DNA of 64,000 bases from Parvularcula bermudensis HTCC2503 (GTDB taxonomy: Bacteria > Pseudomonadota > Alphaproteobacteria > Caulobacterales > Parvularculaceae), in the NCBI RefSeq assembly GCF_000152825.2, contig NC_014414.1, forward strand, positions 2,046,001-2,110,000, read 5' to 3'. A program made the translations under genes and the position numbers. Below the pieces are notes generated by a model, which worked only from the letters and a program-made list of their open reading frames with translations, did not search any database and was not told the origin of the DNA. Shown piece after piece: positions 1 through 64,000 of this stretch (position 1 is the first letter of the stretch; the number at the start of each line of letters is the position of its first letter).

Positions 1-1
1 G

Positions 2-610
2 GGGCGGCCGCGCTCCATCAATGTCCGCAAGGCGCTCTGGGCACTGGATGAGGTGGGGGCGGATTATCGCCACGAACCCTGGGGCGAGGCGGGGCTCTCC
101 CTCAATAGCGATGCATTCGTGGCCCTCAATCCCAATCGCCTCGTGCCGGTCTATCGGGAGGGAGAGATCGTCCTTTGGGAATCCAACAGCATCTGCCGCT
201 TTGTGGCGCGCAAAGCCGCTCGGGAGGATCTCTTGCCCCAGGATTTTGTGGCGGCCGCGGCGGTCGAGATGTGGATGGATTGGAGCGCCACGACCCTCGC
301 TGCGGCCTGGCGCTATGCCTTCATGGCGCTGATGAGAGACAAGCCTGGCTATGATGACCCCGGCGCCATCGCGCGGAGCGTGACGGAATGGAATGGGCGC
401 CTTGCCTTGCTCGATGCGCATCTTGCGGCGGGCGGGCCCTATGCCTGCGGCGATCATTTCACCCTCGCCGATATTTGCCTCGGCCTTAATGTGCATCGTT
501 GGCGCGCCACGCCCATCGATCATGCGGCGCTGCCGGCTCTACTGGCCTATGATGCCCGGTTGCGGGACAGGCAGGCCTATCGGCACTGGGCCGAGCCGGA
601 TCTGGCCTAG
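2..610 (+). CDS. Glutathione S-transferase family protein, 5' end cut by window
   Basis: The reading frame is already open at base 2 and gives 202 residues ending at a TAG. Only the first dozen or so residues of the N-terminal thioredoxin fold are missing. The first visible residues (S-I-N-V-R-K-A-L-W-A-L-D-E) match helix 1 of bacterial GSTs. The E-S-N-S-I segment is the usual glutathione gamma-glutamyl contact, and the helical C-terminal domain carries the F-T-L-A-D-I motif. Expected role: conjugation or reduction of electrophiles with glutathione in the cytosol; the substrate cannot be read. An internal GTG at 53 is not the start, because good homology lies upstream of it. Confidence 0.88.
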   Translation, partial: GRPRSINVRKALWALDEVGADYRHEPWGEAGLSLNSDAFVALNPNRLVPVYREGEIVLWESNSICRFVARKAAREDLLPQDFVAAAAVEMWMDWSATTLAAAWRYAFMALMRDKPGYDDPGAIARSVTEWNGRLALLDAHLAAGGPYACGDHFTLADICLGLNVHRWRATPIDHAALPALLAYDARLRDRQAYRHWAEPDLA

Positions 611-861
611 AGCCGGTGCGGGTCAACCCAAGTCGTAAAACGTCTCCAGCTCTTTGGTTTTGTCGCCTTTTTTCCTGCGCCCCGATGCTCACGTCGCTTG
701 AAAATGCTCCGGCGCGCAGGATCGCCCTGACTGTCCAAGGGGGGCCACCTCACCTTGCCCATGGGCAGGTCGTGCCTCTCCGAGGATTAAGGGGGGCGGC
801 CTTTCGGTTTCGGGCGGCATCGGGTATCGGTCCCCTTCTAGCTTTTTCGGTCAGGTAACGG

Positions 862-1770
862 ATGACGATCTTTTCACCTTCGATCCTTGGCGGGGCCCTC
901 GCCGCGGTGGGGTTGGCGATGGCGGCCCCCGCAGCCGCCGCGACGATGGCTGTGCAGTCAGCCGCCGAGCGGCTTTTGGAGAACGCGCCGGAGGAGGCGT
1001 GGAAGGCCGTGTCGCCTCAGAACCTTCTCGTGATGGAATTGCCCTCCGGGCCGATGATCATCGAAATGCGTCCGGACCTCGCGCCCAATCATGTCGCGCG
1101 CATCCAAACGCTGGCCCGTCGCCGCTTTTATGATGGAGCGCCTTTCCACCGAGTCATCGAAGGGTTCATGGCCCAGGGGGGCGACCCCACCGGGACCGGC
1201 GAAGGCGGGTCCTCCCTGCCGGATCTGCAGGGAGAATTTGCCCAACCCATCGAGGCGGTTGCCGACAAGGCCATTATCGGACGCGACAGTCGCGCCGCCC
1301 AAATCGGGTTTGTCGGGTCGGTTCCCGTGGGCACTCAACCGCCGACGCTCCCCAGCCTCCTTGTCGACGATACCGTCGCGCTGTGGGGCCTGCATTGTCA
1401 GGGGGTGATGTCGATGGCCCGAACCAACGATCCCAATAGCGCCAATAGCCAGTTTTTCGTGATGTTCGGTGACAATCGCGACAGCCTCGACCAGCGCTAT
1501 ACCGTTTGGGGAAGGGTCGTCGACGGCTATATCAATGCGCGCCGGATCAATCGCGGGGAGCCACCGACCAGGCCAACGCCAATCGTTCGTGCTCGGTTGA
1601 TGAGCGATTTGCCCACCGATCAACGAAAGACGATCGAGGTCCTGGATCCCAGCACGGCCGTCTTCAAAGATTATCTCAGGGCGCGGGGCATTCTGTCGGC
1701 TGACGGATTTGTCGAGAATGCCTGCAATGTGTCCGTTCCCGTCCGTATCAATGGAGAAATTACCTCGTGA
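862..1770 (+). CDS. Secreted cyclophilin-type peptidyl-prolyl isomerase
   Basis: 302 residues. Residues 1 to about 27 form a signal peptide ending A-A-P-A-A-A-A, so the enzyme should act in the periplasm on proline bonds of exported proteins. The cyclophilin core (about 50-240) contains F-H-R-V-I-E-G-F-M-A-Q-G-G with the catalytic Arg and Gln, and N-S-Q-F-F-V-M-F. It is longer than typical PpiA (about 190 aa) because of a loop around residues 130-175 and a C-terminal extension of some 60 residues with no motif I recognise. Its stop overlaps the GTG start of the next cyclophilin by 4 nt, so the two are probably translationally coupled. Confidence 0.88.
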   Translation: MTIFSPSILGGALAAVGLAMAAPAAAATMAVQSAAERLLENAPEEAWKAVSPQNLLVMELPSGPMIIEMRPDLAPNHVARIQTLARRRFYDGAPFHRVIEGFMAQGGDPTGTGEGGSSLPDLQGEFAQPIEAVADKAIIGRDSRAAQIGFVGSVPVGTQPPTLPSLLVDDTVALWGLHCQGVMSMARTNDPNSANSQFFVMFGDNRDSLDQRYTVWGRVVDGYINARRINRGEPPTRPTPIVRARLMSDLPTDQRKTIEVLDPSTAVFKDYLRARGILSADGFVENACNVSVPVRINGEITS

Positions 1771-2207
1771 CGAAACTGAAATTGGAACTGGAAACTGGGG
1801 ATGTCGTCATCGAAACTTTCGAGGACAAAGCCCCCAAGCATGTTGAGCAAATCACCAGTCTGGCCGAGGATGGCTTCTATGACGGACTGACCTTTCACCG
1901 GGTCATCGAGGGGTTCATGGCCCAGGGCGGTTGTCCCGAGGGGACGGGAACCGGCGGGGCTGAGGAAAATATCCCTGCCGAATTCAACGACGTGAACCAT
2001 ATCGAAGGGGTCTGTTCCATGGCGCGGGCGAACGATCCGAACTCCGCGTCGAGCCAGTTCTTCATCTGTCTTGACGACGCATCTTTCCTCGATGGTCAAT
2101 ACACGGCCTGGGGACGGGTGGTCGAAGGCATGGAGGCGGTGCATGCGATCAATAAGGGGGAGCCGCCGCGCAATCCCACCAAGATCAAGTCCTTCCGCAA
2201 GGCATAG
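1767..2207 (+). CDS. ppiB: Cytosolic peptidyl-prolyl cis-trans isomerase (PpiB type)
   Basis: 146 residues, a single cyclophilin domain and no signal peptide, so a cytosolic foldase. F-H-R-V-I-E-G-F-M-A-Q-G-G and the S-S-Q-F-F-I-C core are intact. The GTG start sits inside the stop of the upstream secreted cyclophilin (GTGA overlap). The two proteins share the F-H-R-V-I-E-G-F-M-A-Q-G-G motif exactly, which fits an origin by duplication followed by gain of a signal peptide in one copy. The length is typical for PpiB. Confidence 0.9.
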   Translation: MTKLKLELETGDVVIETFEDKAPKHVEQITSLAEDGFYDGLTFHRVIEGFMAQGGCPEGTGTGGAEENIPAEFNDVNHIEGVCSMARANDPNSASSQFFICLDDASFLDGQYTAWGRVVEGMEAVHAINKGEPPRNPTKIKSFRKA

Positions 2208-2261
2208 GGTCGGCGTCTACCGAGGGGCTTGGGGACGGCCGCGCTTTGGTCAGTCCTCGGC

Positions 2262-3509
2262 CTACCCGATCGGTGGCGGCGCTGGGTGCGCCGCCCCGGC
2301 AGCGGCGAGCCTCGCTGCTCTTTGTGTCAGGGCACGGGATGCGAAGGTCAGGGTGATGAGGCCAATACCGCAATATCCGCCAAGCGCGATCAATTGCGCG
2401 GGCAACCCAATGCCGAAATCGATCAAGGTGCCGGTCAGTCCCGGTCCGATGGCGGTCGCCACCACCATGAACGGCACGAGCGCGGACCTGATGGCGCCCA
2501 AATGCGCGGTGCCGTAGATTTCGGGCCAAAGACTGCCGAACAGGGTCGAGGAAAAGCCGTAGGAGACCCCCAGAAGCATCATGAAAAGATACAGGCTCCA
2601 TGGCGCGCTCATCACGCCGGCGATGACGCAGGAACAGCCGAGGGGCGCCAAGAAGTAGGGCAGGATCCGGCAGGCGCCGAACCGATCGATCAGAGCGCCG
2701 CTGATCAGGGCGAACACCACGGTCGTCAGCGCCATCACGGTAAAACTACTGGCGAAGAGGGCCGGAGGCCACTCTCTGAGGGTGGTAAGGGTGTCCTGAT
2801 GAAAGAACAGGGTGGTGCCCACCAGGGGGGGCGCCAGGACCCCAATCAGCAGCGCCCAGAAGAGGGGGTCCGCCATTACCTCCTGCCGCGTCCAGCTCGG
2901 CCCGCCCTGCATCACGTCCGCCTGTCCTTTGGGCTGTCGCTTTGTCGAGAAAGCCCAGACGCCCACGGGCAGGGCAAACAGCATCAAGCTCACCGCCCCG
3001 GCGATCCAGCCGCTTTGCCACCCAAAGCTCAACGCAAAAGCCGTGAAGGTGAGCGGTAGCAGGGCCTCTCCCGTTTGATGGCCAAGCACCACCAGGGAAA
3101 TGGCGCGCCCCCGCTGTGCCGCATAGAACCGGCCAATAGTCGTCAGCGCGATATGGGTCATCATTCCTTGGCCGAACAGGCGAAGCAGATAGAGCGCAAT
3201 GGCAAGGGCGGCCACGCTCGGCGCCCCGGCCGCCAACAGGGTCGCGAGGGCGAGGGTCGGGATGGTCAGGGCGATGACCCGAGGGATCGGCCATATATCC
3301 ACGAGGCGCCCGACAAATGGCAGGCTGACCGCACTCGCCAAGGTCGCCACCATGTAAAGTTGACCGAAGCCCCCAGTAGAGAGACCCAACGATGCCTGCC
3401 ACTCATTGGCCGATGCGGAGATAAAGAAGGTCTGACCGAAACTCGAAAAGAGGGTCAGGACAAAGCCCCCGCCGATCCAGCGAGCATTGCGTTTGAGAAA
3501 GTCGAGCAT
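2262..3509 (-). CDS. Major facilitator superfamily (MFS) transporter
   Basis: About 415 residues with twelve predicted hydrophobic helices. The first helix follows M-L-D-F-L-K-R-N-A-R-W, and V-G-R-L-V-D-I-W resembles the MFS loop 2-3 motif. It is an inner-membrane secondary transporter with substrate unknown. The ATG at 3509 directly precedes the first helix. A TTG at 3527 gives six more residues and sits just after a GGGGGAG box, so that start is possible. The gene is convergent with ppiB and lies just downstream of the small secreted protein on the same strand. Confidence 0.85.
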   Translation of the reverse strand: MLDFLKRNARWIGGGFVLTLFSSFGQTFFISASANEWQASLGLSTGGFGQLYMVATLASAVSLPFVGRLVDIWPIPRVIALTIPTLALATLLAAGAPSVAALAIALYLLRLFGQGMMTHIALTTIGRFYAAQRGRAISLVVLGHQTGEALLPLTFTAFALSFGWQSGWIAGAVSLMLFALPVGVWAFSTKRQPKGQADVMQGGPSWTRQEVMADPLFWALLIGVLAPPLVGTTLFFHQDTLTTLREWPPALFASSFTVMALTTVVFALISGALIDRFGACRILPYFLAPLGCSCVIAGVMSAPWSLYLFMMLLGVSYGFSSTLFGSLWPEIYGTAHLGAIRSALVPFMVVATAIGPGLTGTLIDFGIGLPAQLIALGGYCGIGLITLTFASRALTQRAARLAAAGAAHPAPPPIG

Positions 3510-3554
3510 GGGGAGGCTTTGTCGCAAGCTCCCCCCTCTGACAAGCGTCGCGGC

Positions 3555-3929
3555 TTAGGGCAGCATGGAGAACCGATCCCGGACCGCGTTGATGAGGCGA
3601 TCCTGAATAGGCATCGATTCAACAGAACCAACCACCCCCACCAGCAGGCTGGTCGTGTCCTCAGCCTTCTGATCCAGTCTCACGATCACCGGCATGGTCT
3701 GTCCGGGCGGCAGATAAGTGATTGTCGAGGCATACAACCGAAAGTCAGTGTCGACCACCACCCCCCCGGTCCCAGTCATCACCGACAGCACGGTGTCCCG
3801 CACGATGGGCTCGGGATAGGGAAAGCTCGATCCCTCCCACAGGCTCACATCGGCTACCTCAATATCGGTCGGCACTTTAGCCGAGCCGAAGGGAAAACCA
3901 AGGGCGATCAGACTAAGCAGCAAGAGCAT
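3555..3929 (-). CDS. Small secreted protein of unknown function
   Basis: The ATG at 3929 gives about 124 residues beginning M-L-L-L-L-S-L-I-A-L-G-F-P-F-G-S-A-K, a signal peptide. An upstream in-frame ATG at 3959 adds ten polar residues. The mature part is short and beta-rich in appearance, with a P-P-G-Q-T-M-P-V-I-V-R-L stretch; I recognise no family. It lies 28 nt upstream of the MFS gene on the same strand and may share its transcript. Envelope location is inferred from the signal peptide alone. Confidence 0.65.
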   Translation of the reverse strand: MLLLLSLIALGFPFGSAKVPTDIEVADVSLWEGSSFPYPEPIVRDTVLSVMTGTGGVVVDTDFRLYASTITYLPPGQTMPVIVRLDQKAEDTTSLLVGVVGSVESMPIQDRLINAVRDRFSMLP

Positions 3930-4095
3930 GCGTACCGAACCCTCCTTTGATGCCGCCAAAGAGCATCACGGTTCGGTGGACCTTGTCCAGCGAAGGGTAA
4001 ATGAGCGACTAATCCCTAGGGGCTGATTTAAATATTTTGTCTTTTTTAACGTAAAACGCGTCTCTTACCGTCGGAACCCGGACGGCAGGACCTCC

Positions 4096-6153
4096 ATGCG
4101 CGGAATAAGAAGAACAATTCTCTTCAGCGTAGCCATGTCGGCGACGGTGAGTTATGCCCAAGCTGATGATCTTGAAGGGATGAGCCTTGAGGAGCTGCTC
4201 TCCGCTGAGGTCACCTCAGTTGCGAAAAAGCCCCAAAAAATCAACGAGACAGCCGCCGCCATCTTCGTGATCGACGAAGAGGATATCCGTACCAGTGGCG
4301 CGGACAGCATCCCTGAATTGCTGCGTCTGGTGCCCGGTGTTTTCGTCTCGGAGGTCAATGACTCCATCACCGGGGTCTCGGCACGGGGATACACCTGGCG
4401 GTATTCGAGCAAGATGTTGATTCTCGTCGATGGCCGCGAGGTCTACTTGCCGGTCATTTCAGGCGTGCTGTGGGATGCGCAATTGTTACCGGTTGAGGAT
4501 ATCGATCGGATCGAAGTCATCAGGGGCCCCGGCGCGACACTCTACGGGGCGAACGCCCTCAATGGGGTGATCAATATCGTCAGTAAGCACGCTGCCGGTA
4601 CCCTCAATACCTACGCAACGGCGCGCGCGGGCGTCACGACGGAAAGCGGTAGCGAGTTTGGCCGCCTCTATGCTCGGCGCGGGTTACGCTTGGGCGAAAA
4701 CGCGACGGCGCGGGTGTGGACGACCTGGCGGCGGGTTTCCTCCCAAGTCAGCGATGAGGGGGAGACCTTCCATGCGCCCTCCGATCGATTACAGATCGGG
4801 TTCAGAGGGGATTGGGAACCCAATGATGCCGATGCCTTCACGGTCCAAGGCAGTTATGTCCATAATAAGTTTGATACGACCTTCTTCAATCGGTTCGAAC
4901 AACCGATCACTCAGGAATTCGTGACGATTCCTGATAATAAGCACAATGAGTATAATATTCTTTCCCGCTGGACCCGGACATTCGAGCAGGGAAATTCAAT
5001 GACCCTGCAGAGTTATTTCACGTCGATCGAACGCGAGGATAATGGATCCTTGCTGATGAGCGACATTCTCGACATCGACTTTTCCCACGCCCTGACACTG
5101 AGCGATCGCGCAGAAGCCATGTGGGGCGTGAAATATCGCCATACCCGCGATGGCATCGAGGCAAAGGACCCTGACACCTTCGTTCGGTTGACATTGCCCA
5201 ATGAAAATCGCGACCTGTTCGCCGGGTTCGTTCAGGGGGATGTGTTCGCCCTGGACCGCCGGCTGCGTGTTTCTGCGGGGACGAAACTGGAAAACAATGA
5301 ATTTACTGGCACCGAAGTCCAGCCCAGTCTTCGCGCCATCTACTCACTGGATAAGGCCAGTTTCTGGGGAGCAGTATCGCGGGCTGTCCGCACGCCCTCG
5401 GCCATTGAGACCAATGGCAATATCGGCATCACCGTCGGGGCTGGCCTTCTCGAGCCGCCAAACCCTCTGCCGATCGAGCTCCTTATTTCGGGCACAACCA
5501 ATGAAGGGGTGGCCGAGAAGTTGATCGCCTATGAGCTGGGCTGGCGCCAGCAATTTGGAAATCAGCTGACCCTCGATATGACGGCATATTACAATGCGTA
5601 TGACGATATCGGCGGGATGTACGAGACGGGCGGGGGCTTTGTGCTCTTGCCGTTCGGCCCCGGGGGCTCACCCGTGCCGGTTCCGATCAGCGCCGAATAT
5701 GGCTTTACCTATGATGAGGATGATGAGGGCAAAGGGATTGAGGTCCATGCCCTGTGGGAACCCCATCGCGACCTCCGTCTTAATTTCATCGGCAATGTCT
5801 ATGAGCGTAATCTCGAATTCCGTGAAGGCGTGTTCGAGACGCCGACCTATTCCTTTGATCGAGGTCGCGACCCGGCTCTGCAATTATCGGTGAAGGCGGA
5901 CTATCATTTCTCTGATCGTACCGATGCGTCGATTTGGTCCCGCTATGTCGGGCAGCTCGAAGACGATGTCGTGCCTGCTTATCAGGATCTTGATATCCGT
6001 TTGAGCCACAGATTGACCCCAAGCTTGAATTTAACGCTTCTTGGCGAGAATCTCCTTGAGCCCAGTCGGGCCGAAGGGACCCCGATCCTCTACCCAACGG
6101 CCGCCGGTGAGGTCGAGCGGAGGGTTTCCATTTCTGTCGCGGTAAAGAATTAG
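4096..6153 (+). CDS. TonB-dependent outer-membrane receptor
   Basis: 685 residues. Signal peptide 1-23 is followed by the L-E-E-L-L-S-A-E-V-T-S-V-A-K-K N-terminus common in this receptor subgroup. The plug domain (about 50-155) includes I-R-G-P-G-A-T-L-Y-G-A-N-A-L-N-G-V-I-N-I-V, and the 22-strand barrel fills the rest. It would import a bound ligand (siderophore, vitamin or oligomer; not readable) using TonB energy. The end is A-V-K-N rather than the usual terminal aromatic residue. The YfiR-like gene follows 8 nt later, a pairing seen repeatedly for this receptor subgroup. Confidence 0.9.
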   Translation: MRGIRRTILFSVAMSATVSYAQADDLEGMSLEELLSAEVTSVAKKPQKINETAAAIFVIDEEDIRTSGADSIPELLRLVPGVFVSEVNDSITGVSARGYTWRYSSKMLILVDGREVYLPVISGVLWDAQLLPVEDIDRIEVIRGPGATLYGANALNGVINIVSKHAAGTLNTYATARAGVTTESGSEFGRLYARRGLRLGENATARVWTTWRRVSSQVSDEGETFHAPSDRLQIGFRGDWEPNDADAFTVQGSYVHNKFDTTFFNRFEQPITQEFVTIPDNKHNEYNILSRWTRTFEQGNSMTLQSYFTSIEREDNGSLLMSDILDIDFSHALTLSDRAEAMWGVKYRHTRDGIEAKDPDTFVRLTLPNENRDLFAGFVQGDVFALDRRLRVSAGTKLENNEFTGTEVQPSLRAIYSLDKASFWGAVSRAVRTPSAIETNGNIGITVGAGLLEPPNPLPIELLISGTTNEGVAEKLIAYELGWRQQFGNQLTLDMTAYYNAYDDIGGMYETGGGFVLLPFGPGGSPVPVPISAEYGFTYDEDDEGKGIEVHALWEPHRDLRLNFIGNVYERNLEFREGVFETPTYSFDRGRDPALQLSVKADYHFSDRTDASIWSRYVGQLEDDVVPAYQDLDIRLSHRLTPSLNLTLLGENLLEPSRAEGTPILYPTAAGEVERRVSISVAVKN

Positions 6154-6161
6154 GTGCGGTC

Positions 6162-6689
6162 ATGATCAGGCGATGGTTCTTCGGAACGTTCGCACTGTCC
6201 GCGGTGATAATCACACTGGCGGCGGGCGCCCCCGCCTGGGCAAGCGTTCAGCCATCGCGCCAACTCGAATACGAGGCGGCGATATTGGTCAATATACTCC
6301 GTTTCGCGACTCTGCCGGCTTCGGCTTTTACCTCCCCCGGACAGCCGTTTTCCATCTGTGTGCCGTTAGACGCCCCGATCGGTCTTGCGCTCGCCCCTTA
6401 TGAGAGCAAAACGATCAGTGAGCGTTCGATCGAGATCAGGCGGTATGGCGTAGGGGAAATGCCGTCTTCCTGTCACGCCCTTCTCCTCGAAGAGACAGTT
6501 CAGACCGAGACGCTGCCGCCTCACTATTTCCCAATTGCGATGACTAGCGAGGTCGAGCCCGGCCTTGCCTGTGTTCAGTTGGTCAGAGTGGGGCGCCAGG
6601 TCCGGTTCAGCGTCGATCTGGGGGTCGCGCAACGCCACGACGTCAGTCTAAGCTCGCGCCTTCTAAACTTGGCCCTCCACGTTCGATAG
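6162..6689 (+). CDS. YfiR family (DUF4154) periplasmic protein
   Basis: 175 residues with a signal peptide (1-27). The family landmarks are visible: Y-E-A-A-I-L-V-N-I-L-R-F near the start, a central S-C-H-A-L-L-L-E, and the closing S-S-R-L-L-N-L-A-L. YfiR-type proteins are small periplasmic regulators or partners that, in Pseudomonas, repress the membrane diguanylate cyclase YfiN. No GGDEF partner is in this window, and the immediate partner here is the TonB receptor upstream (8 nt gap, probably one operon). The role as a signalling partner of that receptor is inference. Confidence 0.75.
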   Translation: MIRRWFFGTFALSAVIITLAAGAPAWASVQPSRQLEYEAAILVNILRFATLPASAFTSPGQPFSICVPLDAPIGLALAPYESKTISERSIEIRRYGVGEMPSSCHALLLEETVQTETLPPHYFPIAMTSEVEPGLACVQLVRVGRQVRFSVDLGVAQRHDVSLSSRLLNLALHVR

Positions 6690-6701
6690 GAGCAGCCTGC
6701 A

Positions 6702-9332
6702 TCAATCTTTGCCGGCGCTGTTAGTCGTTTTCTTGGTCGCTTTTTTAGCGGCTTTTTTTGTCGTTTTTTTCTTGGCGGGTTTCTTGGCCGATTTCTTTTT
6801 CGCGGTCTTTTTCTTCTTCGTCGGCTTCTTCGCTTCGCGCGCCGAGATCAGTTCCAGCGCCTGCTCGAGGGTGATCTCCGCCGGATCAACGCCTTGCGGG
6901 ATCGTCGCATTGGTTTTTTGATGTTTTACATAAGGGCCGTATCGACCGTCATAGACAGCCACTAATTCATCTGTATCGGGATGATTTCCAAGCTCCCTTT
7001 GAGGTTTCGCGGCACTTCGGCCGCGACCTCGCGGATTGGCTTTCTTATCCTCAAGGACGGCGACCGCGCGATTGATCCCGATGTCGAACACGTCGTCGAT
7101 CGACTCAAGGTTAGCATAGAGCTTACCATGCTTCACATAAGGCCCGTAGCGGCCCAGGGACGCTTCGATCATCTCACCGTCTTCTGGATGGGGCCCGACA
7201 TCGCGGGGAAGGGCGAGGAGTTTCATCGCCTTGTCGAAATCGAGGCTGGCGGCGTCCCAGCTCTTGGGAATCGAGGAGCGTTTCGGCTTTTCTTTCGTGT
7301 CCGGATCCGGCTCACCAAGTTGGACATAGGGCCCGAACCGGCCTGATTTTAGCCACACAGCCTGGGACGTATCGGGGTCAACGCCCAATTGACGATCTTC
7401 CGCCGGCGCGTTTCCCTGCTCTGACTGTCCGAGGGGGCGGGTATGCTTGCATTCAGGGTAGCGGGAGCAGCCGATAAAGGCGCCGTAGCGACCCACCTTC
7501 AAGGACAGCTCGCCTTCGCCACAGGTCGGACATTCCCTGGGAGGACGCCCGTCCTCTCGCTGAGGGAAAATATGGGGCCCGAGGGCTTCGTTCAACGCGT
7601 CGAGGACTTCGGAGATACGAAGGTCCGACATATCCTCTACTCGGGCGTGAAATTCGTCCCAGAACCGTCGGAGAAACGCTTTCCAGGCCATCTCGCCATT
7701 GGAAATGTCGTCGAGCGTCTCCTCCAGCTTGGCGGTGAAGTCGTACTCGACATATCGCCCAAAGAAATTCTCTAAAAACGCCGTGACGATCCGGCCCTTG
7801 TCATCGGGGATGAACCGGTTCTTGTCCATCGTGACATAGGACCTGTCCTGTAGTGTACTGATGATCGATGCATAGGTCGAGGGGCGGCCGATCCCGAGCT
7901 CTTCCAGTCGCTTGACAAGGCTTGCTTCGGTGAACCGGGGAGGCGGTTGGGTGAAATGTTGCTCCGGCGTCGGATCGGTGACCTGCGCATCGGAGCCTTC
8001 GGACACTTTGGGAAGGCTGCGATCCTTCTCGTCCTCAGTGTCGTCCCGCCCTTCGGCATAGAGCTTCAAAAAGCCATCGAACACCACAACCGAGCCTGTC
8101 GCCCTAAGACCGGTCTTTCCATCCCGGCTTTCAATGTCGATGGTCGTCTGTTCCAGCCGCGCCGTTTCCATCTGGCACGCCATGGCCCGTTTCCAGATCA
8201 GGTCATAGAGCCGGTACTGGTCCTGATCCAATTGCTTTAGCGCATCGGGATGTCGAGCGAAATTGGTCGGCCGAATACATTCATGCGCCTCCTGAGCATT
8301 TTTTTGCTTGGATTTGTACATTCGGGGAGAGGAGGGAAGGTAGTCGGCGCCGAAGGTCGATTTGATCTCGTCGCGCACGGCCATCACAGCCTCGGGGGCC
8401 ATGTCGATCCCGTCGGTCCGCATATAGGTGATAAGCCCGGTGGTCTCGCCTCCAATCGTGATCCCCTCATACAGACGCTGAGCGGTCTGCATGGTCCGAC
8501 GGGCATTGAAGCCGAGCTTGCGGGACGCTTCTTGCTGTAGGGTCGAGGTCGTGAATGGCGCGGCGGGATTTCGCCGAGTGGGTTTCGCCTCGACACTCTT
8601 TATAAGGAATTGTGCGTCTTCTACCGCTTTTTTCGCCCTGGAACCGTCCTCCTCGGTAGTCAGTGTAAACTTCTCAACTTTGGTGCCGTCGAGCTTGACA
8701 AGACGCGCTGCAAACTGAGGAGAGTCGTCGGCGGAAACATTCGCTTCGAGAGTCCAGAACTCCTCCGCGATAAATTTTTCTATTTCGAGTTCGCGTTCGC
8801 AAATCAGTCTGAGGGCAACCGACTGCACCCTGCCCGCAGATCGGGCGCCGGGTAATTTTCGCCACAGAACAGGGGAGAGCGTGAAGCCAACAAGATAGTC
8901 GAGAGCCCGTCGGGCCAAGTAGGCATCGACAAGATCTTGATCAATCGTACGCGGATTGGCAATCGCTTCCTCTACCGCCCTCTTTGTGATAGCGTTGAAC
9001 GCAACACGTTGAATGGATTTATCTTTAAGGGCTTTTTTCTTATCGAGGACTTCAAGCAAGTGCCAACTAATGGCCTCGCCCTCGCGATCAGGGTCGGTTG
9101 CCAAGATGACGCCATCGGCGGCTTTCACGGCATCGACAATGTCCGATACGTGTTTTTTGGAGCGGGCGTCACTCTCCCAGATCATGGAGAAATCCGCCTC
9201 CGGATCAACTGAGCCATTCTTTGACGGGAGGTCACGGATATGACCGTAAGATGCAAGGACCTTATAGTCAGAACCAAGATATTTGTTGATCGTCTTCGCC
9301 TTGGACGGCGACTCAACTATAACGACCTGCAT
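6702..9332 (-). CDS. topA: DNA topoisomerase I
   Basis: 876 residues; relaxes negative supercoils by single-strand passage. It begins M-Q-V-V-I-V-E-S-P-S-K-A-K-T-I with a TOPRIM domain (about 1-115, acidic D-P-D-R-E-G-E motif). The active-site tyrosine is in T-G-L-I-T-Y-M-R-T-D near residue 300. One four-Cys zinc ribbon (C-P-T-C ... C ... C) lies near residue 600, followed by several G-R-Y-G-P-Y-V-K C-terminal repeats. The last 42 or so residues are almost wholly Lys, Ala and Thr, a DNA-binding tail. It converges with the YfiR-like gene (12 nt between stops). Confidence 0.97.
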   Translation of the reverse strand: MQVVIVESPSKAKTINKYLGSDYKVLASYGHIRDLPSKNGSVDPEADFSMIWESDARSKKHVSDIVDAVKAADGVILATDPDREGEAISWHLLEVLDKKKALKDKSIQRVAFNAITKRAVEEAIANPRTIDQDLVDAYLARRALDYLVGFTLSPVLWRKLPGARSAGRVQSVALRLICERELEIEKFIAEEFWTLEANVSADDSPQFAARLVKLDGTKVEKFTLTTEEDGSRAKKAVEDAQFLIKSVEAKPTRRNPAAPFTTSTLQQEASRKLGFNARRTMQTAQRLYEGITIGGETTGLITYMRTDGIDMAPEAVMAVRDEIKSTFGADYLPSSPRMYKSKQKNAQEAHECIRPTNFARHPDALKQLDQDQYRLYDLIWKRAMACQMETARLEQTTIDIESRDGKTGLRATGSVVVFDGFLKLYAEGRDDTEDEKDRSLPKVSEGSDAQVTDPTPEQHFTQPPPRFTEASLVKRLEELGIGRPSTYASIISTLQDRSYVTMDKNRFIPDDKGRIVTAFLENFFGRYVEYDFTAKLEETLDDISNGEMAWKAFLRRFWDEFHARVEDMSDLRISEVLDALNEALGPHIFPQREDGRPPRECPTCGEGELSLKVGRYGAFIGCSRYPECKHTRPLGQSEQGNAPAEDRQLGVDPDTSQAVWLKSGRFGPYVQLGEPDPDTKEKPKRSSIPKSWDAASLDFDKAMKLLALPRDVGPHPEDGEMIEASLGRYGPYVKHGKLYANLESIDDVFDIGINRAVAVLEDKKANPRGRGRSAAKPQRELGNHPDTDELVAVYDGRYGPYVKHQKTNATIPQGVDPAEITLEQALELISAREAKKPTKKKKTAKKKSAKKPAKKKTTKKAAKKATKKTTNSAGKD

Positions 9333-9364
9333 CGATGGTTTACCCTTAGCGGAAATCTAGGGGG

Positions 9365-9393
9365 AAACTGTCGATGCCCCGGTAAGCTGTCAA
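9365..9393 (-). promoter_or_regulatory. topA: Putative topA promoter
   Basis: On the minus strand a perfect TTGACA (9393-9388) is followed after 17 nt by CAGTTT (9370-9365). The -35 is consensus and the -10 is weak. The distance to the topA ATG at 9332 is about 33 nt, reasonable for a short leader. This is sequence match only. Confidence 0.35.
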
Positions 9394-9495
9394 TGCTCAC
9401 ACAGAAAGCGTTTGTGAATTAGGGAAAAATCCCTTCGTTGACGATGCAACCAAAGGTCGCAAAAAATTGACAACAACTAAATTTGGGGGGCAAGC

Positions 9496-9699
9496 GTGGC
9501 CAGCACTACCATGCGAGGAACGAAAACGAACCATACAGAGATTGCTGACGACCACATTCGATATTTCGTGCCTCGGCTCGTCTCGCTCGAGGCGTGTGCG
9601 CGCATTCACGGCCTTCATGAGGTTGCCACCCATCTGGACAGGGCGCTGATCTGTTTTGAGCAGGCGAAGATCAGAACGGAGGCCGGCGACGGCCCTTGA
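9496..9699 (+). CDS. Small conserved-looking hypothetical protein
   Basis: 67 residues from a GTG behind a GGGGGG purine run; an ATG at 9511 is an alternative that removes five residues. The sequence is soluble and helical, with L-E-A-C-A-R-I-H-G-L-H-E-V-A-T-H-L-D-R-A, a composition of real alphaproteobacterial small proteins of unknown role. No domain recognised. It sits alone between divergent topA and convergent msrA, and tandem 14-nt repeats begin 33 nt after its stop. Confidence 0.55.
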   Translation: MASTTMRGTKTNHTEIADDHIRYFVPRLVSLEACARIHGLHEVATHLDRALICFEQAKIRTEAGDGP

Positions 9700-9731
9700 T
9701 CGATGGACCCCGTGATGAATTGGGCCCACGA

Positions 9732-9773
9732 TCAAGGGGCGATGGTCAATTGGCGATGGTCAAGGGGAGATGG
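9732..9773. repeat. Tandem repeat, 3 copies of a 14-mer
   Basis: Three adjacent units TCAAGGGGCGATGG, TCAATTGGCGATGG and TCAAGGGGAGATGG fill most of the gap between the stop of the 67-residue ORF and the stop of msrA. Copies two and three differ from the first by two and one bases. No coding role is seen. Confidence 0.85.
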
Positions 9774-9793
9774 TCACAAGGCCGCTGTCCGTC

Positions 9794-10435
9794 TCATGGG
9801 GCGCTCGCGGCACGCTGACCCCAGACCTCCTCAACCCGCTGATCTCTTCCGCACCGGGTTCGATAGAATTTATAGCGCAGAGGATTTTGGTCGGCATAGT
9901 CCTGGTGATAGCCTTCGGCCTCGACGACAAAGGAAATGGGCTCCACCGGGGTGACGATCTCGCGGCTGAGCGCCTTTTCGGCCGCCGCGATCGCCGCCTC
10001 TGCCGCGCGGCGCTCGGCGTCGGTGCGATAATGAATCGCCGTGGTATAGCTGTATCCCCGGTCGCAGAACTGCCCGCCATCATCCAGGGGATCGATGGTG
10101 CGAAGGAAGATATGGACCAATTCGGCATACGTCGTTTCGCGGGGGTCGTAGTAGATCTCAACGACTTCTCGGTGCCCTTCATGGTCACGATAGGTCGCCT
10201 CTCGTTTTTCCCCGCCGCCATAGCCGGAGACGGCCTCGTAAACACCTGGCACGGCCTCCATGTCATGTTCCACGCACCAAAAGCAGCCCCCCGCGACGAC
10301 CAGGCTCTCGGCGGTTCCGGGAATGGTCTCAGCCGACGGCCCTCCGGTGGATGTGCTCGGGGCGTCGGTATTGGAACATGCCCCTAAGAGGAAAAGGGAG
10401 GACACAAGAAGGGGGCGAAAAGACAGAATAGACAT
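9794..10435 (-). CDS. msrA: Peptide methionine sulfoxide reductase MsrA, lipoprotein form
   Basis: 213 residues from the ATG at 10435. It starts with a lipoprotein signal ending L-L-G-A-C (Cys20), so it should be anchored on the periplasmic side of a membrane rather than cytosolic. The catalytic motif G-G-C-F-W-C has the nucleophile at Cys51. Y-S-G-Y-G-G-G-type and Y-H-Q-D-Y segments are family hallmarks, and a C-terminal Cys may be the resolving residue. It reduces methionine-S-sulfoxide in oxidised proteins. A longer open frame upstream to 10675 lacks homology. No msrB lies beside it. Confidence 0.93.
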   Translation of the reverse strand: MSILSFRPLLVSSLFLLGACSNTDAPSTSTGGPSAETIPGTAESLVVAGGCFWCVEHDMEAVPGVYEAVSGYGGGEKREATYRDHEGHREVVEIYYDPRETTYAELVHIFLRTIDPLDDGGQFCDRGYSYTTAIHYRTDAERRAAEAAIAAAEKALSREIVTPVEPISFVVEAEGYHQDYADQNPLRYKFYRTRCGRDQRVEEVWGQRAASAP

Positions 10436-10688
10436 AGCGGGTCTCCGGACGTCGAGGCGAGGGCAGGGCAGGTTCGCTGCCTGATCGTTCTTCGATTGGG
10501 GGGGCGAAAAGGTTTCAGGCATCCCCATTCTTCGCCCCATCCCCCATGGGCATTGGCTGTGACGCCAAAGGAAGAAAGGGCCGGGAGCGCTGCTTGACGG
10601 GAGACTGCCTGCCGACGCCCATAATGGGGCCTGCGCTGGTCGTCTTCGCCCTCTTGGGCATTTTCTGAACCCCAATTGCTCAATATCG

Positions 10689-10698
10689 CAATATCTTG
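10689..10698. promoter_or_regulatory. NrdR-box-like site 1 upstream of nrdB
   Basis: CAATATCTTG matches the core CWATATATWG of NrdR boxes at 9 of 10 positions. It lies 42 bp upstream (start to start) of a second box, four turns of the helix. NrdR is the ATP/dATP-sensing repressor of ribonucleotide reductase genes. Confidence 0.5.
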
Positions 10699-10730
10699 GG
10701 GATAAAAGGGCTCTTTCCCCTGCGCATACT

Positions 10731-10740
10731 CTACATATAG
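10731..10740. promoter_or_regulatory. NrdR-box-like site 2 upstream of nrdB
   Basis: CTACATATAG matches CWATATATWG at 9 of 10 positions and lies in a small inverted repeat, CTCTA-CATA-TAGAG (10729-10742). With the site at 10689 it would place two NrdR dimers on the same helix face. The usual spacing of paired boxes is about three turns, so four turns is a deviation. Confidence 0.5.
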
Positions 10741-10832
10741 AGAAGAGGCGGGGCGAATCGGCTCAAGCTAGGCCTCATGATCCGCCGGTGCTGTGCGGTA
10801 TCCGTGCCGGTGTGTCTTTTCGAGAGAAGGTA

Positions 10833-11864
10833 ATGAGACAAATGTTCGACGATATCCCTGCCGCCCCCGGTCTTCTCACTGCCTCGAAGGCGTATAAGCC
10901 GTTTCGTTATCCTTGGGCCTATGACTATTGGAAAAAGCAGCAACAGGTTCACTGGATGCCTGAAGAAGTCCCCCTTGGGGAGGACTGTAAGGACTGGGCT
11001 AATAAGCTGACCGACAAGGAGCGGAACCTGCTGACGCAGATTTTCCGCTTCTTCACCCAGTCGGATGTCGAGGTCGGCGCCAATTATATGGAAAACTACA
11101 TGCCGCTCTTCAAACCGGTTGAGGTGCGGATGATGTTGGCCGCCTTCTCCAACATGGAGACAATCCATATCGCGGCCTATGCCCTCTTGCTTGAGACGAT
11201 CGGGATGCCGGAAGTCGAATTCTCCGCCTTTATGGATTATGAGGCGATGGCGGCGAAACACGATTATCTTGGCCGCTTCGGCGTCGAGAATGAGCGGGAT
11301 ATCCTGACCTCAATGGCGGTTTTCGGGGGCTTTACCGAGGGGCTTCAGCTCTTTGCGTCCTTCGCCATGCTGATGAACTTTCCGCGGTTCAACAAAATGA
11401 AGGGGATGGGGCAGATCGTCACCTGGTCGATTCGCGATGAGAGCTTGCATTGCGAGGGGATGGTGCGGCTGTTCCACGAATTCGCCCGCGAAACCGGTGC
11501 GCTGACCCCAGCGGTGGCCGACGATATCGTTGATTGCTGCAAGACTGTGGTCGACCTCGAGGACAAATTCATCGAGCTCGCCTTCGAGGCTGGAGAGGTC
11601 GAGGGCATGACGCCGGACGATATCAAAGCCTATATCCGGCACATTGCCGACTGGCGGTTGAGCCAGCTTGGCTTGCCGCCGGTCTTTGCGGCGGACAACC
11701 ATCCTTTGCCCTGGTTGCGCGAAATTCTGAATGGGGTGGAGCACGCCAATTTCTTCGAAGCCCGCGCGACGGAATATTCCAAAGGCGCGACCCGCGGGGA
11801 ATGGCATGGGGCGGAGGGGGTGTGGTCCCAATTCGACCAATGGCGCGCTCGGCGTATCGGTTGA
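10833..11864 (+). CDS. nrdB: Class Ia ribonucleotide reductase beta subunit
   Basis: 343 residues. NrdB carries the diiron-tyrosyl radical used by NrdA to reduce ribonucleotides. The ligand sets are visible: Asp in T-Q-S-D-V-E, then E-T-I-H-I-A-A-Y in which the Glu/His pair and the Tyr four residues later fit the radical site, and E-S-L-H-C-E-G. A GAGAAGG box lies just 2 nt before the ATG at 10833 and 11 nt before another ATG at 10842, so either M-R-Q-M-F or M-F-D-D may be the true N-terminus. nrdA is not adjacent. Confidence 0.95.
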   Translation: MRQMFDDIPAAPGLLTASKAYKPFRYPWAYDYWKKQQQVHWMPEEVPLGEDCKDWANKLTDKERNLLTQIFRFFTQSDVEVGANYMENYMPLFKPVEVRMMLAAFSNMETIHIAAYALLLETIGMPEVEFSAFMDYEAMAAKHDYLGRFGVENERDILTSMAVFGGFTEGLQLFASFAMLMNFPRFNKMKGMGQIVTWSIRDESLHCEGMVRLFHEFARETGALTPAVADDIVDCCKTVVDLEDKFIELAFEAGEVEGMTPDDIKAYIRHIADWRLSQLGLPPVFAADNHPLPWLREILNGVEHANFFEARATEYSKGATRGEWHGAEGVWSQFDQWRARRIG

Positions 11865-12202
11865 GATTTTCCGCTTCCGGGAGCCGGGAGCCGGGAGCCG
11901 AGCCGGGGGCGGGGGGGGGGGAACGAGCGGCGCCATGTCGCTCAACCTGCCTTGGCCTCTGGTGTCGTGGGGTTGTGGGCTCGCGGCCAAGGAAGTATCT
12001 GTTCGGGTAGAACGGCACGGAACTGACCAGCCGAGTGATGCGCCACTGGCAGAGTGAGCGTGGCCTCGCCTCGCCTACATTCAGCCCGGCAAGCCAACTC
12101 AGAACGCCCTTACTCGTCGATCGGTGGCCTCACTCCATCAACCGCGCGCCGTGCGAGTCATTGTTGACGACCAACGATCAATGGGCTGATCTGGTTTGGC
12201 GC
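11865..12202. other. Gene-poor gap after nrdB
   Basis: 338 nt between the convergent ends of nrdB and a lipoprotein gene. It opens with CCGGGAG repeats and an 11-G run (11877-11921). The remainder shows no open frame with homology and no clear terminator hairpin with a T-run. Confidence 0.6.
11877..11921. repeat. CCGGGAG x3 tandem repeat followed by an 11-G tract
   Basis: Three exact CCGGGAG units (11877-11897), a degenerate half unit, then G5-C-G11 (11905-11921). It begins 13 nt after the nrdB stop. The run of eleven G is the longest homopolymer I noticed in the window and is prone to slippage, but it is not inside a gene. Confidence 0.85.
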
Positions 12203-12655
12203 CTAGCGCGACGCTTTTTCCCTTACCTCGCGGCTAACGCACTGCGCCGTTTGCGGCTGCACCACGGCGGCTGCAATGCGTTGCGGGGTTGTGAGATCAC
12301 CTGCCAGCGCGTCCTCAATCGATCGGTACTCCGCTACAGCATTGGGCGTCTGATTGATATTGTCGAACGCCTTCCACTTGTACCAAAGAAATGCACGTTC
12401 TGTGTCGCTGAGATTGGCCGCTGATTTCTTGGCCTCACCACAGCATGTCTTCACGACCTCACGTTTTGTCCGCTCAGGCAAGCCCCCAAGGTTTGAAACG
12501 CCAATGTCGAGTGCCAGCATTTCTCGACACACCTCTTGCACATCCGCTGCCGATTTGGCGGTGTATGAGACGCCGTCTTCCGTTTTCGGCCCACCGCATG
12601 CTGGGATCAAAACCAACACAGACAACAACGCAAATCCGAACGAGAATTTCTTCAT
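12203..12655 (-). CDS. Lipoprotein of unknown function
   Basis: 150 residues from the ATG at 12655. M-K-K-F-S-F-G-F-A-L-L-S-V-L-V-L-I-P-A-C is a lipoprotein signal with the acylated Cys at 20, then G-G. The mature part is helical and has five Cys, including a C-C-G-E pair. I recognise no family. The open frame extends upstream to 12808 but those residues are not a credible N-terminus. The gene and its flanks read less GC-rich than the surroundings, which may mean later acquisition (impression, not measured). Confidence 0.65.
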   Translation of the reverse strand: MKKFSFGFALLSVLVLIPACGGPKTEDGVSYTAKSAADVQEVCREMLALDIGVSNLGGLPERTKREVVKTCCGEAKKSAANLSDTERAFLWYKWKAFDNINQTPNAVAEYRSIEDALAGDLTTPQRIAAAVVQPQTAQCVSREVREKASR

Positions 12656-12890
12656 GAGTTCCTGAACCCCCCGATCACCAACCATGTCGCCAATAGCTAT
12701 TATGGATACAAATCTATAAGGCAAGTCTGAGATGAGCCTGTCGTGATGGGCGCCCCCGGTCGTCTTGAAAGCCCTGCTGCTCATGGTCAACACGCCGCAT
12801 AGCCCCACCTGGCAGCGGAGTTTTGCGGGTCAATAAGGGGAGCGGGCTGGTTTCGCCGCTCTCCCATCGGCAGGCCCCGGGGCGTGCCGT

Positions 12891-14162
12891 TTACTCGGTG
12901 ATGTGCAAGGCGATACATTCCTCGCCGGCGGCTTTGAGACGCTCACAGCTTTCCTGCGCCTCGTCCTCGGTCAGACGCGTAAAGCGAGCGCGGTAAACGG
13001 ATCGGACGCCCTGATCGGCGATATTCACTTCTCGCCCAATATGGGAACTGACGGAGCGGATCAGGTCCTGCGTTTCGATGATCTGGCGCACGGCCAGGGG
13101 TTGGCTATTGAAGGCCCCGACCTGAATGGCCCAATCCCGCGCATAGGCATAGTCGATATCGCCTTCTCCCTCCGGCGCGGCATCTAAGGGCAGGGCATTG
13201 AGGGCGGCTTCCAGTTCAGCCAGCTCCCCATCGTCGTCGAGCATAGAGAGAAGAACCGGCCCGCCTTCCGAGGGGGGCAAACGGCGGTCAGGCCGAAGGT
13301 CCGGCACGGGTTTGACGTGCAAAATCGATTTGACGAGGGAGGGCCGAGCGGAAATATCGGCATAGGCTTTGTTCATGATCTCGATCATATGGGCATTTCG
13401 CGTCCGCCCGCTGCGTCCGCCAAGCACGATGCCGATCAGCCGATGGTCACCGCGACGAACGGTGGTGGCGAGATTATAGCCCGATGCCCGGGTGTAGCCG
13501 GTTTTAAGACCGTCGGCCCCCTTCAGATCTTGAGTCACTTTGTTGTGAGATTTGTAGGTGCGACCGCCCCACTGAAATGAGTCATCGTCGAAATAGTGGA
13601 AAAAATCCGGGAAGTCCTGCACCAGGCGCTGGGAAAGAATGGCCATATCCCGCGCGGTCGTCACCTGGCGGTCGTCGGGCAACCCCGATGCATTCCGAAA
13701 GACCGTTTGACGCATCCCGAGGTCGCGCGCCTTCTGGGTCATCAGGCGCGCAAATTTGGCTTCGCTTCCGGCCAGATGTTCGGCGGTCACAGTGGCCACA
13801 TCATTCGCGGATTTGATCACAAGAGCGCGGATGGCGGTGTCGACGTCGATGGTCGTCCCGCTCTTCACCCCCAGTTTCGAGGCCGGTTGCAGGGACGCGC
13901 GCTTGGAGACCTTCATATCCGTCGTGCGCGATACCCGGCCTTCTTCGATCGCCTCGAACAGAAGGTAGAGGGTCATCATTTTAGTGAGGGAGGCAGGGTA
14001 GCGCGGTTCCGTTGAATATCGGTCAAACAGGACATCGCCGGTGTCCGCATGAATGATATAGGCAGCATATTTCGGGTTGGCGTGCGCCGCCAGCGGGCTA
14101 AGGACCGTCGCAAATATAATCGTGATCAGCAGTGACTTTACCGACTTCACCCTGGTTCCCAT
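12891..14162 (-). CDS. D-alanyl-D-alanine carboxypeptidase (PBP5/6 type) with SPOR domain
   Basis: 423 residues. Signal peptide 1-28. The serine peptidase S11 motifs are S-L-T-K (Ser58), S-A-N (118-120) and K-T-G (220-222), so it should trim the terminal D-Ala of peptidoglycan stem peptides in the periplasm. Residues from about 345 to the end form a SPOR domain (W-A-I-Q-V-G-A-F), which binds denuded glycan strands and would target the enzyme to the division site. The S11-SPOR fusion is common in alphaproteobacteria. Monocistronic, facing away from the phasin gene. Confidence 0.93.
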   Translation of the reverse strand: MGTRVKSVKSLLITIIFATVLSPLAAHANPKYAAYIIHADTGDVLFDRYSTEPRYPASLTKMMTLYLLFEAIEEGRVSRTTDMKVSKRASLQPASKLGVKSGTTIDVDTAIRALVIKSANDVATVTAEHLAGSEAKFARLMTQKARDLGMRQTVFRNASGLPDDRQVTTARDMAILSQRLVQDFPDFFHYFDDDSFQWGGRTYKSHNKVTQDLKGADGLKTGYTRASGYNLATTVRRGDHRLIGIVLGGRSGRTRNAHMIEIMNKAYADISARPSLVKSILHVKPVPDLRPDRRLPPSEGGPVLLSMLDDDGELAELEAALNALPLDAAPEGEGDIDYAYARDWAIQVGAFNSQPLAVRQIIETQDLIRSVSSHIGREVNIADQGVRSVYRARFTRLTEDEAQESCERLKAAGEECIALHITE

Positions 14163-14340
14163 GCGCCTCTTACACCAATCCCATTAGGCTAAAGTGTTTG
14201 TTACGAAATATCACCTTCAAATTCGGTCACAGTAAATACTGATACACCACCATCATACTCATCTTATTAAGATTCCGTTCATCGGACAGCTGCGAAGGTC
14301 ATTCCGCCTTGGCCGCGGGATAAAAAAGAAAAGAAGATGT

Positions 14341-14357
14341 ATTGTGCATCGCACAAT
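14341..14357. promoter_or_regulatory. PhaR-type operator 1 at phasin promoter
   Basis: Perfect inverted repeat ATTGTGC-ATC-GCACAAT with the TGC-N3-GCA core reported for PhaR, the polyhydroxyalkanoate-sensing repressor of phasin genes. It ends 4 nt before the -35 hexamer. Confidence 0.6.
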
Positions 14358-14361
14358 CGCC

Positions 14362-14390
14362 TTGACGGAGGGGGTGGCGATCTTTATGTT
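14362..14390 (+). promoter_or_regulatory. Sigma-70-type promoter of the phasin gene
   Basis: TTGACG (14362-14367), 17-nt spacer, TATGTT (14385-14390): the best promoter match I found in the window. Transcription would start near 14397, inside the second inverted repeat, leaving a leader of about 105 nt before the phasin ATG. Confidence 0.65.
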
Positions 14391-14401
14391 GCGGCGCAAC
14401 A
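14387..14401. promoter_or_regulatory. PhaR-type operator 2 over the -10 and start site
   Basis: Perfect inverted repeat TGTTGC-GGC-GCAACA, again with a TGC-N3-GCA core. It overlaps the last bases of the -10 hexamer and the expected +1, so a bound repressor would block polymerase. A near match, TGCATCGCT, lies at 14460-14468. Confidence 0.6.
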
Positions 14402-14501
14402 ACGATAAGCCGGTCGCGTTTGGTGGCGTTGCGTGAACATCCAAATCCCAAAAATGGCGTGCATCGCTTATCGGCGCCAATAATTAGGAGAAGCAGAGAT
14501 T

Positions 14502-14948
14502 ATGAGTACGACCCGCAAAACCAGCACGAAATCGGCGGACTCGGTGAACGAAGCTGCGTCGACCGCCCAAAACTTCATGAATGACGGACTTGAGCGGATG
14601 ACCCAAGGCATGTCGAATGTCGGCGCATTCGGTCAGGAAAATGTCGAGGCGATGATCGAAAGCGCGACCACCATGGCGAAGGGTTTCGAGAAGATCGCGA
14701 ACGAAAACGTCGAATATGCGAAAAAGCAGATGGAAACCGGTTCCGACCGTTTTCAGTCGCTGACAAAGGCACGGACTCCGCAAGAGTTTTTCGAAGCCCA
14801 GTCCGAACTGCTGCGGAATTCGATGGAAACCCAAATCGGTCAGGTCAACAAAATGTCCGACATGATGATCGCCACCGCCCGTGACGCGGCGCAACCGCTT
14901 TCCAAGCGGTACACAGCTTTCATCGAGATGGTTCAGCAATCTCGCTAA
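14502..14948 (+). CDS. Phasin family protein
   Basis: 148 residues, all predicted helix, with no signal peptide or Cys. The segment M-I-E-S-A-T-T-M-A-K-G-F-E-K-I-A-N-E-N and the F-E-A-Q-S-E-L-L-R-N-S-M-E core match alphaproteobacterial phasins, which coat polyhydroxyalkanoate granules and control their size. AGGAGAAG lies 10 nt before the ATG. Single-gene unit: its own promoter with two PhaR-like operators upstream and a hairpin terminator downstream. Strong separate regulation fits a protein made in bulk when granules form. Confidence 0.88.
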   Translation: MSTTRKTSTKSADSVNEAASTAQNFMNDGLERMTQGMSNVGAFGQENVEAMIESATTMAKGFEKIANENVEYAKKQMETGSDRFQSLTKARTPQEFFEAQSELLRNSMETQIGQVNKMSDMMIATARDAAQPLSKRYTAFIEMVQQSR

Positions 14949-15003
14949 GCTTTTTGCTCTCCGCGTGAGGGCGACGTCTTTGAGATGAATGACTGGAATG
15001 CTG

Positions 15004-15035
15004 ACCCCCGGGGACCTCAGGTGCCTGGGGGTTTT
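15004..15035 (+). terminator. Rho-independent terminator after the phasin gene
   Basis: ACCCCCGGGGACCT pairs with AGGTGCCTGGGGGT at 12 of 14 positions, followed by TTTT. It ends 87 nt downstream of the phasin stop. Confidence 0.7.
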
Positions 15036-15184
15036 CGATTCTTTGAGCGGGGAGGGACGGTTAAGGGGCGGCCCGCCATCCGTTGTCCATCCCTCCGGTG
15101 CCTCCGCAGCGCAGCGTCAATGAGGACGCGGCGTCGATGACATGCCGGTCTCGCCTGCAGGCATCGCTCCATGGGGGTCTCCCT

Positions 15185-15218
15185 GGAGGGAAGGAGGGAA
15201 AAGGAGGGAAGGAGGAGG
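15185..15218. repeat. GGAGGGAA purine repeat
   Basis: Four near-identical units (GGAGGGAA, GGAGGGAA, AA, GGAGGGAA, GGAGGAGG). Several internal sequences look like ribosome binding sites, but none is followed at the right distance by a credible start. Confidence 0.75.
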
Positions 15219-15381
15219 CATCTGCCATGATCCGACGACATATAAGGCGTAAGGCGGGAGAGCTGTGCGCGTCTTCCCCGCGCGCGCCCTGGAGAATGAT
15301 GGCTTGCGGGTACCCGGAAAAATCCCAAATACTACGAATGGCGACGATGCGAATTTTCAAAGGCCCATGCGATCCATCAAT

Positions 15382-15705
15382 ATGAGTGAAGACGGTGACG
15401 AAAAACCGGGCGGCAATGTTGCCACCATCGTCAAAGAGAAACCGAAGGCCAAGCGTCCCTCGCTCTATAAGGTCTTATTGCTGAACGACGATTACACGCC
15501 CCAAGAATTCGTGGTCTGGTTGCTCGAAGCAGTCTTCCACAAAGGACACGATGAAGCGCTGCGCATCATGCTCCACGTCCACAACCATGGCGTCGGTATT
15601 TGCGGTGTGTACACCTATGAGGTGGCAGAAACGAAAGTTGCGCAGGTGCTGGAGCTTGCACGACGCAACGAACATCCCCTTCAATGTACGATGGAGCGTG
15701 AATAA
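15382..15705 (+). CDS. clpS: ATP-dependent Clp protease adaptor
   Basis: 107 residues. ClpS delivers N-degron substrates to ClpA. The core [15 protein letters not shown] and the acid-histidine segment M-L-H-V-H-N-H-G are the substrate-pocket and ClpA-binding surfaces. The flexible N-terminal tail is about 25 residues. ATG 15382 is chosen because homology starts soon after; an in-frame ATG at 15367 is possible. Its TAA overlaps the clpA ATG by 1 nt, so the two are coupled, as in most proteobacteria. Confidence 0.95.
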
Positions 15706-18053
15706 TGGCGACATTTTCTGATAATCTCGAACAATCGATCCATCGTGCAATCGGTCTTGCCACCCGCCACAAGCAGGAATTGGCAACCCTTGAGCACCTC
15801 CTTTACGCCCTGACAGAAGACGAGGATGCCCGGGCGGTAATGCTCGCCTGCGATGTCGATCTCGATGAGCTGCGCGAGCATCTTATGGATTACATCGAGG
15901 ATGATCTCGATAAATTGCGCGTTGAGGACGCTGACGAAGCAAAGCCAACGGCTGGCTTTCATCGCGTTGTACAGCGGGCCCTGATCCATGTGGAAACCTC
16001 GGGCCGATCGGAGGTCACCGGGGCCAATATCCTCGTGGCGATCTTTGCCGAGCGGGAAAGCCATGCGAGCTATTTCCTCAATGCCCAGGGCATGACCCGC
16101 TATGATGCGGTCAATTACATCTCCCACGGATTGTCGAAGACGGGCCAATCGCCGACGGAGCCGCGGACCCCTTCAGGGGCGCAGGAGGAGGAGGAAGAGA
16201 CCCAGGCAAAACAGGGGGCCCAAGCCCTCGAGGCCTATACCACCAACCTCAACGAAAAAGCACGGCGCGGCAAAATCGATATCCTGATTGGTCGGGAAAA
16301 AGAGGTGGAGCGCGCGATCCAGGTCCTATGTCGTCGACGCAAGAACAATCCTCTTCTTGTCGGTGACCCCGGTGTCGGGAAAACCGCCATTGCCGAGGGA
16401 TTGGCCCGCCGTATCGTTGATGAGCAGGTGCCGGAGGTGCTGGCCGAAGCGACGATCTTCTCCCTAGACATGGGGGCGCTGCTCGCGGGTACCCGTTATC
16501 GTGGCGATTTCGAAGAACGTCTGAAGGCGGTTCTCAAGGAGCTTGAGGCCACCCCTGGCGCGGTTCTCTTTATCGATGAGATCCATACGATCATCGGCGC
16601 CGGCGCGACGAGCGGCGGGGCGATGGATGCGTCCAACCTGCTCAAACCCGCCTTGCAGAACGGCAGCCTCAAATGCATGGGCTCGACCACTTTTAAGGAA
16701 TACAAGCAACATTTCGAGAAGGACAGGGCGCTGTCCCGACGCTTTCAAAAAATCGACGTGGCGGAACCCTCGATCGCGGATACCATTGAAATTCTCCGTG
16801 GTCTGAAACCAGCTTTCGAGGAACATCACGGGCTGAACTATAATGACGAAGCGATCGTCAGCGCGGTGGAATTGGCCTCCAAATATATGACCGATCGTCG
16901 CTTGCCCGATAAAGCGATCGACGTCATCGACGAGGCTGGGGCGCGGCAGATGCTGTTTCCCGCCGCCGATCGCGTCACGGAAATCGGGGTGCCCCAGGTT
17001 GAGGAAGTCGTGGCGCAAATGGCGCGGATTCCCCCCAAGACTGTGTCGAAATCCGATACGGAGCGCCTCCGCAATATGGGCGGCGATCTCAAACGCGTGG
17101 TCTACGGACAGGATAAGGCGATTGATGCGCTGACGGCGGCAATCAAGCTGGCCCGCGCGGGCCTGCGTGAGCCTGATAAGCCGATCGGGTCCTATCTCTT
17201 TGCGGGCCCGACGGGGGTTGGGAAGACCGAAGTCGCCAAGCAGCTTGCGAAGATGATGGGCGTCGAACTGCTACGGTTCGACATGTCAGAATATATGGAG
17301 CGCCATACCGTCAGCCGTCTGATCGGGGCGCCGCCGGGCTATGTTGGGTTCGACCAGGGCGGCGGTTTACTGACCGATCAGGTCGACCAAAACCCGCATG
17401 CGGTCGTATTGCTCGACGAAATCGAAAAAGCGCATCCGGAGATCTTCAATATCCTGCTGCAAGTCATGGATAATGGTCAGTTGACCGACAGCCATGGGAA
17501 GAAGATCGATTTCCGCAATGTCATCATTATCATGACGACCAATGCGGGGGCGGCGGACGCCTCGAAAAATGAGATCGGCTTCGGTCGCGGTCGTGCCACC
17601 GATCAGCAACAGCAGGCGATTGAGAAATTGTTCACGCCGGAATTCCGCAATCGGCTCGACGCGATCATTTCCTTCGCGGGCCTTTCGAAGCCGATCGTCG
17701 ACCGGATTGTGGCGAAATTCGTCCTCCAGCTCGAAGCGCAGCTGGCCGACCGGAATGTCACCTTCGAAGTTACCGAGGCGGCGACCCGCTGGCTCACGGA
17801 ACGTGGGTTTGATGAGGATATGGGCGCGCGTCCATTGGCCAGGACGATTCAGGAACATATCAAAAAGCCGATTGCGGACGAAATCCTCTTCGGCTCCCTC
17901 AAGGAAGGCGGGATCGTCCGGGTCACGGTGAAGAAGACAGCGGACGATACTGAGGGGCTGAGCTTTGAGTTCCTGGCCGAAGGGCCGCGAAGGGAACCCG
18001 GCGCCGGGGGCCCCGGCGATGGCGAACGGGCCGAAGAGGAGCGCGTTCGCTAG
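15705..18053 (+). CDS. clpA: ATP-dependent Clp protease ATP-binding subunit ClpA
   Basis: 782 residues. N-domain (1 to about 140, ClpS docking), then two AAA+ modules: D1 Walker A G-D-P-G-V-G-K-T at 220-227 and D2 Walker A G-P-T-G-V-G-K-T at 501-508. The I-G-F loop at about 624-626 inserts into ClpP, so this is the unfoldase of ClpAP rather than a ClpB disaggregase (no middle coiled coil). The C-terminus has an unusual Gly/Glu/Arg-rich tail of about 20 residues. Partner clpP is not in the window. Confidence 0.97.
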   Translation: MATFSDNLEQSIHRAIGLATRHKQELATLEHLLYALTEDEDARAVMLACDVDLDELREHLMDYIEDDLDKLRVEDADEAKPTAGFHRVVQRALIHVETSGRSEVTGANILVAIFAERESHASYFLNAQGMTRYDAVNYISHGLSKTGQSPTEPRTPSGAQEEEEETQAKQGAQALEAYTTNLNEKARRGKIDILIGREKEVERAIQVLCRRRKNNPLLVGDPGVGKTAIAEGLARRIVDEQVPEVLAEATIFSLDMGALLAGTRYRGDFEERLKAVLKELEATPGAVLFIDEIHTIIGAGATSGGAMDASNLLKPALQNGSLKCMGSTTFKEYKQHFEKDRALSRRFQKIDVAEPSIADTIEILRGLKPAFEEHHGLNYNDEAIVSAVELASKYMTDRRLPDKAIDVIDEAGARQMLFPAADRVTEIGVPQVEEVVAQMARIPPKTVSKSDTERLRNMGGDLKRVVYGQDKAIDALTAAIKLARAGLREPDKPIGSYLFAGPTGVGKTEVAKQLAKMMGVELLRFDMSEYMERHTVSRLIGAPPGYVGFDQGGGLLTDQVDQNPHAVVLLDEIEKAHPEIFNILLQVMDNGQLTDSHGKKIDFRNVIIIMTTNAGAADASKNEIGFGRGRATDQQQQAIEKLFTPEFRNRLDAIISFAGLSKPIVDRIVAKFVLQLEAQLADRNVTFEVTEAATRWLTERGFDEDMGARPLARTIQEHIKKPIADEILFGSLKEGGIVRVTVKKTADDTEGLSFEFLAEGPRREPGAGGPGDGERAEEERVR

Positions 18054-18064
18054 TGGCCGTGCCG

Positions 18065-18087
18065 TGCGACGCCTAGGTTGCGTCGCA
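18065..18087. terminator. Hairpin downstream of clpA
   Basis: TGCGACGC and GCGTCGCA form a perfect 8-bp stem around a 7-nt loop, 12 nt after the clpA stop. There is no T-run on the plus strand, so rho-independent function is uncertain. Confidence 0.45.
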
Positions 18088-18096
18088 TACGGAAAA

Positions 18097-18119
18097 GACG
18101 GGCGAGGCTTTCAGCCTCG
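18097..18119 (-). terminator. Terminator of the DUF2254 gene
   Basis: On the minus strand CGAGGCT-GAA-AGCCTCG forms a perfect 7-bp hairpin that includes the TGA stop of the DUF2254 gene, followed by GCCCGTCTTTT. The two hairpins together separate the convergent clpA and DUF2254 genes. Confidence 0.5.
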
Positions 18120-19493
18120 TCCGCCGAACCAATCCGGCGTCACCCTCAGGGCCTCTCTCGTTTTCTCCGAGCGAAGGATTTGTCGAGCGGTCTCGAGGCG
18201 ATCGCGAAATTCCTTGTGCCAAAATGCCGGGGGCGAGGACATCACCTCTTCGTGGAGATAGTGCAGGCGGCGCTCGACGGCGTCTCGGCGATGACCGGGA
18301 GGCAGGGCGTCGGCCGTTTCGGTCAGGATATCGATGGCATGGAGTGCGACATTTCGATCCTTAGCGACATAGGGACGGGTACGGTCGAAGGAGCGGCCGA
18401 GAAATTGCTCAAAGCTGATCGGGTGAGTGACTACCCGCCCATCTTCGAATTGATCCTTTGACGTCTCCTTTATCGCCAATCGCTGAGTCGCCTGACGCAG
18501 CCAGTGATAGCACTCGATGGCGGTATAGGGATCATTGACCCCAGGCGAGAGGGCACGGATTGCAATATCGGCGAGCTGGTCCACGAGGTAGAATAGACTT
18601 TGTTCCGGGCTTCGTTGACGACCCAAGGCATATTGCCCGGCCAGATCGTGCAGGAGGGCCTCATCCATGCGGCCTTTCGCCGACCAGACATCCAACAGGA
18701 TGTCACCCTCGCAGACGAACTCGCCTGGCCGATATTGTAACCGGAGCCATAAATCATGCGTACACGCCTGATGATGAAGCGCCGCAAGGTCTATGGCCCG
18801 GATAAACCCCGCGTCGGGGGAGCGAACGAAATGGGGCTGAAGGCCGCCGACATCGCCGCGCCAGACGGCGGGAGCGTCCTTCTCCTCTTGAAAATCCTGT
18901 AGCCGGTCAGGATAGAGATGATCGAGATGCTTATCGATCGACATCCCGACGCGCGCCGCCAAATTTCCCACATTCAACGTGTCGGGGACGTGGTGAATGA
19001 AATAGATCAATACGCCGATAGAGGTCGCTGTCAGGCCTAGGGCCACGAGGACCGAGAAGGCGGGGATGAAGCTGTCGGTGGAGAGGCTGTCACCGTCGGG
19101 TCCGTCCCTCACCGAGCCGAGGATGAGGAGGCAATAGACGAAGGTCGCGATGAAGACGCCGAGCGTCGCCTGGTTGCCGCGGTCACGCATCAGACTTCCC
19201 ACCAACCGGGGGCCGTAATTGCTGCTGGCGAAGGAAACGGCGACGATGGTCATCGAAAAGGTCACCCCGGCCACGCCCATCATCGACCCCGCGATTGTCG
19301 AAAGTAACGATCGTGCGCCCTCAACACCGGTCACCGACAAGAGCCCCCAACCGGCCAGGGCCTTGAGAGAGAGGTGGCTATCGAGCTTTAGGGTGACATA
19401 GGCCAGCAGCACCGCCGCCAGGGCCATGAGGCTGGGCAAAAACCAATAGCTGGCTCTCAGATCCTGCAGATATTTCGATAACGCGCTTCGCAT
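18111..19493 (-). CDS. DUF2254 family inner-membrane protein
   Basis: 460 residues. The N-terminal third has four hydrophobic segments, including W-F-L-P-S-L-M-A-L-A-A-V-L-L-A-Y and F-I-A-T-F-V-Y-C-L-L-I-L-G, with the family segment S-N-Y-G-P-R-L-V between them. The soluble remainder includes S-P-G-V-N-D-P-Y-T-A, the DUF2254 signature. Function is unknown; a channel- or transporter-like role has been suggested only from topology. Single gene, divergent from the Cys-rich secreted protein. Confidence 0.85.
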   Translation of the reverse strand: MRSALSKYLQDLRASYWFLPSLMALAAVLLAYVTLKLDSHLSLKALAGWGLLSVTGVEGARSLLSTIAGSMMGVAGVTFSMTIVAVSFASSNYGPRLVGSLMRDRGNQATLGVFIATFVYCLLILGSVRDGPDGDSLSTDSFIPAFSVLVALGLTATSIGVLIYFIHHVPDTLNVGNLAARVGMSIDKHLDHLYPDRLQDFQEEKDAPAVWRGDVGGLQPHFVRSPDAGFIRAIDLAALHHQACTHDLWLRLQYRPGEFVCEGDILLDVWSAKGRMDEALLHDLAGQYALGRQRSPEQSLFYLVDQLADIAIRALSPGVNDPYTAIECYHWLRQATQRLAIKETSKDQFEDGRVVTHPISFEQFLGRSFDRTRPYVAKDRNVALHAIDILTETADALPPGHRRDAVERRLHYLHEEVMSSPPAFWHKEFRDRLETARQILRSEKTREALRVTPDWFGGRG

Positions 19494-19639
19494 TCGGTCT
19501 CCGTCCCCTTGGGTTTAGAGGATGTGGCGCCTCGCGCGCAGTCGTCACCTCGACAAAGGGGGCTCGGACCTGCGCGTGTCGCTAGACGTTGGGATCGGCA
19601 CCCCATAGCCTGACGGGCGGAACCAGAGGGAGAAACCCT

Positions 19640-20035
19640 ATGACATCGTTTGTTCGCCGCATGATCGCTGCCGGAATGGCGCTCGGCCTTGCCCTGGGCA
19701 TGGCCGTCGCGTTCGAGGCGGCCCCGCAATCCCGCACGGTGCGGGAAGCGCCAACCGCGACGGTGAAGCCGATGACGGCACAGATCAGCCCCTCCATGAT
19801 GAAGAAAGCCGAGCCCGTCTATAAAATCTTCGAGGCGGGCCCCAGTCAGCCCGTCGTCGCTGGAACCCAATTAATGCCGCGTCCGACGACACCGCCGAAA
19901 TATACTTGCACCTCCACAAGCTGTAGCTGCGCGGGCTCCTATGATTGCGTGAAAATGATCGCCGCTGACGAGAAATGCGACGAATCGACGGTGGGGTGTA
20001 ACGATAGCGGGTGCACCTGCTCCCCCGCCAATTAG
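19640..20035 (+). CDS. Small secreted Cys-rich protein of unknown function
   Basis: 131 residues from the ATG at 19640, which has an AGAGGGAGA box 4-12 nt upstream. Signal peptide or anchor at about 8-27. The last 41 residues contain eight Cys (C-T-S-T-S-C-S-C ... C ... C ... C ... C-T-C) with Gly/Ser/Asp spacing, suggestive of a disulfide knot or metal site in the periplasm or outside. The middle is Pro/Thr-rich. No family recognised. The stop codon lies inside the first unit of a 16-nt tandem repeat. Confidence 0.65.
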   Translation: MTSFVRRMIAAGMALGLALGMAVAFEAAPQSRTVREAPTATVKPMTAQISPSMMKKAEPVYKIFEAGPSQPVVAGTQLMPRPTTPPKYTCTSTSCSCAGSYDCVKMIAADEKCDESTVGCNDSGCTCSPAN

Positions 20036-20093
20036 CGCCTTTGCGCCTTAACGCCTTTGCGCCAAGGGCGGCTGGTCCAAGGGCGCCTGATCC
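20032..20093. repeat. Two adjacent tandem duplications at a stop codon
   Basis: TTAGCGCCTTTGCGCC is followed directly by TTAACGCCTTTGCGCC (20032-20063), and then AAGGGCGGCTGGTCC by AAGGGCGCCTGATCC (20064-20093). The first unit contains the TAG of the Cys-rich protein gene. Confidence 0.85.
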
Positions 20094-20153
20094 AAAGTCC
20101 TATGGGCGACGGGTCGGTTCACCGGCCAGGGGAACGCGTCGGTGCCAACCGGA

Positions 20154-20183
20154 GGAGAGGGGGCCTTATCACGGCCCCCCTCT
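20154..20183 (+). promoter_or_regulatory. GC hairpin just upstream of mnmA
   Basis: AGAGGGGGCC and GGCCCCCCTCT pair with one bulge around TTATCAC, ending 9 nt before the mnmA start. There is no T-run. It could limit read-through or affect ribosome access; function unknown. Confidence 0.35.
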
Positions 20184-20191
20184 GCCGATAT

Positions 20192-21421
20192 ATGCCCTTG
20201 ATGATAAAGACACCGCTCACTGACCTCACTGCCAGCCAGCTCGATCTGGGCCTGCCGAAAGGGGCCCGGATTGTGGTGGCGATGTCAGGGGGGGTCGACA
20301 GTTCCGTCACCGCGGCGCTGGTCCATCGGGCCGGCTATGACGTCGTGGGGATAACCCTTCAACTCTACGATCACGGTGTGGCGATCGCCAAGAAGGGGGC
20401 CTGCTGCGCGGGACAGGACATCGCCGATGCGCGGGCAGTGGCCGACCGGTTGGGGATCCCGCACTATGTCCTCGATTATGAGGACCGGTTTGGGGACAGC
20501 GTCATGCAGGATTTCGCTGATACCTATTTGGCCGGCGCCACGCCGATCCCATGCGTGCGGTGCAATCAGCGGGTGAAATTTCGCGATCTTCTCCACACCG
20601 CCCGGGACCTCGGCGCGGCGGCCATGGCCACCGGCCATTATATTCGCCGCACCGACGATGATCGGGGCCTGGCCCTGCGCCGTGCCGAAGATGCAGGGAA
20701 GGATCAAAGCTATTTCTTGTTCGCGACAACCCGTGAGCAGCTGTCGTTTTTGCGCTTCCCCTTGGGCGACTTGCCGAAGGAGACGACCCGACAAATTGCG
20801 GCCGAGCTTGGGCTTGGGGTCGCGGACAAGCCGGACAGCCAGGACATTTGTTTTGTTCCCGAGGGGCGCTATGCCAGTGTCGTAGAACGCTTGCGGCCCG
20901 GGGCGGCGACGCCGGGCGCGATCGTCGATCTGAATGGACAGGTCCTCGGTCAGCATCAAGGGATCATCCACTACACCGTTGGTCAACGCCGGGGGCTGGC
21001 TCTTGGGGGCCTGGTCGAGCCGCTATACGTGATCCGTCTCGATGCGGATCGGGCGGAGGTGGTTGTCGGGCCCAAGGCGGCGCTCGGCGTCAGGGCGATC
21101 CGGCTGGACGAGATGAACTGGCTCGGCACCGAGGAGGCCGCGACCCACCGGGTCGCAGTGAAGGTCCGGTCGACCAAACCGCCGGTTCTGGCCGTTCTGA
21201 AGCGCTCGGGCGCTGAGGCGGAGGTCATGTTCGACGAGCCGCAGGAAGGGGTCGCGCCGGGCCAGGCCGGCGTCTTCTATGCGCTTAAGGATGATCAGGT
21301 GCTCGGGGGCGGCTGGATAAGAAGCACAGTGCCGGTGGATGTGTCGGTCGTCACCGATATCCGCGAAGAAGGGGCGCCCAATGAAGAGGGCCGCCTCCTT
21401 CACAGGACGCGGCCCTTTTAG
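20192..21421 (+). CDS. mnmA: tRNA-specific 2-thiouridylase
   Basis: 409 residues. MnmA installs sulfur at U34 of tRNA-Lys, -Glu and -Gln; a tRNA-Lys(UUU) gene lies 6 kb away. The PP-loop S-G-G-V-D-S-S is at about 32-38. The catalytic Cys pair is at P-C-V-R-C-N (Cys121) and [11 protein letters not shown]. The start is uncertain: ATG at 20192 or 20201; the frame is open further upstream but without homology. A terminator hairpin lies inside the last codons. Confidence 0.94.
21387..21419 (+). terminator. Terminator embedded in the 3' end of mnmA
   Basis: AGGGCCGC (21387-21394) pairs with GCGGCCCT (21409-21416), and a TTTT run ends 2 nt before the last base of the stop codon. The hairpin therefore encodes the last dozen MnmA residues and also should stop transcription before the convergent phasin-like gene. 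Confidence 0.7.
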
Positions 21422-21491
21422 GCGATTGGTTGAAGGAAAGGGCCATTCGGGCCGGTCTCCCTCAAGAGACGGTCATAGGGCGCGTTAGGCC

Positions 21492-21980
21492 TTAGGACTT
21501 GGAGGCAGCGGGGCTGTCCGATGTCGATGATTTGGTCGCGCCGGTGCGGGGGGCGCTCCGGGGAGAGCTAGCCGCATTGCCGCTGCTGCGCGCCGCCGTC
21601 CGGCTTTCCGCCGCGTCCTGAAGATCGCTCTTAGGCGTATCGGTTTTGGCGGCGGCTTCCTCGAGTTTCTTGCTCGCGGCACTATCGATGGCGGCAGCGG
21701 TTTCCTGGCCCTCCGCGATAGCGGTATTGGCAGCCGATGTGGCCTGTTCCACGACCGCCGTTGCGGCGACGCGGCTCGTATTCACCAAGCTTTCGGCTTT
21801 CTGGGTCGCATCGACCGCTCGCTCGATATTTTCGAGATTTGCCTTGGTCATCGCGTCGACCATGCTGAGGGAGAGGACGCAGCTGGACTCGATCATCCGG
21901 CCAAGCATTTCCAGTCCATTCTCATACATCACAAACGGCATACGTGGTTGATCAGTGGACTGGTTTTTTGAGTCGGCCAT
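21492..21980 (-). CDS. Phasin-like alanine-rich protein
   Basis: About 162 residues from the ATG at 21980, with GGAGG 8 nt upstream; a second ATG at 21983 is possible. Residues about 10-100 are amphipathic helix (Y-E-N-G-L-E-M-L-G-R-M-I-E-S-S, then S-M-V-D-A-M-T-K-A-N-L-E-N-I) resembling phasin-type granule proteins. The C-terminal 60 residues are Ala/Ser/Lys-rich and look disordered. Assignment as a second granule-associated phasin is inference from composition; an unrelated coiled-coil protein is possible. Divergent from sucC. Confidence 0.55.
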   Translation of the reverse strand: MADSKNQSTDQPRMPFVMYENGLEMLGRMIESSCVLSLSMVDAMTKANLENIERAVDATQKAESLVNTSRVAATAVVEQATSAANTAIAEGQETAAAIDSAASKKLEEAAAKTDTPKSDLQDAAESRTAARSSGNAASSPRSAPRTGATKSSTSDSPAASKS

Positions 21981-22166
21981 CATTTTCCTCCATAAAATAT
22001 ATGCAACCCACTTGGGCATTGTGCGGGGTCTCGCTCCTGAACGCGAGCGGAAATATCAACTTAACTGCAATGATCGTGGAGAGGTTTTCAACAGGCGCTT
22101 GCCGCTGGACGCCACGACCGATCTCCGTCATGACGAGATGCGGCCGATAGGGAAAGGACCTTGAAG

Positions 22167-23357
22167 ATGAACATTCATGAATATCAGGCAAAGGACCTTT
22201 TAAAGAGCTATGGGGCACCGGTTGCGGCGGGCGCCATCGTCCTCGATGCCGACGATGCCGCGACAGCCGCCCAAGGGCTGCCCGGACCTCTTTATGTGGT
22301 CAAAGCGCAGATCCATGCGGGTGGTCGGGGCAAGGGCCATTTCAAGGAGGCCGAGGCCGGTGAAAAGGGCGGCGTGCGCCTTGCCAAAACCGTTGATGAT
22401 GCCGCCGCGCAGGTCAAAGCGATGTTGGGGCATACGCTGGTCACCAAGCAGACCGGCGATGAGGGCAAGGTCGTCGGGCGGGTCTACATCGAAGATGGCG
22501 CCGATATCGATCGCGAACTCTATCTTTCCCTGCTTGTCGACCGCGGCACCGGCAAGGTCGCGTTCATCGCCTCCACCGAGGGCGGGATGGATATCGAAGA
22601 AGTCGCCGCCAGCACGCCGGAGAAGATCCTGACGCTGCCCATCGACCCCGCCGGTATGACGGCGGAGGATGCGATCAAGCTTGTCGAGGCGCTGAAGCTT
22701 GAGGGCGCGGCGCGGGAGGATGGCCTGAAGCTGATGCCGATCCTCTACACAGCCTTTGTCGAGAAAGACATGTCGATGCTGGAGATCAACCCGCTGATCG
22801 TGATGACGGACGGTCACTTGCGGGTGCTGGACGCAAAAGTCGGCTTTGATCCCAACGCCTCGTTCCGTCACCCTGATATCGAGCAATTGCGGGACGAAAG
22901 CGAAGAAGACCCGCTGGAGCGTCGGGCGAGTGAGTTCGACCTGTCCTATATCAAACTCGACGGCAATATCGGCTGCATGGTCAACGGGGCGGGTCTCGCC
23001 ATGGCCACCATGGATATCGTCAAGCACTATGGCGCTGAACCCGCGAACTTCCTCGATGTCGGCGGCGGCGCGACCAAGGAAAAAGTGACCGAAGCCTTCA
23101 AGATCATCACCTCGGATCCGGGGGTTGAGGGCATTCTTGTGAATATCTTCGGGGGCATCATGAAATGTGACGTCATCGCCGAAGGCGTAATTGCCGCGGT
23201 CAAGGAGACGGGCCTGAAAGTCCCGCTCGTGGTTCGCCTCGAAGGCACCAATGTCGATGCGGGCAAGAAGATCATCAATGAGAGTGGGCTTGACGTCATC
23301 GCCGCTGACGATTTGGACGACGCCGCGAAAAAGATCGTCGCCGCCGTCTCTAAATAG
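22167..23357 (+). CDS. sucC: Succinyl-CoA ligase (ADP-forming) beta subunit
   Basis: 396 residues. ATP-grasp domain in the N-terminal half ([12 protein letters not shown]) and the CoA-ligase domain after about 245 ([30 protein letters not shown]). It makes ATP or GTP in the citric acid cycle with SucD. ATG 22167 has AAAGGA at a proper distance; a TTG at 22161 is less likely. The expected partner sucD is not adjacent: yajC-secDF follows instead. Confidence 0.94.
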
Positions 23358-23479
23358 CCGTCTCGAAATAAGAGACCTCGCCTTAGCGGTTGCCGCCTTC
23401 CCGTCTTCGGGTCTATAGGCGCGCCCTCACTCACAGCTGCCCTCGTCGGACCATCAGGTCGTGCCGAGACGGAGGTTTT

Positions 23480-23815
23480 ATGTTTTTGATTTCGTCTGCT
23501 GCCGCCCAAACCGCTGCGGCCGAGCCGCCTTCGCCGCTCCTCCAATTGATCCCCTTCGTGGTGATCCTGGTGATCTTCTATTTCCTCCTGATCCGTCCCC
23601 AACAACAGGCACGGAAGAAGCATGAGGAGATGGTCAACGCCGTCCGCCGCGGCGACGAAGTGGTGACCGCCGGCGGGCTCGTTGGGAAAGTGACCAAGGT
23701 GCCGGGCGGGGATGAGATCACTGTGCAGGTGGGCGACGGGGTCGAGGTCACGGTTGTCAAGGCCACCCTCAGTGCGGTGCGGTCACGGACCGAGCCCGAT
23801 GAGAAGAAAAAGTAA
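23480..23815 (+). CDS. yajC: Preprotein translocase subunit YajC
   Basis: 111 residues with one transmembrane helix (about 18-36, [14 protein letters not shown]), the hallmark [10 protein letters not shown], and a small soluble domain. GGAGG lies 5 nt before the ATG at 23480. YajC associates with SecDF in the inner membrane. The secDF start follows 9 nt after the stop. Confidence 0.95.
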
Positions 23816-23824
23816 GCCCAGCCA

Positions 23825-26452
23825 ATGCTGCAATTCAACCGCTGGCAAATTGGCTCGGTCATCGCCCTCATCGTGCTGGGGGTCTATTTCTCCCTTCCCA
23901 ATTTTTTTGCAGAGGACGAGCGTCCCGGTTTCCTGCCCGAGACCACGGTAACCCTCGGTCTCGATCTTCAAGGGGGGACCTATCTTCTCCTCGGGGTCGA
24001 TACCGACGGCGTGCTTGTCGACCGGATTACCTCGATACAGTCAGATGTCGCCGGTCGCCTCCGCAATGCCCCGGGGGGGCGTATTCGGTTTGGCCGCATC
24101 AGCGTGGACCGCGAAAATCTCAGCCTGTCGGTTCCGATTACCGATCCGGCGGACGTGGATCGCGCAATGGACAGCTTACGCCGCCTCTCGGGCACGCTCG
24201 GCGGTGGGGTCGCGGGGATTGCCGGTGCCGGGCGCGAATTGCGGATCAGCCGGGGGGAGGGGACGGTGATCCTCGTCGCGCTGACCGACGAGGCCCAGTC
24301 TTTTTACGCCGACGAAGCCGTTTCCGACTCGATTGAGGTGATCCGGCGGCGGATCGACAGCTTGGGGACGACGGAACCGTCGATTCAGCGCCAGGGCGCT
24401 GACCGCTTGGTGGTTCAGGTGCCGGGCAATTCCGACAGCGAGGGTATTCGTCGCGTGCTCGATGCCCAAGGACAGCTCTCTTTCCATATGGTGGACGGGA
24501 CCGCCGATCCCACGGCCCCGACGCCGCCCCGTCGGTTAACCCTGCCCCTGGCGGAGTTCCCGGGACAAAGCATTGTCATCTTCGAAAACCCCGATGTCAC
24601 CGGCGATATGGTGACCAGTGCCAGCGCGTCGCCGAATGCCGATGGCCCGGGCTTCCAGGTCAATTTCGGTTTCGATAATCGCGGGGCCCGGCGCTTTGGC
24701 AATGTCACCCGAGAGAATATCGGCCGCCAATTCGCCATTGTGCTCGATGATACGGTGATTTCTGCGCCTCGGATCCAGTCGGCGATTACCGGGGGCTCGG
24801 GACGGATTACAGGAAGTTTCTCACCTGAAGAAGCGCAAGAGCTGGCGGTGCTGATCCGATCCGGCGCCCTCCCTGCCGAACTCACCACGATCGAGCAGCG
24901 AACCGTCGGGGCCGACCTCGGGGCGGATTCGGTTCGGGCGGGGACGATCGCCCTCATCCTGGGCTTCATAGGCGTCGTGATCTTCATCGTGCTCGTCTAT
25001 TTGCGGATGGGAATCTACGCCGACATTGCATTGTTCGCGAACGTCCTTTTGATGGCCGGGGCGTTGTCCCTTCTGGGGGCGACCCTCACCTTGCCGGGCA
25101 TTGCCGGGATCGTTCTGACCATCGGCATGGCGGTTGACGCGAATGTGCTGATCTTTGAGCGGATCAAAGAAGAAATCAGCAGTGGTAAGGGGGCTGTGGC
25201 CGCCGTTGAGGCGGGGTATCGTAATGCCTGGTCCGCGATCTTTGATGCGAATTTGACGACCCTCATCGCTGCCTTTTTGATGTTCATGCTGGGGGCGGGG
25301 CCGGTGCGGGGCTTTGCCGTCACGCTTGGGATCGGGGTGGTGACGTCCGTGTTCACGGCCTTTGTCCTGACACGCCTCTTCATCGGCGCCCATGTGCTCG
25401 GCCAGCGTCGCCGCAAAGGAAAGGCGAGCTCGACCAGATTTGGCGGCGGGCTGAAACTGATCCCCGACGATACCCACATCCATTTCGCCAGCATGAGGAA
25501 CATCGCCGCGATTCTGTCGGCCGTCGCCATTGTCGTCTCGATCGGCGCTGTCATGACCAAGGGTCTCAATTTCGGTGTCGATTTCCGCGGCGGCGTGACG
25601 GTGGAGGTGGGGCCAGCGGAAGGGCAGACTTTTGCCAATGAGGATCTGACGCAGGTCAGGGCCGCCGTGGGGACCCTGGATCTTGGGGACGTGCAAGCCA
25701 AGACCATTGGCGGCGTCGCCGGGGCCCCCGACGGCATTGCCGTTACAGTGCCCCTGCAGGATGCCGAGACGGGGGGGGAGATCGATCCTGAGGCCGAAGC
25801 CAGACAGGTCGAGGTCGCCAACCAGCTTCGTCAAACCTTGACCGAGGTCTTAGGCGCGGAGATCAGTTTCCGCCGAACCGACATTGTCGGCCCGACCGTG
25901 TCGGGAGAATTGATCCAGCGAGGGGCGGGGGCGCTGCTGCTCGCGATCGGTCTGATGCTCGTCTATATTTGGTTCAGGTTCGAATGGCAGTTCTCCCTCG
26001 GTGCTATTATCGCCCTCGTTCATGACGTGATCCTGACCATCGGTATTTTCTCGATCACGCAGTTCGACTTCACCCTGTCGGTGATCGCGGCCTTGTTGAC
26101 GATTATCGGCTATTCCATGAACGATACCGTCGTGGTGTTCGACCGGATCCGCGAAAATCTGCGCAAATTCAAATCGAAACCGCTGACGGAGGTGGTCGAT
26201 CTGTCGATCAATCAAACCCTTTCGCGGACGATCATGACATCGGTCACGACATTGGTCGCCTTAGTCTCGCTCTTTCTTTTCGGCGGCGAGGTGCTGCGCG
26301 GGTTCAGCTTTGCGTTGATCTGGGGGATTCTTGTCGGCACCTATTCGTCGGTCTTCATCGCCTCGCCCACCTTGTTGCGGACAGGGGTCAAGCGTGACTG
26401 GTCCGCCAACGCGGCGGCGGAGGCCCCGTCCGCGCCGCCCGCCACGACCTAA
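23825..26452 (+). CDS. secDF: Fused protein-export membrane protein SecDF
   Basis: 875 residues. The SecD half has L-G-L-D-L-Q-G-G-T-Y near residue 40 and a long periplasmic P1 domain, then six helices with the D-A-N-V-L-I-F-E-R-I-K-E-E motif. The SecF half begins near 555, with F-G-V-D-F-R-G-G at about 583 and the N-D-T-V-V-V-F-D-R-I-R-E-N motif. It uses the proton gradient to pull proteins out of SecYEG. The two halves are one gene here, while many proteobacteria keep secD and secF apart. Confidence 0.96.
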   Translation: MLQFNRWQIGSVIALIVLGVYFSLPNFFAEDERPGFLPETTVTLGLDLQGGTYLLLGVDTDGVLVDRITSIQSDVAGRLRNAPGGRIRFGRISVDRENLSLSVPITDPADVDRAMDSLRRLSGTLGGGVAGIAGAGRELRISRGEGTVILVALTDEAQSFYADEAVSDSIEVIRRRIDSLGTTEPSIQRQGADRLVVQVPGNSDSEGIRRVLDAQGQLSFHMVDGTADPTAPTPPRRLTLPLAEFPGQSIVIFENPDVTGDMVTSASASPNADGPGFQVNFGFDNRGARRFGNVTRENIGRQFAIVLDDTVISAPRIQSAITGGSGRITGSFSPEEAQELAVLIRSGALPAELTTIEQRTVGADLGADSVRAGTIALILGFIGVVIFIVLVYLRMGIYADIALFANVLLMAGALSLLGATLTLPGIAGIVLTIGMAVDANVLIFERIKEEISSGKGAVAAVEAGYRNAWSAIFDANLTTLIAAFLMFMLGAGPVRGFAVTLGIGVVTSVFTAFVLTRLFIGAHVLGQRRRKGKASSTRFGGGLKLIPDDTHIHFASMRNIAAILSAVAIVVSIGAVMTKGLNFGVDFRGGVTVEVGPAEGQTFANEDLTQVRAAVGTLDLGDVQAKTIGGVAGAPDGIAVTVPLQDAETGGEIDPEAEARQVEVANQLRQTLTEVLGAEISFRRTDIVGPTVSGELIQRGAGALLLAIGLMLVYIWFRFEWQFSLGAIIALVHDVILTIGIFSITQFDFTLSVIAALLTIIGYSMNDTVVVFDRIRENLRKFKSKPLTEVVDLSINQTLSRTIMTSVTTLVALVSLFLFGGEVLRGFSFALIWGILVGTYSSVFIASPTLLRTGVKRDWSANAAAEAPSAPPATT

Positions 26453-26461
26453 AGGCGCTTA

Positions 26462-27187
26462 ATGGCGATCGGATCCCGCCCAGCGTCGCCTGCCGGGGGA
26501 CCGGGGGGGAGCGCGCTCTATGGCGATTATCGCCTTGCGCTCCCCTATTGGCCCGAGGCACGACGCGCCCAAGCGGCGGCATTCATCGATTTGGCCGAAG
26601 AGCTGTCGCTGATCCCGGTCAAGGCCAGTGATCCCATGGTGGCGCGCATCAGGCTGCAATGGTGGGTCGAGACGATCGAGGGGATGCACCACGGCACCCA
26701 ACGGCCTGGCCAGCCGGTGCTCGACGCCCTGACCGCCAGTGCGGCCCCGTTATCGCCGCTGGTCAGCTTGGTGGACGAGGCGGTACGCCTGATGGAGGAA
26801 GACAGCCGTGCCGACCGTTGCCCCCTTTCTCTGAGTGCGGCATTGATCGAGGCGTTGATCGCCCTCACGCCGCAAGGACAGGCGGCGATCGGCGAACGCC
26901 GACAGGCCATGACGACCCTGGCGCGCCGCTATGATGCCTCAAGGCTCGCCGCTCCTCCCGCGGCGCCGGTCTTATCGGGACCTCACGCCTCATCCCCGCA
27001 GGAGGCATCGGCGTCGCTGGAGTCGGTCTCGACACGGGCACTCTGGTCCTGTTTGACTCCCGTGCCTCAGGATCTCGCGCCGGTGCTGGCACCTCTGGCG
27101 CTGACCGGACGCTATGGTCCGGGTGGACCGCCCTCGCTTTTTGTCCGGCGCACGCGACTTTTTTGGGTGATCCTGCGTGGCCGATAG
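26462..27187 (+). CDS. Squalene/phytoene synthase-like protein
   Basis: 241 residues, shorter than true squalene or phytoene synthases. The best landmark is I-R-L-Q-W-W-V-E-T-I-E-G, the family's first aspartate-rich region position, but without the D-x-x-x-D pairs needed for prenyl diphosphate condensation. It is closer to the NDUFAF6-like members that sit downstream of secDF in many alphaproteobacteria and are linked to complex I assembly. Nine nt from secDF, so cotranscribed. Enzymatic activity should not be assumed. Confidence 0.65.
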   Translation: MAIGSRPASPAGGPGGSALYGDYRLALPYWPEARRAQAAAFIDLAEELSLIPVKASDPMVARIRLQWWVETIEGMHHGTQRPGQPVLDALTASAAPLSPLVSLVDEAVRLMEEDSRADRCPLSLSAALIEALIALTPQGQAAIGERRQAMTTLARRYDASRLAAPPAAPVLSGPHASSPQEASASLESVSTRALWSCLTPVPQDLAPVLAPLALTGRYGPGGPPSLFVRRTRLFWVILRGR

Positions 27188-27208
27188 GCGCAATCGCTCG
27201 TGAACAGG

Positions 27209-27235
27209 TTGACCTGCCGAGCGGAGGACCCTAAT
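27209..27235 (+). promoter_or_regulatory. Possible promoter of tRNA-Lys
   Basis: TTGACC (27209-27214) and a weak CCTAAT (27230-27235) with a 15-nt spacer, 15 nt before the tRNA. The spacing is short; low confidence. Confidence 0.25.
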
Positions 27236-27250
27236 CCGCTCGACCTGGTC

Positions 27251-27327
27251 GGGCCCTTAGCTCAGTTGGTTAGAGCAACTGACTTTTAATCAGTAGGTCC
27301 TGAGTTCGAATCTCAGAGGGCTCACCA
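27251..27327 (+). tRNA. tRNA-Lys (anticodon UUU)
   Basis: 77 nt including an encoded CCA. Acceptor arm GGGCCCT pairs with AGGGCTC (one G-U). The anticodon stem-loop is CTGACTTTTAATCAG with anticodon TTT, and the T arm is CTGAG-TTCGAAT-CTCAG. Decodes AAA/AAG and is a substrate of MnmA. Confidence 0.97.
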
Positions 27328-27414
27328 TTTCCTCCCGCCTTTTTCCCTGTGGGAGGGGGAAGACGATCCTGGCGGGCGCTTGTCCACGGCGCCGGTGTCG
27401 GGCACATCAACTGG

Positions 27415-28650
27415 ATGCAAGACCTTACCCCCACAGGTTCGGCGTCGGATCTTGGATTTGATCCCGATCGCCTCGACGCCATCCCCGCTTTTTTCGACGC
27501 CTATCTCTCGTCGGGACGGTTACCCAATCTGTCCTTGCTGATCGCACGGCACGGCGAAATTGCCCATTTCTCGGCCCAGGGCCACCAGGCCATGACGGAC
27601 GGGTCTCCGCCGATCGACCAACGGACGATCTATCGCATCTATTCGATGACGAAGCCGGTGACCTCGGTGGCTGTGATGATGCTGGCGGAGGAGGGGCGGC
27701 TCCATCTGGGGGATCCGTTGTTCAAATATCTGCCGGCCTTCAAGAAGATGACGGTTTGGGACGAACAGGGCGATCACCAGCCGGCGAAGCGGCCCATCAC
27801 GCTGCGCGATCTGATGACCCACCAGGCCGGCTTCACCTATTCCTTCCTGATGCAACATCGATTGGATGCGCTTTATCGAGAGCGGGATCTCGACCCGATT
27901 GCGGGACCGCTAGACCTTGAGACCTTTTGCGACCGGCTGGCGGAGTTGCCACTATTATTCTCGCCGGGGGAGAGATGGAATTATTCCGTCGCGACAGATG
28001 TTCTCGGCCGGGTCGTGGAGGTCGTCAGTGGACAGAGCCTTCCAAGCTTCTTTTCCGAGCGCATTTTCGGCCCTCTTGGGATGGTGGACACGGGCTTTCA
28101 CGTGGCCGACTCCGAGCTCTCGCGGTTATCGGCGCTGTATCAACGGGACCCGGTCACAAAGGACATCTCGCTCTATGATGGGGGTGGGGCTGCCTCCGCC
28201 ACAGCGGCGAAAGCGCCCAGCCTGCCTTCGGGCGGCGGGGGGCTTTATTCAACCATGGCGGATTATTACCGGTTCTGTCGGTTCCTGCTGGGCAAGGGAT
28301 CCCTCGGCGGCATACGATTGCTCAGCCCCAAGACGATGGATTTCATGAGCCTCAATCATCTTCCCGGCGGGAAGACCATGGGGCAGATGGGCGACAAAAC
28401 CTTCTCAGAAGCGCGGATGGAAGGGTCGGGCTTTGGCCTCGGATTCGCCGTCGTCACCGATATGGCCGCTCAGCAACAGCCGAGCAGCCTGGGGACGTTT
28501 TCCTGGGGGGGGCTCGCCTCGACATATTTTTGGATCGACCCGACCGAGGAGTTGATCGGTTTGATGATGACCCAATTGATCCCATCTTCCGCCTATCCGA
28601 TCAGACCCCAGCTTCAGGCCCTGACCTATGCCGCGATAACCGGTCCTTGA
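27415..28650 (+). CDS. Beta-lactamase-fold serine hydrolase
   Basis: 411 residues from the ATG at 27415. No signal peptide is apparent. The class C fold motifs are S-M-T-K (Ser77, Lys80) and Y-S-V (Tyr190), followed by a G-G-L-A-S-type third motif. It resembles the broad esterase/beta-lactamase (EstB, AmpC-like) family, and the lack of a signal peptide argues for a cytosolic esterase rather than an antibiotic-degrading enzyme. Substrate unknown. It begins 88 nt after the tRNA; the frame is open from a GTG at 27349 but without homology. Confidence 0.87.
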   Translation: MQDLTPTGSASDLGFDPDRLDAIPAFFDAYLSSGRLPNLSLLIARHGEIAHFSAQGHQAMTDGSPPIDQRTIYRIYSMTKPVTSVAVMMLAEEGRLHLGDPLFKYLPAFKKMTVWDEQGDHQPAKRPITLRDLMTHQAGFTYSFLMQHRLDALYRERDLDPIAGPLDLETFCDRLAELPLLFSPGERWNYSVATDVLGRVVEVVSGQSLPSFFSERIFGPLGMVDTGFHVADSELSRLSALYQRDPVTKDISLYDGGGAASATAAKAPSLPSGGGGLYSTMADYYRFCRFLLGKGSLGGIRLLSPKTMDFMSLNHLPGGKTMGQMGDKTFSEARMEGSGFGLGFAVVTDMAAQQQPSSLGTFSWGGLASTYFWIDPTEELIGLMMTQLIPSSAYPIRPQLQALTYAAITGP

Positions 28651-28695
28651 GGTGACGGAGATCCGGACGATATATCAACCAAGGATCCTTGCCCT

Positions 28696-29151
28696 ATGAC
28701 CTATGTCGACTTTGCCACCCTCGACCGTTCGAAAAAGCGCGGAAACAGTTATCTCATCGCGCCCGAGGACATGCCCCTCGGCGCAACGAAGGACGCCGTC
28801 GCGCCGAAATTTCGGGGGACGGCCGAGGCGTTGTTTCACAACCTTGTCGCGCTGCTCAACTCCGATGACCAATTCGTCGAGGTGAAGGAGGACCCCGTTC
28901 ATTCGCGGGTCTACGCCGTGGCGCAAACTAAATTGCTGAAATTCAAGGACGATATCGACATTCAGATCATCCCCACCGAAGCGGGGGGCTCGACCCTCGC
29001 CATTTACTCCCGCTCGCGCCTCGGGAAATCTGATTTCGGTGTGAACAAAAAGCGAATTGAAGCGCTATTATCAAAGCTCCACAAAGAAGATGTCGTCGCC
29101 GAAGGCGAAGGGGGGCTCACAATGAAGGCGCCGGGTCACAGCGCAGTCTAG
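28696..29151 (+). CDS. DUF1499 family protein
   Basis: 151 residues, soluble, no signal. The core F-V-E-V-K-E-D-P-V-H-S-R-V-Y-A-V-A-Q-T-K-L-L-K-F-K-D-D matches DUF1499, whose role is unknown. S-R-S-R-L-G-K-S-D-F-G-V-N-K-K-R-I is the conserved closing segment. Single gene, 45 nt after the hydrolase on the same strand. Confidence 0.82.
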   Translation: MTYVDFATLDRSKKRGNSYLIAPEDMPLGATKDAVAPKFRGTAEALFHNLVALLNSDDQFVEVKEDPVHSRVYAVAQTKLLKFKDDIDIQIIPTEAGGSTLAIYSRSRLGKSDFGVNKKRIEALLSKLHKEDVVAEGEGGLTMKAPGHSAV

Positions 29152-29259
29152 GACTTCCTTAGAGGGCCGCGCGGCGGGGCGCCGAGGTCGGGCCTTGAAC
29201 GGGGAACGGTTCTGGGCCTGTCGGCATGGTTCTTGCGTCTCATGCGTCGGGAGAAAACT

Positions 29260-29952
29260 ATGAGCCGGTTTCACTATATTGGCTGCGGGGTTCTGACCCT
29301 CTTGGCAGCCTGTGCCACCGATCAGGGGTCGGCCACGCCGGCCGTCACAGAGGTGCGAGCGCCCAAGGCAATGGAGCCAGGCGAAGGGCAGCAGGATTCC
29401 CCTGCGGCAGAGGCAAAGGCGCCGACCGATAAGTCTCAGCCCACGGCAGCGGTCACCGGTCTTGCCCCAGACGACGGACACACTGACGATACCCAGACTG
29501 ACGATACGCAGATTGACGATGCACAGACTGGCGACGAAGAGAGTGTCGTCTCGCCAGAGCGGGCAGCGGCCAACGCGGCCATTGCGGAGGTCAACCAATT
29601 GCGGGCGGCAACCGGCGCGCAGCCCCTGGTCTATGATCCTGATCTGACGGCCGTCGCTCGCCGCCATGTCGCCGATATGGCGGACCGGGAAGTTGTCACG
29701 ACGGAGGATGCCGAGGGACGGGGCCTCGACGGCCGCCTGACCGCAGCGGATGCACCGCGCGCCTATTCGGCGAGCCTCGTCGCCGGGGGCTATACGACCA
29801 TTACGGCCGCCCTGAAGGCGTGGCAAGACAATCCGGCCCAGATCACACGGCTGCTCGATCCGAAATTCGATCAAATCGGCTTTGCGGTGATCGAAGATCG
29901 GCAGTCACGTTATGGATTTTATATCGAAGCCATCGTCGCGTCGTCGGACTGA
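29260..29952 (+). CDS. CAP/SCP-domain lipoprotein
   Basis: About 230 residues. Lipoprotein signal M-S-R-F-H-Y-I-G-C-G-V-L-T-L-L-A-A-C with the acylated Cys at about 18. A low-complexity linker (residues 20-105) includes repeats of D-D-T-Q. The C-terminal CAP domain shows L-R-A-A-T-G-A-Q-P-L-V-Y-D-P-D-L and A-R-R-H-V-A-D-M. CAP proteins bind lipids, glycans or metals; the function here is unknown. The ATG at 29260 has GGGAGAAAA upstream. Convergent with murD2, with stops only 3 nt apart. Confidence 0.78.
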   Translation: MSRFHYIGCGVLTLLAACATDQGSATPAVTEVRAPKAMEPGEGQQDSPAAEAKAPTDKSQPTAAVTGLAPDDGHTDDTQTDDTQIDDAQTGDEESVVSPERAAANAAIAEVNQLRAATGAQPLVYDPDLTAVARRHVADMADREVVTTEDAEGRGLDGRLTAADAPRAYSASLVAGGYTTITAALKAWQDNPAQITRLLDPKFDQIGFAVIEDRQSRYGFYIEAIVASSD

Positions 29953-29954
29953 GC

Positions 29955-31265
29955 TTACGCGTCCAGCGCCGCCGCTCTGAACGCCGCCCCGCGCGCGACA
30001 TAGTCTGCATAGGGCGGCTCCGACGCGGCCGACGGGGAAAACAGGATTGTGGCGCCCTTGGGCGCGCTGCTCGTGACCCAGGCAAGGGCGCTCTCAAAGG
30101 TCCCCAAGGGCGTGAAGGCGACCCCTGCCGCGCGAAGACGAGGGGCCAGACGGTCTGCGATGCCCCCAAATATCCCTGTCGTGACACAATCATAATCCGC
30201 GAGGCTTGTCGCCAAGGGCGCAAAATCCTGTCCCCGATCCTGTCCCCCGACCAACAGGACGACCCGCCCCAGCACAGCGAACCGATCGATCGCATGGACC
30301 GTCGCCTCGGGGATCGTGGCAAGGGCATCGTTGACCCATATCCGTCCATCGTGACTGGCGACGATTTCCTGCCGGGCCGGCAACCCGCGATAGCGGCGAA
30401 CGGTGTCGATGAGAGCGTCGGTGAGGGGACGATCGGGCCATCGGCGTCGCGCCCATGCCGCCGCCGCCCTTAAGGCAAGGCGCAAGGGGTGGCTGGTAAA
30501 GGCCGAATTAATCTGTTGAGGGATCAAAAGCGCTTCTCCCCGCACGCTGAGCCCCTCTCCTTCCAGGGCGGCGTAGTGCTCAAAGGCGCCGACCGATAAG
30601 GGCAGGGCCGCTTCTTCGATAACAGCCTTTGGGGCCAGTCCTGGAATCGGCGGCCGGAGGCCGAAGGGGCGGAGCTTTGCTGCACGATAGGCGGCCTCGC
30701 TTCCGTGCCAGGGGGTGTGATCGCGAAACAGGGAGGTCACCATGTGAGTGTAGGGCCCCGCCGGGACATCGTGCAGCATATAGGAGCTGACCTCCACCAC
30801 GGGATAATCGAGGGCGATGGCGGTCTCGCTCAGAACCGGGGTCCCAATATTGCCGAAGGCGCCAGCCTTTTCCCCCAAGGCGGTGAGGAGATCCGTCAAA
30901 AGGGCGGTGGTCGTACTTTTCCCTTTCGTCCCGGTGATCGTCACCGTGCCCTCGGGGGCTTCGCTTGCAAGCCAATAGCCGGTCGGCGTCGTGATCAATC
31001 GGTCCGCCGCCAAGCCGCGCTCCACCAGGGGATGGGTCGGGGGGACGCCCGGCGATCTGAGAATGAGGTCGGCCTTCTCCAGCCATTTGGCGGCCTCGCT
31101 CTCCCCGACCCAGTGGGCCTTGGGGGAATGGGCGATCTCGGCGGGTGGCGGGGTGCCCGGCGCGCGCTGGTCGACGACAACAATTTCACGCCCTTGACCA
31201 AGAAAGTGCCGCGCCGCCGCCTTCCCCTCGACGCCAAGCCCAATCAGCAGGACCGGACCGCTCAC
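29955..31265 (-). CDS. murD2: Mur ligase MurD2: UDP-MurNAc-L-Ala L-glutamate ligase (predicted)
   Basis: 436 residues from the GTG at 31265. N-terminal Rossmann-like domain (L-L-I-G-L-G-V-E-G-K-A-A), central ATPase with G-T-K-G-K-S-T at 112-118, and a C-terminal domain. It is MurD-like but smaller and divergent. The reason to call it MurD2 is its partner: the murL-type gene directly upstream overlaps it by 4 nt (GTGA). In Xanthomonas the pair ligates L-Glu to UDP-MurNAc-L-Ala and then epimerises it to D-Glu, replacing MurD plus glutamate racemase. Substrate specificity is inferred from linkage, not from residues. Confidence 0.78.
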   Translation of the reverse strand: MSGPVLLIGLGVEGKAAARHFLGQGREIVVVDQRAPGTPPPAEIAHSPKAHWVGESEAAKWLEKADLILRSPGVPPTHPLVERGLAADRLITTPTGYWLASEAPEGTVTITGTKGKSTTTALLTDLLTALGEKAGAFGNIGTPVLSETAIALDYPVVEVSSYMLHDVPAGPYTHMVTSLFRDHTPWHGSEAAYRAAKLRPFGLRPPIPGLAPKAVIEEAALPLSVGAFEHYAALEGEGLSVRGEALLIPQQINSAFTSHPLRLALRAAAAWARRRWPDRPLTDALIDTVRRYRGLPARQEIVASHDGRIWVNDALATIPEATVHAIDRFAVLGRVVLLVGGQDRGQDFAPLATSLADYDCVTTGIFGGIADRLAPRLRAAGVAFTPLGTFESALAWVTSSAPKGATILFSPSAASEPPYADYVARGAAFRAAALDA

Positions 31266-32626
31266 AACGCGCCTCCTTCGGCGGTGGGGCGATAGGTCCG
31301 CGGCAGGGTCGGGCTCGCAACGGGCCGAAGACACGCGTCGACCAGGGCGTCGAGCTCGGCGGGGTCTTGAAGACCGGTAAGGCGCGGCGCGAAGTGCTGC
31401 ACCGCCATCGTCCGCGAGAGATCCTCCCGTCGCGCGGCCAGACCAAGGGCAGCACGACATTCGGCGATGGTCCCCACACATTCCCAAGGTTTATGGTCGC
31501 TCAGCCCAAGGAGCTGGGCGTAGAACGGCTGGAGGGCGTCAAGGTCGAGAAACTGGCGTCCAAAGGCGATCCGGTTTTCCGTTTCGGACAGAAAGGGGGC
31601 GAGAATGAGCGAGGTGAAGGCGCATTTCGGGCACGCTCCACACCAGCGCTGGGTGGCGTCCCCCGCCATGCGAAAATTGCGATTGCAACTTGTGAAGCGG
31701 GGAAACGCCTCGGTCTCGGCGGCAAAAGCGCGCCCGATCCAAAGCTCCGAATAGGGACGGAGGATCGAGAAGACCGCCGGCGCTGCGGCCCCGGCCTCCG
31801 CGATGGCTTCTTGCAAGATGAGTTCGAAGGCGGAGGATTTGGAATATTGGTGATTGGCGGTGATCCCGTCCTCAAGCACCATGGTTGGCTCATCCGCCGA
31901 GCGTTCATTGGCAAAGATGACTTCACGATTGCCGTCAAGCACGGCCTGGAGGGCAAGACAGAGGGCATTGATCGCGGTGATCGGAATATGCCCGTTAAAC
32001 CCTAGGGGGGTTCGTGCCGAGAGACGCGGATCGAGCCGCCGCCAGATGAAGATGGGGGCCGTGGGGGCCGTGGCGATTAACACATCGCGTACCGCCGGGG
32101 ACAGCACCACCGAGGCCAGTCGGCAGGGCACTCCATGCTTGGCCATCAGCCGCCGGGCAACATAGGAATCTTTTCCGCCACCAAAGGCGACCAGGGCGCT
32201 CGACCTTGCGCGCTGGTCTTTCGACGGGGCCGCTATCTGGGGAGGGCGGGGCCCTGTGTCCTCAACCAAGGTGAGGTCGTCGGGGAAGGGAAGCCCTGCC
32301 CTGACGCGGAACTCCGCCAATCCTTCACCATATAGCGCGGCGGCGAGGCGGGACGCCGCGGGGCCGCCGGGCGGGAGGCTCAATTGAGGACTGGCCGCGA
32401 GCTTATAATAGCTCGCCCCAAGGGCGATGGTGAGCAGGGTCAGGAGGGCAGGGGCCTCCGCCGCTGCGGCGGCGACAGGGCGGGTCGCTTCGGGAAACCG
32501 TACGCCCTCGGTAAAGTGTCCATGCCGGTCGCAATAAAAATCCGCCAGCACTTGTCGGTCGTCAGTGGGGTCGAGCCGCCACCCAAGGATATCAAATCGG
32601 GCGCCGCGCAGCGGGGATGAGGTCAT
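31262..32626 (-). CDS. murL: UDP-MurNAc-L-Ala-L-Glu epimerase MurL (predicted)
   Basis: 454 residues from the ATG at 32626. A PP-loop-like F-G-G-G-K-D-S at 148-154 indicates ATP activation of a carboxylate, as in the ATP-pyrophosphatase fold. The Cys-rich W-C-G-A-C-P-K-C-A-F near residue 325 is a second landmark. These, the length, and tight coupling to a MurD-like ligase fit MurL of Xanthomonas, which epimerises the terminal L-Glu of UDP-MurNAc-L-Ala-L-Glu. No clear ribosome site precedes this ATG; the frame continues upstream to an ATG at 32692 and beyond. Confidence 0.75.
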   Translation of the reverse strand: MTSSPLRGARFDILGWRLDPTDDRQVLADFYCDRHGHFTEGVRFPEATRPVAAAAAEAPALLTLLTIALGASYYKLAASPQLSLPPGGPAASRLAAALYGEGLAEFRVRAGLPFPDDLTLVEDTGPRPPQIAAPSKDQRARSSALVAFGGGKDSYVARRLMAKHGVPCRLASVVLSPAVRDVLIATAPTAPIFIWRRLDPRLSARTPLGFNGHIPITAINALCLALQAVLDGNREVIFANERSADEPTMVLEDGITANHQYSKSSAFELILQEAIAEAGAAAPAVFSILRPYSELWIGRAFAAETEAFPRFTSCNRNFRMAGDATQRWCGACPKCAFTSLILAPFLSETENRIAFGRQFLDLDALQPFYAQLLGLSDHKPWECVGTIAECRAALGLAARREDLSRTMAVQHFAPRLTGLQDPAELDALVDACLRPVASPTLPRTYRPTAEGGAL

Positions 32627-32693
32627 GCCGCCGCTTAGCCCGAACTGTGCCGATGACAAACGGTCGGAGAGGATGGCTGTGCGCTCAGCCATT

Positions 32694-32731
32694 GGCGGCA
32701 AGGTTTAACTGGGGCGGCAGGGTTTAACTGG
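32694..32731. repeat. Tandem duplication, 2 copies of a 19-mer upstream of murL
   Basis: GGCGGCAAGGTTTAACTGG and GGCGGCAGGGTTTAACTGG lie side by side and differ at one base. They are 68 nt upstream of the chosen murL start and end 154 nt beyond the stop of the small membrane protein gene. A regulatory role is possible but not shown. Confidence 0.8.
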
Positions 32732-32884
32732 GATCAGACGCAAAGCGACGATCAGGCGTTCGGTGCCGCTGCCATATTGATAGGCATTGCCGCTAGGATC
32801 GCGCAGCTCTTGCCGAAGTTCGACAGCGCCGGGCCTGGATGAGCGGCAAGGGCGGGGACATCCCGTGACAATGACCCGATGCCA

Positions 32885-33286
32885 TCAGTCGCGGTCGCCG
32901 TTGAACCAACGGACAGCATCAGCGTAATCGAACGCCAGCGAGAGGCTATTGGTCGCCGCAAGGACCCAAAGATATACGCCATAGGTCGTCGAAAGGTCCG
33001 GCGTCATCCACAGGATCAAAACCACCAATGGGGTCCAAAATGGCAAATGCGGTAGGGCCATTGTGCGACTGATCCGCCGCTCATACGCCATGACTGGCAG
33101 ATTGAGCAGCATGGCAATGTTTGCGAGCAGAGCGACCCAAAGCCCATTTTCCTCCTGCCAAAACAGCAGGCTGGCTGCATTGATCGGGACCAGCCAGAAC
33201 ACCATCCAAAGCTGCACCCAAAGCGGGATGTTGCGAAATGAGGTCCAGACCTCAACGAACAGGTTTTTTTGAGCGGTGTCGTCCAT
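32885..33286 (-). CDS. Small polytopic membrane protein of unknown function
   Basis: 133 residues from the ATG at 33286 with four hydrophobic segments (about 18-41, 48-68, 79-93 and 100-120), ending W-F-N-G-D-R-D in the cytoplasm or periplasm. Similar small four-helix proteins of unknown role occur in marine proteobacteria. An ATG at 33319 would add eleven polar residues. It precedes murL on the same strand by about 260 nt; whether they share a transcript is unclear. Confidence 0.68.
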   Translation of the reverse strand: MDDTAQKNLFVEVWTSFRNIPLWVQLWMVFWLVPINAASLLFWQEENGLWVALLANIAMLLNLPVMAYERRISRTMALPHLPFWTPLVVLILWMTPDLSTTYGVYLWVLAATNSLSLAFDYADAVRWFNGDRD

Positions 33287-33702
33287 CGGCTTTTCGCTCC
33301 GAGTCCGTACGATAGCCATGTGTCAGCCCGAACTTCCAGCTCGTGTCGTGGCTCTGATAGGGTACCTGACAATGGAACGGCCCTTTCATCCATGCAAGGG
33401 ATTAAGCGCTCCATCTGGGGTCACTTTGGGGCCATTGGCGCTACTCGCCGTGGTCGGGAAAGGCAAAACACGGATCGGAGTGCCGCAAGGTCGACCAAGG
33501 AATGAGGCCGCGACTTGATCCTTCAATGATAAAGTCCCCTTGTGCCTAGCACGAAGGGTAGGTCTTCACGCCGAGCAGCGGCGATGTTCATGATGCGCAT
33601 GCAGCAGGATTTACGCCGTTTGCGCCTGCAGCGAGTAGGTTGGCTTCGCAGAATGGGCTCTCCACGGACTTTCGTGGCGCTGTTCGAATGGCTGCTCCTC
33701 GT
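33287..33702. other. Intergenic gap without a supported gene
   Basis: 416 nt between two minus-strand genes. No open frame shows homology, codon use looks non-coding, and I see no terminator with a T-run. It may be degraded coding sequence; no parent gene could be named. Confidence 0.5.
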
Positions 33703-34383
33703 TTAGCGTGGAATTTCATACCCTCCGGCAAACGACCCCAGGGTGACGCTCATCAGGAGCGCCCCCAGGATGATGTCGTCTTTCATCGGGCGAGGGTGCA
33801 GCGTGAGCCCCTCAGGCCCGCTCACGACCAGCAGGTCCTCGCTTCTCCTCTCGTCCTCGGACCCCTTCTGCTTATCGGGATCGAGCGGGGGCGCCGGATC
33901 AATGACGAAGATATGCCGACCGGGGGGGACGATGCCGAGCGGCGCCTCCATGCCGATGAGGGCGACAAGGCCATCGGCCTCGCTTGAGACCGGCAGGAAT
34001 TCGATGGGGTCAAATGTCGCCTCGAGATTGACGAGGCTCTGAAGGCCCGCCAGCGGCCGGGCATTATAGATGGGGACATGCCGTAAGGGGCGACGGAGAT
34101 ACGATGCCATCGGATGGTCGACCGAAACGCTGCCGCCCTCATCGCCGCCGGCGAGCCAGCCGACGGTAACCTCCAGGCGATCGGCAAGCTTGCCGAGCAT
34201 GAAGGGGCGCGGCTGATGTATGTCCGCCTCCCAATTGGCGACGGTGGGCTGGCTGACCCCTAATTCCCGACCGAGATTTTCCTGGTTCAGCCGACATCTC
34301 TTTCGCGCCGCCTTGATCCGTTGGCCGATCGTGTCGATCGGCTCGTCGTCGAGGGGGGCGGCGAAGGGGAAGGAAGAGGCCAT
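33703..34383 (-). CDS. XRE-family helix-turn-helix regulator
   Basis: 226 residues. HTH at about 18-72 (I-K-A-A-R-K-R-C-R-L-N-Q-E-N-L-G-R-E-L-G-V-S-Q-P-T-V-A-N-W-E). The C-terminal part begins V-P-I-Y-N-A-R-P-L-A-G and has the strand pattern of the LexA/CI S24 fold, but I do not see a convincing Ser-Lys catalytic pair, so it may be a ligand-binding rather than self-cleaving repressor. A palindrome containing its -10 lies 22 nt upstream, suggesting autoregulation. The target genes are unknown; the 68-residue protein is divergent from it. Confidence 0.83.
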   Translation of the reverse strand: MASSFPFAAPLDDEPIDTIGQRIKAARKRCRLNQENLGRELGVSQPTVANWEADIHQPRPFMLGKLADRLEVTVGWLAGGDEGGSVSVDHPMASYLRRPLRHVPIYNARPLAGLQSLVNLEATFDPIEFLPVSSEADGLVALIGMEAPLGIVPPGRHIFVIDPAPPLDPDKQKGSEDERRSEDLLVVSGPEGLTLHPRPMKDDIILGALLMSVTLGSFAGGYEIPR

Positions 34384-34404
34384 GAGGATCCGCGCGTTAT
34401 AAGG

Positions 34405-34417
34405 TGATATTATATCA
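34405..34417 (-). promoter_or_regulatory. Palindromic operator holding the XRE gene -10 box
   Basis: TGATAT-T-ATATCA is a perfect inverted repeat with a 1-nt centre. On the minus strand it contains a perfect TATAAT (34414-34409), 26 nt before the ATG of the XRE gene. No good -35 is seen at the expected distance. Binding of the XRE protein here would shut off its own promoter. Confidence 0.55.
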
Positions 34418-34559
34418 TCTCAGGTGCAGTGAAGAGGAAGGGCTGGAAAGGGCGCATTCTGCGGCAATTTTCTTTCGGGTTTTTTAATATTTCAAAAGTC
34501 TATCCTATAGACAACTTCTAGGCGCAATGCTTAGCTCGACCCGCCACACGGAGGGTCTC

Positions 34560-34766
34560 ATGTCTGATTTCTGTTCCAATGATGGTGCGTCCCGGCTTCA
34601 AGCGCTGATCCAGGATTACTGGCGGAAGAAGGGATATGACGTGCATGTCGAGCTCGTGCATCAGGGCTTCGTGTCGACGATGCGCTCCTCACGGTTCGAT
34701 ATTCGGAGCGACATGGTCAACGGTATGCCAAACCGGATCGACGGCGACAAACCCGCCGCCCCGTAG
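34560..34766 (+). CDS. Small conserved hypothetical protein
   Basis: 68 residues from the ATG at 34560, with CGGAGGG 5 nt upstream. I-Q-D-Y-W-R-K-K-G-Y-D-V-H-V-E-L and the ending R-S-D-M-V-N-G-M-P recur in small proteins across alphaproteobacteria, from memory. One Cys, no membrane segment. Function unknown. The stop codon falls within the first unit of a 16-nt tandem repeat. Confidence 0.72.
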   Translation: MSDFCSNDGASRLQALIQDYWRKKGYDVHVELVHQGFVSTMRSSRFDIRSDMVNGMPNRIDGDKPAAP

Positions 34767-34799
34767 GCCCGCCGCCCCGTAGGCCCGCCGCCCCGTAAG
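34752..34799. repeat. Tandem repeat, 3 copies of a 16-mer
   Basis: CCCGCCGCCCCGTAGG occurs twice exactly and a third time as CCCGCCGCCCCGTAAG. The first unit carries the TAG of the 68-residue ORF, and each later unit would supply another TAG or TAA in a shifted frame. Confidence 0.9.
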
Positions 34800-34808
34800 T
34801 CGATTGCC

Positions 34809-35504
34809 CTAGGCCTCGCCCCTTACGAACGGGAAGGCGGCGAGAACGGCGGGCAGCGTGTCGAAATGATCGAAGGCGTCCTCCCTCGGCGTCTCAAGGG
34901 GAGGATCGGCTTCTCCGTATCCGAACAGGGCGAAGGCGAGATAGTGGTCGGCGCGACGGGCGGCCTCGCGGTCCGTCTCCGTATCACCGACCATGATGGC
35001 TCTTCGACATCCCATTTCAGCCTGGAGTGACAGCAGCGGCAGCGCGGAGGGCTTTGGTTCGGCATAGGTTTCGCGCGCGGCAATCCGGACAAAAAAGTCG
35101 GTGAGTCCGAAGGCCTCGATCACGCGTCCGGCAAAAGCCTCCGGCTTATTGGTGCAAACGGCCAATCGGGCGCCCTCGGCCTGCAACCGGGTCAGGCATG
35201 ATGTGACACCCTCAAAGGGCTTTGATTGATCGGCGTAATGGCCATCGTAATAGGCGAGAAATCGCTGCTGGCGTTCAGCAATCTCAGCCTCATCCTCAAG
35301 AGGTCGGCCCCGCTCAGTGAAGCCGCGCTTTAACAGCGCCCGGGCGCCTTGCCCCACAAGGGAGCGGACCGATTGGGGATCGACCGGCGCCAACCCATCG
35401 GCCTTCAGGGTATGATTGAGGGCGGCCGCGAGATCGGGGGCGCTGTCCACGAGGGTGCCATCTAAATCGAATATGATCAGCGTATCGTCGAACTGTGCGG
35501 CCAC
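34809..35504 (-). CDS. gph: HAD-family phosphoglycolate phosphatase-like
   Basis: 231 residues. Motif I is F-D-L-D-G-T-L-V-D-S near residue 12, motif II C-T-N-K, motif III a Lys in P-K-P, and motif IV V-G-D-T-E-T-D. The cap domain is the small helical C1 type of phosphoglycolate phosphatases, which remove 2-phosphoglycolate made during DNA repair. HAD enzymes cannot be assigned a sure substrate from sequence alone. Divergent from glmU. Confidence 0.82.
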   Translation of the reverse strand: MAAQFDDTLIIFDLDGTLVDSAPDLAAALNHTLKADGLAPVDPQSVRSLVGQGARALLKRGFTERGRPLEDEAEIAERQQRFLAYYDGHYADQSKPFEGVTSCLTRLQAEGARLAVCTNKPEAFAGRVIEAFGLTDFFVRIAARETYAEPKPSALPLLSLQAEMGCRRAIMVGDTETDREAARRADHYLAFALFGYGEADPPLETPREDAFDHFDTLPAVLAAFPFVRGEA

Positions 35505-35613
35505 CGGAAGCTCCTCTTCCGTTCCGTATCGGCCCGCTCTTTACGAATGACAACAAATCGTGTGTTTCCTCGACCGGCGGATCGGCAACAATGGTCCCAT
35601 CGAGGAGGTCGGT

Positions 35614-36963
35614 ATGGGCGCGCTTGCCTGCATTATTTTGGCCGCGGGCCACGGAACGCGGATGAAATCCGCCCGACCGAAGGTGCTGCATACTATCGGC
35701 CACCGGCCCATGCTTCACCATGTCATGGCCCTGGGGCAGGCCTTGGGGGCGGATCGCCAGACCGTTGTCGTCGGCAGTGGCGCCGAGGCCGTGGCCGATG
35801 CGGCACGGGCATTCGATAGTGAGGCCGCCATCGCCGTTCAGGATCCGCCGCAAGGCACCGGGCATGCCGTACAGATGGCCTTGCCGAGTCTTGAAGGCTT
35901 TGAGGGGACGGTGCTCGTGCTTTATGCGGATACCCCCCTTTTGACCCCTCAAACCCTGTCGAGGCTGATTGCCGAGATCGAGGGGGGGGCGGCGGTCAGT
36001 GTACTGGGGTTCGAGCCCGCCGATCCGGGCGCTTATGGCCGGTTGATCCGGCGACCCAATGGGGATCTCGACCGGATTGTCGAGTATAAGGACGCCACTG
36101 AGACGGAGCGGGCGAGCCGCCTCTGCAATGCCGGTCTGATGGCCGTGAACGCTGTAAGCCTCAGGCACCATCTCCCCTCGCTGTCGAACGATAATGCGCA
36201 GAAGGAGTATTATCTGACGGACCTTCCCCAGATGGCCGTGGCTGCGGGAGGGCGGGCCGCCATCGTGCTTGCCGCATCCGAGGAAACCCAAGGGGTGAAT
36301 AACCGGGCGGAGCTTGCCGCCGCCGAGGCCACGTTTCAGCGGCGCCTTCGGCTGGAGATGATGCTGGCGGGCGTGACCCTTGAAGACCCGGACAGTACCT
36401 ATTTCGCCTTCGACACGCAGATTGCCGAAGACGTCACGGTGGCGCCGCATGTTGTCTTCGGTCCCGGGGTGCGCATCGCCGCGAATGTACGGATCGAAGC
36501 GTTCAGCCATATCGAAGGGGCGGTGATCGAGGAGGGGGCGGTGGTCGGTCCCTTTGCGCGGTTGCGTCCGGGCACCTCGGTCGGCGCCGCAGCGCGGGTC
36601 GGCAATTTCGTCGAGACCAAGAACACAAGCCTCGGGCGCGGGGCCAAAGCAAGCCACCTGACCTATCTCGGCGATGCGGAGATTGGGGCGGGAAGCAATA
36701 TCGGTGCGGGGACGATTACCTGTAATTACGATGGCTACGAAAAGCATCGTACTCTGATCGGCGAGAATTGCTTTGTGGGATCGAATTCTTCTTTGGTCGC
36801 GCCGGTGACGATTGGGGCGGGGGCCTATATCGGTTCCGGCTCCGTCATTACAAAGACGGTCGAGCCGGACAGTCTTGCCGTGGCGAGGGGGCGCCAGCTG
36901 AGCAAGGCAGGGTGGGCGGCCTCCTACAAAGGGCGCATGGAAACGAAAAAGCGAGAAAGCTGA
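35614..36963 (+). CDS. glmU: Bifunctional N-acetylglucosamine-1-phosphate uridyltransferase / acetyltransferase
   Basis: 449 residues. N-terminal pyrophosphorylase L-A-A-G-H-G-T-R-M-K-S and a C-terminal left-handed beta-helix of hexapeptide repeats (about 250-430) that trimerises. Together these make UDP-GlcNAc from GlcN-1-P. GAGGAGG lies 5 nt before the ATG at 35614; open frame upstream has no homology. The next gene, glmS, starts 6 nt after the stop, so glmU-glmS make UDP-GlcNAc together and feed peptidoglycan, lipid A (lpxC is close) and surface polysaccharide. Confidence 0.97.
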   Translation: MGALACIILAAGHGTRMKSARPKVLHTIGHRPMLHHVMALGQALGADRQTVVVGSGAEAVADAARAFDSEAAIAVQDPPQGTGHAVQMALPSLEGFEGTVLVLYADTPLLTPQTLSRLIAEIEGGAAVSVLGFEPADPGAYGRLIRRPNGDLDRIVEYKDATETERASRLCNAGLMAVNAVSLRHHLPSLSNDNAQKEYYLTDLPQMAVAAGGRAAIVLAASEETQGVNNRAELAAAEATFQRRLRLEMMLAGVTLEDPDSTYFAFDTQIAEDVTVAPHVVFGPGVRIAANVRIEAFSHIEGAVIEEGAVVGPFARLRPGTSVGAAARVGNFVETKNTSLGRGAKASHLTYLGDAEIGAGSNIGAGTITCNYDGYEKHRTLIGENCFVGSNSSLVAPVTIGAGAYIGSGSVITKTVEPDSLAVARGRQLSKAGWAASYKGRMETKKRES

Positions 36964-36969
36964 GGCGAT

Positions 36970-38802
36970 ATGTGCGGGATTGTCGGCGTCATTGGGCTCG
37001 AAGATGCAGCAGGGGCCTTGCTTGAAGGATTGGCGCGTCTTGAATATCGCGGCTACGACTCGGCGGGGGTTGCTGTCCTCAATGACGACGGGATCATCCA
37101 TCGGCGGCGCGCGACCGGCAAGCTTGCCGCCCTGCGGGAAAAGATGGCCGCAGGGCCATTGGAGGGCGATCGTGGGATCGGCCATACCCGATGGGCAACC
37201 CATGGACGCCCCTCAGAGGAGAATGCCCACCCCCATTTCGGCCAGGGCGTAGCAGTGGTGCATAATGGCATCATCGAGAATTTCGCGACTTTACGTCGTG
37301 AGCTGATCGAGAAGGGGGAGACATTCCAGTCCGATACCGACACCGAAGTGATCGCCAAATGGATTGGTCATGATATTGCCGCGGGAAAGGACCCCAAGAC
37401 GAGCTTTGCCGATGCCGTCAGTCGTCTCCAGGGCGCCTATGCCCTGGCCGTGATGGTCGAGGCCGACCCCGACCACCTCTATTTTGCCCGGCGCGGCTCC
37501 CCCCTCGCCATAGGACGCACCGAAGAGGCGATGTTTATCGGCTCTGACTCGCAGGCATTGGCGCCGTTTACCCGCTATGTCACGTATCTCGCCGATGGTG
37601 ATTGGGGATGGATCGACCGGGGACGGATGACCGTGTTCGGTGCCGATGGCGCTCCGGTTCAGCGGGAGGAGAAGATCTCCTCCGCAAGTGCCGCGATCGT
37701 CGAAAAGGGCGAATATCGGCATTTCATGGCGAAGGAGATCCATCAGCAGCCGGAAGTCGTCGGTCGGGCCCTTACAGGCTATATCGACGCCGTTGAAGGG
37801 CGGACGGTACCGATCGAAGACGAAATCGATTTTGCCGCCATCGACCGTCTCCTGATCTCTGCCTGCGGCACCGCCTATTATGCCGGCTTAGTGGCAAAAT
37901 ATTGGTTTGAGACCTATGCGCGCCTTCCGGTCGAGACCGACATCGCCTCGGAATTGCGCTATCGCGATGTGGTCTATCCTGAGAAGGGCGCCGCGCTGTT
38001 CATTTCCCAGTCGGGGGAAACGGCCGATACCCTCGCCGCCTTACGCGAAGCGAAAGCCAAAGGCTGCCATATCGGCGGGGTCGTCAATGTCCCGGAAAGC
38101 ACCATCGCGCGGGAAGCCGATTGTCTTTATCCAATTCAGGCCGGGCCCGAGATTGGCGTTGCCTCCACCAAGGCCTTTACCTGCCAATTGGCCAGCCTCG
38201 CATCGATTGTCGTCCGGGCCGGGGTGGCACGCGGGGTGATCGCCCCTGACGAAGAGGTGCGCCTGTGCCGGGTGCTGCTCGAAGCGCCGCGTCAGCTCGC
38301 CGCGATTTTGACGCAAGAGGCGTCGATTGCGGCGGTGGCCGATCACGTCGCGGGGGCGCGGGATGTCCTCTATCTTGGCCGTGGCACCTCCTATCCCATC
38401 GCCTTGGAAGGAGCGTTAAAGTTGAAGGAAATCAGCTACATTCACGCGGAAGGCTATGCCGCGGGTGAGCTGAAACACGGTCCGATCGCGCTGATTGACG
38501 AGCGGGTGCCGGTGATCGTCATTGCGCCGGAGGATCGGCATTTCGAGAAGACCCTGTCCAATATGCAGGAGGTGTTGGCCCGGGGCGGGCGGTGCATCCT
38601 GTTATCGACGGCGGCGGGGGTCGCAAGGGCCCAGGAAGGGGGAGATCTGACCGCAGCCATCACCTTGCCGGCGATCGATCCACTGATCGCCCCGATCCTT
38701 TACGCCGTCCCCATTCAGCTCATGGCCTATCACGCCGCCGTGATCAAAGGCACCGATGTTGACCAACCCCGCAATCTCGCAAAGTCCGTTACTGTAGAAT
38801 AG
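36970..38802 (+). CDS. glmS: Glutamine--fructose-6-phosphate aminotransferase
   Basis: 610 residues. The N-terminal nucleophile is Cys2 (M-C-G-I-V-G), with the glutaminase domain to about 240 and two SIS isomerase domains (S-Q-S-G-E-T, S-T-K-A-F-T-C-Q) after it. The C-terminus K-S-V-T-V-E is the usual closing tail. It makes glucosamine-6-phosphate, the first committed step to UDP-GlcNAc. No glmS ribozyme sequence is seen in the short 6-nt leader to glmU. Confidence 0.97.
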   Translation: MCGIVGVIGLEDAAGALLEGLARLEYRGYDSAGVAVLNDDGIIHRRRATGKLAALREKMAAGPLEGDRGIGHTRWATHGRPSEENAHPHFGQGVAVVHNGIIENFATLRRELIEKGETFQSDTDTEVIAKWIGHDIAAGKDPKTSFADAVSRLQGAYALAVMVEADPDHLYFARRGSPLAIGRTEEAMFIGSDSQALAPFTRYVTYLADGDWGWIDRGRMTVFGADGAPVQREEKISSASAAIVEKGEYRHFMAKEIHQQPEVVGRALTGYIDAVEGRTVPIEDEIDFAAIDRLLISACGTAYYAGLVAKYWFETYARLPVETDIASELRYRDVVYPEKGAALFISQSGETADTLAALREAKAKGCHIGGVVNVPESTIAREADCLYPIQAGPEIGVASTKAFTCQLASLASIVVRAGVARGVIAPDEEVRLCRVLLEAPRQLAAILTQEASIAAVADHVAGARDVLYLGRGTSYPIALEGALKLKEISYIHAEGYAAGELKHGPIALIDERVPVIVIAPEDRHFEKTLSNMQEVLARGGRCILLSTAAGVARAQEGGDLTAAITLPAIDPLIAPILYAVPIQLMAYHAAVIKGTDVDQPRNLAKSVTVE

Positions 38803-39003
38803 ATCAATAATTTCAATAACATATAGCGTGGTTACAGGCCGTAACATAGCGTTATTTCAAGGTCTGGCGAGTCATCCCCATAACAATATCAAGATGGTTG
38901 TCGGCGATGGGCTTCGGCCTTTTCGCGCGAATTGTTTTGGCGGTGATGGCCGTTGGAAATCAGTGCCTGTGTCAAGGCACCCCTGCGGGGACGGGAGGCA
39001 GTG

Positions 39004-39969
39004 ATGGCCAAGAATGGCGATTTTATCGGGATGGCGAGAACCCTGAAAGGGCGTCTCGTGCTCACTGGCATCGGGCTTCATTCCGGGCAGTCGGTGACCA
39101 TGACCCTGTGGCCGGCCCCCCTCGCCACGGGGCTGCTGTTTCGCCGTCGTGATTTGATGGAAGGCGTCAGCGCCGAAAGCCAGGCGGCGACCCTCGACCG
39201 TGTCACGATCAAAGCGCATCCTGCATCGGTCAGTGCGACGACCCTTGGGACTGTGATTTCCAATCGCTTTGGGGTCAGTGTCTCAACGGTGGAGCATATT
39301 CTCGCAGCCCTTTCCGGTGCTGGCATCGATCACGCGCTCATCGATGTCGATGGCCCCGAAGTGCCGATCATGGATGGCAGCGCGGCGCCCTTTTCCCAGG
39401 CGATCGCCCAGACCGGGACGCGGTCTCTCGGCGCCGCTCGGGATTATTGGCGGCTCAATCGCCCCTTGATGGTCAAAAAGGGCGGTAGCCTGATTGCGGC
39501 GATGCCTCTCGATCCCGAAGAGACACCTCGCCTCGCGCTCGATGTGACGGTCGACTATGCCGATGCCGCGATCGGACGGCAGAGCCTCTCCCTCGATCCA
39601 GCTCACGGCTTGTTCAACGATGAACTCGCCAATGCACGGACCTTTTGTCATTTCAAGGATGTCGAAGCGATGCGCGCTCAGGGGTTGGCCCTTGGCGGCT
39701 CCCTCGATAATGCCATCGTGGTCGACAATGGCTCGATCCTGAATGAGGGGGGGGTGCGACGGGATCGGGAGTTCGTTCGCCATAAGGCGCTCGACCTCAT
39801 CGGCGACTTGCACCTTCTCGGCGCGCCGCTGGCGGCGCGCTTGGTGGCGATGAAGCCGGGGCATGACATCAATACGCAATTCGCCAAGCAGGTGCTCGAT
39901 GAGGGCGCTGTGACCTTGGCACAGGCCCACGACACCGCCGCGGTTTCGGCACGGGCGGTGGGCGCTTGA
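39004..39969 (+). CDS. lpxC: UDP-3-O-acyl-N-acetylglucosamine deacetylase
   Basis: 321 residues. LpxC is the committed zinc step of lipid A synthesis. The V-E-H-I-L-A-A-L-S-G His and the H-K-A-L-D-L-I-G-D His/Asp are the metal ligands, and A-R-T-F-C-H-F is conserved. The ATG at 39004 has GGGAGG upstream and starts immediately before homology; an ATG at 38953 adds 17 residues without homology. LpxC in many alphaproteobacteria is next to cell-division genes, but here it is followed by bamD. Confidence 0.95.
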   Translation: MAKNGDFIGMARTLKGRLVLTGIGLHSGQSVTMTLWPAPLATGLLFRRRDLMEGVSAESQAATLDRVTIKAHPASVSATTLGTVISNRFGVSVSTVEHILAALSGAGIDHALIDVDGPEVPIMDGSAAPFSQAIAQTGTRSLGAARDYWRLNRPLMVKKGGSLIAAMPLDPEETPRLALDVTVDYADAAIGRQSLSLDPAHGLFNDELANARTFCHFKDVEAMRAQGLALGGSLDNAIVVDNGSILNEGGVRRDREFVRHKALDLIGDLHLLGAPLAARLVAMKPGHDINTQFAKQVLDEGAVTLAQAHDTAAVSARAVGA

Positions 39970-40074
39970 GGTCAGGGCAAAGCCTGCCGAATTGTAGGGT
40001 TCTTGACCCTCAAGGGATTTGACCGCCGGCTCGACCCTCACCTAAACACAGCGTCGGTCGAGAAAGGTTTCCGC

Positions 40075-41001
40075 ATGTCCGGCAAAATTGCCCTTACCGC
40101 TCTGGGGTCCGTCCTATTGGCCCTTGGCGGCTGTTCGAATTTTGGCAATGCCCCGGATGACCGCCTCGCCTATGTCGAGGAGCCGGTGGAGATCCTCTAT
40201 CGCAAGGCGGCGGATGCCCTCGAGCGGCGGCGCTATGAAGAAGCTGTCCTTCTGTTCGAAGAAGTGGAGCGTCAGCACCCCTATTCCAGTTGGGCTCGTC
40301 GCGCGATGTTGATGGTGGCGTATTCGGAATATCTCCAAAATAATTATGACGCCTCGATCGCCAGTATCGACCGCTTTCTCGCTGTCCATCCGGGCAACAA
40401 GGATGCGGCCTATGCCTATTATCTGCGGGCGATCAATTATTATGAGCGGATACGGGATGTGGGGCGGGATCAAGATATCACCGCCCAGGCGCTCTCGGCG
40501 CTTGAGGATGTCATTCGTCGATATCCGGATTCCGATTACGCCCGGGACGCTTCGTTAAAGCTTGACCTGACCCGCGATCACCTGGCGGGGAAAGAGATGG
40601 ATATCGGGCGCTGGTATCTCAAGCGTAACGAACACATTGCGGCGATCAATCGCTTCAACGAAGTGCTGACGACCTATGAAACCACCAGCCATGTGCCGGA
40701 GGCGCTTCATCGATTGGTGGAGGCCTATCTGGAGATGGGGGTCGCTTTTGAGGCGCAGCGTCATGCCGCGATCCTGGCCCATAATTATCCGGACTCAAAT
40801 TGGTATCGGGATTCCTATCGGATGCTGGATCGCCGGGGACTGACCGATACCACGGCGCTCAATAGCTGGGTTGCCCCAACGGCGGCTGAGCCCGCCCTGA
40901 CGGCCACAGCTTCGAGTGCCTCCCCCCCCGACGGGCGACTCGGCGCCAGAACTGCGGCCAGCGAAGCGTTGCTCGGGGCGATTACCGAAGCTGATCAGTA
41001 G
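40075..41001 (+). CDS. bamD: Outer-membrane assembly lipoprotein BamD
   Basis: 308 residues. Lipoprotein signal L-A-L-G-G-C with Cys at 20, then five TPR-like helices pairs (about 35-240) including Y-R-K-A-A-D-A-L-E-R-R-R-Y-E-E-A and P-Y-S-S-W-A-R-R-A. BamD pairs with BamA to fold outer-membrane barrels. The tail after about 250 is Ala/Pro/Thr-rich and disordered. RBS AGAAAGG precedes the ATG. Its 3' end overlaps the convergent gene by 20 nt. Confidence 0.94.
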   Translation: MSGKIALTALGSVLLALGGCSNFGNAPDDRLAYVEEPVEILYRKAADALERRRYEEAVLLFEEVERQHPYSSWARRAMLMVAYSEYLQNNYDASIASIDRFLAVHPGNKDAAYAYYLRAINYYERIRDVGRDQDITAQALSALEDVIRRYPDSDYARDASLKLDLTRDHLAGKEMDIGRWYLKRNEHIAAINRFNEVLTTYETTSHVPEALHRLVEAYLEMGVAFEAQRHAAILAHNYPDSNWYRDSYRMLDRRGLTDTTALNSWVAPTAAEPALTATASSASPPDGRLGARTAASEALLGAITEADQ

Positions 41002-41692
41002 ACGGCGCAAGCCGTAACCGACGAAGCACGCGATAGAGCCCTGCCTGCCACGGTCGGGGGCGATAGACTGTATCCCTTTGTCCAAGCAACGAGCGAAACG
41101 CCCGCGCATCGGCGGCGTCTTTGAGGGCCGGGGTCATCCAGGGCAATTCCAGCCGAAAGGTCGGTCCAGCGCCGTGTTTGGCCTTGAAGGCGGTTCCGGC
41201 GGGGAGGAAAACCCCACCATTGGCGGTGAGATCGAGGCTCACCTCTCCGTCCTCGCCCCTCACCAGACAATGGGCATCGCCCCGCAATTGGAGCAATAGC
41301 CGATGGGTAGGAAGCGGGTCGGCCGCTTCTTCCGTTGCCGGCCCAAACCCAGTGATCGTAACCTCGCCGAACTCGGCCGACCGACCAAGTCCACCGAGGA
41401 GAGGGCCGAGCATAGAGGTGAGCCCCCCGGTAATGGCGCAAAAGCGCGGCACATTCTCCAATTTCCGAAAGGTGATGGCGGATTGCGCCCCGGTGGCGAG
41501 GGATTGGACGGCGATCGCGCCGGGCAGCTTTTCGTCATCGGCGCCCACCACGGCATTTGCCGGTAATTCGCAGGCCAGAATCTGCAAACTCGCGGCGGAC
41601 AAATCCGGATGACCACCGAGCCGATGGCTCAGTAGACAGACCTTGTCAGGATAGGCGCCGGCGAAGCCAGCGAGAGAGGCAAGATCGATCAA
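40982..41692 (-). CDS. Cupin-like protein downstream of purS
   Basis: 236 residues, soluble. The opening G-A-Y-P-D-K-V-C-L-L-S-H-R-L-G-G-H-P-D-L and L-A-C-E-L-P-A-N match, from memory, a poorly described alphaproteobacterial cupin-like or JmjC-related family. No clear Fe(II) triad can be placed. It starts 16 nt after purS, so it is part of the purC-purS unit, in the position where purQ usually stands. A metabolic link to purines is position-based only. Confidence 0.55.
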   Translation of the reverse strand: MIDLASLAGFAGAYPDKVCLLSHRLGGHPDLSAASLQILACELPANAVVGADDEKLPGAIAVQSLATGAQSAITFRKLENVPRFCAITGGLTSMLGPLLGGLGRSAEFGEVTITGFGPATEEAADPLPTHRLLLQLRGDAHCLVRGEDGEVSLDLTANGGVFLPAGTAFKAKHGAGPTFRLELPWMTPALKDAADARAFRSLLGQRDTVYRPRPWQAGLYRVLRRLRLAPSTDQLR

Positions 41693-41708
41693 CGGTGCGC
41701 CCTCCGGT

Positions 41709-41954
41709 CTAGTCAGGGATGAGGTCGATTCGATATCTCTCCATGACGGGATTCGCGAGGAGTTTCTCGCACATCGCCTCGGCCTGGTGACGGGCCTCTT
41801 CCTCGCTCTCGACGGCGAGGGACAGCTCGATCACCTTGCCCTGCCGTATCTCTGTGACCGCATCGAAGCCAAGCGCCCCCAATGCCCGCCCGACCGCCTT
41901 GGCTTCTGGATCGAGAACACCGGCCTTATAGAAAACTTCGATTCTCGCCTTCAC
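41709..41954 (-). CDS. purS: Phosphoribosylformylglycinamidine synthase subunit PurS
   Basis: 81 residues, the usual length. Beginning [20 protein letters not shown] is diagnostic. PurS bridges PurL and PurQ in the step that makes FGAM. It overlaps the end of purC by 4 nt (ATGA), so the two are translationally coupled. purQ and purL are not in the window. Confidence 0.95.
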
Positions 41955-42739
41955 GTCGTCGGCTCTCCGTTGGAGGCCACAAGAACCGGCCCACTTGTGT
42001 CCGATCGTTCAGTGTCATCGCGGATGATCCCGAGGCGCCGGGCCACTTCGCGGTATCCTTCGACGACCCCGCCAAGATCCTTACGGAAACGATCCTTGTC
42101 CATGGATTCCTTTGTCTGCACATCCCACAGCCGGCAGCTATCGGGACTGATCTCGTCGGCCAGGATGACACGCATCATGTCCCCTTCATATTGGCGGCCG
42201 AACTCAAGCTTGAAGTCGATCAGCCGGATGCCGACGGCGGCGAACAAGCCGGAGAGGAAATCGTTCACCCGCAGGGCATAGGCCATCATGTCGTCGATTT
42301 CCTGGGGTGAGGCCCAGTTGAAGGCGGTGATATGATCCTCCGCGACCAGAGGATCCCCCAGCGCATCGTCCTTGTAGTAGAACTCGACGATGGAGCGGGG
42401 GAGGGCATCCCCCTCACTGATGCCGAGGCGCTTGGCAATCGAGCCGGCGGCCACGTTTCGGACAACGACTTCCAGAGGAATGATCTCGACATGCCGAATC
42501 AATTGCTCGCGCATATTGAGACGCCGAATGAAATGCGTGGGAACGCCCACGCGCTCCAATTCCTGCATGACGAATTCGGAGATACGGTTATTGAGAACGC
42601 CTTTCCCCTCAAGGACGGCGTGCTTTTGATTATTGAAGGCGGTCGCATCATCCTTGAAAAACTGGATGAGCGTTCCGGGTTCCGGGCCCTCATAGAGGAT
42701 CTTCGCTTTGCCTTCGTAGATAGGTTTTCCGCGAGCCAT
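41951..42739 (-). CDS. purC: Phosphoribosylaminoimidazole-succinocarboxamide synthase
   Basis: 262 residues. SAICAR synthetase start Y-E-G-K-A-K-I-L-Y with the ATP-loop, and D-I-E-typical V-V-R-N-V-A-A-G-S, plus V-D-F-K-L-E-F-G-R motif as I-D-F-K-L-E-F-G. It joins aspartate to CAIR in purine synthesis. First gene of the purC-purS-cupin unit. Divergent from the zeta-inhibitor gene across 178 nt. Confidence 0.96.
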
Positions 42740-42917
42740 GAGTGTCCTTCGCGTGTAAGAGACGGTCCCGCCCTATCGCCCCTCGAAATGATCGAAACGC
42801 AAATCCTGTGGCGGGAGTTGGGGGTAGCACGCTGCACCCCGCGCGCAAAGACGTTTGCGTCGAGGCGTAAGCGGCCTAGAAGCGGCGGGAGTTGCCCATT
42901 CCGAGGAGATCCAAGAC

Positions 42918-43232
42918 ATGACCGGTTTCAATGATCGCGAGAAACGCTTTGAGTCCGAATTCGCTCACAATCAGGAACTGAAATTCAAGATCGAAGCCCG
43001 CCGCGACAAGCTTGTGGGCAAATGGGCTGCGGATCTGTTGGGGCTGTCGGGGGAAGATGCCGAAGCCTACGCCAAAGCCGTTGTGCGGGCGGATTTAGAG
43101 GAACCCGGCGACGATGACGTTTTTCGGAAATTGCGTGCCGACCTCGACGGCGCCAGCAAAAAGATCAGTGACGAAGAGATTCGGACCAAGATGGCCGAGT
43201 GCCTGGAAGCGGCAATCAATGAACTGAAATAG
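42918..43232 (+). CDS. F1-ATPase zeta-type inhibitor (DUF1476), copy 1
   Basis: 104 residues. F-N-D-R-E-K-R-F-E-S-E-F-A-H-N-Q-E-L-K-F-K-I is the inhibitory N-terminus of the Paracoccus zeta subunit, which blocks ATP hydrolysis by F1. W-A-A-D-L-L-G-L and the C-terminal four-helix bundle follow. Soluble cytosolic regulator of ATP synthase. The TAG lies in a 19-nt tandem duplication, and a paralogue follows after about 200 nt. Confidence 0.88.
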   Translation: MTGFNDREKRFESEFAHNQELKFKIEARRDKLVGKWAADLLGLSGEDAEAYAKAVVRADLEEPGDDDVFRKLRADLDGASKKISDEEIRTKMAECLEAAINELK

Positions 43233-43257
43233 GGGCAGTGAACTGAACTAGGGGCAA
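43220..43257. repeat. Tandem duplication of the zeta gene 3' end, 2 copies of a 19-mer
   Basis: TGAACTGAAATAGGGGCAG is followed directly by TGAACTGAACTAGGGGCAA. The first copy includes the gene's stop, and the second repeats the same stop in the same relative place. Confidence 0.85.
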
Positions 43258-43284
43258 GAAATTGAAGTTGGGGGGTCTTGGGGC

Positions 43285-43312
43285 GCCTCAAGCCTCAAGC
43301 CTCAAGCCTCAA
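43285..43312. repeat. Tandem repeat, 4 copies of GCCTCAA
   Basis: Four exact GCCTCAA units, 52 nt after the stop of the first zeta gene and 125 nt before the second. Period 7. Confidence 0.9.
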
Positions 43313-43437
43313 GGGAAGCCAGAGGGCGGTGAGGGCGCAAACAATTTTTTACCACAACCTTAAATGAAACTTTTCCGATTACGCGAGTATCAAGAGTGCG
43401 TTCATCTCTGTTGCCCTCGCGTATAAGGAAGTCTGTC

Positions 43438-43761
43438 ATGTTCAAGGATCGCGCCCGCCGTTTCGAAGCGGAGTACTCCTACCGGGAAGCGCTCAAATTT
43501 CGGATCGAGGCGATCCGAGATCGGCAATTCGGTCATTGGGCGGCGGCGCAGCTGGGCCTCACCAACCAGGCAGCCGATGCCTATGCCCAGACGATTATCC
43601 GTCACAATCTGGAATTTCCTCGCGCCGAAGCCGGATTGCGGAAAGTCATCCGTGATTTCGCCGCCGCAGGTCAAACGATGACAGAGGACGAGATTCGCGC
43701 AAAGATGATTGCCTATCACGAACAGGCAATTCATGACCTCTCAAAATCAGCCGCGGCTTGA
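43438..43761 (+). CDS. F1-ATPase zeta-type inhibitor (DUF1476), copy 2
   Basis: 107 residues from the ATG at 43438. Same architecture as copy 1: R-A-R-R-F-E-A-E-Y-S-Y-R-E-A-L-K-F-R-I-E-A-I-R-D-R, then W-A-A-A-Q-L-G-L. Identity to copy 1 is only moderate, so the duplication is old or the second copy has diverged. Its role as a second inhibitor under another condition is inference. Its last 29 nt overlap the start of the SDR gene. Confidence 0.82.
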   Translation: MFKDRARRFEAEYSYREALKFRIEAIRDRQFGHWAAAQLGLTNQAADAYAQTIIRHNLEFPRAEAGLRKVIRDFAAAGQTMTEDEIRAKMIAYHEQAIHDLSKSAAA

Positions 43762-44506
43762 CGGCAAACGTGCACTCATCACCGGCGGGGCCCAGGGCCT
43801 TGGTTACGCCCTCGCAGAACGCTTTCTGAAAGAAGGGGCGCGGGTCGTCATCACCGATGTCCAAGGGGACAAGGTGTCAAAAGCGAGCCAGGATTTGGGC
43901 GCGGATGCGGGGCTTACCCACGATGTGTCCGATCCCGAGGCCTGGAAATCCGTTGTGGCGCGGGCCAATGCCACAATGAACGGGATCAACGTTCTCGTGC
44001 ATAATGCCGGGGTCGCGTCCTTCGGCGACATCGAGCGAGAGAGCTTCGATACCTATCGTCGGGTCATGGCGATTGACTGTGACAGCATCTTTCTGGGGAC
44101 CCAGGCGGCTCTCCCTTATCTGCGTGATAACGGGCCGTCATCCATCATCGTGATGTCGTCGGTGGCGGCGATGAAGGCCGACCGAAATCTCCTCGCCTAT
44201 AATACCGCGAAGGCTGCCGCGACGATGATGACCAAATCCATCGCCCTCCATTGCGCAAAGTCAGGCTATGACATCACCTGCAATTCGGTGCATCCCGTCT
44301 TCATCAGAACACCAATCATCGAACCGATGATTGCGATGAAAGGGAATAGAGAAGAGGGGGAGAAGGCTCTCACTCGACAAATCCCGATGAAGCGTCTCGG
44401 TGAGCCCGATGAGGTGGCCTCGATGCTGGTCTATCTGGCGTCCGATGAAAGCCGATTTGTCACCGGCTCGGCATTCACTATCGACGGGGGGATCACCGCC
44501 ACCTAA
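43733..44506 (+). CDS. Short-chain dehydrogenase/reductase
   Basis: 257 residues. NAD(P)-binding T-G-G-A-Q-G-L-G, the N-A-G motif, catalytic Ser in M-S-S, and Y-N-T-A-K. The Asp after beta-2 (I-T-D-V-Q) suggests preference for NAD. It reduces or oxidises an unknown hydroxy or keto substrate. The ATG at 43733 overlaps the zeta gene by 29 nt. The next start after it loses part of the N-terminal strand, so the overlap is probably real. Confidence 0.85.
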   Translation: MTSQNQPRLDGKRALITGGAQGLGYALAERFLKEGARVVITDVQGDKVSKASQDLGADAGLTHDVSDPEAWKSVVARANATMNGINVLVHNAGVASFGDIERESFDTYRRVMAIDCDSIFLGTQAALPYLRDNGPSSIIVMSSVAAMKADRNLLAYNTAKAAATMMTKSIALHCAKSGYDITCNSVHPVFIRTPIIEPMIAMKGNREEGEKALTRQIPMKRLGEPDEVASMLVYLASDESRFVTGSAFTIDGGITAT

Positions 44507-44536
44507 GACCCGTCCCGGGAAGAGGGGGCTTTTGCG

Positions 44537-45241
44537 ATGTTTATCGGCCATTACGCCGTCGCGTTCGCGGCGAAAACAACGACACGATCCGTGCCGCTTT
44601 GGCATTTGATCGTGGCGACGCAGCTTGTCGATTTTGTGTGGTCAGTGCTTATCCTCGCGGGGATCGAGAAGGCGTCGATCGAGCCGGGGTTCATGGCCGC
44701 GTCGGACCTCAACCTTTATCACATGCCGTACACCCACGGATTGCTGGCGACGGTTCTCTGGACGGTGATTTCCGGCCTTCTCTACGGCCTCTTGATTGCA
44801 CGATCCCATAAGATCGCGGCGGGCCTTCTCATCGGCGCCGCCGTCGGCTCCCATTGGGTGCTCGATTTGATCGTTCACGGCCCTGACCTGCCGCTGATTT
44901 CTGGCCCCCCGAAATTCGGCCTCGGCCTGTGGGACTATCTTTGGCCGTCCCAATTGCTTGAAACGGGCCTGTTGGTCGTCGCTGTGATCGCCTATTGGCG
45001 GGCGACGGCACCGCGCGGCAGGGTCGGGCGGGTCGCGCCCTTGGCGATGTTGAGCGTTCTTTTGGCGTCCCAGCTTGCCAACCTATTGCCGATGGTCCAG
45101 CCCGACCGAATAGAGCTCTTTGCCCTCATGGCGCTCGCCATCTACACCCTGCATGCCGCGGCCGCGGCAGTCGTCGATCGGGTGAGAACGGTGCGAGATG
45201 CAGACCACCGGGCGGGAGAGGGGGCGTCTGCCTCCGCCTGA
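44537..45241 (+). CDS. Polytopic membrane protein, DUF457-like
   Basis: 234 residues with six or so helices. The first residues M-F-I-G-H-Y-A-V-A-F-A-A-K and the conserved H-x5-H-G and H-W-x-L-D-L-I-V-H resemble the membrane-bound metal-dependent hydrolase family (YdjM/DUF457 type), whose His/Asp residues could bind a metal. Substrate unknown. 30 nt after the SDR gene, likely cotranscribed. Convergent with purB. Confidence 0.6.
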   Translation: MFIGHYAVAFAAKTTTRSVPLWHLIVATQLVDFVWSVLILAGIEKASIEPGFMAASDLNLYHMPYTHGLLATVLWTVISGLLYGLLIARSHKIAAGLLIGAAVGSHWVLDLIVHGPDLPLISGPPKFGLGLWDYLWPSQLLETGLLVVAVIAYWRATAPRGRVGRVAPLAMLSVLLASQLANLLPMVQPDRIELFALMALAIYTLHAAAAAVVDRVRTVRDADHRAGEGASASA

Positions 45242-45264
45242 AGGGTCGGGTACAGACGATCCGA

Positions 45265-46572
45265 TCAATGCCGACCGAACACCCGGTCGAAAATCGTGTC
45301 GACATGCTTTGTGTGATAGCTGATATCGAACAGGGGCTCGAGAGCGTCACGGGACAGCGCCGCAGTCACCTGTGGATCCGTGCAAAGACAATCCAGAAGA
45401 GTGCCGCCGTCCTTCCAGACCTTCATGGCGTTACGCTGCACCATCTCATAGGCATCTTCGCGGCTGATTCCCGCCTGGGTAAGGGCGAGAAGGACGCGCT
45501 GCGAATGAACAAGCCCGCCAAGGCGCGCCAGATTGGCCGCCATGGCGTCGTCATAGACCACGAGGTTTTCAACGACGCCGGCGAGCCGATGCAACGCAAA
45601 ATCAAGGTGAATGGTGGTATCGGGGGCAATCCCTCTCTCGACTGAGGAATGGCTGATATCCCGTTCATGCCAGAGTGCGACGTTTTCGAGAGCGGGGATC
45701 ACCGCCATCCGAACCAATCGGGCCAGCCCCGTCAAATTTTCGGTCAGAACGGGGTTGCGTTTATGCGGCATCGCCGAGGAGCCTTTTTGACCGGCCGAGA
45801 AGAACTCCTCCGCCTCCCGCACCTCCGTCCGCTGAAGATGGCGAATCTCGGTGGCCAAGCGCTCGACCGAAGAGGCGATCACCGCAAGGGTGGCGAAATA
45901 GGCGGCATGACGATCGCGCGGAATGATCTGGGTCGAGACGGGTTCCGGTGCCAATCCCAGTTGCTCGGCGACATAGGCTTCGACCGAGGGGTCGACATTG
46001 GCAAAGGTCCCGACGGCACCGGACAGGGCGCAGACCGCAATTTCTTCCCTCGCCGCGGCAAGACGGTCTTTGGCGCGGCGAAACTCTGCAAAATAGCCGG
46101 CGAGTTTGATGCCAAAGGTCAGCGGCTCGGCGTGGATCCCGTGGCTACGCCCCACGGTTGGGGTCATTTTGTGCTCAAAGGCCCGCGCCTCGAGCGCGGT
46201 CAAGACCCGGTCGAGCCCTTTATCGAGGAGGTCCGTCGCCCGCACCAATTGGACGGATAAGGTCGTATCGAGAATATCGGAGGAGGTGAGTCCCTGATGG
46301 ACAAATCGGGCTTCAGGGCCGATCAGCTCCGCCAGATGCGTCAGAAAGGCGATGACATCGTGCTTGGTGGTTCGCTCGATTTCGTCGATTCGGCGGGCGT
46401 CGAAGATGGCCCGGTCCCCTTCCTGCCGGATGGTCTTTGCCGCGTCTTCGGGCACGATTCCAAGCTTTGCCATGGCGGTGGCGGCGTGGGCTTCGATATC
46501 GAACCAGATTCTATACTTGGTATCCTGGCTCCAAATTTCCGCCATCTCGGCGCGGGCATATCGCGGGATCAT
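45265..46572 (-). CDS. purB: Adenylosuccinate lyase
   Basis: 435 residues from the ATG at 46572. The fumarase-type signature G-S-S-A-M-P-H-K-R-N-P is near residue 260, and T-S-S-D-I-L-D-T is at about 90. It cleaves fumarate from SAICAR and from adenylosuccinate, and so acts right after PurC, which is encoded 3 kb away on the same strand. Open frame up to 46611 lacks homology. Confidence 0.96.
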   Translation of the reverse strand: MIPRYARAEMAEIWSQDTKYRIWFDIEAHAATAMAKLGIVPEDAAKTIRQEGDRAIFDARRIDEIERTTKHDVIAFLTHLAELIGPEARFVHQGLTSSDILDTTLSVQLVRATDLLDKGLDRVLTALEARAFEHKMTPTVGRSHGIHAEPLTFGIKLAGYFAEFRRAKDRLAAAREEIAVCALSGAVGTFANVDPSVEAYVAEQLGLAPEPVSTQIIPRDRHAAYFATLAVIASSVERLATEIRHLQRTEVREAEEFFSAGQKGSSAMPHKRNPVLTENLTGLARLVRMAVIPALENVALWHERDISHSSVERGIAPDTTIHLDFALHRLAGVVENLVVYDDAMAANLARLGGLVHSQRVLLALTQAGISREDAYEMVQRNAMKVWKDGGTLLDCLCTDPQVTAALSRDALEPLFDISYHTKHVDTIFDRVFGRH

Positions 46573-46640
46573 ACTATCTCTTGCCTTGCAAGTCTCACCG
46601 GACGCGGGCAAGACCGACCTTTCCTAGAAATCGAGAGGCC

Positions 46641-47030
46641 ATGGCGGAAAAGACGAAGCCCCGCAAGCGCTATAATTGCCTTAAATGTCCGGCGTATTGC
46701 TGCTCCTACCAACACATCCCCGTCACCGACGACGATATTTCCCGCCTGGCAGAGCATTATAGTCTGACCTTTGAAGCGGCGCGGCGCAAATTCTCCAAAC
46801 GTGGGGATGAGGACAGCCCAAGGGTGCTTCGTCACAAAGAGGATGAGCATTTCGGGTCGATCTGTCGGCTGATCGATACGGAAACCCGGAATTGTACGGT
46901 CTATGAGGCACGGCCCGCGATCTGTCGGGATTTCCCAAGTCAGAATCGTTGCGGCTATTATGATTTCTTGACCTTCGAGCGAGAAGTCCAGGAAGATGAG
47001 GAGTGGGTCGCGACCACCGGCAATTGGTGA
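46641..47030 (+). CDS. YkgJ-type Cys-cluster protein
   Basis: 129 residues. C-L-K-C-P-A-Y-C-C near residue 13 and C-R-D-F-P-S-Q-N-R-C near 95 are the family's CxxC-x3-CC and distal Cys, which likely bind zinc or iron-sulfur. Function unknown. The ATG at 46641 begins immediately before the cluster; the longer open frame to 46437 overlaps the purB start region on the other strand and is not supported. Convergent with the lysozyme-like gene. Confidence 0.8.
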   Translation: MAEKTKPRKRYNCLKCPAYCCSYQHIPVTDDDISRLAEHYSLTFEAARRKFSKRGDEDSPRVLRHKEDEHFGSICRLIDTETRNCTVYEARPAICRDFPSQNRCGYYDFLTFEREVQEDEEWVATTGNW

Positions 47031-47059
47031 TCCGCCTCCGGATTAGCGCGTCGCCTTCC

Positions 47060-48148
47060 TCATCTGCGCCATTTCCGCCAGTCGTCGATACGCGCCCCGA
47101 TCACATAGATGGCGGCAAGGACCGCAAGGATTCCGGCGGCGATGACGATCGCGTCGGTCAGATCGCTCTCGGTCACCGTATCGCTGAAGCTTGTCGTCGT
47201 TGTCTCTTCGGTGGCTTCCGTGGTGGCGTCCGCCGGGGGGGAGGCTGCCGGTGGGGGGCTCCCTTCGACATCTTCCCCGGCGGCGGTGCCGGTATCGTCG
47301 GACTGACCGGCCTCTTCTGCGGCGGGAGGGGCATCCTCGCCCCCCTGGTCAGCGGGCGCTGAGGCGGAACTGGCCTCATTGTCGTCCATTGGGTCGTCCA
47401 TTGGCGCCGACGGCGTAGCGTCTTCGCTTTCGGTGGATGGCGGGGCAGGCGGCGTGGCCTCGTCGACGGGTTTTGTCGTGACGCCGTCGCCGGATGCCTT
47501 TTCCCGATCTTCGAGCAGCACTGTGCCTGCACCGGCGGCGCCGGCCGTGCCCGCGGCGGCGGCCCCCGCCGTCGTGCGGGTCGTGATGGGGTTGGAGCGC
47601 CGCGGGCTATTTTCCTCTATGGCTTCCTTGCCCGCAGAGCTTGTTACAGCACCGCCATCGAGCAATTCGTCGACATCGCGCAGATAAAGCGCCGCTTCGG
47701 CGCTGCGGCGGCGGACAAGGCCCGTGAGGACCTGGCCCCCCGCCTTGTTCCACCAGGTAATGGCCTCGGCGGCGCCTTCGAAATCGCGTTTATTGTGGCG
47801 CTTGACGGCGGTCGATTTCGAAAAGGCGCTGACGCCGATATTGAAGGCCAGGGAAACCAGGGCATCGAACATCGACTGGGTGGGGGTCACTTTGAGCGCC
47901 CGGTCGACCCCCGCGACGAAGACCTGAAGATCCTCCCGCAGCAGATCTTCGGCATAGGCCTCACTGATCGAAAAGGGACCAAGGTCGTCATAGGCCGCCG
48001 CGACACTGGAATAGCGTTTTCCGTCAACCTCGATCGCGCCGGTGTGCCCATAGCCGATCGTCCAGATTCCGACCCCATCGTCATAGACATCGAGGCGCAA
48101 CCCCTCGAAGGCCTTGATGAGCTCAATGCCCTCGCCGCTGATGTGCAT
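47060..48148 (-). CDS. Tail-anchored GH24 (T4-type) lysozyme-domain protein
   Basis: 362 residues from the ATG at 48148. The GH24 domain (about 1-145) has the catalytic set E15-x8-D24-x5-T30, the arrangement of phage lysozymes. About 180 residues of Ala/Thr/Pro/Glu low-complexity linker follow, with one Ala/Gly-rich hydrophobic stretch. The C-terminus is a hydrophobic helix (about 333-352) then R-K-W-R-R. There is no N-terminal signal, so how the enzyme reaches peptidoglycan is unclear. No phage genes flank it; a cell-wall remodelling role is inference. Confidence 0.8.
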   Translation of the reverse strand: MHISGEGIELIKAFEGLRLDVYDDGVGIWTIGYGHTGAIEVDGKRYSSVAAAYDDLGPFSISEAYAEDLLREDLQVFVAGVDRALKVTPTQSMFDALVSLAFNIGVSAFSKSTAVKRHNKRDFEGAAEAITWWNKAGGQVLTGLVRRRSAEAALYLRDVDELLDGGAVTSSAGKEAIEENSPRRSNPITTRTTAGAAAAGTAGAAGAGTVLLEDREKASGDGVTTKPVDEATPPAPPSTESEDATPSAPMDDPMDDNEASSASAPADQGGEDAPPAAEEAGQSDDTGTAAGEDVEGSPPPAASPPADATTEATEETTTTSFSDTVTESDLTDAIVIAAGILAVLAAIYVIGARIDDWRKWRR

Positions 48149-48166
48149 ATGACCGTCCCCCGCCAT

Positions 48167-48480
48167 TCCTTAACGATATACCACGAAAATGCGCTTGGGG
48201 AACCAATTCACCGCCCGCTCGCCGCGCTTGAGCATTAACAAGCGCAACTGGGACCCGGTTCGCGTGAAGACAATTCGATAAAACAAGCGCCTAGAGATGT
48301 TTCACGGCGCCGATACCCCTGAAACGGCCCTCACGGCGACAGGTCTTCGACACCCCCCGTTCACCTTGTCTTAAACGTCCCTTGTCCCCATCGCCGCACC
48401 CGGCTAGAGGCGGGGCGCAAGGGGGATGGGCGCTAGGCTCGGGGCTTCCGGACTGACGCGCCATTCGTTGGGAGATCGCG
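48167..48480. other. Divergent intergenic region, lysozyme-like gene / dksA
   Basis: 314 nt that should contain two promoters. I found no good -35/-10 pair and no open frame with homology. Two TTAA words are present but not at CtrA spacing. Confidence 0.5.
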
Positions 48481-48894
48481 ATGGAACAGGCGCTGGACGC
48501 TTATCGCCCGACTGATAACGAGCCGTTCATGAATGAGCGGCAGCAGGAATATTTTCGACAGAAATTGCTCGATTGGAAGGCGGAAATCCTCAATCAGAGC
48601 AAGGGAACGATCCAGCAGATGCAGACAGACAGTCTGCAGATGGCGGATCCCGCCGATCGTGCGTCAAGCGAGACGGACCATTCGCTGGAATTGCGGGCAC
48701 GCGATCGGCAGCGAAAGTTGATTTCGAAAATCGATTCCGCGCTGCGTCGCCTCGACGATGGGTCCTACGGCTATTGTGAAGTGACGGGGGAGCCGATCTC
48801 TCTCAAGCGGCTTGAGGCGCGCCCCACCGCCACGATGAGCCTTGAGGCGCAGGAGATGCATGAGCGGCGCGAGAAAGTGCATCGCGACGACTGA
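48481..48894 (+). CDS. dksA: DksA-family RNA polymerase-binding regulator lacking the zinc cysteines
   Basis: 137 residues. Coiled-coil (about 20-95) with D-P-A-D-R-A-S at the tip, the Asp pair that enters the polymerase secondary channel, and then Y-G-Y-C-E-V-T-G-E-P-I. Only one Cys remains of the usual four, so no zinc is bound; this is common in alphaproteobacteria. DksA amplifies ppGpp effects at rRNA and other promoters. The start chosen is the first ATG; M-N-E-R at 48529 is a possible shorter start. Confidence 0.88.
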   Translation: MEQALDAYRPTDNEPFMNERQQEYFRQKLLDWKAEILNQSKGTIQQMQTDSLQMADPADRASSETDHSLELRARDRQRKLISKIDSALRRLDDGSYGYCEVTGEPISLKRLEARPTATMSLEAQEMHERREKVHRDD

Positions 48895-48962
48895 CACGGG
48901 GGCACGGGGGGAGGGCGATGGGCCGTCCCTTGAAGCGGGCTGCCCTCTCACAGTCCTTCGAC

Positions 48963-51149
48963 CTATCCCACACTGTCCGCCGCCATTTTGGGCTGGCGAT
49001 GCGACCATGCTGTGGCCACCCGCCGGTCCCTCTGGGCGGCGTGATCGAGATCGAGAAGATCCGTTGGGGTGGCGCCGAGCTTTTGGACTTCCATCAAAAA
49101 GTAGGTCAGCGTTTTGAGGAGGTTCCGTACCTCTTCTGGCGTGGCTGCATAATGGGTGGCGCCGGGAACCAGAGTGGAGAGGTGGAGAGTCGGCGTCAAA
49201 AGGCGATCTCCACCGGCCAGAAGCATGCGCGCCAAGCGCAGCATCGTGGCGATGTCATTGCCTTCAGGCGTGAGGCGCACCGGCGTGGTGATCGTGCGCG
49301 ACAGGGCGGAGAAGGGGGCCTGACCGCCGCTGAAGATCTTGGGCAAGGGGACAGAGAGCTTGGGGAGCACCCGCGCGCCGGAAACGGGAATGACCCACTG
49401 GGTGTCTCTGCCGACACGGCGAAAGCGGGGTCCCGTGGGGAAATGGGCGTAATTCGGCCCCCCATCCCCGCGAAAATCGAACCCCGCCGAGGGGGAGAAA
49501 TCGAGATAGATCCCCCGATCCATCAATTGGTCGAGAACCCAAGGGGCACAGCCATAACGGCCCGCACGATGGGCGATCGGTGGTTCGCCAAAGCGGAACT
49601 CAAAGGCTTCGATCAGCCGGTCCAGCTTGGCGCGGTGCTGATGGGGCGTCAGATTATGCTGATAGCTATGGAAATCGTCCGTAGGCCCCTGACCTGGCGG
49701 CGTCGCCCAACTGTGGAAGTGAATGCCGCAATAGGCACGACCTTCATGATGGAGACCGGCGAGGTAATGCCCGATGGCGTCATCCTCAAGCAGTGGGAAT
49801 GTCACAAAGTAGAGCGGCTTGACCCCCGCCGTTTCGGCCGCCGCCTGAATAGCTTCCACCGCACTCACCGGCGGAAGGGTCCAGCTGCCGTAATCGCCAT
49901 CCCAACTGAAACATTCCTCGGTATCGATGGTCAGGACGCATCTCGCTTTGCCGTCGACGAAGAGGGGGGAGGGAAGACCCCATCCCCCATGGCGGACCGC
50001 TCCCCTGGCTTCTTGCCACACCGTTTCGACGCGGCGCGCAACGCTGCGCCAGTCAAACCCCTCGGCGTAAAGGCGGGTTTCGCTCCTCGCGGGGCCCGAA
50101 GCCAGAACATCCGCGATGGCGTCGGCAAAGGCGTCGGGCGTCCGCTCCTTGACGATACGACCCGCGGCGGCACTGGCGATGACTTCGGCATTCCCCCCGA
50201 CATCGCTCGCCACACAAGGGGCCCCACACGCCATCGCCTCGAGGAGAACATTCGGCCACCCCTCCCGGGTAGAGGCCAGAATCAACACATCCGCGCCGCG
50301 ATAGAAAAGGGGGAGACGGCTGTGGGGCTGTTGCCCGCGGAAGAAAACACGGTGGGCCACCCCAAGACGGGCGGCGAGGTCCTTGAGGGCTTTTTCTTCG
50401 GGCCCAGTCCCGACGATCACGAGCACCGCTTGGGGCAGACGGGCGAGGGCCCCGATGGCGATGTCATGCCCTTTACGCGGGATGAGGTGACCAACGGAGA
50501 GGAGGACCGGCGCGGTCGTCCGATCTATCATTAAACCATCGGGTGAAAATCGCTCCAGGTCGACGCCGTTGCGGATCGGGTGAATGCTGGCGGGGGCCGC
50601 TCCGAGCCGTGTCAAATCCGTCCGCAAGGCTTCTGAGACGGTGATCGTCGCTGCCGCTTTGGTCGAGGCGTCGAGAATGGCGCGGCGCACTTTTTTATAG
50701 CGCGGCAACAAGGTCACATCGGAACCGCGGGCCGTGATAACGACGGGGATGTCCACTTTCTCCGCGGCGGCGGCGGCGGCCACCCCATCGGGAAAATAGT
50801 AATGCGCATCGATCAGGTCCGGCAGGAAACCGTCCGCAATCTGGTCGGCGATCGCCCGGCTGAACGCCATTTCGAGGGTCTTCGCCGCGAGGGTCATCCC
50901 GACCTTTGGCAGGATCAAATAGCGAGGATGGTGAATATCGATGCCAAAACGGCTTTCCCGGTCGGGGGCATCGGCATAGCGCGCCCAATCCCCAAACCCT
51001 CTCCAACGTGAAGGAAACCAAGGAATAGGGGCAATGACCCGAATATTATGGCCAAGAGCAGCAAGGGCCTTGATCCGATTTTCCACGAATACGCCATGAT
51101 TGGGGCGCCCTGGATAAGGATAAAGGGTCGTGAGAACGAGAACGCGCAT
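48963..51149 (-). CDS. Fusion of GT4 glycosyltransferase and polysaccharide deacetylase-like domain
   Basis: 728 residues. Residues 1 to about 385 are a GT-B glycosyltransferase with L-S-V-G-H-L-I-P-R-K-G-H and E-G-W-P-N-V-L-L-E-A-M-A-C-G-A-P, the donor-binding core of GT4. From about 405 a second domain has T-I-D-T-E-E-C-F-S-W-D, H-F-H-S-W and H-R-A-G-R-Y-G, matching the polysaccharide-deacetylase-like WalW family. One chain joins sugar addition and glycan modification. It is divergent from the EPS operon and probably belongs to the same pathway. The domain order and lack of a stop between them argue against a frameshift artefact. Confidence 0.83.
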   Translation of the reverse strand: MRVLVLTTLYPYPGRPNHGVFVENRIKALAALGHNIRVIAPIPWFPSRWRGFGDWARYADAPDRESRFGIDIHHPRYLILPKVGMTLAAKTLEMAFSRAIADQIADGFLPDLIDAHYYFPDGVAAAAAAEKVDIPVVITARGSDVTLLPRYKKVRRAILDASTKAAATITVSEALRTDLTRLGAAPASIHPIRNGVDLERFSPDGLMIDRTTAPVLLSVGHLIPRKGHDIAIGALARLPQAVLVIVGTGPEEKALKDLAARLGVAHRVFFRGQQPHSRLPLFYRGADVLILASTREGWPNVLLEAMACGAPCVASDVGGNAEVIASAAAGRIVKERTPDAFADAIADVLASGPARSETRLYAEGFDWRSVARRVETVWQEARGAVRHGGWGLPSPLFVDGKARCVLTIDTEECFSWDGDYGSWTLPPVSAVEAIQAAAETAGVKPLYFVTFPLLEDDAIGHYLAGLHHEGRAYCGIHFHSWATPPGQGPTDDFHSYQHNLTPHQHRAKLDRLIEAFEFRFGEPPIAHRAGRYGCAPWVLDQLMDRGIYLDFSPSAGFDFRGDGGPNYAHFPTGPRFRRVGRDTQWVIPVSGARVLPKLSVPLPKIFSGGQAPFSALSRTITTPVRLTPEGNDIATMLRLARMLLAGGDRLLTPTLHLSTLVPGATHYAATPEEVRNLLKTLTYFLMEVQKLGATPTDLLDLDHAAQRDRRVATAWSHRQPKMAADSVG

Positions 51150-51256
51150 GGGCGGCGACTTAACACAACAGACTTAATAGCTAATGGCGAAGACGCGGAT
51201 CAGAAAAAGTCAGTTCTTCCGATAGCCTTCGGGCATTTTTCTTGCGTATGTTCGAC

Positions 51257-51282
51257 TATGATTGGGGACATCTTCAAGATGT
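51257..51282 (+). promoter_or_regulatory. Possible promoter and palindrome at the head of the EPS operon
   Basis: TATGAT (51257-51262) is a good -10 but the -35 is weak. Just downstream, ACATCTT-C-AAGATGT (51268-51282) is a perfect inverted repeat that would sit at the start of transcription. It could be an operator or an RNA hairpin. 150 nt before the first gene. Confidence 0.35.
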
Positions 51283-51431
51283 GGCCCTTAATCGCGGCGC
51301 ATTTCCCGTCTGTCGTTGCGGCGTTGGCGGTGCCGAGGGGGCCTTGGCGGCACGGGATGCCACAAAGAAGCGACTTTGTAACTTTGATCGGCTAAGGGGC
51401 CCAAGTCGCAAAGACAGTGGTTGGTGGGTGT

Positions 51432-52133
51432 GTGAGTAAAACGGGGACAAATCTGGGAGGCGCGCCGGATCTGGGCGGGCAAAGCTGTGCTACGGCCTGT
51501 CTACACACCGGAAGCGCCGATTCCATAGAACAGATGGGCACTGGCCTGAGCGGGGAATGGGCCAAGCGTGCCCTTGATCTCGCATGTAGTGCCGTTCTCA
51601 TGGTCTTTACGCTGCCGCTTTGGGTGGCGGTCGCTGTGGCGATCAAATCAGGGGATGGCGGCCCTATCTTCTATCGTCAGACACGGCTTGGGCGCTACAG
51701 GCAGCCTTTCACGGTGCTCAAATTCCGCACCATGGTCGTCGATGCGGAGCGCGAGGGGGCGCAATTCGCCCAAACCGACGATCCTCGGATCACCGCGGTG
51801 GGGCGTTTCTTGCGGAAAACCCGGCTCGATGAATTGCCGCAGCTCATCCTGGTGCTGAGGGGAGAGATGAGCTTGGTCGGTCCGCGGCCTGAACGTCCCG
51901 AATTCGTTCCCAGTCTGGAGGCCGTTTTGACGACCTATGGGGAGCGGTTCGCCGTGAAGCCGGGCATTACGGGACTTGCGCAGATCAGCTGTCGGTATGC
52001 CGCCGAAATCGAAGAGCACCGAGAAAAGTTGAAATGGGACCTCGATTACATTGCGCATCGCAGCCTCGCTCTTGATATCATTATCCTCTTGAAAACATTT
52101 CGCATCGCGTTTTTCTCGGACCTTGCGCGCTGA
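51432..52133 (+). CDS. Undecaprenyl-phosphate sugar-1-phosphate transferase (EPS priming)
   Basis: 233 residues from a GTG at 51432; an ATG at 51534 is a shorter option. One membrane helix (about 46-70) is followed by the bacterial sugar transferase domain: K-F-R-T-M (97-101), R-L-D-E-L-P-Q and K-P-G-I-T-G-L-A-Q-I. It loads the first sugar phosphate onto the lipid carrier. It lacks the long N-terminal region of the EpsB-type enzymes common at XrtA loci and is ExoY-like in size. First gene of the operon. Confidence 0.88.
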   Translation: MSKTGTNLGGAPDLGGQSCATACLHTGSADSIEQMGTGLSGEWAKRALDLACSAVLMVFTLPLWVAVAVAIKSGDGGPIFYRQTRLGRYRQPFTVLKFRTMVVDAEREGAQFAQTDDPRITAVGRFLRKTRLDELPQLILVLRGEMSLVGPRPERPEFVPSLEAVLTTYGERFAVKPGITGLAQISCRYAAEIEEHREKLKWDLDYIAHRSLALDIIILLKTFRIAFFSDLAR

Positions 52134-52156
52134 CGAATAAAGCGAAAGCGAGCGGC

Positions 52157-54721
52157 ATGCGTTTTCTCTGGATCTTTCTTGTGGTTGGCCTTTCGGCGCC
52201 GACCCCAAGCCTTGCGGATATATCGGCCCCGCAGACGCGGCCTGCCGTCGAAACGCCGCGCGAGACCATGTTACGCTGGGAATTGACGGTTCGGGCCGAG
52301 CCGGACAATACCGATGCCCGGATCGAGCTGGCACGGGCCCATCTCGCCCTTGGTGATGCCGACCGGGCCGAAAAAATGGCGGCGGCGGTATTGCTGCGGG
52401 AGGATCGCCCGGCGGCGCGGTTGATACTCGCAGAAGCGCAATTTCGCCAAGGACGCAGCGAAGAAGCCCTGACAACGCTCGACGGTGGCCAACGCCTCTC
52501 CGGCGGATCGGCGGATCTTGCTCAGCCCTCCCTACGCACCGTGATCGAGGCGGAGAAGGCCGTCACGGACGGCAAGCCGCAATTGGCTTTGGAAAAGCTG
52601 GAAGCTCTTCCGCAGAAGGGCGCTTACGCCTCCATGGGCAAGATGATTGCCGCGCGGGCGCATTATGCCCTCGGTGATCTGTTGGCGGCCCGTAGCGCGA
52701 TCGACACGATTATTGGCGGCGACGGGGAGAGCATGACCGCCCTTCTTTTCAAGGCCCAAATTGCGCTGAGATCGGGTGATTACGGGGCCGCGCTGCGCCT
52801 GGCGCGGGGGATCGACGCGATCGATCCCGGCAATGTCACGGCGGGGGTCATCGCCGTCGAAGCCCTCTTGCGGATTGGTGATGAGGCCACAGCCCAAACA
52901 ACCATTACCGATCTTGCCGCAGCGAACCCGGACGATCCGCGTCCGACCTATCTCAAGGCTCTGCTGCTGGCGGAGCAGGGCCAAATGAAACAGGCCGCCG
53001 ACACCGTATCGAGCATCGAGCCCTGGCTTGAGCGGAGAGAAGGGGGGGCGGTCTTTCTCGCGCGGCTGAAATTGGCGGAGCAACGTCCCGCCCAGGCCGA
53101 GCAATTGCTGCGGGCCCGCCTGCGGGAGCAGGCCACCGATATCGCGGCTCGCCAATTGCTTGTGTCTATACTGGATGAGCGCGGCGAAGAGGCAGAGGCG
53201 GCGCGCGTCCTGGAACGCGGTTTGGCCTTTGCCCCCCGACACCCTGTGCTCCTCCGCCTCAAAGCCGACCGGCTGATCGACGCCGGAGAGATCGATGCGG
53301 CCGCGGCGGTGCTTGCGCCGCTCGGGGGGGCGGCTAACCAATGGCTGGCGCTACTCGACCGGGACGGCGACCCCGACCTCTTCACTCAGGTGCTGACCGC
53401 TATCAGGGCGGGCGAGGACGAGGAAGTCCTTCGTCTGGCTGCTGAAAATACGGCGCAGATTCCGACAGATCCCGTGACCGGCAATCTGCTCGCGGGCGCA
53501 TTGGCGCAGACCGGCGAGGTCGAGGCGGCCCGTCAGTTGCTCGATCGGATTATCGCCGCCCATCCGGACGAGCTGGTGCTGATCGCCAATCGGGCGCAGC
53601 TCGACCCTGACGCCGACGCCCTCGTGACAGCGCTGGAAAGGGCCGTTGAGGCGGGGGCGCGGGACCCCGATATTTATGAGGCTCTTGGCCGTGAGCGATA
53701 CGTTCTCGGTGAGATCGACCAGGCGCTTGAAGCGGCGCAGCGTGCCGCCGAGGCCAAAGAGGCGCGATTGGCGCAGCGCACGCTGCCCGGTCGGCTTTTA
53801 TTGGCGGCCGGTCGCGCGGACGCGGCGCAAAAGGCGTTGCGCGCCGTCGATCTGCGGGAGACGGATTCAGCGGCCGAGCGGGCAAGCCTTGCCAAGCTCC
53901 TCCTCGCCGACGCCCCCGATTCGGCCGCCATTGCCGCCGCGGACCTTGACGGGCCGGGGGCTGTCATCCTCCGGGCCCAGATCGAGAAGGCGCGAGGCAG
54001 GTCCGACAGCGCCCGTACGCTATTGGTCCAGGGGATGGCCACCTATCCCCTGGACGCCCCTCTTGCCGAAGCCGCGCTGATCGACCTTGCGACAACCGAT
54101 CTCAGCGCTGCGATGACGGCTTTGGAGGAGACGCGCGCGATCCCCACATCCCTGAAAGAAAGCTTGGCGCTCAAATTGTTCTGGGAGGCGAAGGACCGCG
54201 TTGCCTTTGCCGAAGCTCTGGCGAGCGCGACCCCTAGCCTGCCGCTTTTCACCGTCCGCGCGCGCCTGGCCGAGGCGAATGATCGTCTCTCGCTCTTGGG
54301 CGATCTTGAGGCCTATGTCTTGGCCACCCCCAATGATCGCGGCGCGCGGCTTCTCCTGGGCGCCCTCGCATTGGAGATGGATCGGGACGGATTGGCGGAA
54401 AAGGCCCTGACCACCGCCCTTGCTGATACGCCGGGGGACCCCTTGCTCCTCAACAATCTCGCCCTCGCCCGTGCGGACCGGGCGCCTCAAGATGCGCTAA
54501 GGCTCGCAAAAGAAGCGTATATGGCAGCGCCGACATCGGCGGATATTGCCAGTACCTATGCACAAATGCTGACGGCGACCGGCGATGCGGCGCGGGCGGG
54601 CCGGGTCGCGCGGCGGGCGCTCATCCTGCATCCAGAGCGTCGCGACCTCGATGCGTATGCTGCACGGATTGGTGCCCCAGGGTCTGAGGCTATTGGGGCT
54701 GAGGAGGGCGATCAGCCATGA
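52157..54721 (+). CDS. TPR-repeat protein of the XrtA exopolysaccharide locus (PrsT-like)
   Basis: 854 residues. Signal peptide 1-20 and then, over nearly the whole length, helical TPR-like repeats (for example A-R-A-H-L-A-L-G-D-A-D-R-A-E-K). Large TPR proteins at this position are typical of XrtA/PEP-CTERM loci, where they probably scaffold the envelope-spanning machinery. Unlike many relatives no lipobox is seen. It overlaps an in-frame ATG of the next gene by 4 nt, although a later start for that gene is preferred. Confidence 0.85.
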   Translation: MRFLWIFLVVGLSAPTPSLADISAPQTRPAVETPRETMLRWELTVRAEPDNTDARIELARAHLALGDADRAEKMAAAVLLREDRPAARLILAEAQFRQGRSEEALTTLDGGQRLSGGSADLAQPSLRTVIEAEKAVTDGKPQLALEKLEALPQKGAYASMGKMIAARAHYALGDLLAARSAIDTIIGGDGESMTALLFKAQIALRSGDYGAALRLARGIDAIDPGNVTAGVIAVEALLRIGDEATAQTTITDLAAANPDDPRPTYLKALLLAEQGQMKQAADTVSSIEPWLERREGGAVFLARLKLAEQRPAQAEQLLRARLREQATDIAARQLLVSILDERGEEAEAARVLERGLAFAPRHPVLLRLKADRLIDAGEIDAAAAVLAPLGGAANQWLALLDRDGDPDLFTQVLTAIRAGEDEEVLRLAAENTAQIPTDPVTGNLLAGALAQTGEVEAARQLLDRIIAAHPDELVLIANRAQLDPDADALVTALERAVEAGARDPDIYEALGRERYVLGEIDQALEAAQRAAEAKEARLAQRTLPGRLLLAAGRADAAQKALRAVDLRETDSAAERASLAKLLLADAPDSAAIAAADLDGPGAVILRAQIEKARGRSDSARTLLVQGMATYPLDAPLAEAALIDLATTDLSAAMTALEETRAIPTSLKESLALKLFWEAKDRVAFAEALASATPSLPLFTVRARLAEANDRLSLLGDLEAYVLATPNDRGARLLLGALALEMDRDGLAEKALTTALADTPGDPLLLNNLALARADRAPQDALRLAKEAYMAAPTSADIASTYAQMLTATGDAARAGRVARRALILHPERRDLDAYAARIGAPGSEAIGAEEGDQP

Positions 54722-54786
54722 TTTCATCATTCTTGCACCTGATTGTCCGAAGATACGGGCAGGTGGGCAAAAGGGAGACAAAGGCC

Positions 54787-55425
54787 ATGACCGTTCGGAC
54801 CGTCTGGTGCGGGTGCCGGTGGATGATACTGGGCGCTCTGTTTGCGCTTTCCGCTTGTGCCGGCACATCGCCCCAACCCCTGGGCGGGACCGGGACAGGG
54901 GCTGAGGACTTTGCCGCGACCCCGCAATATCTCATCGGCCCCTATGATGAGCTTGAGGTCTTTGTCTGGCGGGCGGAGGAATTGTCCACCGAAGTGACTG
55001 TCCGTCCCGATGGACGGATTTCGACCCCATTGGTCTCAGACATGCTCGCGGCGGGCAAAACCCCCAGCCAATTGTCGGACGATATTGCCAAGGTGCTGTC
55101 GAAATATGTGAAAACCCCCGAGGTGACGGTTATCGTGGCGCGGTTTTCCTCGACCTTCGATCAACAGATTAGGGTGATCGGTGAAGCCCAGACCCCTCGG
55201 GCCCTGCCCTATCAGGCGGGGATGACCGTGCTTGACGTGATGCTGAGTGTCGGGGGATTGACTGAATTTGCCGCCGGAAACCGCGCAAAACTGATCCGCG
55301 GCCGGGCTGAGCAGCAAAAGGCCTATCAAGTGCGACTCGATGATCTCCTTCGCCAGGGCGATGTCTCCGCGAATGTCCCGGTCCTGCCGGGGGACGTCCT
55401 TCTCATTCCCGTCTCGCGGTTCTGA
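54787..55425 (+). CDS. Polysaccharide export lipoprotein (Wza/EpsD-like)
   Basis: 212 residues from the ATG at 54787, which follows GGGAGAC-AAAGG. Lipoprotein signal ending A-L-S-A-C (Cys at about 24). The Poly_export domain starts Y-L-I-G-P-Y-D-E-L-E-V-F-V-W with V-T-V-R-P-D-G-R-I-S-T-P, followed by a SLBB region. It forms the outer-membrane exit. The frame is open from an ATG at 54718 that overlaps the upstream stop, so the true start could be there. Confidence 0.88.
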   Translation: MTVRTVWCGCRWMILGALFALSACAGTSPQPLGGTGTGAEDFAATPQYLIGPYDELEVFVWRAEELSTEVTVRPDGRISTPLVSDMLAAGKTPSQLSDDIAKVLSKYVKTPEVTVIVARFSSTFDQQIRVIGEAQTPRALPYQAGMTVLDVMLSVGGLTEFAAGNRAKLIRGRAEQQKAYQVRLDDLLRQGDVSANVPVLPGDVLLIPVSRF

Positions 55426-55427
55426 TC

Positions 55428-56957
55428 ATGCCGGGCGCCGATCTCCTCTCCAGTCTGCCGCGGCCGATCATCACTATCGTGATTGGCCTGTGGCGTCGGC
55501 GGTGGCTCATTGCCGGGATTGCGTGGCTTGCGGCCCTTCTGGGCTGGTCGGCGGTCGCGTTGCTCCCCGATCTTTATGAGAGCCGTGCGCAGGTCTACAT
55601 CAATACGGACACGGCCCTCGACGCCACGATCAGCGATGTGGCGGTGAGGCCGAACCGCGAAAAGGGCGTTCAGGTCATCAGGACCCAGCTTCTGTCGAGC
55701 GACAATCTCGAAAAGGTGATCTATGCCACCGGCCTCGATGCCGAGGTGGAAGGGCCCGTGGACCTCCAGCGAAAGGTGGCAAGCCTTGCTGAAGCGATCC
55801 GGATCGAACAAACCCAAGAGAACTATTTCACCTTCAAATATGCGGACAAAGATCCGCAGACCGCACAACGGGTCGTGGCAACGCTCGTGGATCTGTTCAT
55901 CGAACAGAATTTGAGCAACGCGACCACCGATGTGGGCCGGGCTGTCCAGAATCTTGACCGCGAATTGGCGCTGAAAGAGAGTGAGCTCAAGGCCCTGGAC
56001 GATGAGATCGCGGTCTTCAAAAGTGTGAATGCTGACATTCTGGCAGCTGAAGAACGCAAGGTACGCCGGCGGGACAGTCGTGAGGGCGAATTGGCCCGCG
56101 TTTCGGACCTTCTCTCCTTGGCCCGCGCACGGGAGAGCCGTCTGGCCACAGCCCTGCGCGAAACCCCCCGCTATGCCCCCGGGGATGACCTCGACGCCCT
56201 AAAATTGCGCCTTGCGACCCTACAAAGCCAGTTTACCGATAATTATCCCGACATCGTGCGGCTCAAGGCGCAGATTGCCGAGCTGGAGCGCAATTCCTCC
56301 GCGCTGCCGGAGAACCCTGTTTATGCCGAAACGGCGAGAAGTCTGGCGGCGATCCGGGACGAGATCGCCGGGTTGATGGCGCAACGTGACCGGATCGAGG
56401 AGGAAATCGTCCATCTGGGCCGACAAGCGGCTGAAACCCCCGAAGCGGAGGCGGAATTGCAGGCCCTGGTTCGGCGGCGGGAGCAATTGGCCCGAACCGT
56501 CGACAACCTCGCCGAACAGCAGTCGCGGATCAGGATTTCATCGAATGTCAGCCGCGGTGGCGGGGCGATCAATTATCAGCGTTTTGAGGCGCCGAAGGTC
56601 GCGGCGGAGCCGACCTGGCCGCCGCGCGGTCTTTTCGTTCTCGCGGTGTTTGTCCTGGCGTTGGGGGCGGGGGGCGCTGCTGCGTTTCTTCTGACCCAGA
56701 TCGACCGCACCTACACCCATGTCGGGCAGATCGAGAAAGCCTTTGGGTTGCCGGTTCTCGGTGCGGTCAGCCCATCAATCCCGGACGGCAGCCGCACCAA
56801 GCGTCTCATTCTGCTGCGCCATACCGGGCTTGCCGGCGCTTTTGGCGCGCTGCTTATCGCCTGCGGCAGCCTCTTTTGGTGGTACGAAATCTATGCGCCA
56901 GCGGCGCCGGATCCCACCGCCTTGGCGACCAATGCCGAGCCAGGGAGACTGCGATAA
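55428..56957 (+). CDS. Polysaccharide chain-length determinant (Wzz type)
   Basis: 509 residues. Membrane helices at about 22-45 and again near 408-428, with a long coiled-coil periplasmic domain between (E-L-A-L-K-E-S-E-L-K-A-L-D-D-E-I). A third hydrophobic segment lies near 463-485, so the C-terminus re-enters the membrane. It sets polymer length and docks the tyrosine kinase. Two nt after the export gene; its stop overlaps the next start (TAATG). Confidence 0.88.
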   Translation: MPGADLLSSLPRPIITIVIGLWRRRWLIAGIAWLAALLGWSAVALLPDLYESRAQVYINTDTALDATISDVAVRPNREKGVQVIRTQLLSSDNLEKVIYATGLDAEVEGPVDLQRKVASLAEAIRIEQTQENYFTFKYADKDPQTAQRVVATLVDLFIEQNLSNATTDVGRAVQNLDRELALKESELKALDDEIAVFKSVNADILAAEERKVRRRDSREGELARVSDLLSLARARESRLATALRETPRYAPGDDLDALKLRLATLQSQFTDNYPDIVRLKAQIAELERNSSALPENPVYAETARSLAAIRDEIAGLMAQRDRIEEEIVHLGRQAAETPEAEAELQALVRRREQLARTVDNLAEQQSRIRISSNVSRGGGAINYQRFEAPKVAAEPTWPPRGLFVLAVFVLALGAGGAAAFLLTQIDRTYTHVGQIEKAFGLPVLGAVSPSIPDGSRTKRLILLRHTGLAGAFGALLIACGSLFWWYEIYAPAAPDPTALATNAEPGRLR

Positions 56958-57814
56958 TGGCTTCCGCAACCGTTTATGAAATGCCCAATGATCCGGATAA
57001 GGATAACAATTCTTCCGGCGGGACGCTGACACCTGGCCAAGGTCGCATCGCGCTCGACTTTGATCGTCTGCGTCGTGAGGGATTTTATGCTCCTTCGGCG
57101 AGTGCGACCCGCCTTTCCCTCGAATTGCGGGCGATCAAGCGCCGCCTTTTGCGGCGGATCGGCTATCGGAAACGATCGACCGGCAAACTGGATGTCGAGC
57201 GTTGCCGCAATGTGATCCTGATGACCTCGACCCGCCCCGCTGAGGGAAAGACGTTCACCTCGGTCAATCTTGCCCTCAGCCTGGCAAACGAAGACGGGAT
57301 CAAAACCCTCCTCATTGACGGCGATATTCCCCGACCAAGGGCTCTCGCATCGTTGGGCGTCTCCTACGATCGGCCCGGCTTTTCCGATTTGATCGCTGAT
57401 TATCCCCGCCACCGAGCGGAGGAGATGATGATGGCTGTTGAGGGGCTGCCCCTGACCCTTATGGGCCAGGGAGGTTGGTCCGAGCGATCCGACTCCCTCT
57501 TTGCCGCGGAGGAAACCGAGGCGGTCATCCGTGATCTCTCGCGCCAATTCCCCGAGCATTTGATCATTATCGACGCGCCGCCCGTGCTGGCGATGCCCGA
57601 TGCCGTCCTGCTCGCGCGGGCCTGTGACGAAGTCCTCTTCGTGATCGAAGCGAACGCGACCCCGGAAACCGCCGTCGCCTCCGCCCTCGAAGAGGTGCTG
57701 GAAGTGAACGAAAATGTCTCCGTCGTTCTCAATCGCTGCCTGCTGGCCGAGCGAACGATCGAATATGGCTCCTATGACGAATATTATCGCCGCAGCGACC
57801 GGAGGAAGGGCTGA
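56957..57814 (+). CDS. Tyrosine autokinase of the XrtA locus (BY-kinase)
   Basis: 285 residues. Walker A is the BY-kinase form P-A-E-G-K-T (about 94-99), A' is L-L-I-D-G-D-I-P-R-P (118-127), and Walker B is I-I-I-D-A-P-P-V. The C-terminal Y-G-S-Y-D-E-Y-Y is the autophosphorylated Tyr cluster. With the Wzz protein it makes a cytosolic switch for EPS assembly. Overlaps both neighbours (TAATG upstream, TGATG downstream). Confidence 0.9.
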   Translation: MASATVYEMPNDPDKDNNSSGGTLTPGQGRIALDFDRLRREGFYAPSASATRLSLELRAIKRRLLRRIGYRKRSTGKLDVERCRNVILMTSTRPAEGKTFTSVNLALSLANEDGIKTLLIDGDIPRPRALASLGVSYDRPGFSDLIADYPRHRAEEMMMAVEGLPLTLMGQGGWSERSDSLFAAEETEAVIRDLSRQFPEHLIIIDAPPVLAMPDAVLLARACDEVLFVIEANATPETAVASALEEVLEVNENVSVVLNRCLLAERTIEYGSYDEYYRRSDRRKG

Positions 57815-59610
57815 TGGGGGGGAGGGGCTCACTCATCGGGATCGGCTGCGCCGTCGCGGCCTTAGGGCTTGCTTTCGCCCAGACAGCGCCCGTTCCGGCC
57901 ACGCCGCCGCAGTCCATTACAGCATACGATATGACGGCCGGTCTGACCTGGTCTGACAATTATCGTCGCTTGCCGGAAAGGCGGTTGCGGACCGATATCG
58001 ACCCCACCGTGCCCAGCGTGGCCCAAGTCACGGCAGATATCGATCCACCGAGCAATACGATCGCGACGGTGACGCTTTCGGGGACAACACTGGTCCGCCG
58101 TCCGGGTATTGAGGGGTATCTTGGCGGTGATCTGCTGATTGGCGGATATCTTGAAGGAACGGATCTCGAAGCGGATCTCGTGGGAACATCTTCCCCGGCG
58201 GCGCCCTTTGGTGCCACCCCCGATGCCCAAGGGCGGGTGTCGAGCTTTGGCTTCGGCGATCCGGACGAGGTTTTTATCGAGCCCAATCTGGCCGGCGCGG
58301 CCACGCTACGGCTCAAGGATAATCGCCTCTACGTAGACGGATCGGTCCTTGCCACCCAACAGAGCCTTAATCAGAGCTCCCTTCTGGCCCAGGAGAGCAT
58401 TGGCGGCACGGGGGATGAGGTCACGCTTCTCGGCGCGTCGATCAGCCCTTACCTCGTATGGCGCGGCGATCAGGATATTCGCGGTGAGTTTAGGGTGACC
58501 GGATCGAGCGTTGTCACCCTGGACGATCAACTCACCAGCGCTGAATTCGAGGGGGTCGATAAGTATACAAACGATAGCCATGCCATTGTCGTGACCAGCG
58601 CTATTGATAGTGGCAATCGCTTTGGCAAGCTCCGGGTCGGGGCGCAATCACGCTATCGGGCGATTGACGAGCAGGGGAGCGATGTCCTTGCCGAGGTCGA
58701 AACCCGGGAGTTCAGTACCGAGCTGAATTGGGCGATCCAATTCAGCCAAAAGGTCGAAGCGATCTTTGCGGTCGGGTACGATGACATCACTCTGACGGCT
58801 TCCGACACCGCGGGCGCGGCGGACCAAGCTGTCTTTGCGGATGAGGAGGATCGGCTGACCGGCGGCTTTTACCGGGCCGGATTTGCCTATCGTCCCAGCG
58901 AGCGTACGCGGGTTTCCTTTGCCATTGGGGAGCGATTTGGCGAAACCGATATCCGCAGCGAGTGGGAATGGCGCCCGACGGCGCGGATGACGCTGAGCGG
59001 GCGCGCCTCGCGGCAATTCGATACCGGCGCCCAGAATTCCGTTGGGGCGTTGAGCGGGATTGGGCTCACCAATGAAGCCACCCTCGCGCAAATCCGCAGC
59101 CTGCGGTCTGCCTTTGCGTCGAGCTTGATCGATCAGGCTATCGTGATCGGAGAGGCGGTCTCCTCCCTGTCCGATCGTTTCGCGACGGGCCCGTTTACGA
59201 TTGACGAGGTTGTCTTCAATCTCAGCGGAGATTTTCGCCGTACCGACCTGCTCTTCGGCATGAGTTTTATTCGCCGCACCTTTGGAGAGGATGTGGAACA
59301 GGCGCTCAGTGCGCGATTTGAGGCCGAACGGGCCTTGTCCCGAAAGCTGACAATGTCGGCGGAGGCTGCTGTGACGCGGACAGAGGGCGGGGAGGTGGTG
59401 GTTCTTTCCGATCCGTTGACGGTGGCGGCACGAGAAGATGAATTGGCCCAATATTATCGTCTCGGGGTCAATTCCCGCTTGGGCCGATCCTTATCTGCTC
59501 AACTCGATGTCGCCCATACGGTGAACGATGTCGAAGGGGCACCTGTGACTGGCACATCTTTTGATTACCAAGAAACAGCCATCACTGCCGCGATGCGTTG
59601 GTCATTCTAA
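57814..59610 (+). CDS. Outer-membrane beta-barrel protein of the XrtA locus
   Basis: 598 residues. Signal peptide 1-22 (A-L-G-L-A-F-A-Q). The rest shows alternating strands with Gly/Asp turns, and it ends A-A-M-R-W-S-F, the terminal aromatic needed for BAM insertion. It corresponds by position and length to the PEP-CTERM-associated barrel family (TIGR03016-like). Probable exopolysaccharide channel or surface attachment; not shown by motif. Confidence 0.78.
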   Translation: MGGRGSLIGIGCAVAALGLAFAQTAPVPATPPQSITAYDMTAGLTWSDNYRRLPERRLRTDIDPTVPSVAQVTADIDPPSNTIATVTLSGTTLVRRPGIEGYLGGDLLIGGYLEGTDLEADLVGTSSPAAPFGATPDAQGRVSSFGFGDPDEVFIEPNLAGAATLRLKDNRLYVDGSVLATQQSLNQSSLLAQESIGGTGDEVTLLGASISPYLVWRGDQDIRGEFRVTGSSVVTLDDQLTSAEFEGVDKYTNDSHAIVVTSAIDSGNRFGKLRVGAQSRYRAIDEQGSDVLAEVETREFSTELNWAIQFSQKVEAIFAVGYDDITLTASDTAGAADQAVFADEEDRLTGGFYRAGFAYRPSERTRVSFAIGERFGETDIRSEWEWRPTARMTLSGRASRQFDTGAQNSVGALSGIGLTNEATLAQIRSLRSAFASSLIDQAIVIGEAVSSLSDRFATGPFTIDEVVFNLSGDFRRTDLLFGMSFIRRTFGEDVEQALSARFEAERALSRKLTMSAEAAVTRTEGGEVVVLSDPLTVAAREDELAQYYRLGVNSRLGRSLSAQLDVAHTVNDVEGAPVTGTSFDYQETAITAAMRWSF

Positions 59611-59648
59611 GCAAGACTGGAATTCGCGGACGATAGGAGGAAGCGTCG

Positions 59649-61028
59649 ATGTCGTCGTTGCTGTTTTCTGGTCAACCGGGCGAAGTCGGTTTCATTCAAA
59701 CCGAACCGCACCGCCGGGCCGTCGCGCATGTCCTACAAGGGATCCACCAGGGGGCGGGGGCCGTCCTGCTGACCGGTGAAAAACAGGTCGGGAAAAGCGC
59801 TGTCTTTGTCTCCGCCATGGCCCAGGCCCAGGCGGCCAATCCCTCAATCATTGCCATCATTCTGAGCGCCTATGACATTGAGCGGAAGGGCGTGATGCCG
59901 GTCGTTCGCACAGCGCTCGAAGGCCGAGGGGTGTCGATGTCCGATGGCCTTGAGGGCGCCCTTGCGTCGCTGCGCGCCTCCGGACGCCTCCTCCGGCTTC
60001 TCATCGATAATGCCGATGCGCTCAGCGAAGGGTCGCTCGAAGATCTCTACGACATGATGAAGGCGGAAGAGGGGGCCGTTGGCGCGGCCCTGCAAGTGAC
60101 TTTCGCCGGATCGGCTTCCTTGCGCCGCTTGCTCTACAAGAATGAGTTCGAGCCGATGCGGCGGGTGATCTCGTCCTCCTTCCATATGTCACCGCTTACG
60201 GAAAAAGAGATGCTTCTCTGGCTGCAGGACAGCCTGGGCGAAGCGGGCCTCGGCACGATTGCGATCGAGCAAGAGGGGCTTGAGCGCTTGATGGCAACGA
60301 CCCACGGCTTTCCCGGCGCTGCTATTCCGGCTTTCCGCCTGGCGGTCGCCAAGGTCAGGCGCGAAGACCGCTCGGTGATCATGGCCGACGATATGCCCGA
60401 CCCCTTAGCGGAGGAGAGCGGCGCGGTTGTGACGGCGCAAGAGACCGCGGCTGAGCCCGAGGCTGAAATACAGGCCTTTGATTCGGCGGTGCCGGACGAT
60501 ACGCCCGCTGAAACGGTCGCCCCGGCGGCCCCTGATGCCGCGTTCCCCTCAGAGGGGGAAACCACCGAAGATGATGAGGAAACGACTTTTATGAGTCTCA
60601 ATTCCCGCCTCGAACAGCTTTCCCAGCCGGGTGAAGAGGCGCAGCAGGCGGGGACCGATGAGGAGGCGACCGAGACGGAGACCCCTCTCGAAAAGGCGCA
60701 AGCGGCGAGCCCGGCGGTAGAGACCGCCGAACCGGCCGCGCTGGAGACGGAAGATACCACGCCCCTGCCTCTGCCTGAGACCGGTGCGCAGGAAACATCC
60801 ATGCCTGAAACGGCCGCCCCCGTTCGTGATCGTGCCGCAGATATGGCCGCCATCGACGCCTATGTCACAGATGCGGTCGAGCGGATTGCCGCCCTTAAGA
60901 CGTCCTTGACCCAATTGCGCGACAAAGCAGAACAACTCGAGGAGAAGCATTTTGCATCCCGCGAACGGTTCACGGCGCGGTTGAGGGGCCTTCATGACAA
61001 GATCGAGCAGGTCGCCAGCGGAGATTGA
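59649..61028 (+). CDS. XrtA-associated ATPase with a long acidic insertion
   Basis: 459 residues. The ExeA-like ATPase (1 to about 255) has Walker A G-E-K-Q-V-G-K-S (43-50) and Walker B L-L-I-D-N-A-D. Family members are usually near 270 aa; here a Glu/Ala/Thr/Pro-rich low-complexity region (about 265-395) and a final coiled coil (about 400-455) are added. The acidic part may be a flexible linker to a partner. Downstream gene starts inside its last 35 nt. Confidence 0.82.
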   Translation: MSSLLFSGQPGEVGFIQTEPHRRAVAHVLQGIHQGAGAVLLTGEKQVGKSAVFVSAMAQAQAANPSIIAIILSAYDIERKGVMPVVRTALEGRGVSMSDGLEGALASLRASGRLLRLLIDNADALSEGSLEDLYDMMKAEEGAVGAALQVTFAGSASLRRLLYKNEFEPMRRVISSSFHMSPLTEKEMLLWLQDSLGEAGLGTIAIEQEGLERLMATTHGFPGAAIPAFRLAVAKVRREDRSVIMADDMPDPLAEESGAVVTAQETAAEPEAEIQAFDSAVPDDTPAETVAPAAPDAAFPSEGETTEDDEETTFMSLNSRLEQLSQPGEEAQQAGTDEEATETETPLEKAQAASPAVETAEPAALETEDTTPLPLPETGAQETSMPETAAPVRDRAADMAAIDAYVTDAVERIAALKTSLTQLRDKAEQLEEKHFASRERFTARLRGLHDKIEQVASGD

Positions 61029-61884
61029 TCGCCGTCCTCTCCACGCTCTCTCCGTGGATGTCGAAGATTGGTTCCAGGTCTGGGCGTTGAGCGGCGCTAT
61101 TGACCGGGACACTTGGGACGAAAGAGACCTGCGGGTCGACGCCAATATCGACCGAATTCTGGCGCTGTTCGACCGCCACCAGGTCAAGGCCACCTTCTTT
61201 GTCCTGGGATGGATCGCTGAGCGCTGCCCCGACATGATAAGGCGCCTGGCCACCGAAGGGCACGAAGTGGCCAGCCATGGCTGGGATCACCAAAAGGTTT
61301 TCGATCAGACCGAAACGGCCTTCTACGAAGATATCCTCAAAACACGGATCGTTTTACAGGAGTTGAGCGGGCAATCCGTTGACGGTTTTCGGGCCGCCGG
61401 GTTTTCCATCGATCGCCGGACGCCTTTCGCCTATGACGCACTTGCCAAGGCGGGGTATGGGTATTCTTCTTCCTCCCATCCGATTGCGCACGATCATTAT
61501 GGGGATCCGTCTGCGCCCATGGAGCCTTATCACGTTTCGTCGGGGCTGGTCGAAATACCTGTTGCGGTGACGACGTTACTGGGCCGTCGGCAGACCTGCG
61601 CCGGAGGGGGATGGTTCCGCGCTATGCCTTATCTGTTGACCCGGCGATTGTGGCGCGGTCTTGAGGACAAGGGGCGCAGCGGTGTTTTCTATTTTCATCC
61701 GTGGGAGGTCGACCCAGACCAGCCAAGCGTCCCGGGCCTCCCCCTGAAAGCCCGCTTGCGGCATCGGTTGAACCTCCATTCTACCGAGAAAAAGCTTGAT
61801 CGCCTGTTGGGGGAGTTTAACTGGACACGGATCGATAAAGTCTTTGCGTCTTCCCTCGCCGACAATACTCAATCAGCCGCATGA
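60994..61884 (+). CDS. XrtA-system polysaccharide deacetylase
   Basis: 296 residues. Starts near L-S-V-D-V-E-D-W-F-Q-V (D22-V-E-D25), the metal and catalytic motif of the PEP-CTERM deacetylase family, with S-H-G-W-D-H near 94-99 and the R-A-A-G-F-S motif. It removes acetyl groups from the EPS backbone in the cytosol or at the inner membrane; no signal peptide is seen. The ATG at 60994 overlaps the ATPase gene by 35 nt, and the stop overlaps the next gene by 4 nt. Confidence 0.9.
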   Translation: MTRSSRSPAEIDRRPLHALSVDVEDWFQVWALSGAIDRDTWDERDLRVDANIDRILALFDRHQVKATFFVLGWIAERCPDMIRRLATEGHEVASHGWDHQKVFDQTETAFYEDILKTRIVLQELSGQSVDGFRAAGFSIDRRTPFAYDALAKAGYGYSSSSHPIAHDHYGDPSAPMEPYHVSSGLVEIPVAVTTLLGRRQTCAGGGWFRAMPYLLTRRLWRGLEDKGRSGVFYFHPWEVDPDQPSVPGLPLKARLRHRLNLHSTEKKLDRLLGEFNWTRIDKVFASSLADNTQSAA

Positions 61885-62924
61885 CGAATGGGCTGACTAT
61901 TCGCCGGGCTGGGCCAGAGGATGCGCAGCGATGGGATGACTATGTCGCGACCTCGGGCAGTTTCTTTCACCGCTGGGGATGGGGGGCGGCGGCGCAGTCA
62001 GTCTATGGCCATGAAGCTGTTTATCTCCTCGCCGAGCGGGGCGGACGGATTGTGGGCGGCCTGCCTCTGATCGACAGGCGCTCCTGCCTCCTCGGACGGG
62101 CGCTGATTTCGGTGGGCTTTACCACCGGGGGCGGCGTCCTTGCGGAACGGCAGTCAGATGGCCTTGCGCTTCTCGAGGCGGCGGAGGGGGAGGCGCGGGA
62201 TCGCGGCGCAGGCTATATCGAATTGCGATCCCCCTTCGGGACCGCCGATCTGTGGGCGGAGAAAACCGATATCTATGAGGGATTTGAGACGGCCATCATC
62301 AGCGACGAAGCCGATCGCCTCAAATCCATTCCCCGAAAAAAGCGCGCCGACATTCGCAAGGCGATCGCGGCCGCAAAGAATGGCGATCTGACGCTCTCTC
62401 ACAATGAGGATCTAGGCCTGTTCTGGCAGCATTTTGCCATAGCGCAGCGCGATCTTGGGACCCCTGTGTTCCCCGCCAGGTGGCTGACAAGCTTGAAAGC
62501 CGCGTTCGGCGAAGACATGTCGTGTACGATTATTCGGTCCAATGACGCGCCGCTGGCGGGGGTTGTGACCTATCGACATCGGCGGACCTATCATCTCTAT
62601 CACGCTTTTGTTTCCCCCGCGGCAAGGCGTACCCATGCGGGGGATTATCTTTATTGGTCCATGATGGGGAAGGCCGCGTCGGAGGGAATTGAGACATTTG
62701 ACTTGGGCCGGTCGAAACGGGGGACAGGGTCCCATGCTTACAAGACCTATTGGGGGTTTGTCCCGCAGCCCCTGATTTATCAGTACAGGATGATGAACGG
62801 CGGCCCCCTGCCTAACGTCAATCCACATAATCCGAAATTTGCGTTGTTTGCGGCAGGCTGGAAGCATCTGCCTCTGCCCGTTGCCCGGCATTTGGGACCG
62901 GTTCTCGCCGGCCATCTGGCGTGA
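61881..62924 (+). CDS. FemAB-family protein of the XrtA locus
   Basis: 347 residues, GNAT-like fold. F-F-H-R-W-G-W and R-K-K-R-A-D-I-R-K-A are family hallmarks, then F-D-L-G-R-S-K-R-G-T-G-S-H-A-Y-K-T-Y-W-G-F. FemAB proteins transfer aminoacyl groups from tRNA in Gram-positives; in XrtA loci the acceptor is unknown. It begins in the stop of the deacetylase gene (ATGA). Confidence 0.85.
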   Translation: MTNGLTIRRAGPEDAQRWDDYVATSGSFFHRWGWGAAAQSVYGHEAVYLLAERGGRIVGGLPLIDRRSCLLGRALISVGFTTGGGVLAERQSDGLALLEAAEGEARDRGAGYIELRSPFGTADLWAEKTDIYEGFETAIISDEADRLKSIPRKKRADIRKAIAAAKNGDLTLSHNEDLGLFWQHFAIAQRDLGTPVFPARWLTSLKAAFGEDMSCTIIRSNDAPLAGVVTYRHRRTYHLYHAFVSPAARRTHAGDYLYWSMMGKAASEGIETFDLGRSKRGTGSHAYKTYWGFVPQPLIYQYRMMNGGPLPNVNPHNPKFALFAAGWKHLPLPVARHLGPVLAGHLA

Positions 62925-62929
62925 CCGCC

Positions 62930-64000
62930 ATGTCCGAGAAGCCGCGCCTCCTCTATTTAACGCCGCGTCTGCCCTTCCCCCCGGATAAGGGGGACAAGAT
63001 CCGGTCGTTCCATGTATTGCGCCATCTGTGCACGAAATATCGCGTCAGCCTTGGGGCCTTTGTCGACGATAAGGAAGATTATCCGCTGTGCTCTCAGATC
63101 GCCGGCATGTGCGAGCGGTCGTTCTTTCGCCGCCGTCCCAAGGGGATACCCCCGCTCCAGGCGCTCAAGGGGGCGGCACGCGGTCAGGCCTTGTCTATCG
63201 CTTGGTACGAAGATCGGCAGATGCGGCGCTGGGTGGCCGCTCAGCGGGGGGAGGGCCTGGCGGCGGAGGTGATCTTTTCGAGTGCCCTTGTGCCCTATGC
63301 CGAGGGGGCCCGCGCCCCGGTGCTGATCGATCTCGTTGACGCCGATAGCGCCAAATGGGCGGCCTATGGCCGGGAGGGGGCGTGGTGGCGGCGGCCGATC
63401 TATTGGCACGAAGCGCACCGGGTCGCCGCCATGGAAGCGCGCTCTCTCTCCCTTGCGGCAAAGGTCTTCGCCATTTCCCCGAACGAAGCCGCGGTCATCA
63501 CAGCGGGGGCGGGGCGACCGGAGGGGAGCGCTGATTGGTTCGGGAACGGGATAGATCCTGATGAATGGTCGGTCGAAGCCCTCGGCGCCGCGCCCTCGGC
63601 GCCCGCCGTCGAGTTGATCTTCACCGGGCGGATGAACTACCCCCCTAATGTCGAGGCCGTGACGCAGTTCGCGACCAAAGTCTGGCCCGATCTACGGCGG
63701 GCGCATCCTAATCTCACCTGGGGGATCGTCGGGGCGGATCCGGCCCCGGCCGTCACGGCCCTCGCAAGGATGCCGGGCATCACCGTGACGGGGCGCGTGG
63801 CCGATATGCGCCCCTATTTGGCCGCAGCAACGATCGCGATAGCGCCTCTCGCTATTGCGCGAGGGGTACAAAATAAGGTGCTGGAGGCGATGGCGATGGA
63901 GCGACCGGTCGTGGCAAGCTCTGGGGCTGCTGCGGGATTACCGGTGAGGGCAGGGCGGGACCTCTTGCTCGCCGACAGCCCCGATGAATGGGGGTCGGTG
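62930..64000 (+). CDS. Stp1-like glycosyltransferase of the XrtA locus, 3' end cut by window
   Basis: 357 codons open to the window end. L-L-Y-L-T-P-R-L-P-F-P-P-D-K-G-D-K-I-R near the start, F-T-G-R-M-N-Y-P-P-N-V, and R-G-V-Q-N-K-V-L-E-A-M-A-M-E-R-P-V-V are the hallmarks of the PEP-CTERM-associated sugar transferases (TIGR03087-like, GT-B). A GTG at 62921 overlaps the FemAB stop by 4 nt and adds three residues. About 40-50 residues are missing. Confidence 0.88.
   Translation, partial: MSEKPRLLYLTPRLPFPPDKGDKIRSFHVLRHLCTKYRVSLGAFVDDKEDYPLCSQIAGMCERSFFRRRPKGIPPLQALKGAARGQALSIAWYEDRQMRRWVAAQRGEGLAAEVIFSSALVPYAEGARAPVLIDLVDADSAKWAAYGREGAWWRRPIYWHEAHRVAAMEARSLSLAAKVFAISPNEAAVITAGAGRPEGSADWFGNGIDPDEWSVEALGAAPSAPAVELIFTGRMNYPPNVEAVTQFATKVWPDLRRAHPNLTWGIVGADPAPAVTALARMPGITVTGRVADMRPYLAAATIAIAPLAIARGVQNKVLEAMAMERPVVASSGAAAGLPVRAGRDLLLADSPDEWGSV

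Follow-up and report, generated by a model that had tools for sequence, protein, structure and literature searches.

The window analysed here is the whole 64,000-nt stretch of Parvularcula bermudensis HTCC2503 contig NC_014414.1 from position 2,046,001 to 2,110,000. The genes and features considered below are as follows, with positions counted within the window:

31262-32626, minus strand: murL, 454 aa, ATG start (NF041275 match, 47-member alignment, AlphaFold2 model)
32165-32182, minus strand: PP-loop-like motif GGGKDS, MurL residues 149-154
31622-31687, minus strand: four-Cys cluster C314-x14-C329-x2-C332-x2-C335 of MurL
29955-31265, minus strand: murD2, candidate L-Glu MurD-like ligase, 436 aa, GTG start (TIGR01087 match)
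31262-31265, minus strand: 4-nt GTGA overlap of the MurL stop and the MurD2 start
30720-30722, minus strand: Asp182 of MurD2, corresponding to E. coli MurD Asp182 (canonical type) and X. oryzae MurD2 Glu197
30321-30323, minus strand: Leu315 of MurD2, corresponding to E. coli MurD Lys319
30234-30236, minus strand: Arg344 of MurD2, corresponding to E. coli MurD Lys348 and X. oryzae MurD2 Arg358 (L-Glu type)

The junction between the two genes reads ...GCGTTGTGAGCGG... on the minus strand, with the TGA stop of MurL lying inside the GTGA that opens MurD2; provided that this GTG is the MurD2 start, the overlap is therefore 4 nt, which suggests that the two genes are translationally coupled. The first-pass annotation had described a PP-loop-like protein with GGGKDS and WCGACPKC motifs overlapping a MurD-like ligase by 4 nt, and the reading frames, motifs and profile matches confirm this description. 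MurL and MurD2 share a locus in 80/88 MurL loci (on the same strand in 72 and on opposite strands in 8), while MurD2 is absent from the other 8.

In a profile search, the window MurL matched NCBIfam NF041275 (MurL) with an E-value of 7.1e-84 and a score of 281.8 bits, the match spanning MurL residues 13-443 and positions 12-437 of the 447 in the profile. As this score is below the model cut-off of 700 bits, the protein can be designated a MurL homologue only, outside the NF041275 equivalog. NF041275, defined by NCBI as the MurL of Xanthomonadales, is tuned to that group. All six other MurLs tested also fell below the cut-off: Wenzhouxiangella (481.8 bits), Woodsholea (356.6), Roizmanbacteria (338.5), Geodermatophilus (313.6), Blastococcus (294.0) and Oceanicaulis (273.9). 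Every residue of GGGKDS is invariant in 47/47 aligned MurLs (alignment A2: the window protein, P0001, plus 46 from the 80 loci), as are the four cysteines of C-x14-C-G-A-C-P-K-C (residues 314-335). A separate family alignment (A1) contains 18/19 MurLs, with G016 omitted because it is cut at a contig end. The cysteine spacing fits a QueC-type zinc site as described in PMC13329287 and PMC13279940.

MurL has been said to have no known domains (PMC8788868). When an AlphaFold2 model of the window MurL (pLDDT 92.7) was searched with Foldseek, QatC (E-value: 1.3e-5) and QueC (E-value: 2.4e-4), represented by four chains, were the sole entries at E ≤ 0.001. TM-scores for these matches are in the moderate range (by query and by target, respectively: 0.38 and 0.40 for QatC, 0.29 and 0.60 for QueC), and unrelated folds appear among the matches from rank 6. 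The predicted fold of MurL is, on this model, QueC-like. The relation is visible in the predicted structure only and not by the sequence searches tried: PF06508 (QueC) of Pfam matched 0/47 MurLs at E-values up to 1, no QueC or QatC match to MurL was found with Pfam and PADLOC, phmmer with P0001 against the PDB returned chance matches only (E-values: 0.98 and 1.4) and a profile built from the 47 MurLs reached TtuA (E-value: 0.002) over the PP-loop region alone. The first-pass annotation had treated better alignment to QueC-type enzymes as an argument against MurL; the MurL assignment stands (NF041275, no Pfam QueC), but the proposed comparison does not discriminate, as the predicted fold is itself QueC-like. 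MurL shares with the QueC/QatC/Cap9 proteins (PF06508) the fold of its predicted model, a GG-x-DS motif, ATP-dependent chemistry and a C-xn-C-x2-C-x2-C cluster towards the end of the domain (with n = 14 in MurL, 8 in QueC and 19 in QatC), whereas the MurLs lack a PF06508 match and the substrate is not the same. The motifs YxQxHxxE, VPxRN and YPDC are given for QueC in PMC13329287. A QueC-like fold together with GGGKDS and the four cysteines would fit the AMP formation reported for MurL, and would provide both a testable active site (the PP-loop and four-Cys site) and a mechanism accounting for the reported AMP.

The MurD-like ligase matched TIGR01087 (murD) with an E-value of 3.3e-74 and 250.6 bits, exceeding the cut-off of 211.95, and it retains all of the catalytic residues K115, E157, H183, K198, R302 and D317. 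Phylogenetically, it clusters with 28/28 sampled MurD2s (support 1.0), apart from the MurDs of the dcw cluster. Specificity positions were taken from PMC8788868, in which K319T makes E. coli MurD accept L-Glu and E197D alone alters the stereospecificity of X. oryzae MurD2. Position 348 is Arg in 94/94 MurD2 rows with a residue there and position 319 is Leu or Ile in 92/94, while position 182 is Glu in 82/97 and Asp in 15/97, some genomes being counted twice; the MurD2s of G020 (split over contigs) and G016 are missing from one residue table. Because Asp occurs beside other MurLs too, position 182 is considered a variable site and not grounds for exclusion. Judged by these residues, the window MurD2 is an unproven candidate L-Glu ligase, with the Arg type speaking for this activity and Asp182 against it.

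The source of D-glutamate was then considered. A racemase search, which covered MurI, gave no MurI profile match in the single-contig 2.9-Mb genome. Two proteins match TIGR01121 (class-IV aminotransferase), with scores of 110.6 and 85.3 bits. The nearest PDB match of one is IlvE (E-value: 4.9e-89) and that of the other is 4-amino-4-deoxychorismate lyase (E-value: 8.6e-24); a hidden D-amino-acid transaminase (Dat) supplying D-Glu was rejected on the basis of these matches, and the two proteins look like IlvE and PabC. Among 37 family genomes, MurL is present in 19 and a strong Dat in 18 (TIGR01121 ≥ 223 bits, a line set post hoc; the model's own cut-off of 277.45 is passed by 1/18 only). The two occur together in 0/37, both are missing from 0/37 and MurI scores above cut-off in 0/37, some of these genomes being incomplete (66 to 89%). 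The one strong Dat match that was checked (L073) has 3daa, a D-amino-acid aminotransferase, as its best PDB match (E-value: 5.1e-55). In 20 further MurL genomes, MurI exceeded its cut-off in 0/20 and Dat reached at most 153.5 bits. The family splits cleanly two ways, Dat or MurL, without MurI.

Between mraY and ftsW, the genome carries a murD-derived frame (P0003) that starts 12 nt from mraY and stops 1 nt from the ftsW ATG. It scores 117.3 bits against TIGR01087 (cut-off 211.95) and, as 9/13 catalytic/ligand residues are lost, it is not a canonical murD: at the positions of Lys198 (carbamylated), His183, Asp182, Lys319 and Lys348, it reads L, R, R, Y and S. A working MurD was rejected on the basis of these losses. 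The first-pass annotation had assigned the MurD2-MurL route to this organism as one uncommon for an alphaproteobacterium, and had proposed checking the genome for murI and a canonical dcw murD. MurI is unmatched and the dcw frame is not canonical, which, with the IlvE/PabC-like aminotransferases, supports the route at the level of sequence, and the rarity is borne out by a MurL match in 17/385 sampled Alphaproteobacteria (own genome counted).

A dcw MurD frame with most catalytic residues replaced is retained in 16/19 MurL genomes (15/16 seen whole, the G025 copy ending at a contig end), and a sequencing error in a single genome was rejected on this count. All dcw frames fall in the dcw MurD clade (37/37, support 0.852); by this tree and by place between mraY and ftsW, the frame of MurL genomes is a vertical descendant of canonical MurD. 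The copies of the family MurL genomes and G007 keep 4 to 7 of the 13 residues. G007 (5.4 Mb, 6% contamination), with a strong Dat, an inactive dcw MurD and no MurL match, is probably a mixed genome. In G001 and G017, which are 89% and 78% complete, no clear dcw MurD was seen. Woodsholea (L218) carries MurL and MurD2, lacks both a MurI match and a strong Dat, and yet has an intact dcw MurD (13/13 residues), a combination that a simple order of events leaves unaccounted for.

The dcw MurD remnant is under purifying selection in two close pairs: its dN/dS is 0.064 (0.039-0.094) in one and 0.067 (0.040-0.095) in the other, similar to the low values of MurD2 there (0.053 and 0.057). Across five Parvularcula pairs that are further apart, several with dS close to saturation, the values are 0.20 to 0.41 for the dcw protein and 0.21 to 0.38 for MurD2, with the dcw value exceeding that of MurD2 in pair G009-G003; murC (0.13-0.20) and mraY (0.09-0.14) are both lower than the dcw protein. 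Open-frame length was not counted as evidence of selection because opposite-strand frames of >400 aa without a match occur in these GC-rich loci.

We are highly confident that the pair constitutes a MurD2-MurL bypass of D-glutamate supply, and are less sure of the QueC-type mechanism and of the role of the dcw protein. MurD2 would attach L-Glu to the cell-wall building block and MurL would invert the bound L-Glu to the D form, a direction and specificity that we infer along with adenylation by the window MurL. MurL would be a divergent PP-loop enzyme of QueC/QatC fold and would adenylate bound L-Glu at its alpha-carboxylate, carboxylate adenylation by MurL being a hypothesis of PMC8788868. Adenylation would acidify the C-alpha proton, with epimerisation and hydrolysis following. 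We also infer an order of events in which the bypass would have replaced Dat in part of the family and the vertically inherited dcw MurD would then have lost catalysis, to be kept as a constrained protein in most such genomes, possibly as a structural or ATP-binding member of a Mur/MraY/FtsW/MurG assembly. Taken jointly, the propositions that the dcw MurD is a conserved pseudoenzyme, structural in precursor assembly, and that QueC-fold MurL carries out an adenylation-driven stereo-inversion and not an amidation have about an even chance of being correct.

It is possible, although we consider it the less probable reading, that the dcw frame is functionless as a protein and stays open only because mraY, murD, ftsW and murG are translationally coupled, so that a stop would be polar on essential genes. 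The tight spacing on both sides of the frame agrees with this, as do the loss of the gene in G022 (L098) and two Oceanicaulis genomes (L223 and L224) and its fast evolution in Alkalicaulis and three related genomes (dN/dS 0.41-0.69, computed from explicit coordinates). However, an open frame alone would not hold dN/dS as low as in the two close pairs, and the P-loop Lys and D317 are retained in 17/17 family copies. Those same retained residues, with R302 in 15/17 and the strong purifying selection in the close pairs, could instead mean that the dcw copy has acquired a new catalytic function, as another ligase. This is unlikely: H183 is lost in 16/17 and K198 in 15/17 with lineage-specific replacements and no single new conserved set, and the copies of the Alkalicaulis group, which keep 0 or 1 of the 13 residues, have lost even the P-loop Lys. 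The K198 site reads Lys in G003 and G005, where the alignment is gappy. Finally, it is very improbable that the window ligase is an ordinary D-Glu MurD fed by an unrecognised racemase or promiscuous alanine racemase, with the PP-loop protein employed elsewhere (e.g. in 7-deazaguanine or nucleotide chemistry), for while the canonical Asp182, the TIGR01087 equivalog call, the QueC/QatC-like fold and a racemase search limited to MurI are compatible with it, the grouping with MurD2s and not dcw MurDs, the shared K348R and K319L, the co-location with MurL and the mutual exclusion of MurL and Dat in 37/37 genomes argue against it.

The MurD2-MurL bypass is described in PMC8788868 (citing Feng et al. 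2017) for Xanthomonas oryzae (XOO_1320/XOO_1319), Micromonospora and Salinispora. The Parvularcula locus resembles these in having MurL beside a MurD-like gene, in lacking MurI as well as any recognised D-amino-acid transaminase, in the K348R-type Arg and the loss of K319 in the ligase, and in the near full-length MurL family match. It differs in the NF041275 score (281.8 versus the cut-off of 700), in Asp for Glu at X. oryzae position 197, and in that a decayed yet constrained dcw MurD is retained; in the one dcw region examined for each of Wenzhouxiangella and Geodermatophilus, no murD lies between mraY and ftsW. The pair itself is not new, as the MurL route has previously been listed for Parvularcula (PMC8788868), where it is also discussed as a narrow-spectrum antibiotic target. 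The QueC/QatC-like predicted fold of MurL and the constrained, inactive dcw MurD go further than what was known, and the latter offers a natural experiment on whether a Mur ligase has a non-catalytic role in the precursor-making complex.

MurL (P0001) and MurD2 are encoded on the minus strand of the window, with the MurL stop lying inside the GTGA that opens the MurD-like frame. Since glmU, a glmS-like frame and lpxC are close by, genes for UDP-GlcNAc supply and lipid A lie near the pair:

31262-32626, minus strand: MurL frame, 454 aa, ATG start
29955-31265, minus strand: MurD-like frame (MurD2), 436 aa, GTG start, downstream of the MurL frame
35560-36963, plus strand: glmU, family match above cut-off
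36970-38802, plus strand: glmS-like frame between glmU and lpxC, from sequence reading only
38953-39969, plus strand: lpxC, family match above cut-off

MurL matches NCBIfam NF041275 (MurL) over nearly its full length (E-value: 7.1e-84; 281.8 bits, below the cut-off of 700), and a Pfam search with it gave no match at E-values up to 1. MurD2 matches TIGR01087 (murD) above the model cut-off (E-value: 3.3e-74). On the plus strand, opposite MurD2, the frame of a CAP/SCP-domain protein (PF00188, E-value: 2e-20; 29233-29952) ends with 2 nt between it and the stop codon of MurD2; its match to the divisome-associated lipoprotein DalA is weak (37.7 bits, cut-off 200). The X. oryzae MurD2 and MurL are the subject of PMC8788868, which reports AMP formation and one-way epimerisation and includes Devosia, Pelagibacterium and Parvularcula among the Alphaproteobacteria with these genes. 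The pair in Parvularcula is therefore not new in itself.

MurI (TIGR00067) gave no match in the P. bermudensis genome (one contig, 2,902,643 bases) and none above cut-off in any of 37 Parvularculaceae genomes (six had weak matches of 24-33 bits), so MurI was probably lost early. Among 24 genomes from the order's other families, 15 have MurI above cut-off and three lack any match; these three (G040, G044 and G048) look complete and show no MurL match either. MurL occurs in 19 of the 37 family genomes and in none of the 24. A strong match to D-amino-acid transaminase (Dat; TIGR01121, 223-291 bits) occurs in 18/37, the 223-bit line having been set post hoc from the data and the model's own cut-off of 277.45 being reached by one of the 18. 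No family genome has both MurL and strong Dat, none lacks both, and the highest TIGR01121 score among the MurL genomes is 161.3 bits. The single Dat-type protein tested (from locus L073) has the D-amino-acid aminotransferase 3daa as its top PDB match (E-value: 5.1e-55); the two class-IV aminotransferase matches of P. bermudensis are nearest to IlvE (E-value: 4.9e-89) and 4-amino-4-deoxychorismate lyase (E-value: 8.6e-24). In 20 additional MurL genomes, MurI was never above cut-off (three weak matches) and Dat reached at most 153.5 bits. D-glutamate in the family would come from either Dat or MurD2-MurL. MurL is rare in Alphaproteobacteria (17 of 385 sampled genomes, P. bermudensis included, some matches being partial), whereas nearly every genome of the order to which Wenzhouxiangella belongs has it (79/81).

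The dcw cluster of P. bermudensis (locus L037) reads ftsI-murE-murF-mraY-[P0003]-ftsW-murG-murC-murB-ddl, most names being read from sequence; P0003 lies outside the window:

L037:11133-12485 (genome C1:1941132-1942484): P0003, a catalytically decayed, constrained MurD homologue in the mraY-ftsW interval

P0003 (450 aa) scores 117.3 bits against TIGR01087 (cut-off 211.95) and has no Pfam match at 0.001. Its similarity to canonical dcw MurDs from Dat genomes reaches 255 bits, against no more than 28 bits for the MurD2s that were found. In a midpoint-rooted FastTree phylogeny, all 37 dcw proteins fall on one side (support 0.852) and all 28 MurD2s form a clade (support 1.0), with E. coli MurD on the MurD2 side. 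We scored 13 residues with catalytic or ligand-binding roles in MurD (E. coli numbering). All 13 are present in the canonical dcw MurDs of 14 of 15 Dat genomes and 12 in the other. In 16 MurL genomes and in G007 (a probably mixed strong-Dat genome without a MurL match), the dcw protein retains 4 to 7, one of these 17 proteins (G025) being truncated by a contig end. D182, K319 and K348 are lost in 17/17, H183 in 16/17 and K198 in 15/17, while the P-loop Lys and D317 are retained throughout. No dcw MurD homologue was found in three family MurL genomes, mraY being followed directly by ftsW in G022. At L099 (G030:C79:1-11500), about 5.8 kb separates mraY from ftsW; this interval has no murD homologue, and one of its frames, of 721 aa, matches nothing in the dcw set.

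Outside the family, Woodsholea, which has MurL and MurD2, also carries an intact dcw MurD (13/13 residues). A dcw frame with 0 or 1 of the 13 is present in Alkalicaulis, Maricaulaceae bacterium EIL42A08 and two MAGs of Alphaproteobacteria grouping with them. The frame is absent from L225 (a MAG) and from two genomes of Oceanicaulis; this genus, Woodsholea and Alkalicaulis belong to the Maricaulaceae. In 12 other alphaproteobacterial MurL genomes a MurD adjoins MurL, although in G208 it is split between contigs. A search that could miss a strongly decayed copy found no further MurD match above 117 bits in these genomes.

Selection was estimated as pairwise dN/dS (Nei-Gojobori, with bootstrap). 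For G033-G015, the values were 0.064 (0.039-0.094) for the dcw protein, 0.053 for MurD2, 0.095 for MurL, 0.035 for murC, 0.019 for mraY, 0.077 for murF and 0.124 for murG. The dcw protein, MurD2 and MurL gave 0.067 (0.040-0.095), 0.057 (203 codons only) and 0.145 for G012-G020, and 0.336, 0.377 and 0.339 for G002-G008. Six pairs in the Alkalicaulis group gave 0.41-0.69 for the dcw frame, with upper bounds to 0.83. On these values, constraint on the family's inactive dcw protein is about equal to that on MurD2, and constraint on the Alkalicaulis-group frame is relaxed.

Judged from sequence, all 19 family MurL genomes apparently lack Dat and have a dcw MurD that is non-catalytic or gone. The dcw MurD of G013 (7/13 residues, 309 bits) looks like a recent case of loss, and Woodsholea perhaps represents the preceding stage. 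The dcw protein may be retained for a structural role (MurG is reported as a scaffold for cytoplasmic steps in PMC6420597) or may have a new activity. Translational coupling alone would less easily account for its retention because of the dN/dS values. A literature search on MurD with pseudoenzyme or dcw cluster found no report of such a retained inactive protein.

As to MurD2 specificity, the L-Glu determinants of the X. oryzae enzyme are E197 and R358 according to PMC8788868, corresponding to D182 and K348 in E. coli; the paper also reports that K319T makes E. coli MurD accept L-Glu. Across 97 aligned MurD2 rows, with certain genomes represented twice, position 348 is Arg in all 94 rows with a residue present, 319 is Leu/Ile in 92/94, and the residue at 182 is Glu in 82 rows and Asp in the other 15. 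The window MurD2 has Arg, Leu and Asp, respectively; Asp182 speaks against a simple reading, and other Asp182-bearing ligases are also found near MurL. At eight loci (L121, L123, L124, L126, L127, L130, L133 and L135; five labelled Oceanicaulis or Maricaulaceae), the two genes lie on opposite strands, so that MurL and MurD2 do not form one operon. A 0.7-Mb Candidatus Roizmanbacteria MAG (L161) encodes MurL (338.5 bits) and a MurD2-like ligase with Thr aligned at position 183 and His one position later.

MurL is described as without known domains in PMC5808125, in agreement with PMC8788868. An AlphaFold2 model built from 47 aligned sequences (P0001 and 46 of 80 loci; pLDDT 92.7, pTM 0.93) was compared with the PDB using Foldseek. 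Four chains had E-values ≤0.001, all of the QueC family (QatC 9y01 and 9y02; QueC 3bl5 twice), followed by QueC 2pg3 (E-value: 0.0015). The list is mixed after that: unrelated folds enter from rank 6, and Cap9 appears at an E-value of 0.019 (probability 0.99). TM-scores were moderate, at 0.38-0.41 for QatC and, for QueC, 0.29-0.32 (query) and about 0.60 (target). Literature searches on MurL, one of them with QueC, QatC and epimerase, mostly outside subscription papers, found no statement that MurL is QueC-like; in the one with QueC, the results for PMC13329287 and PMC13279940 contained neither MurL nor epimerase as a word. QueC motifs are listed in PMC13329287 as SGGxDS and C(x)8CxxCxxC, and PMC13279940 identifies C334, C354, C357 and C360 as zinc ligands of QatC. 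In MurL, GGGKDS and Cys 314, 329, 332 and 335 are invariant (47/47), and the resulting C-x14-C-x2-C-x2-C is of the same kind as the cysteine spacing of QueC and QatC.
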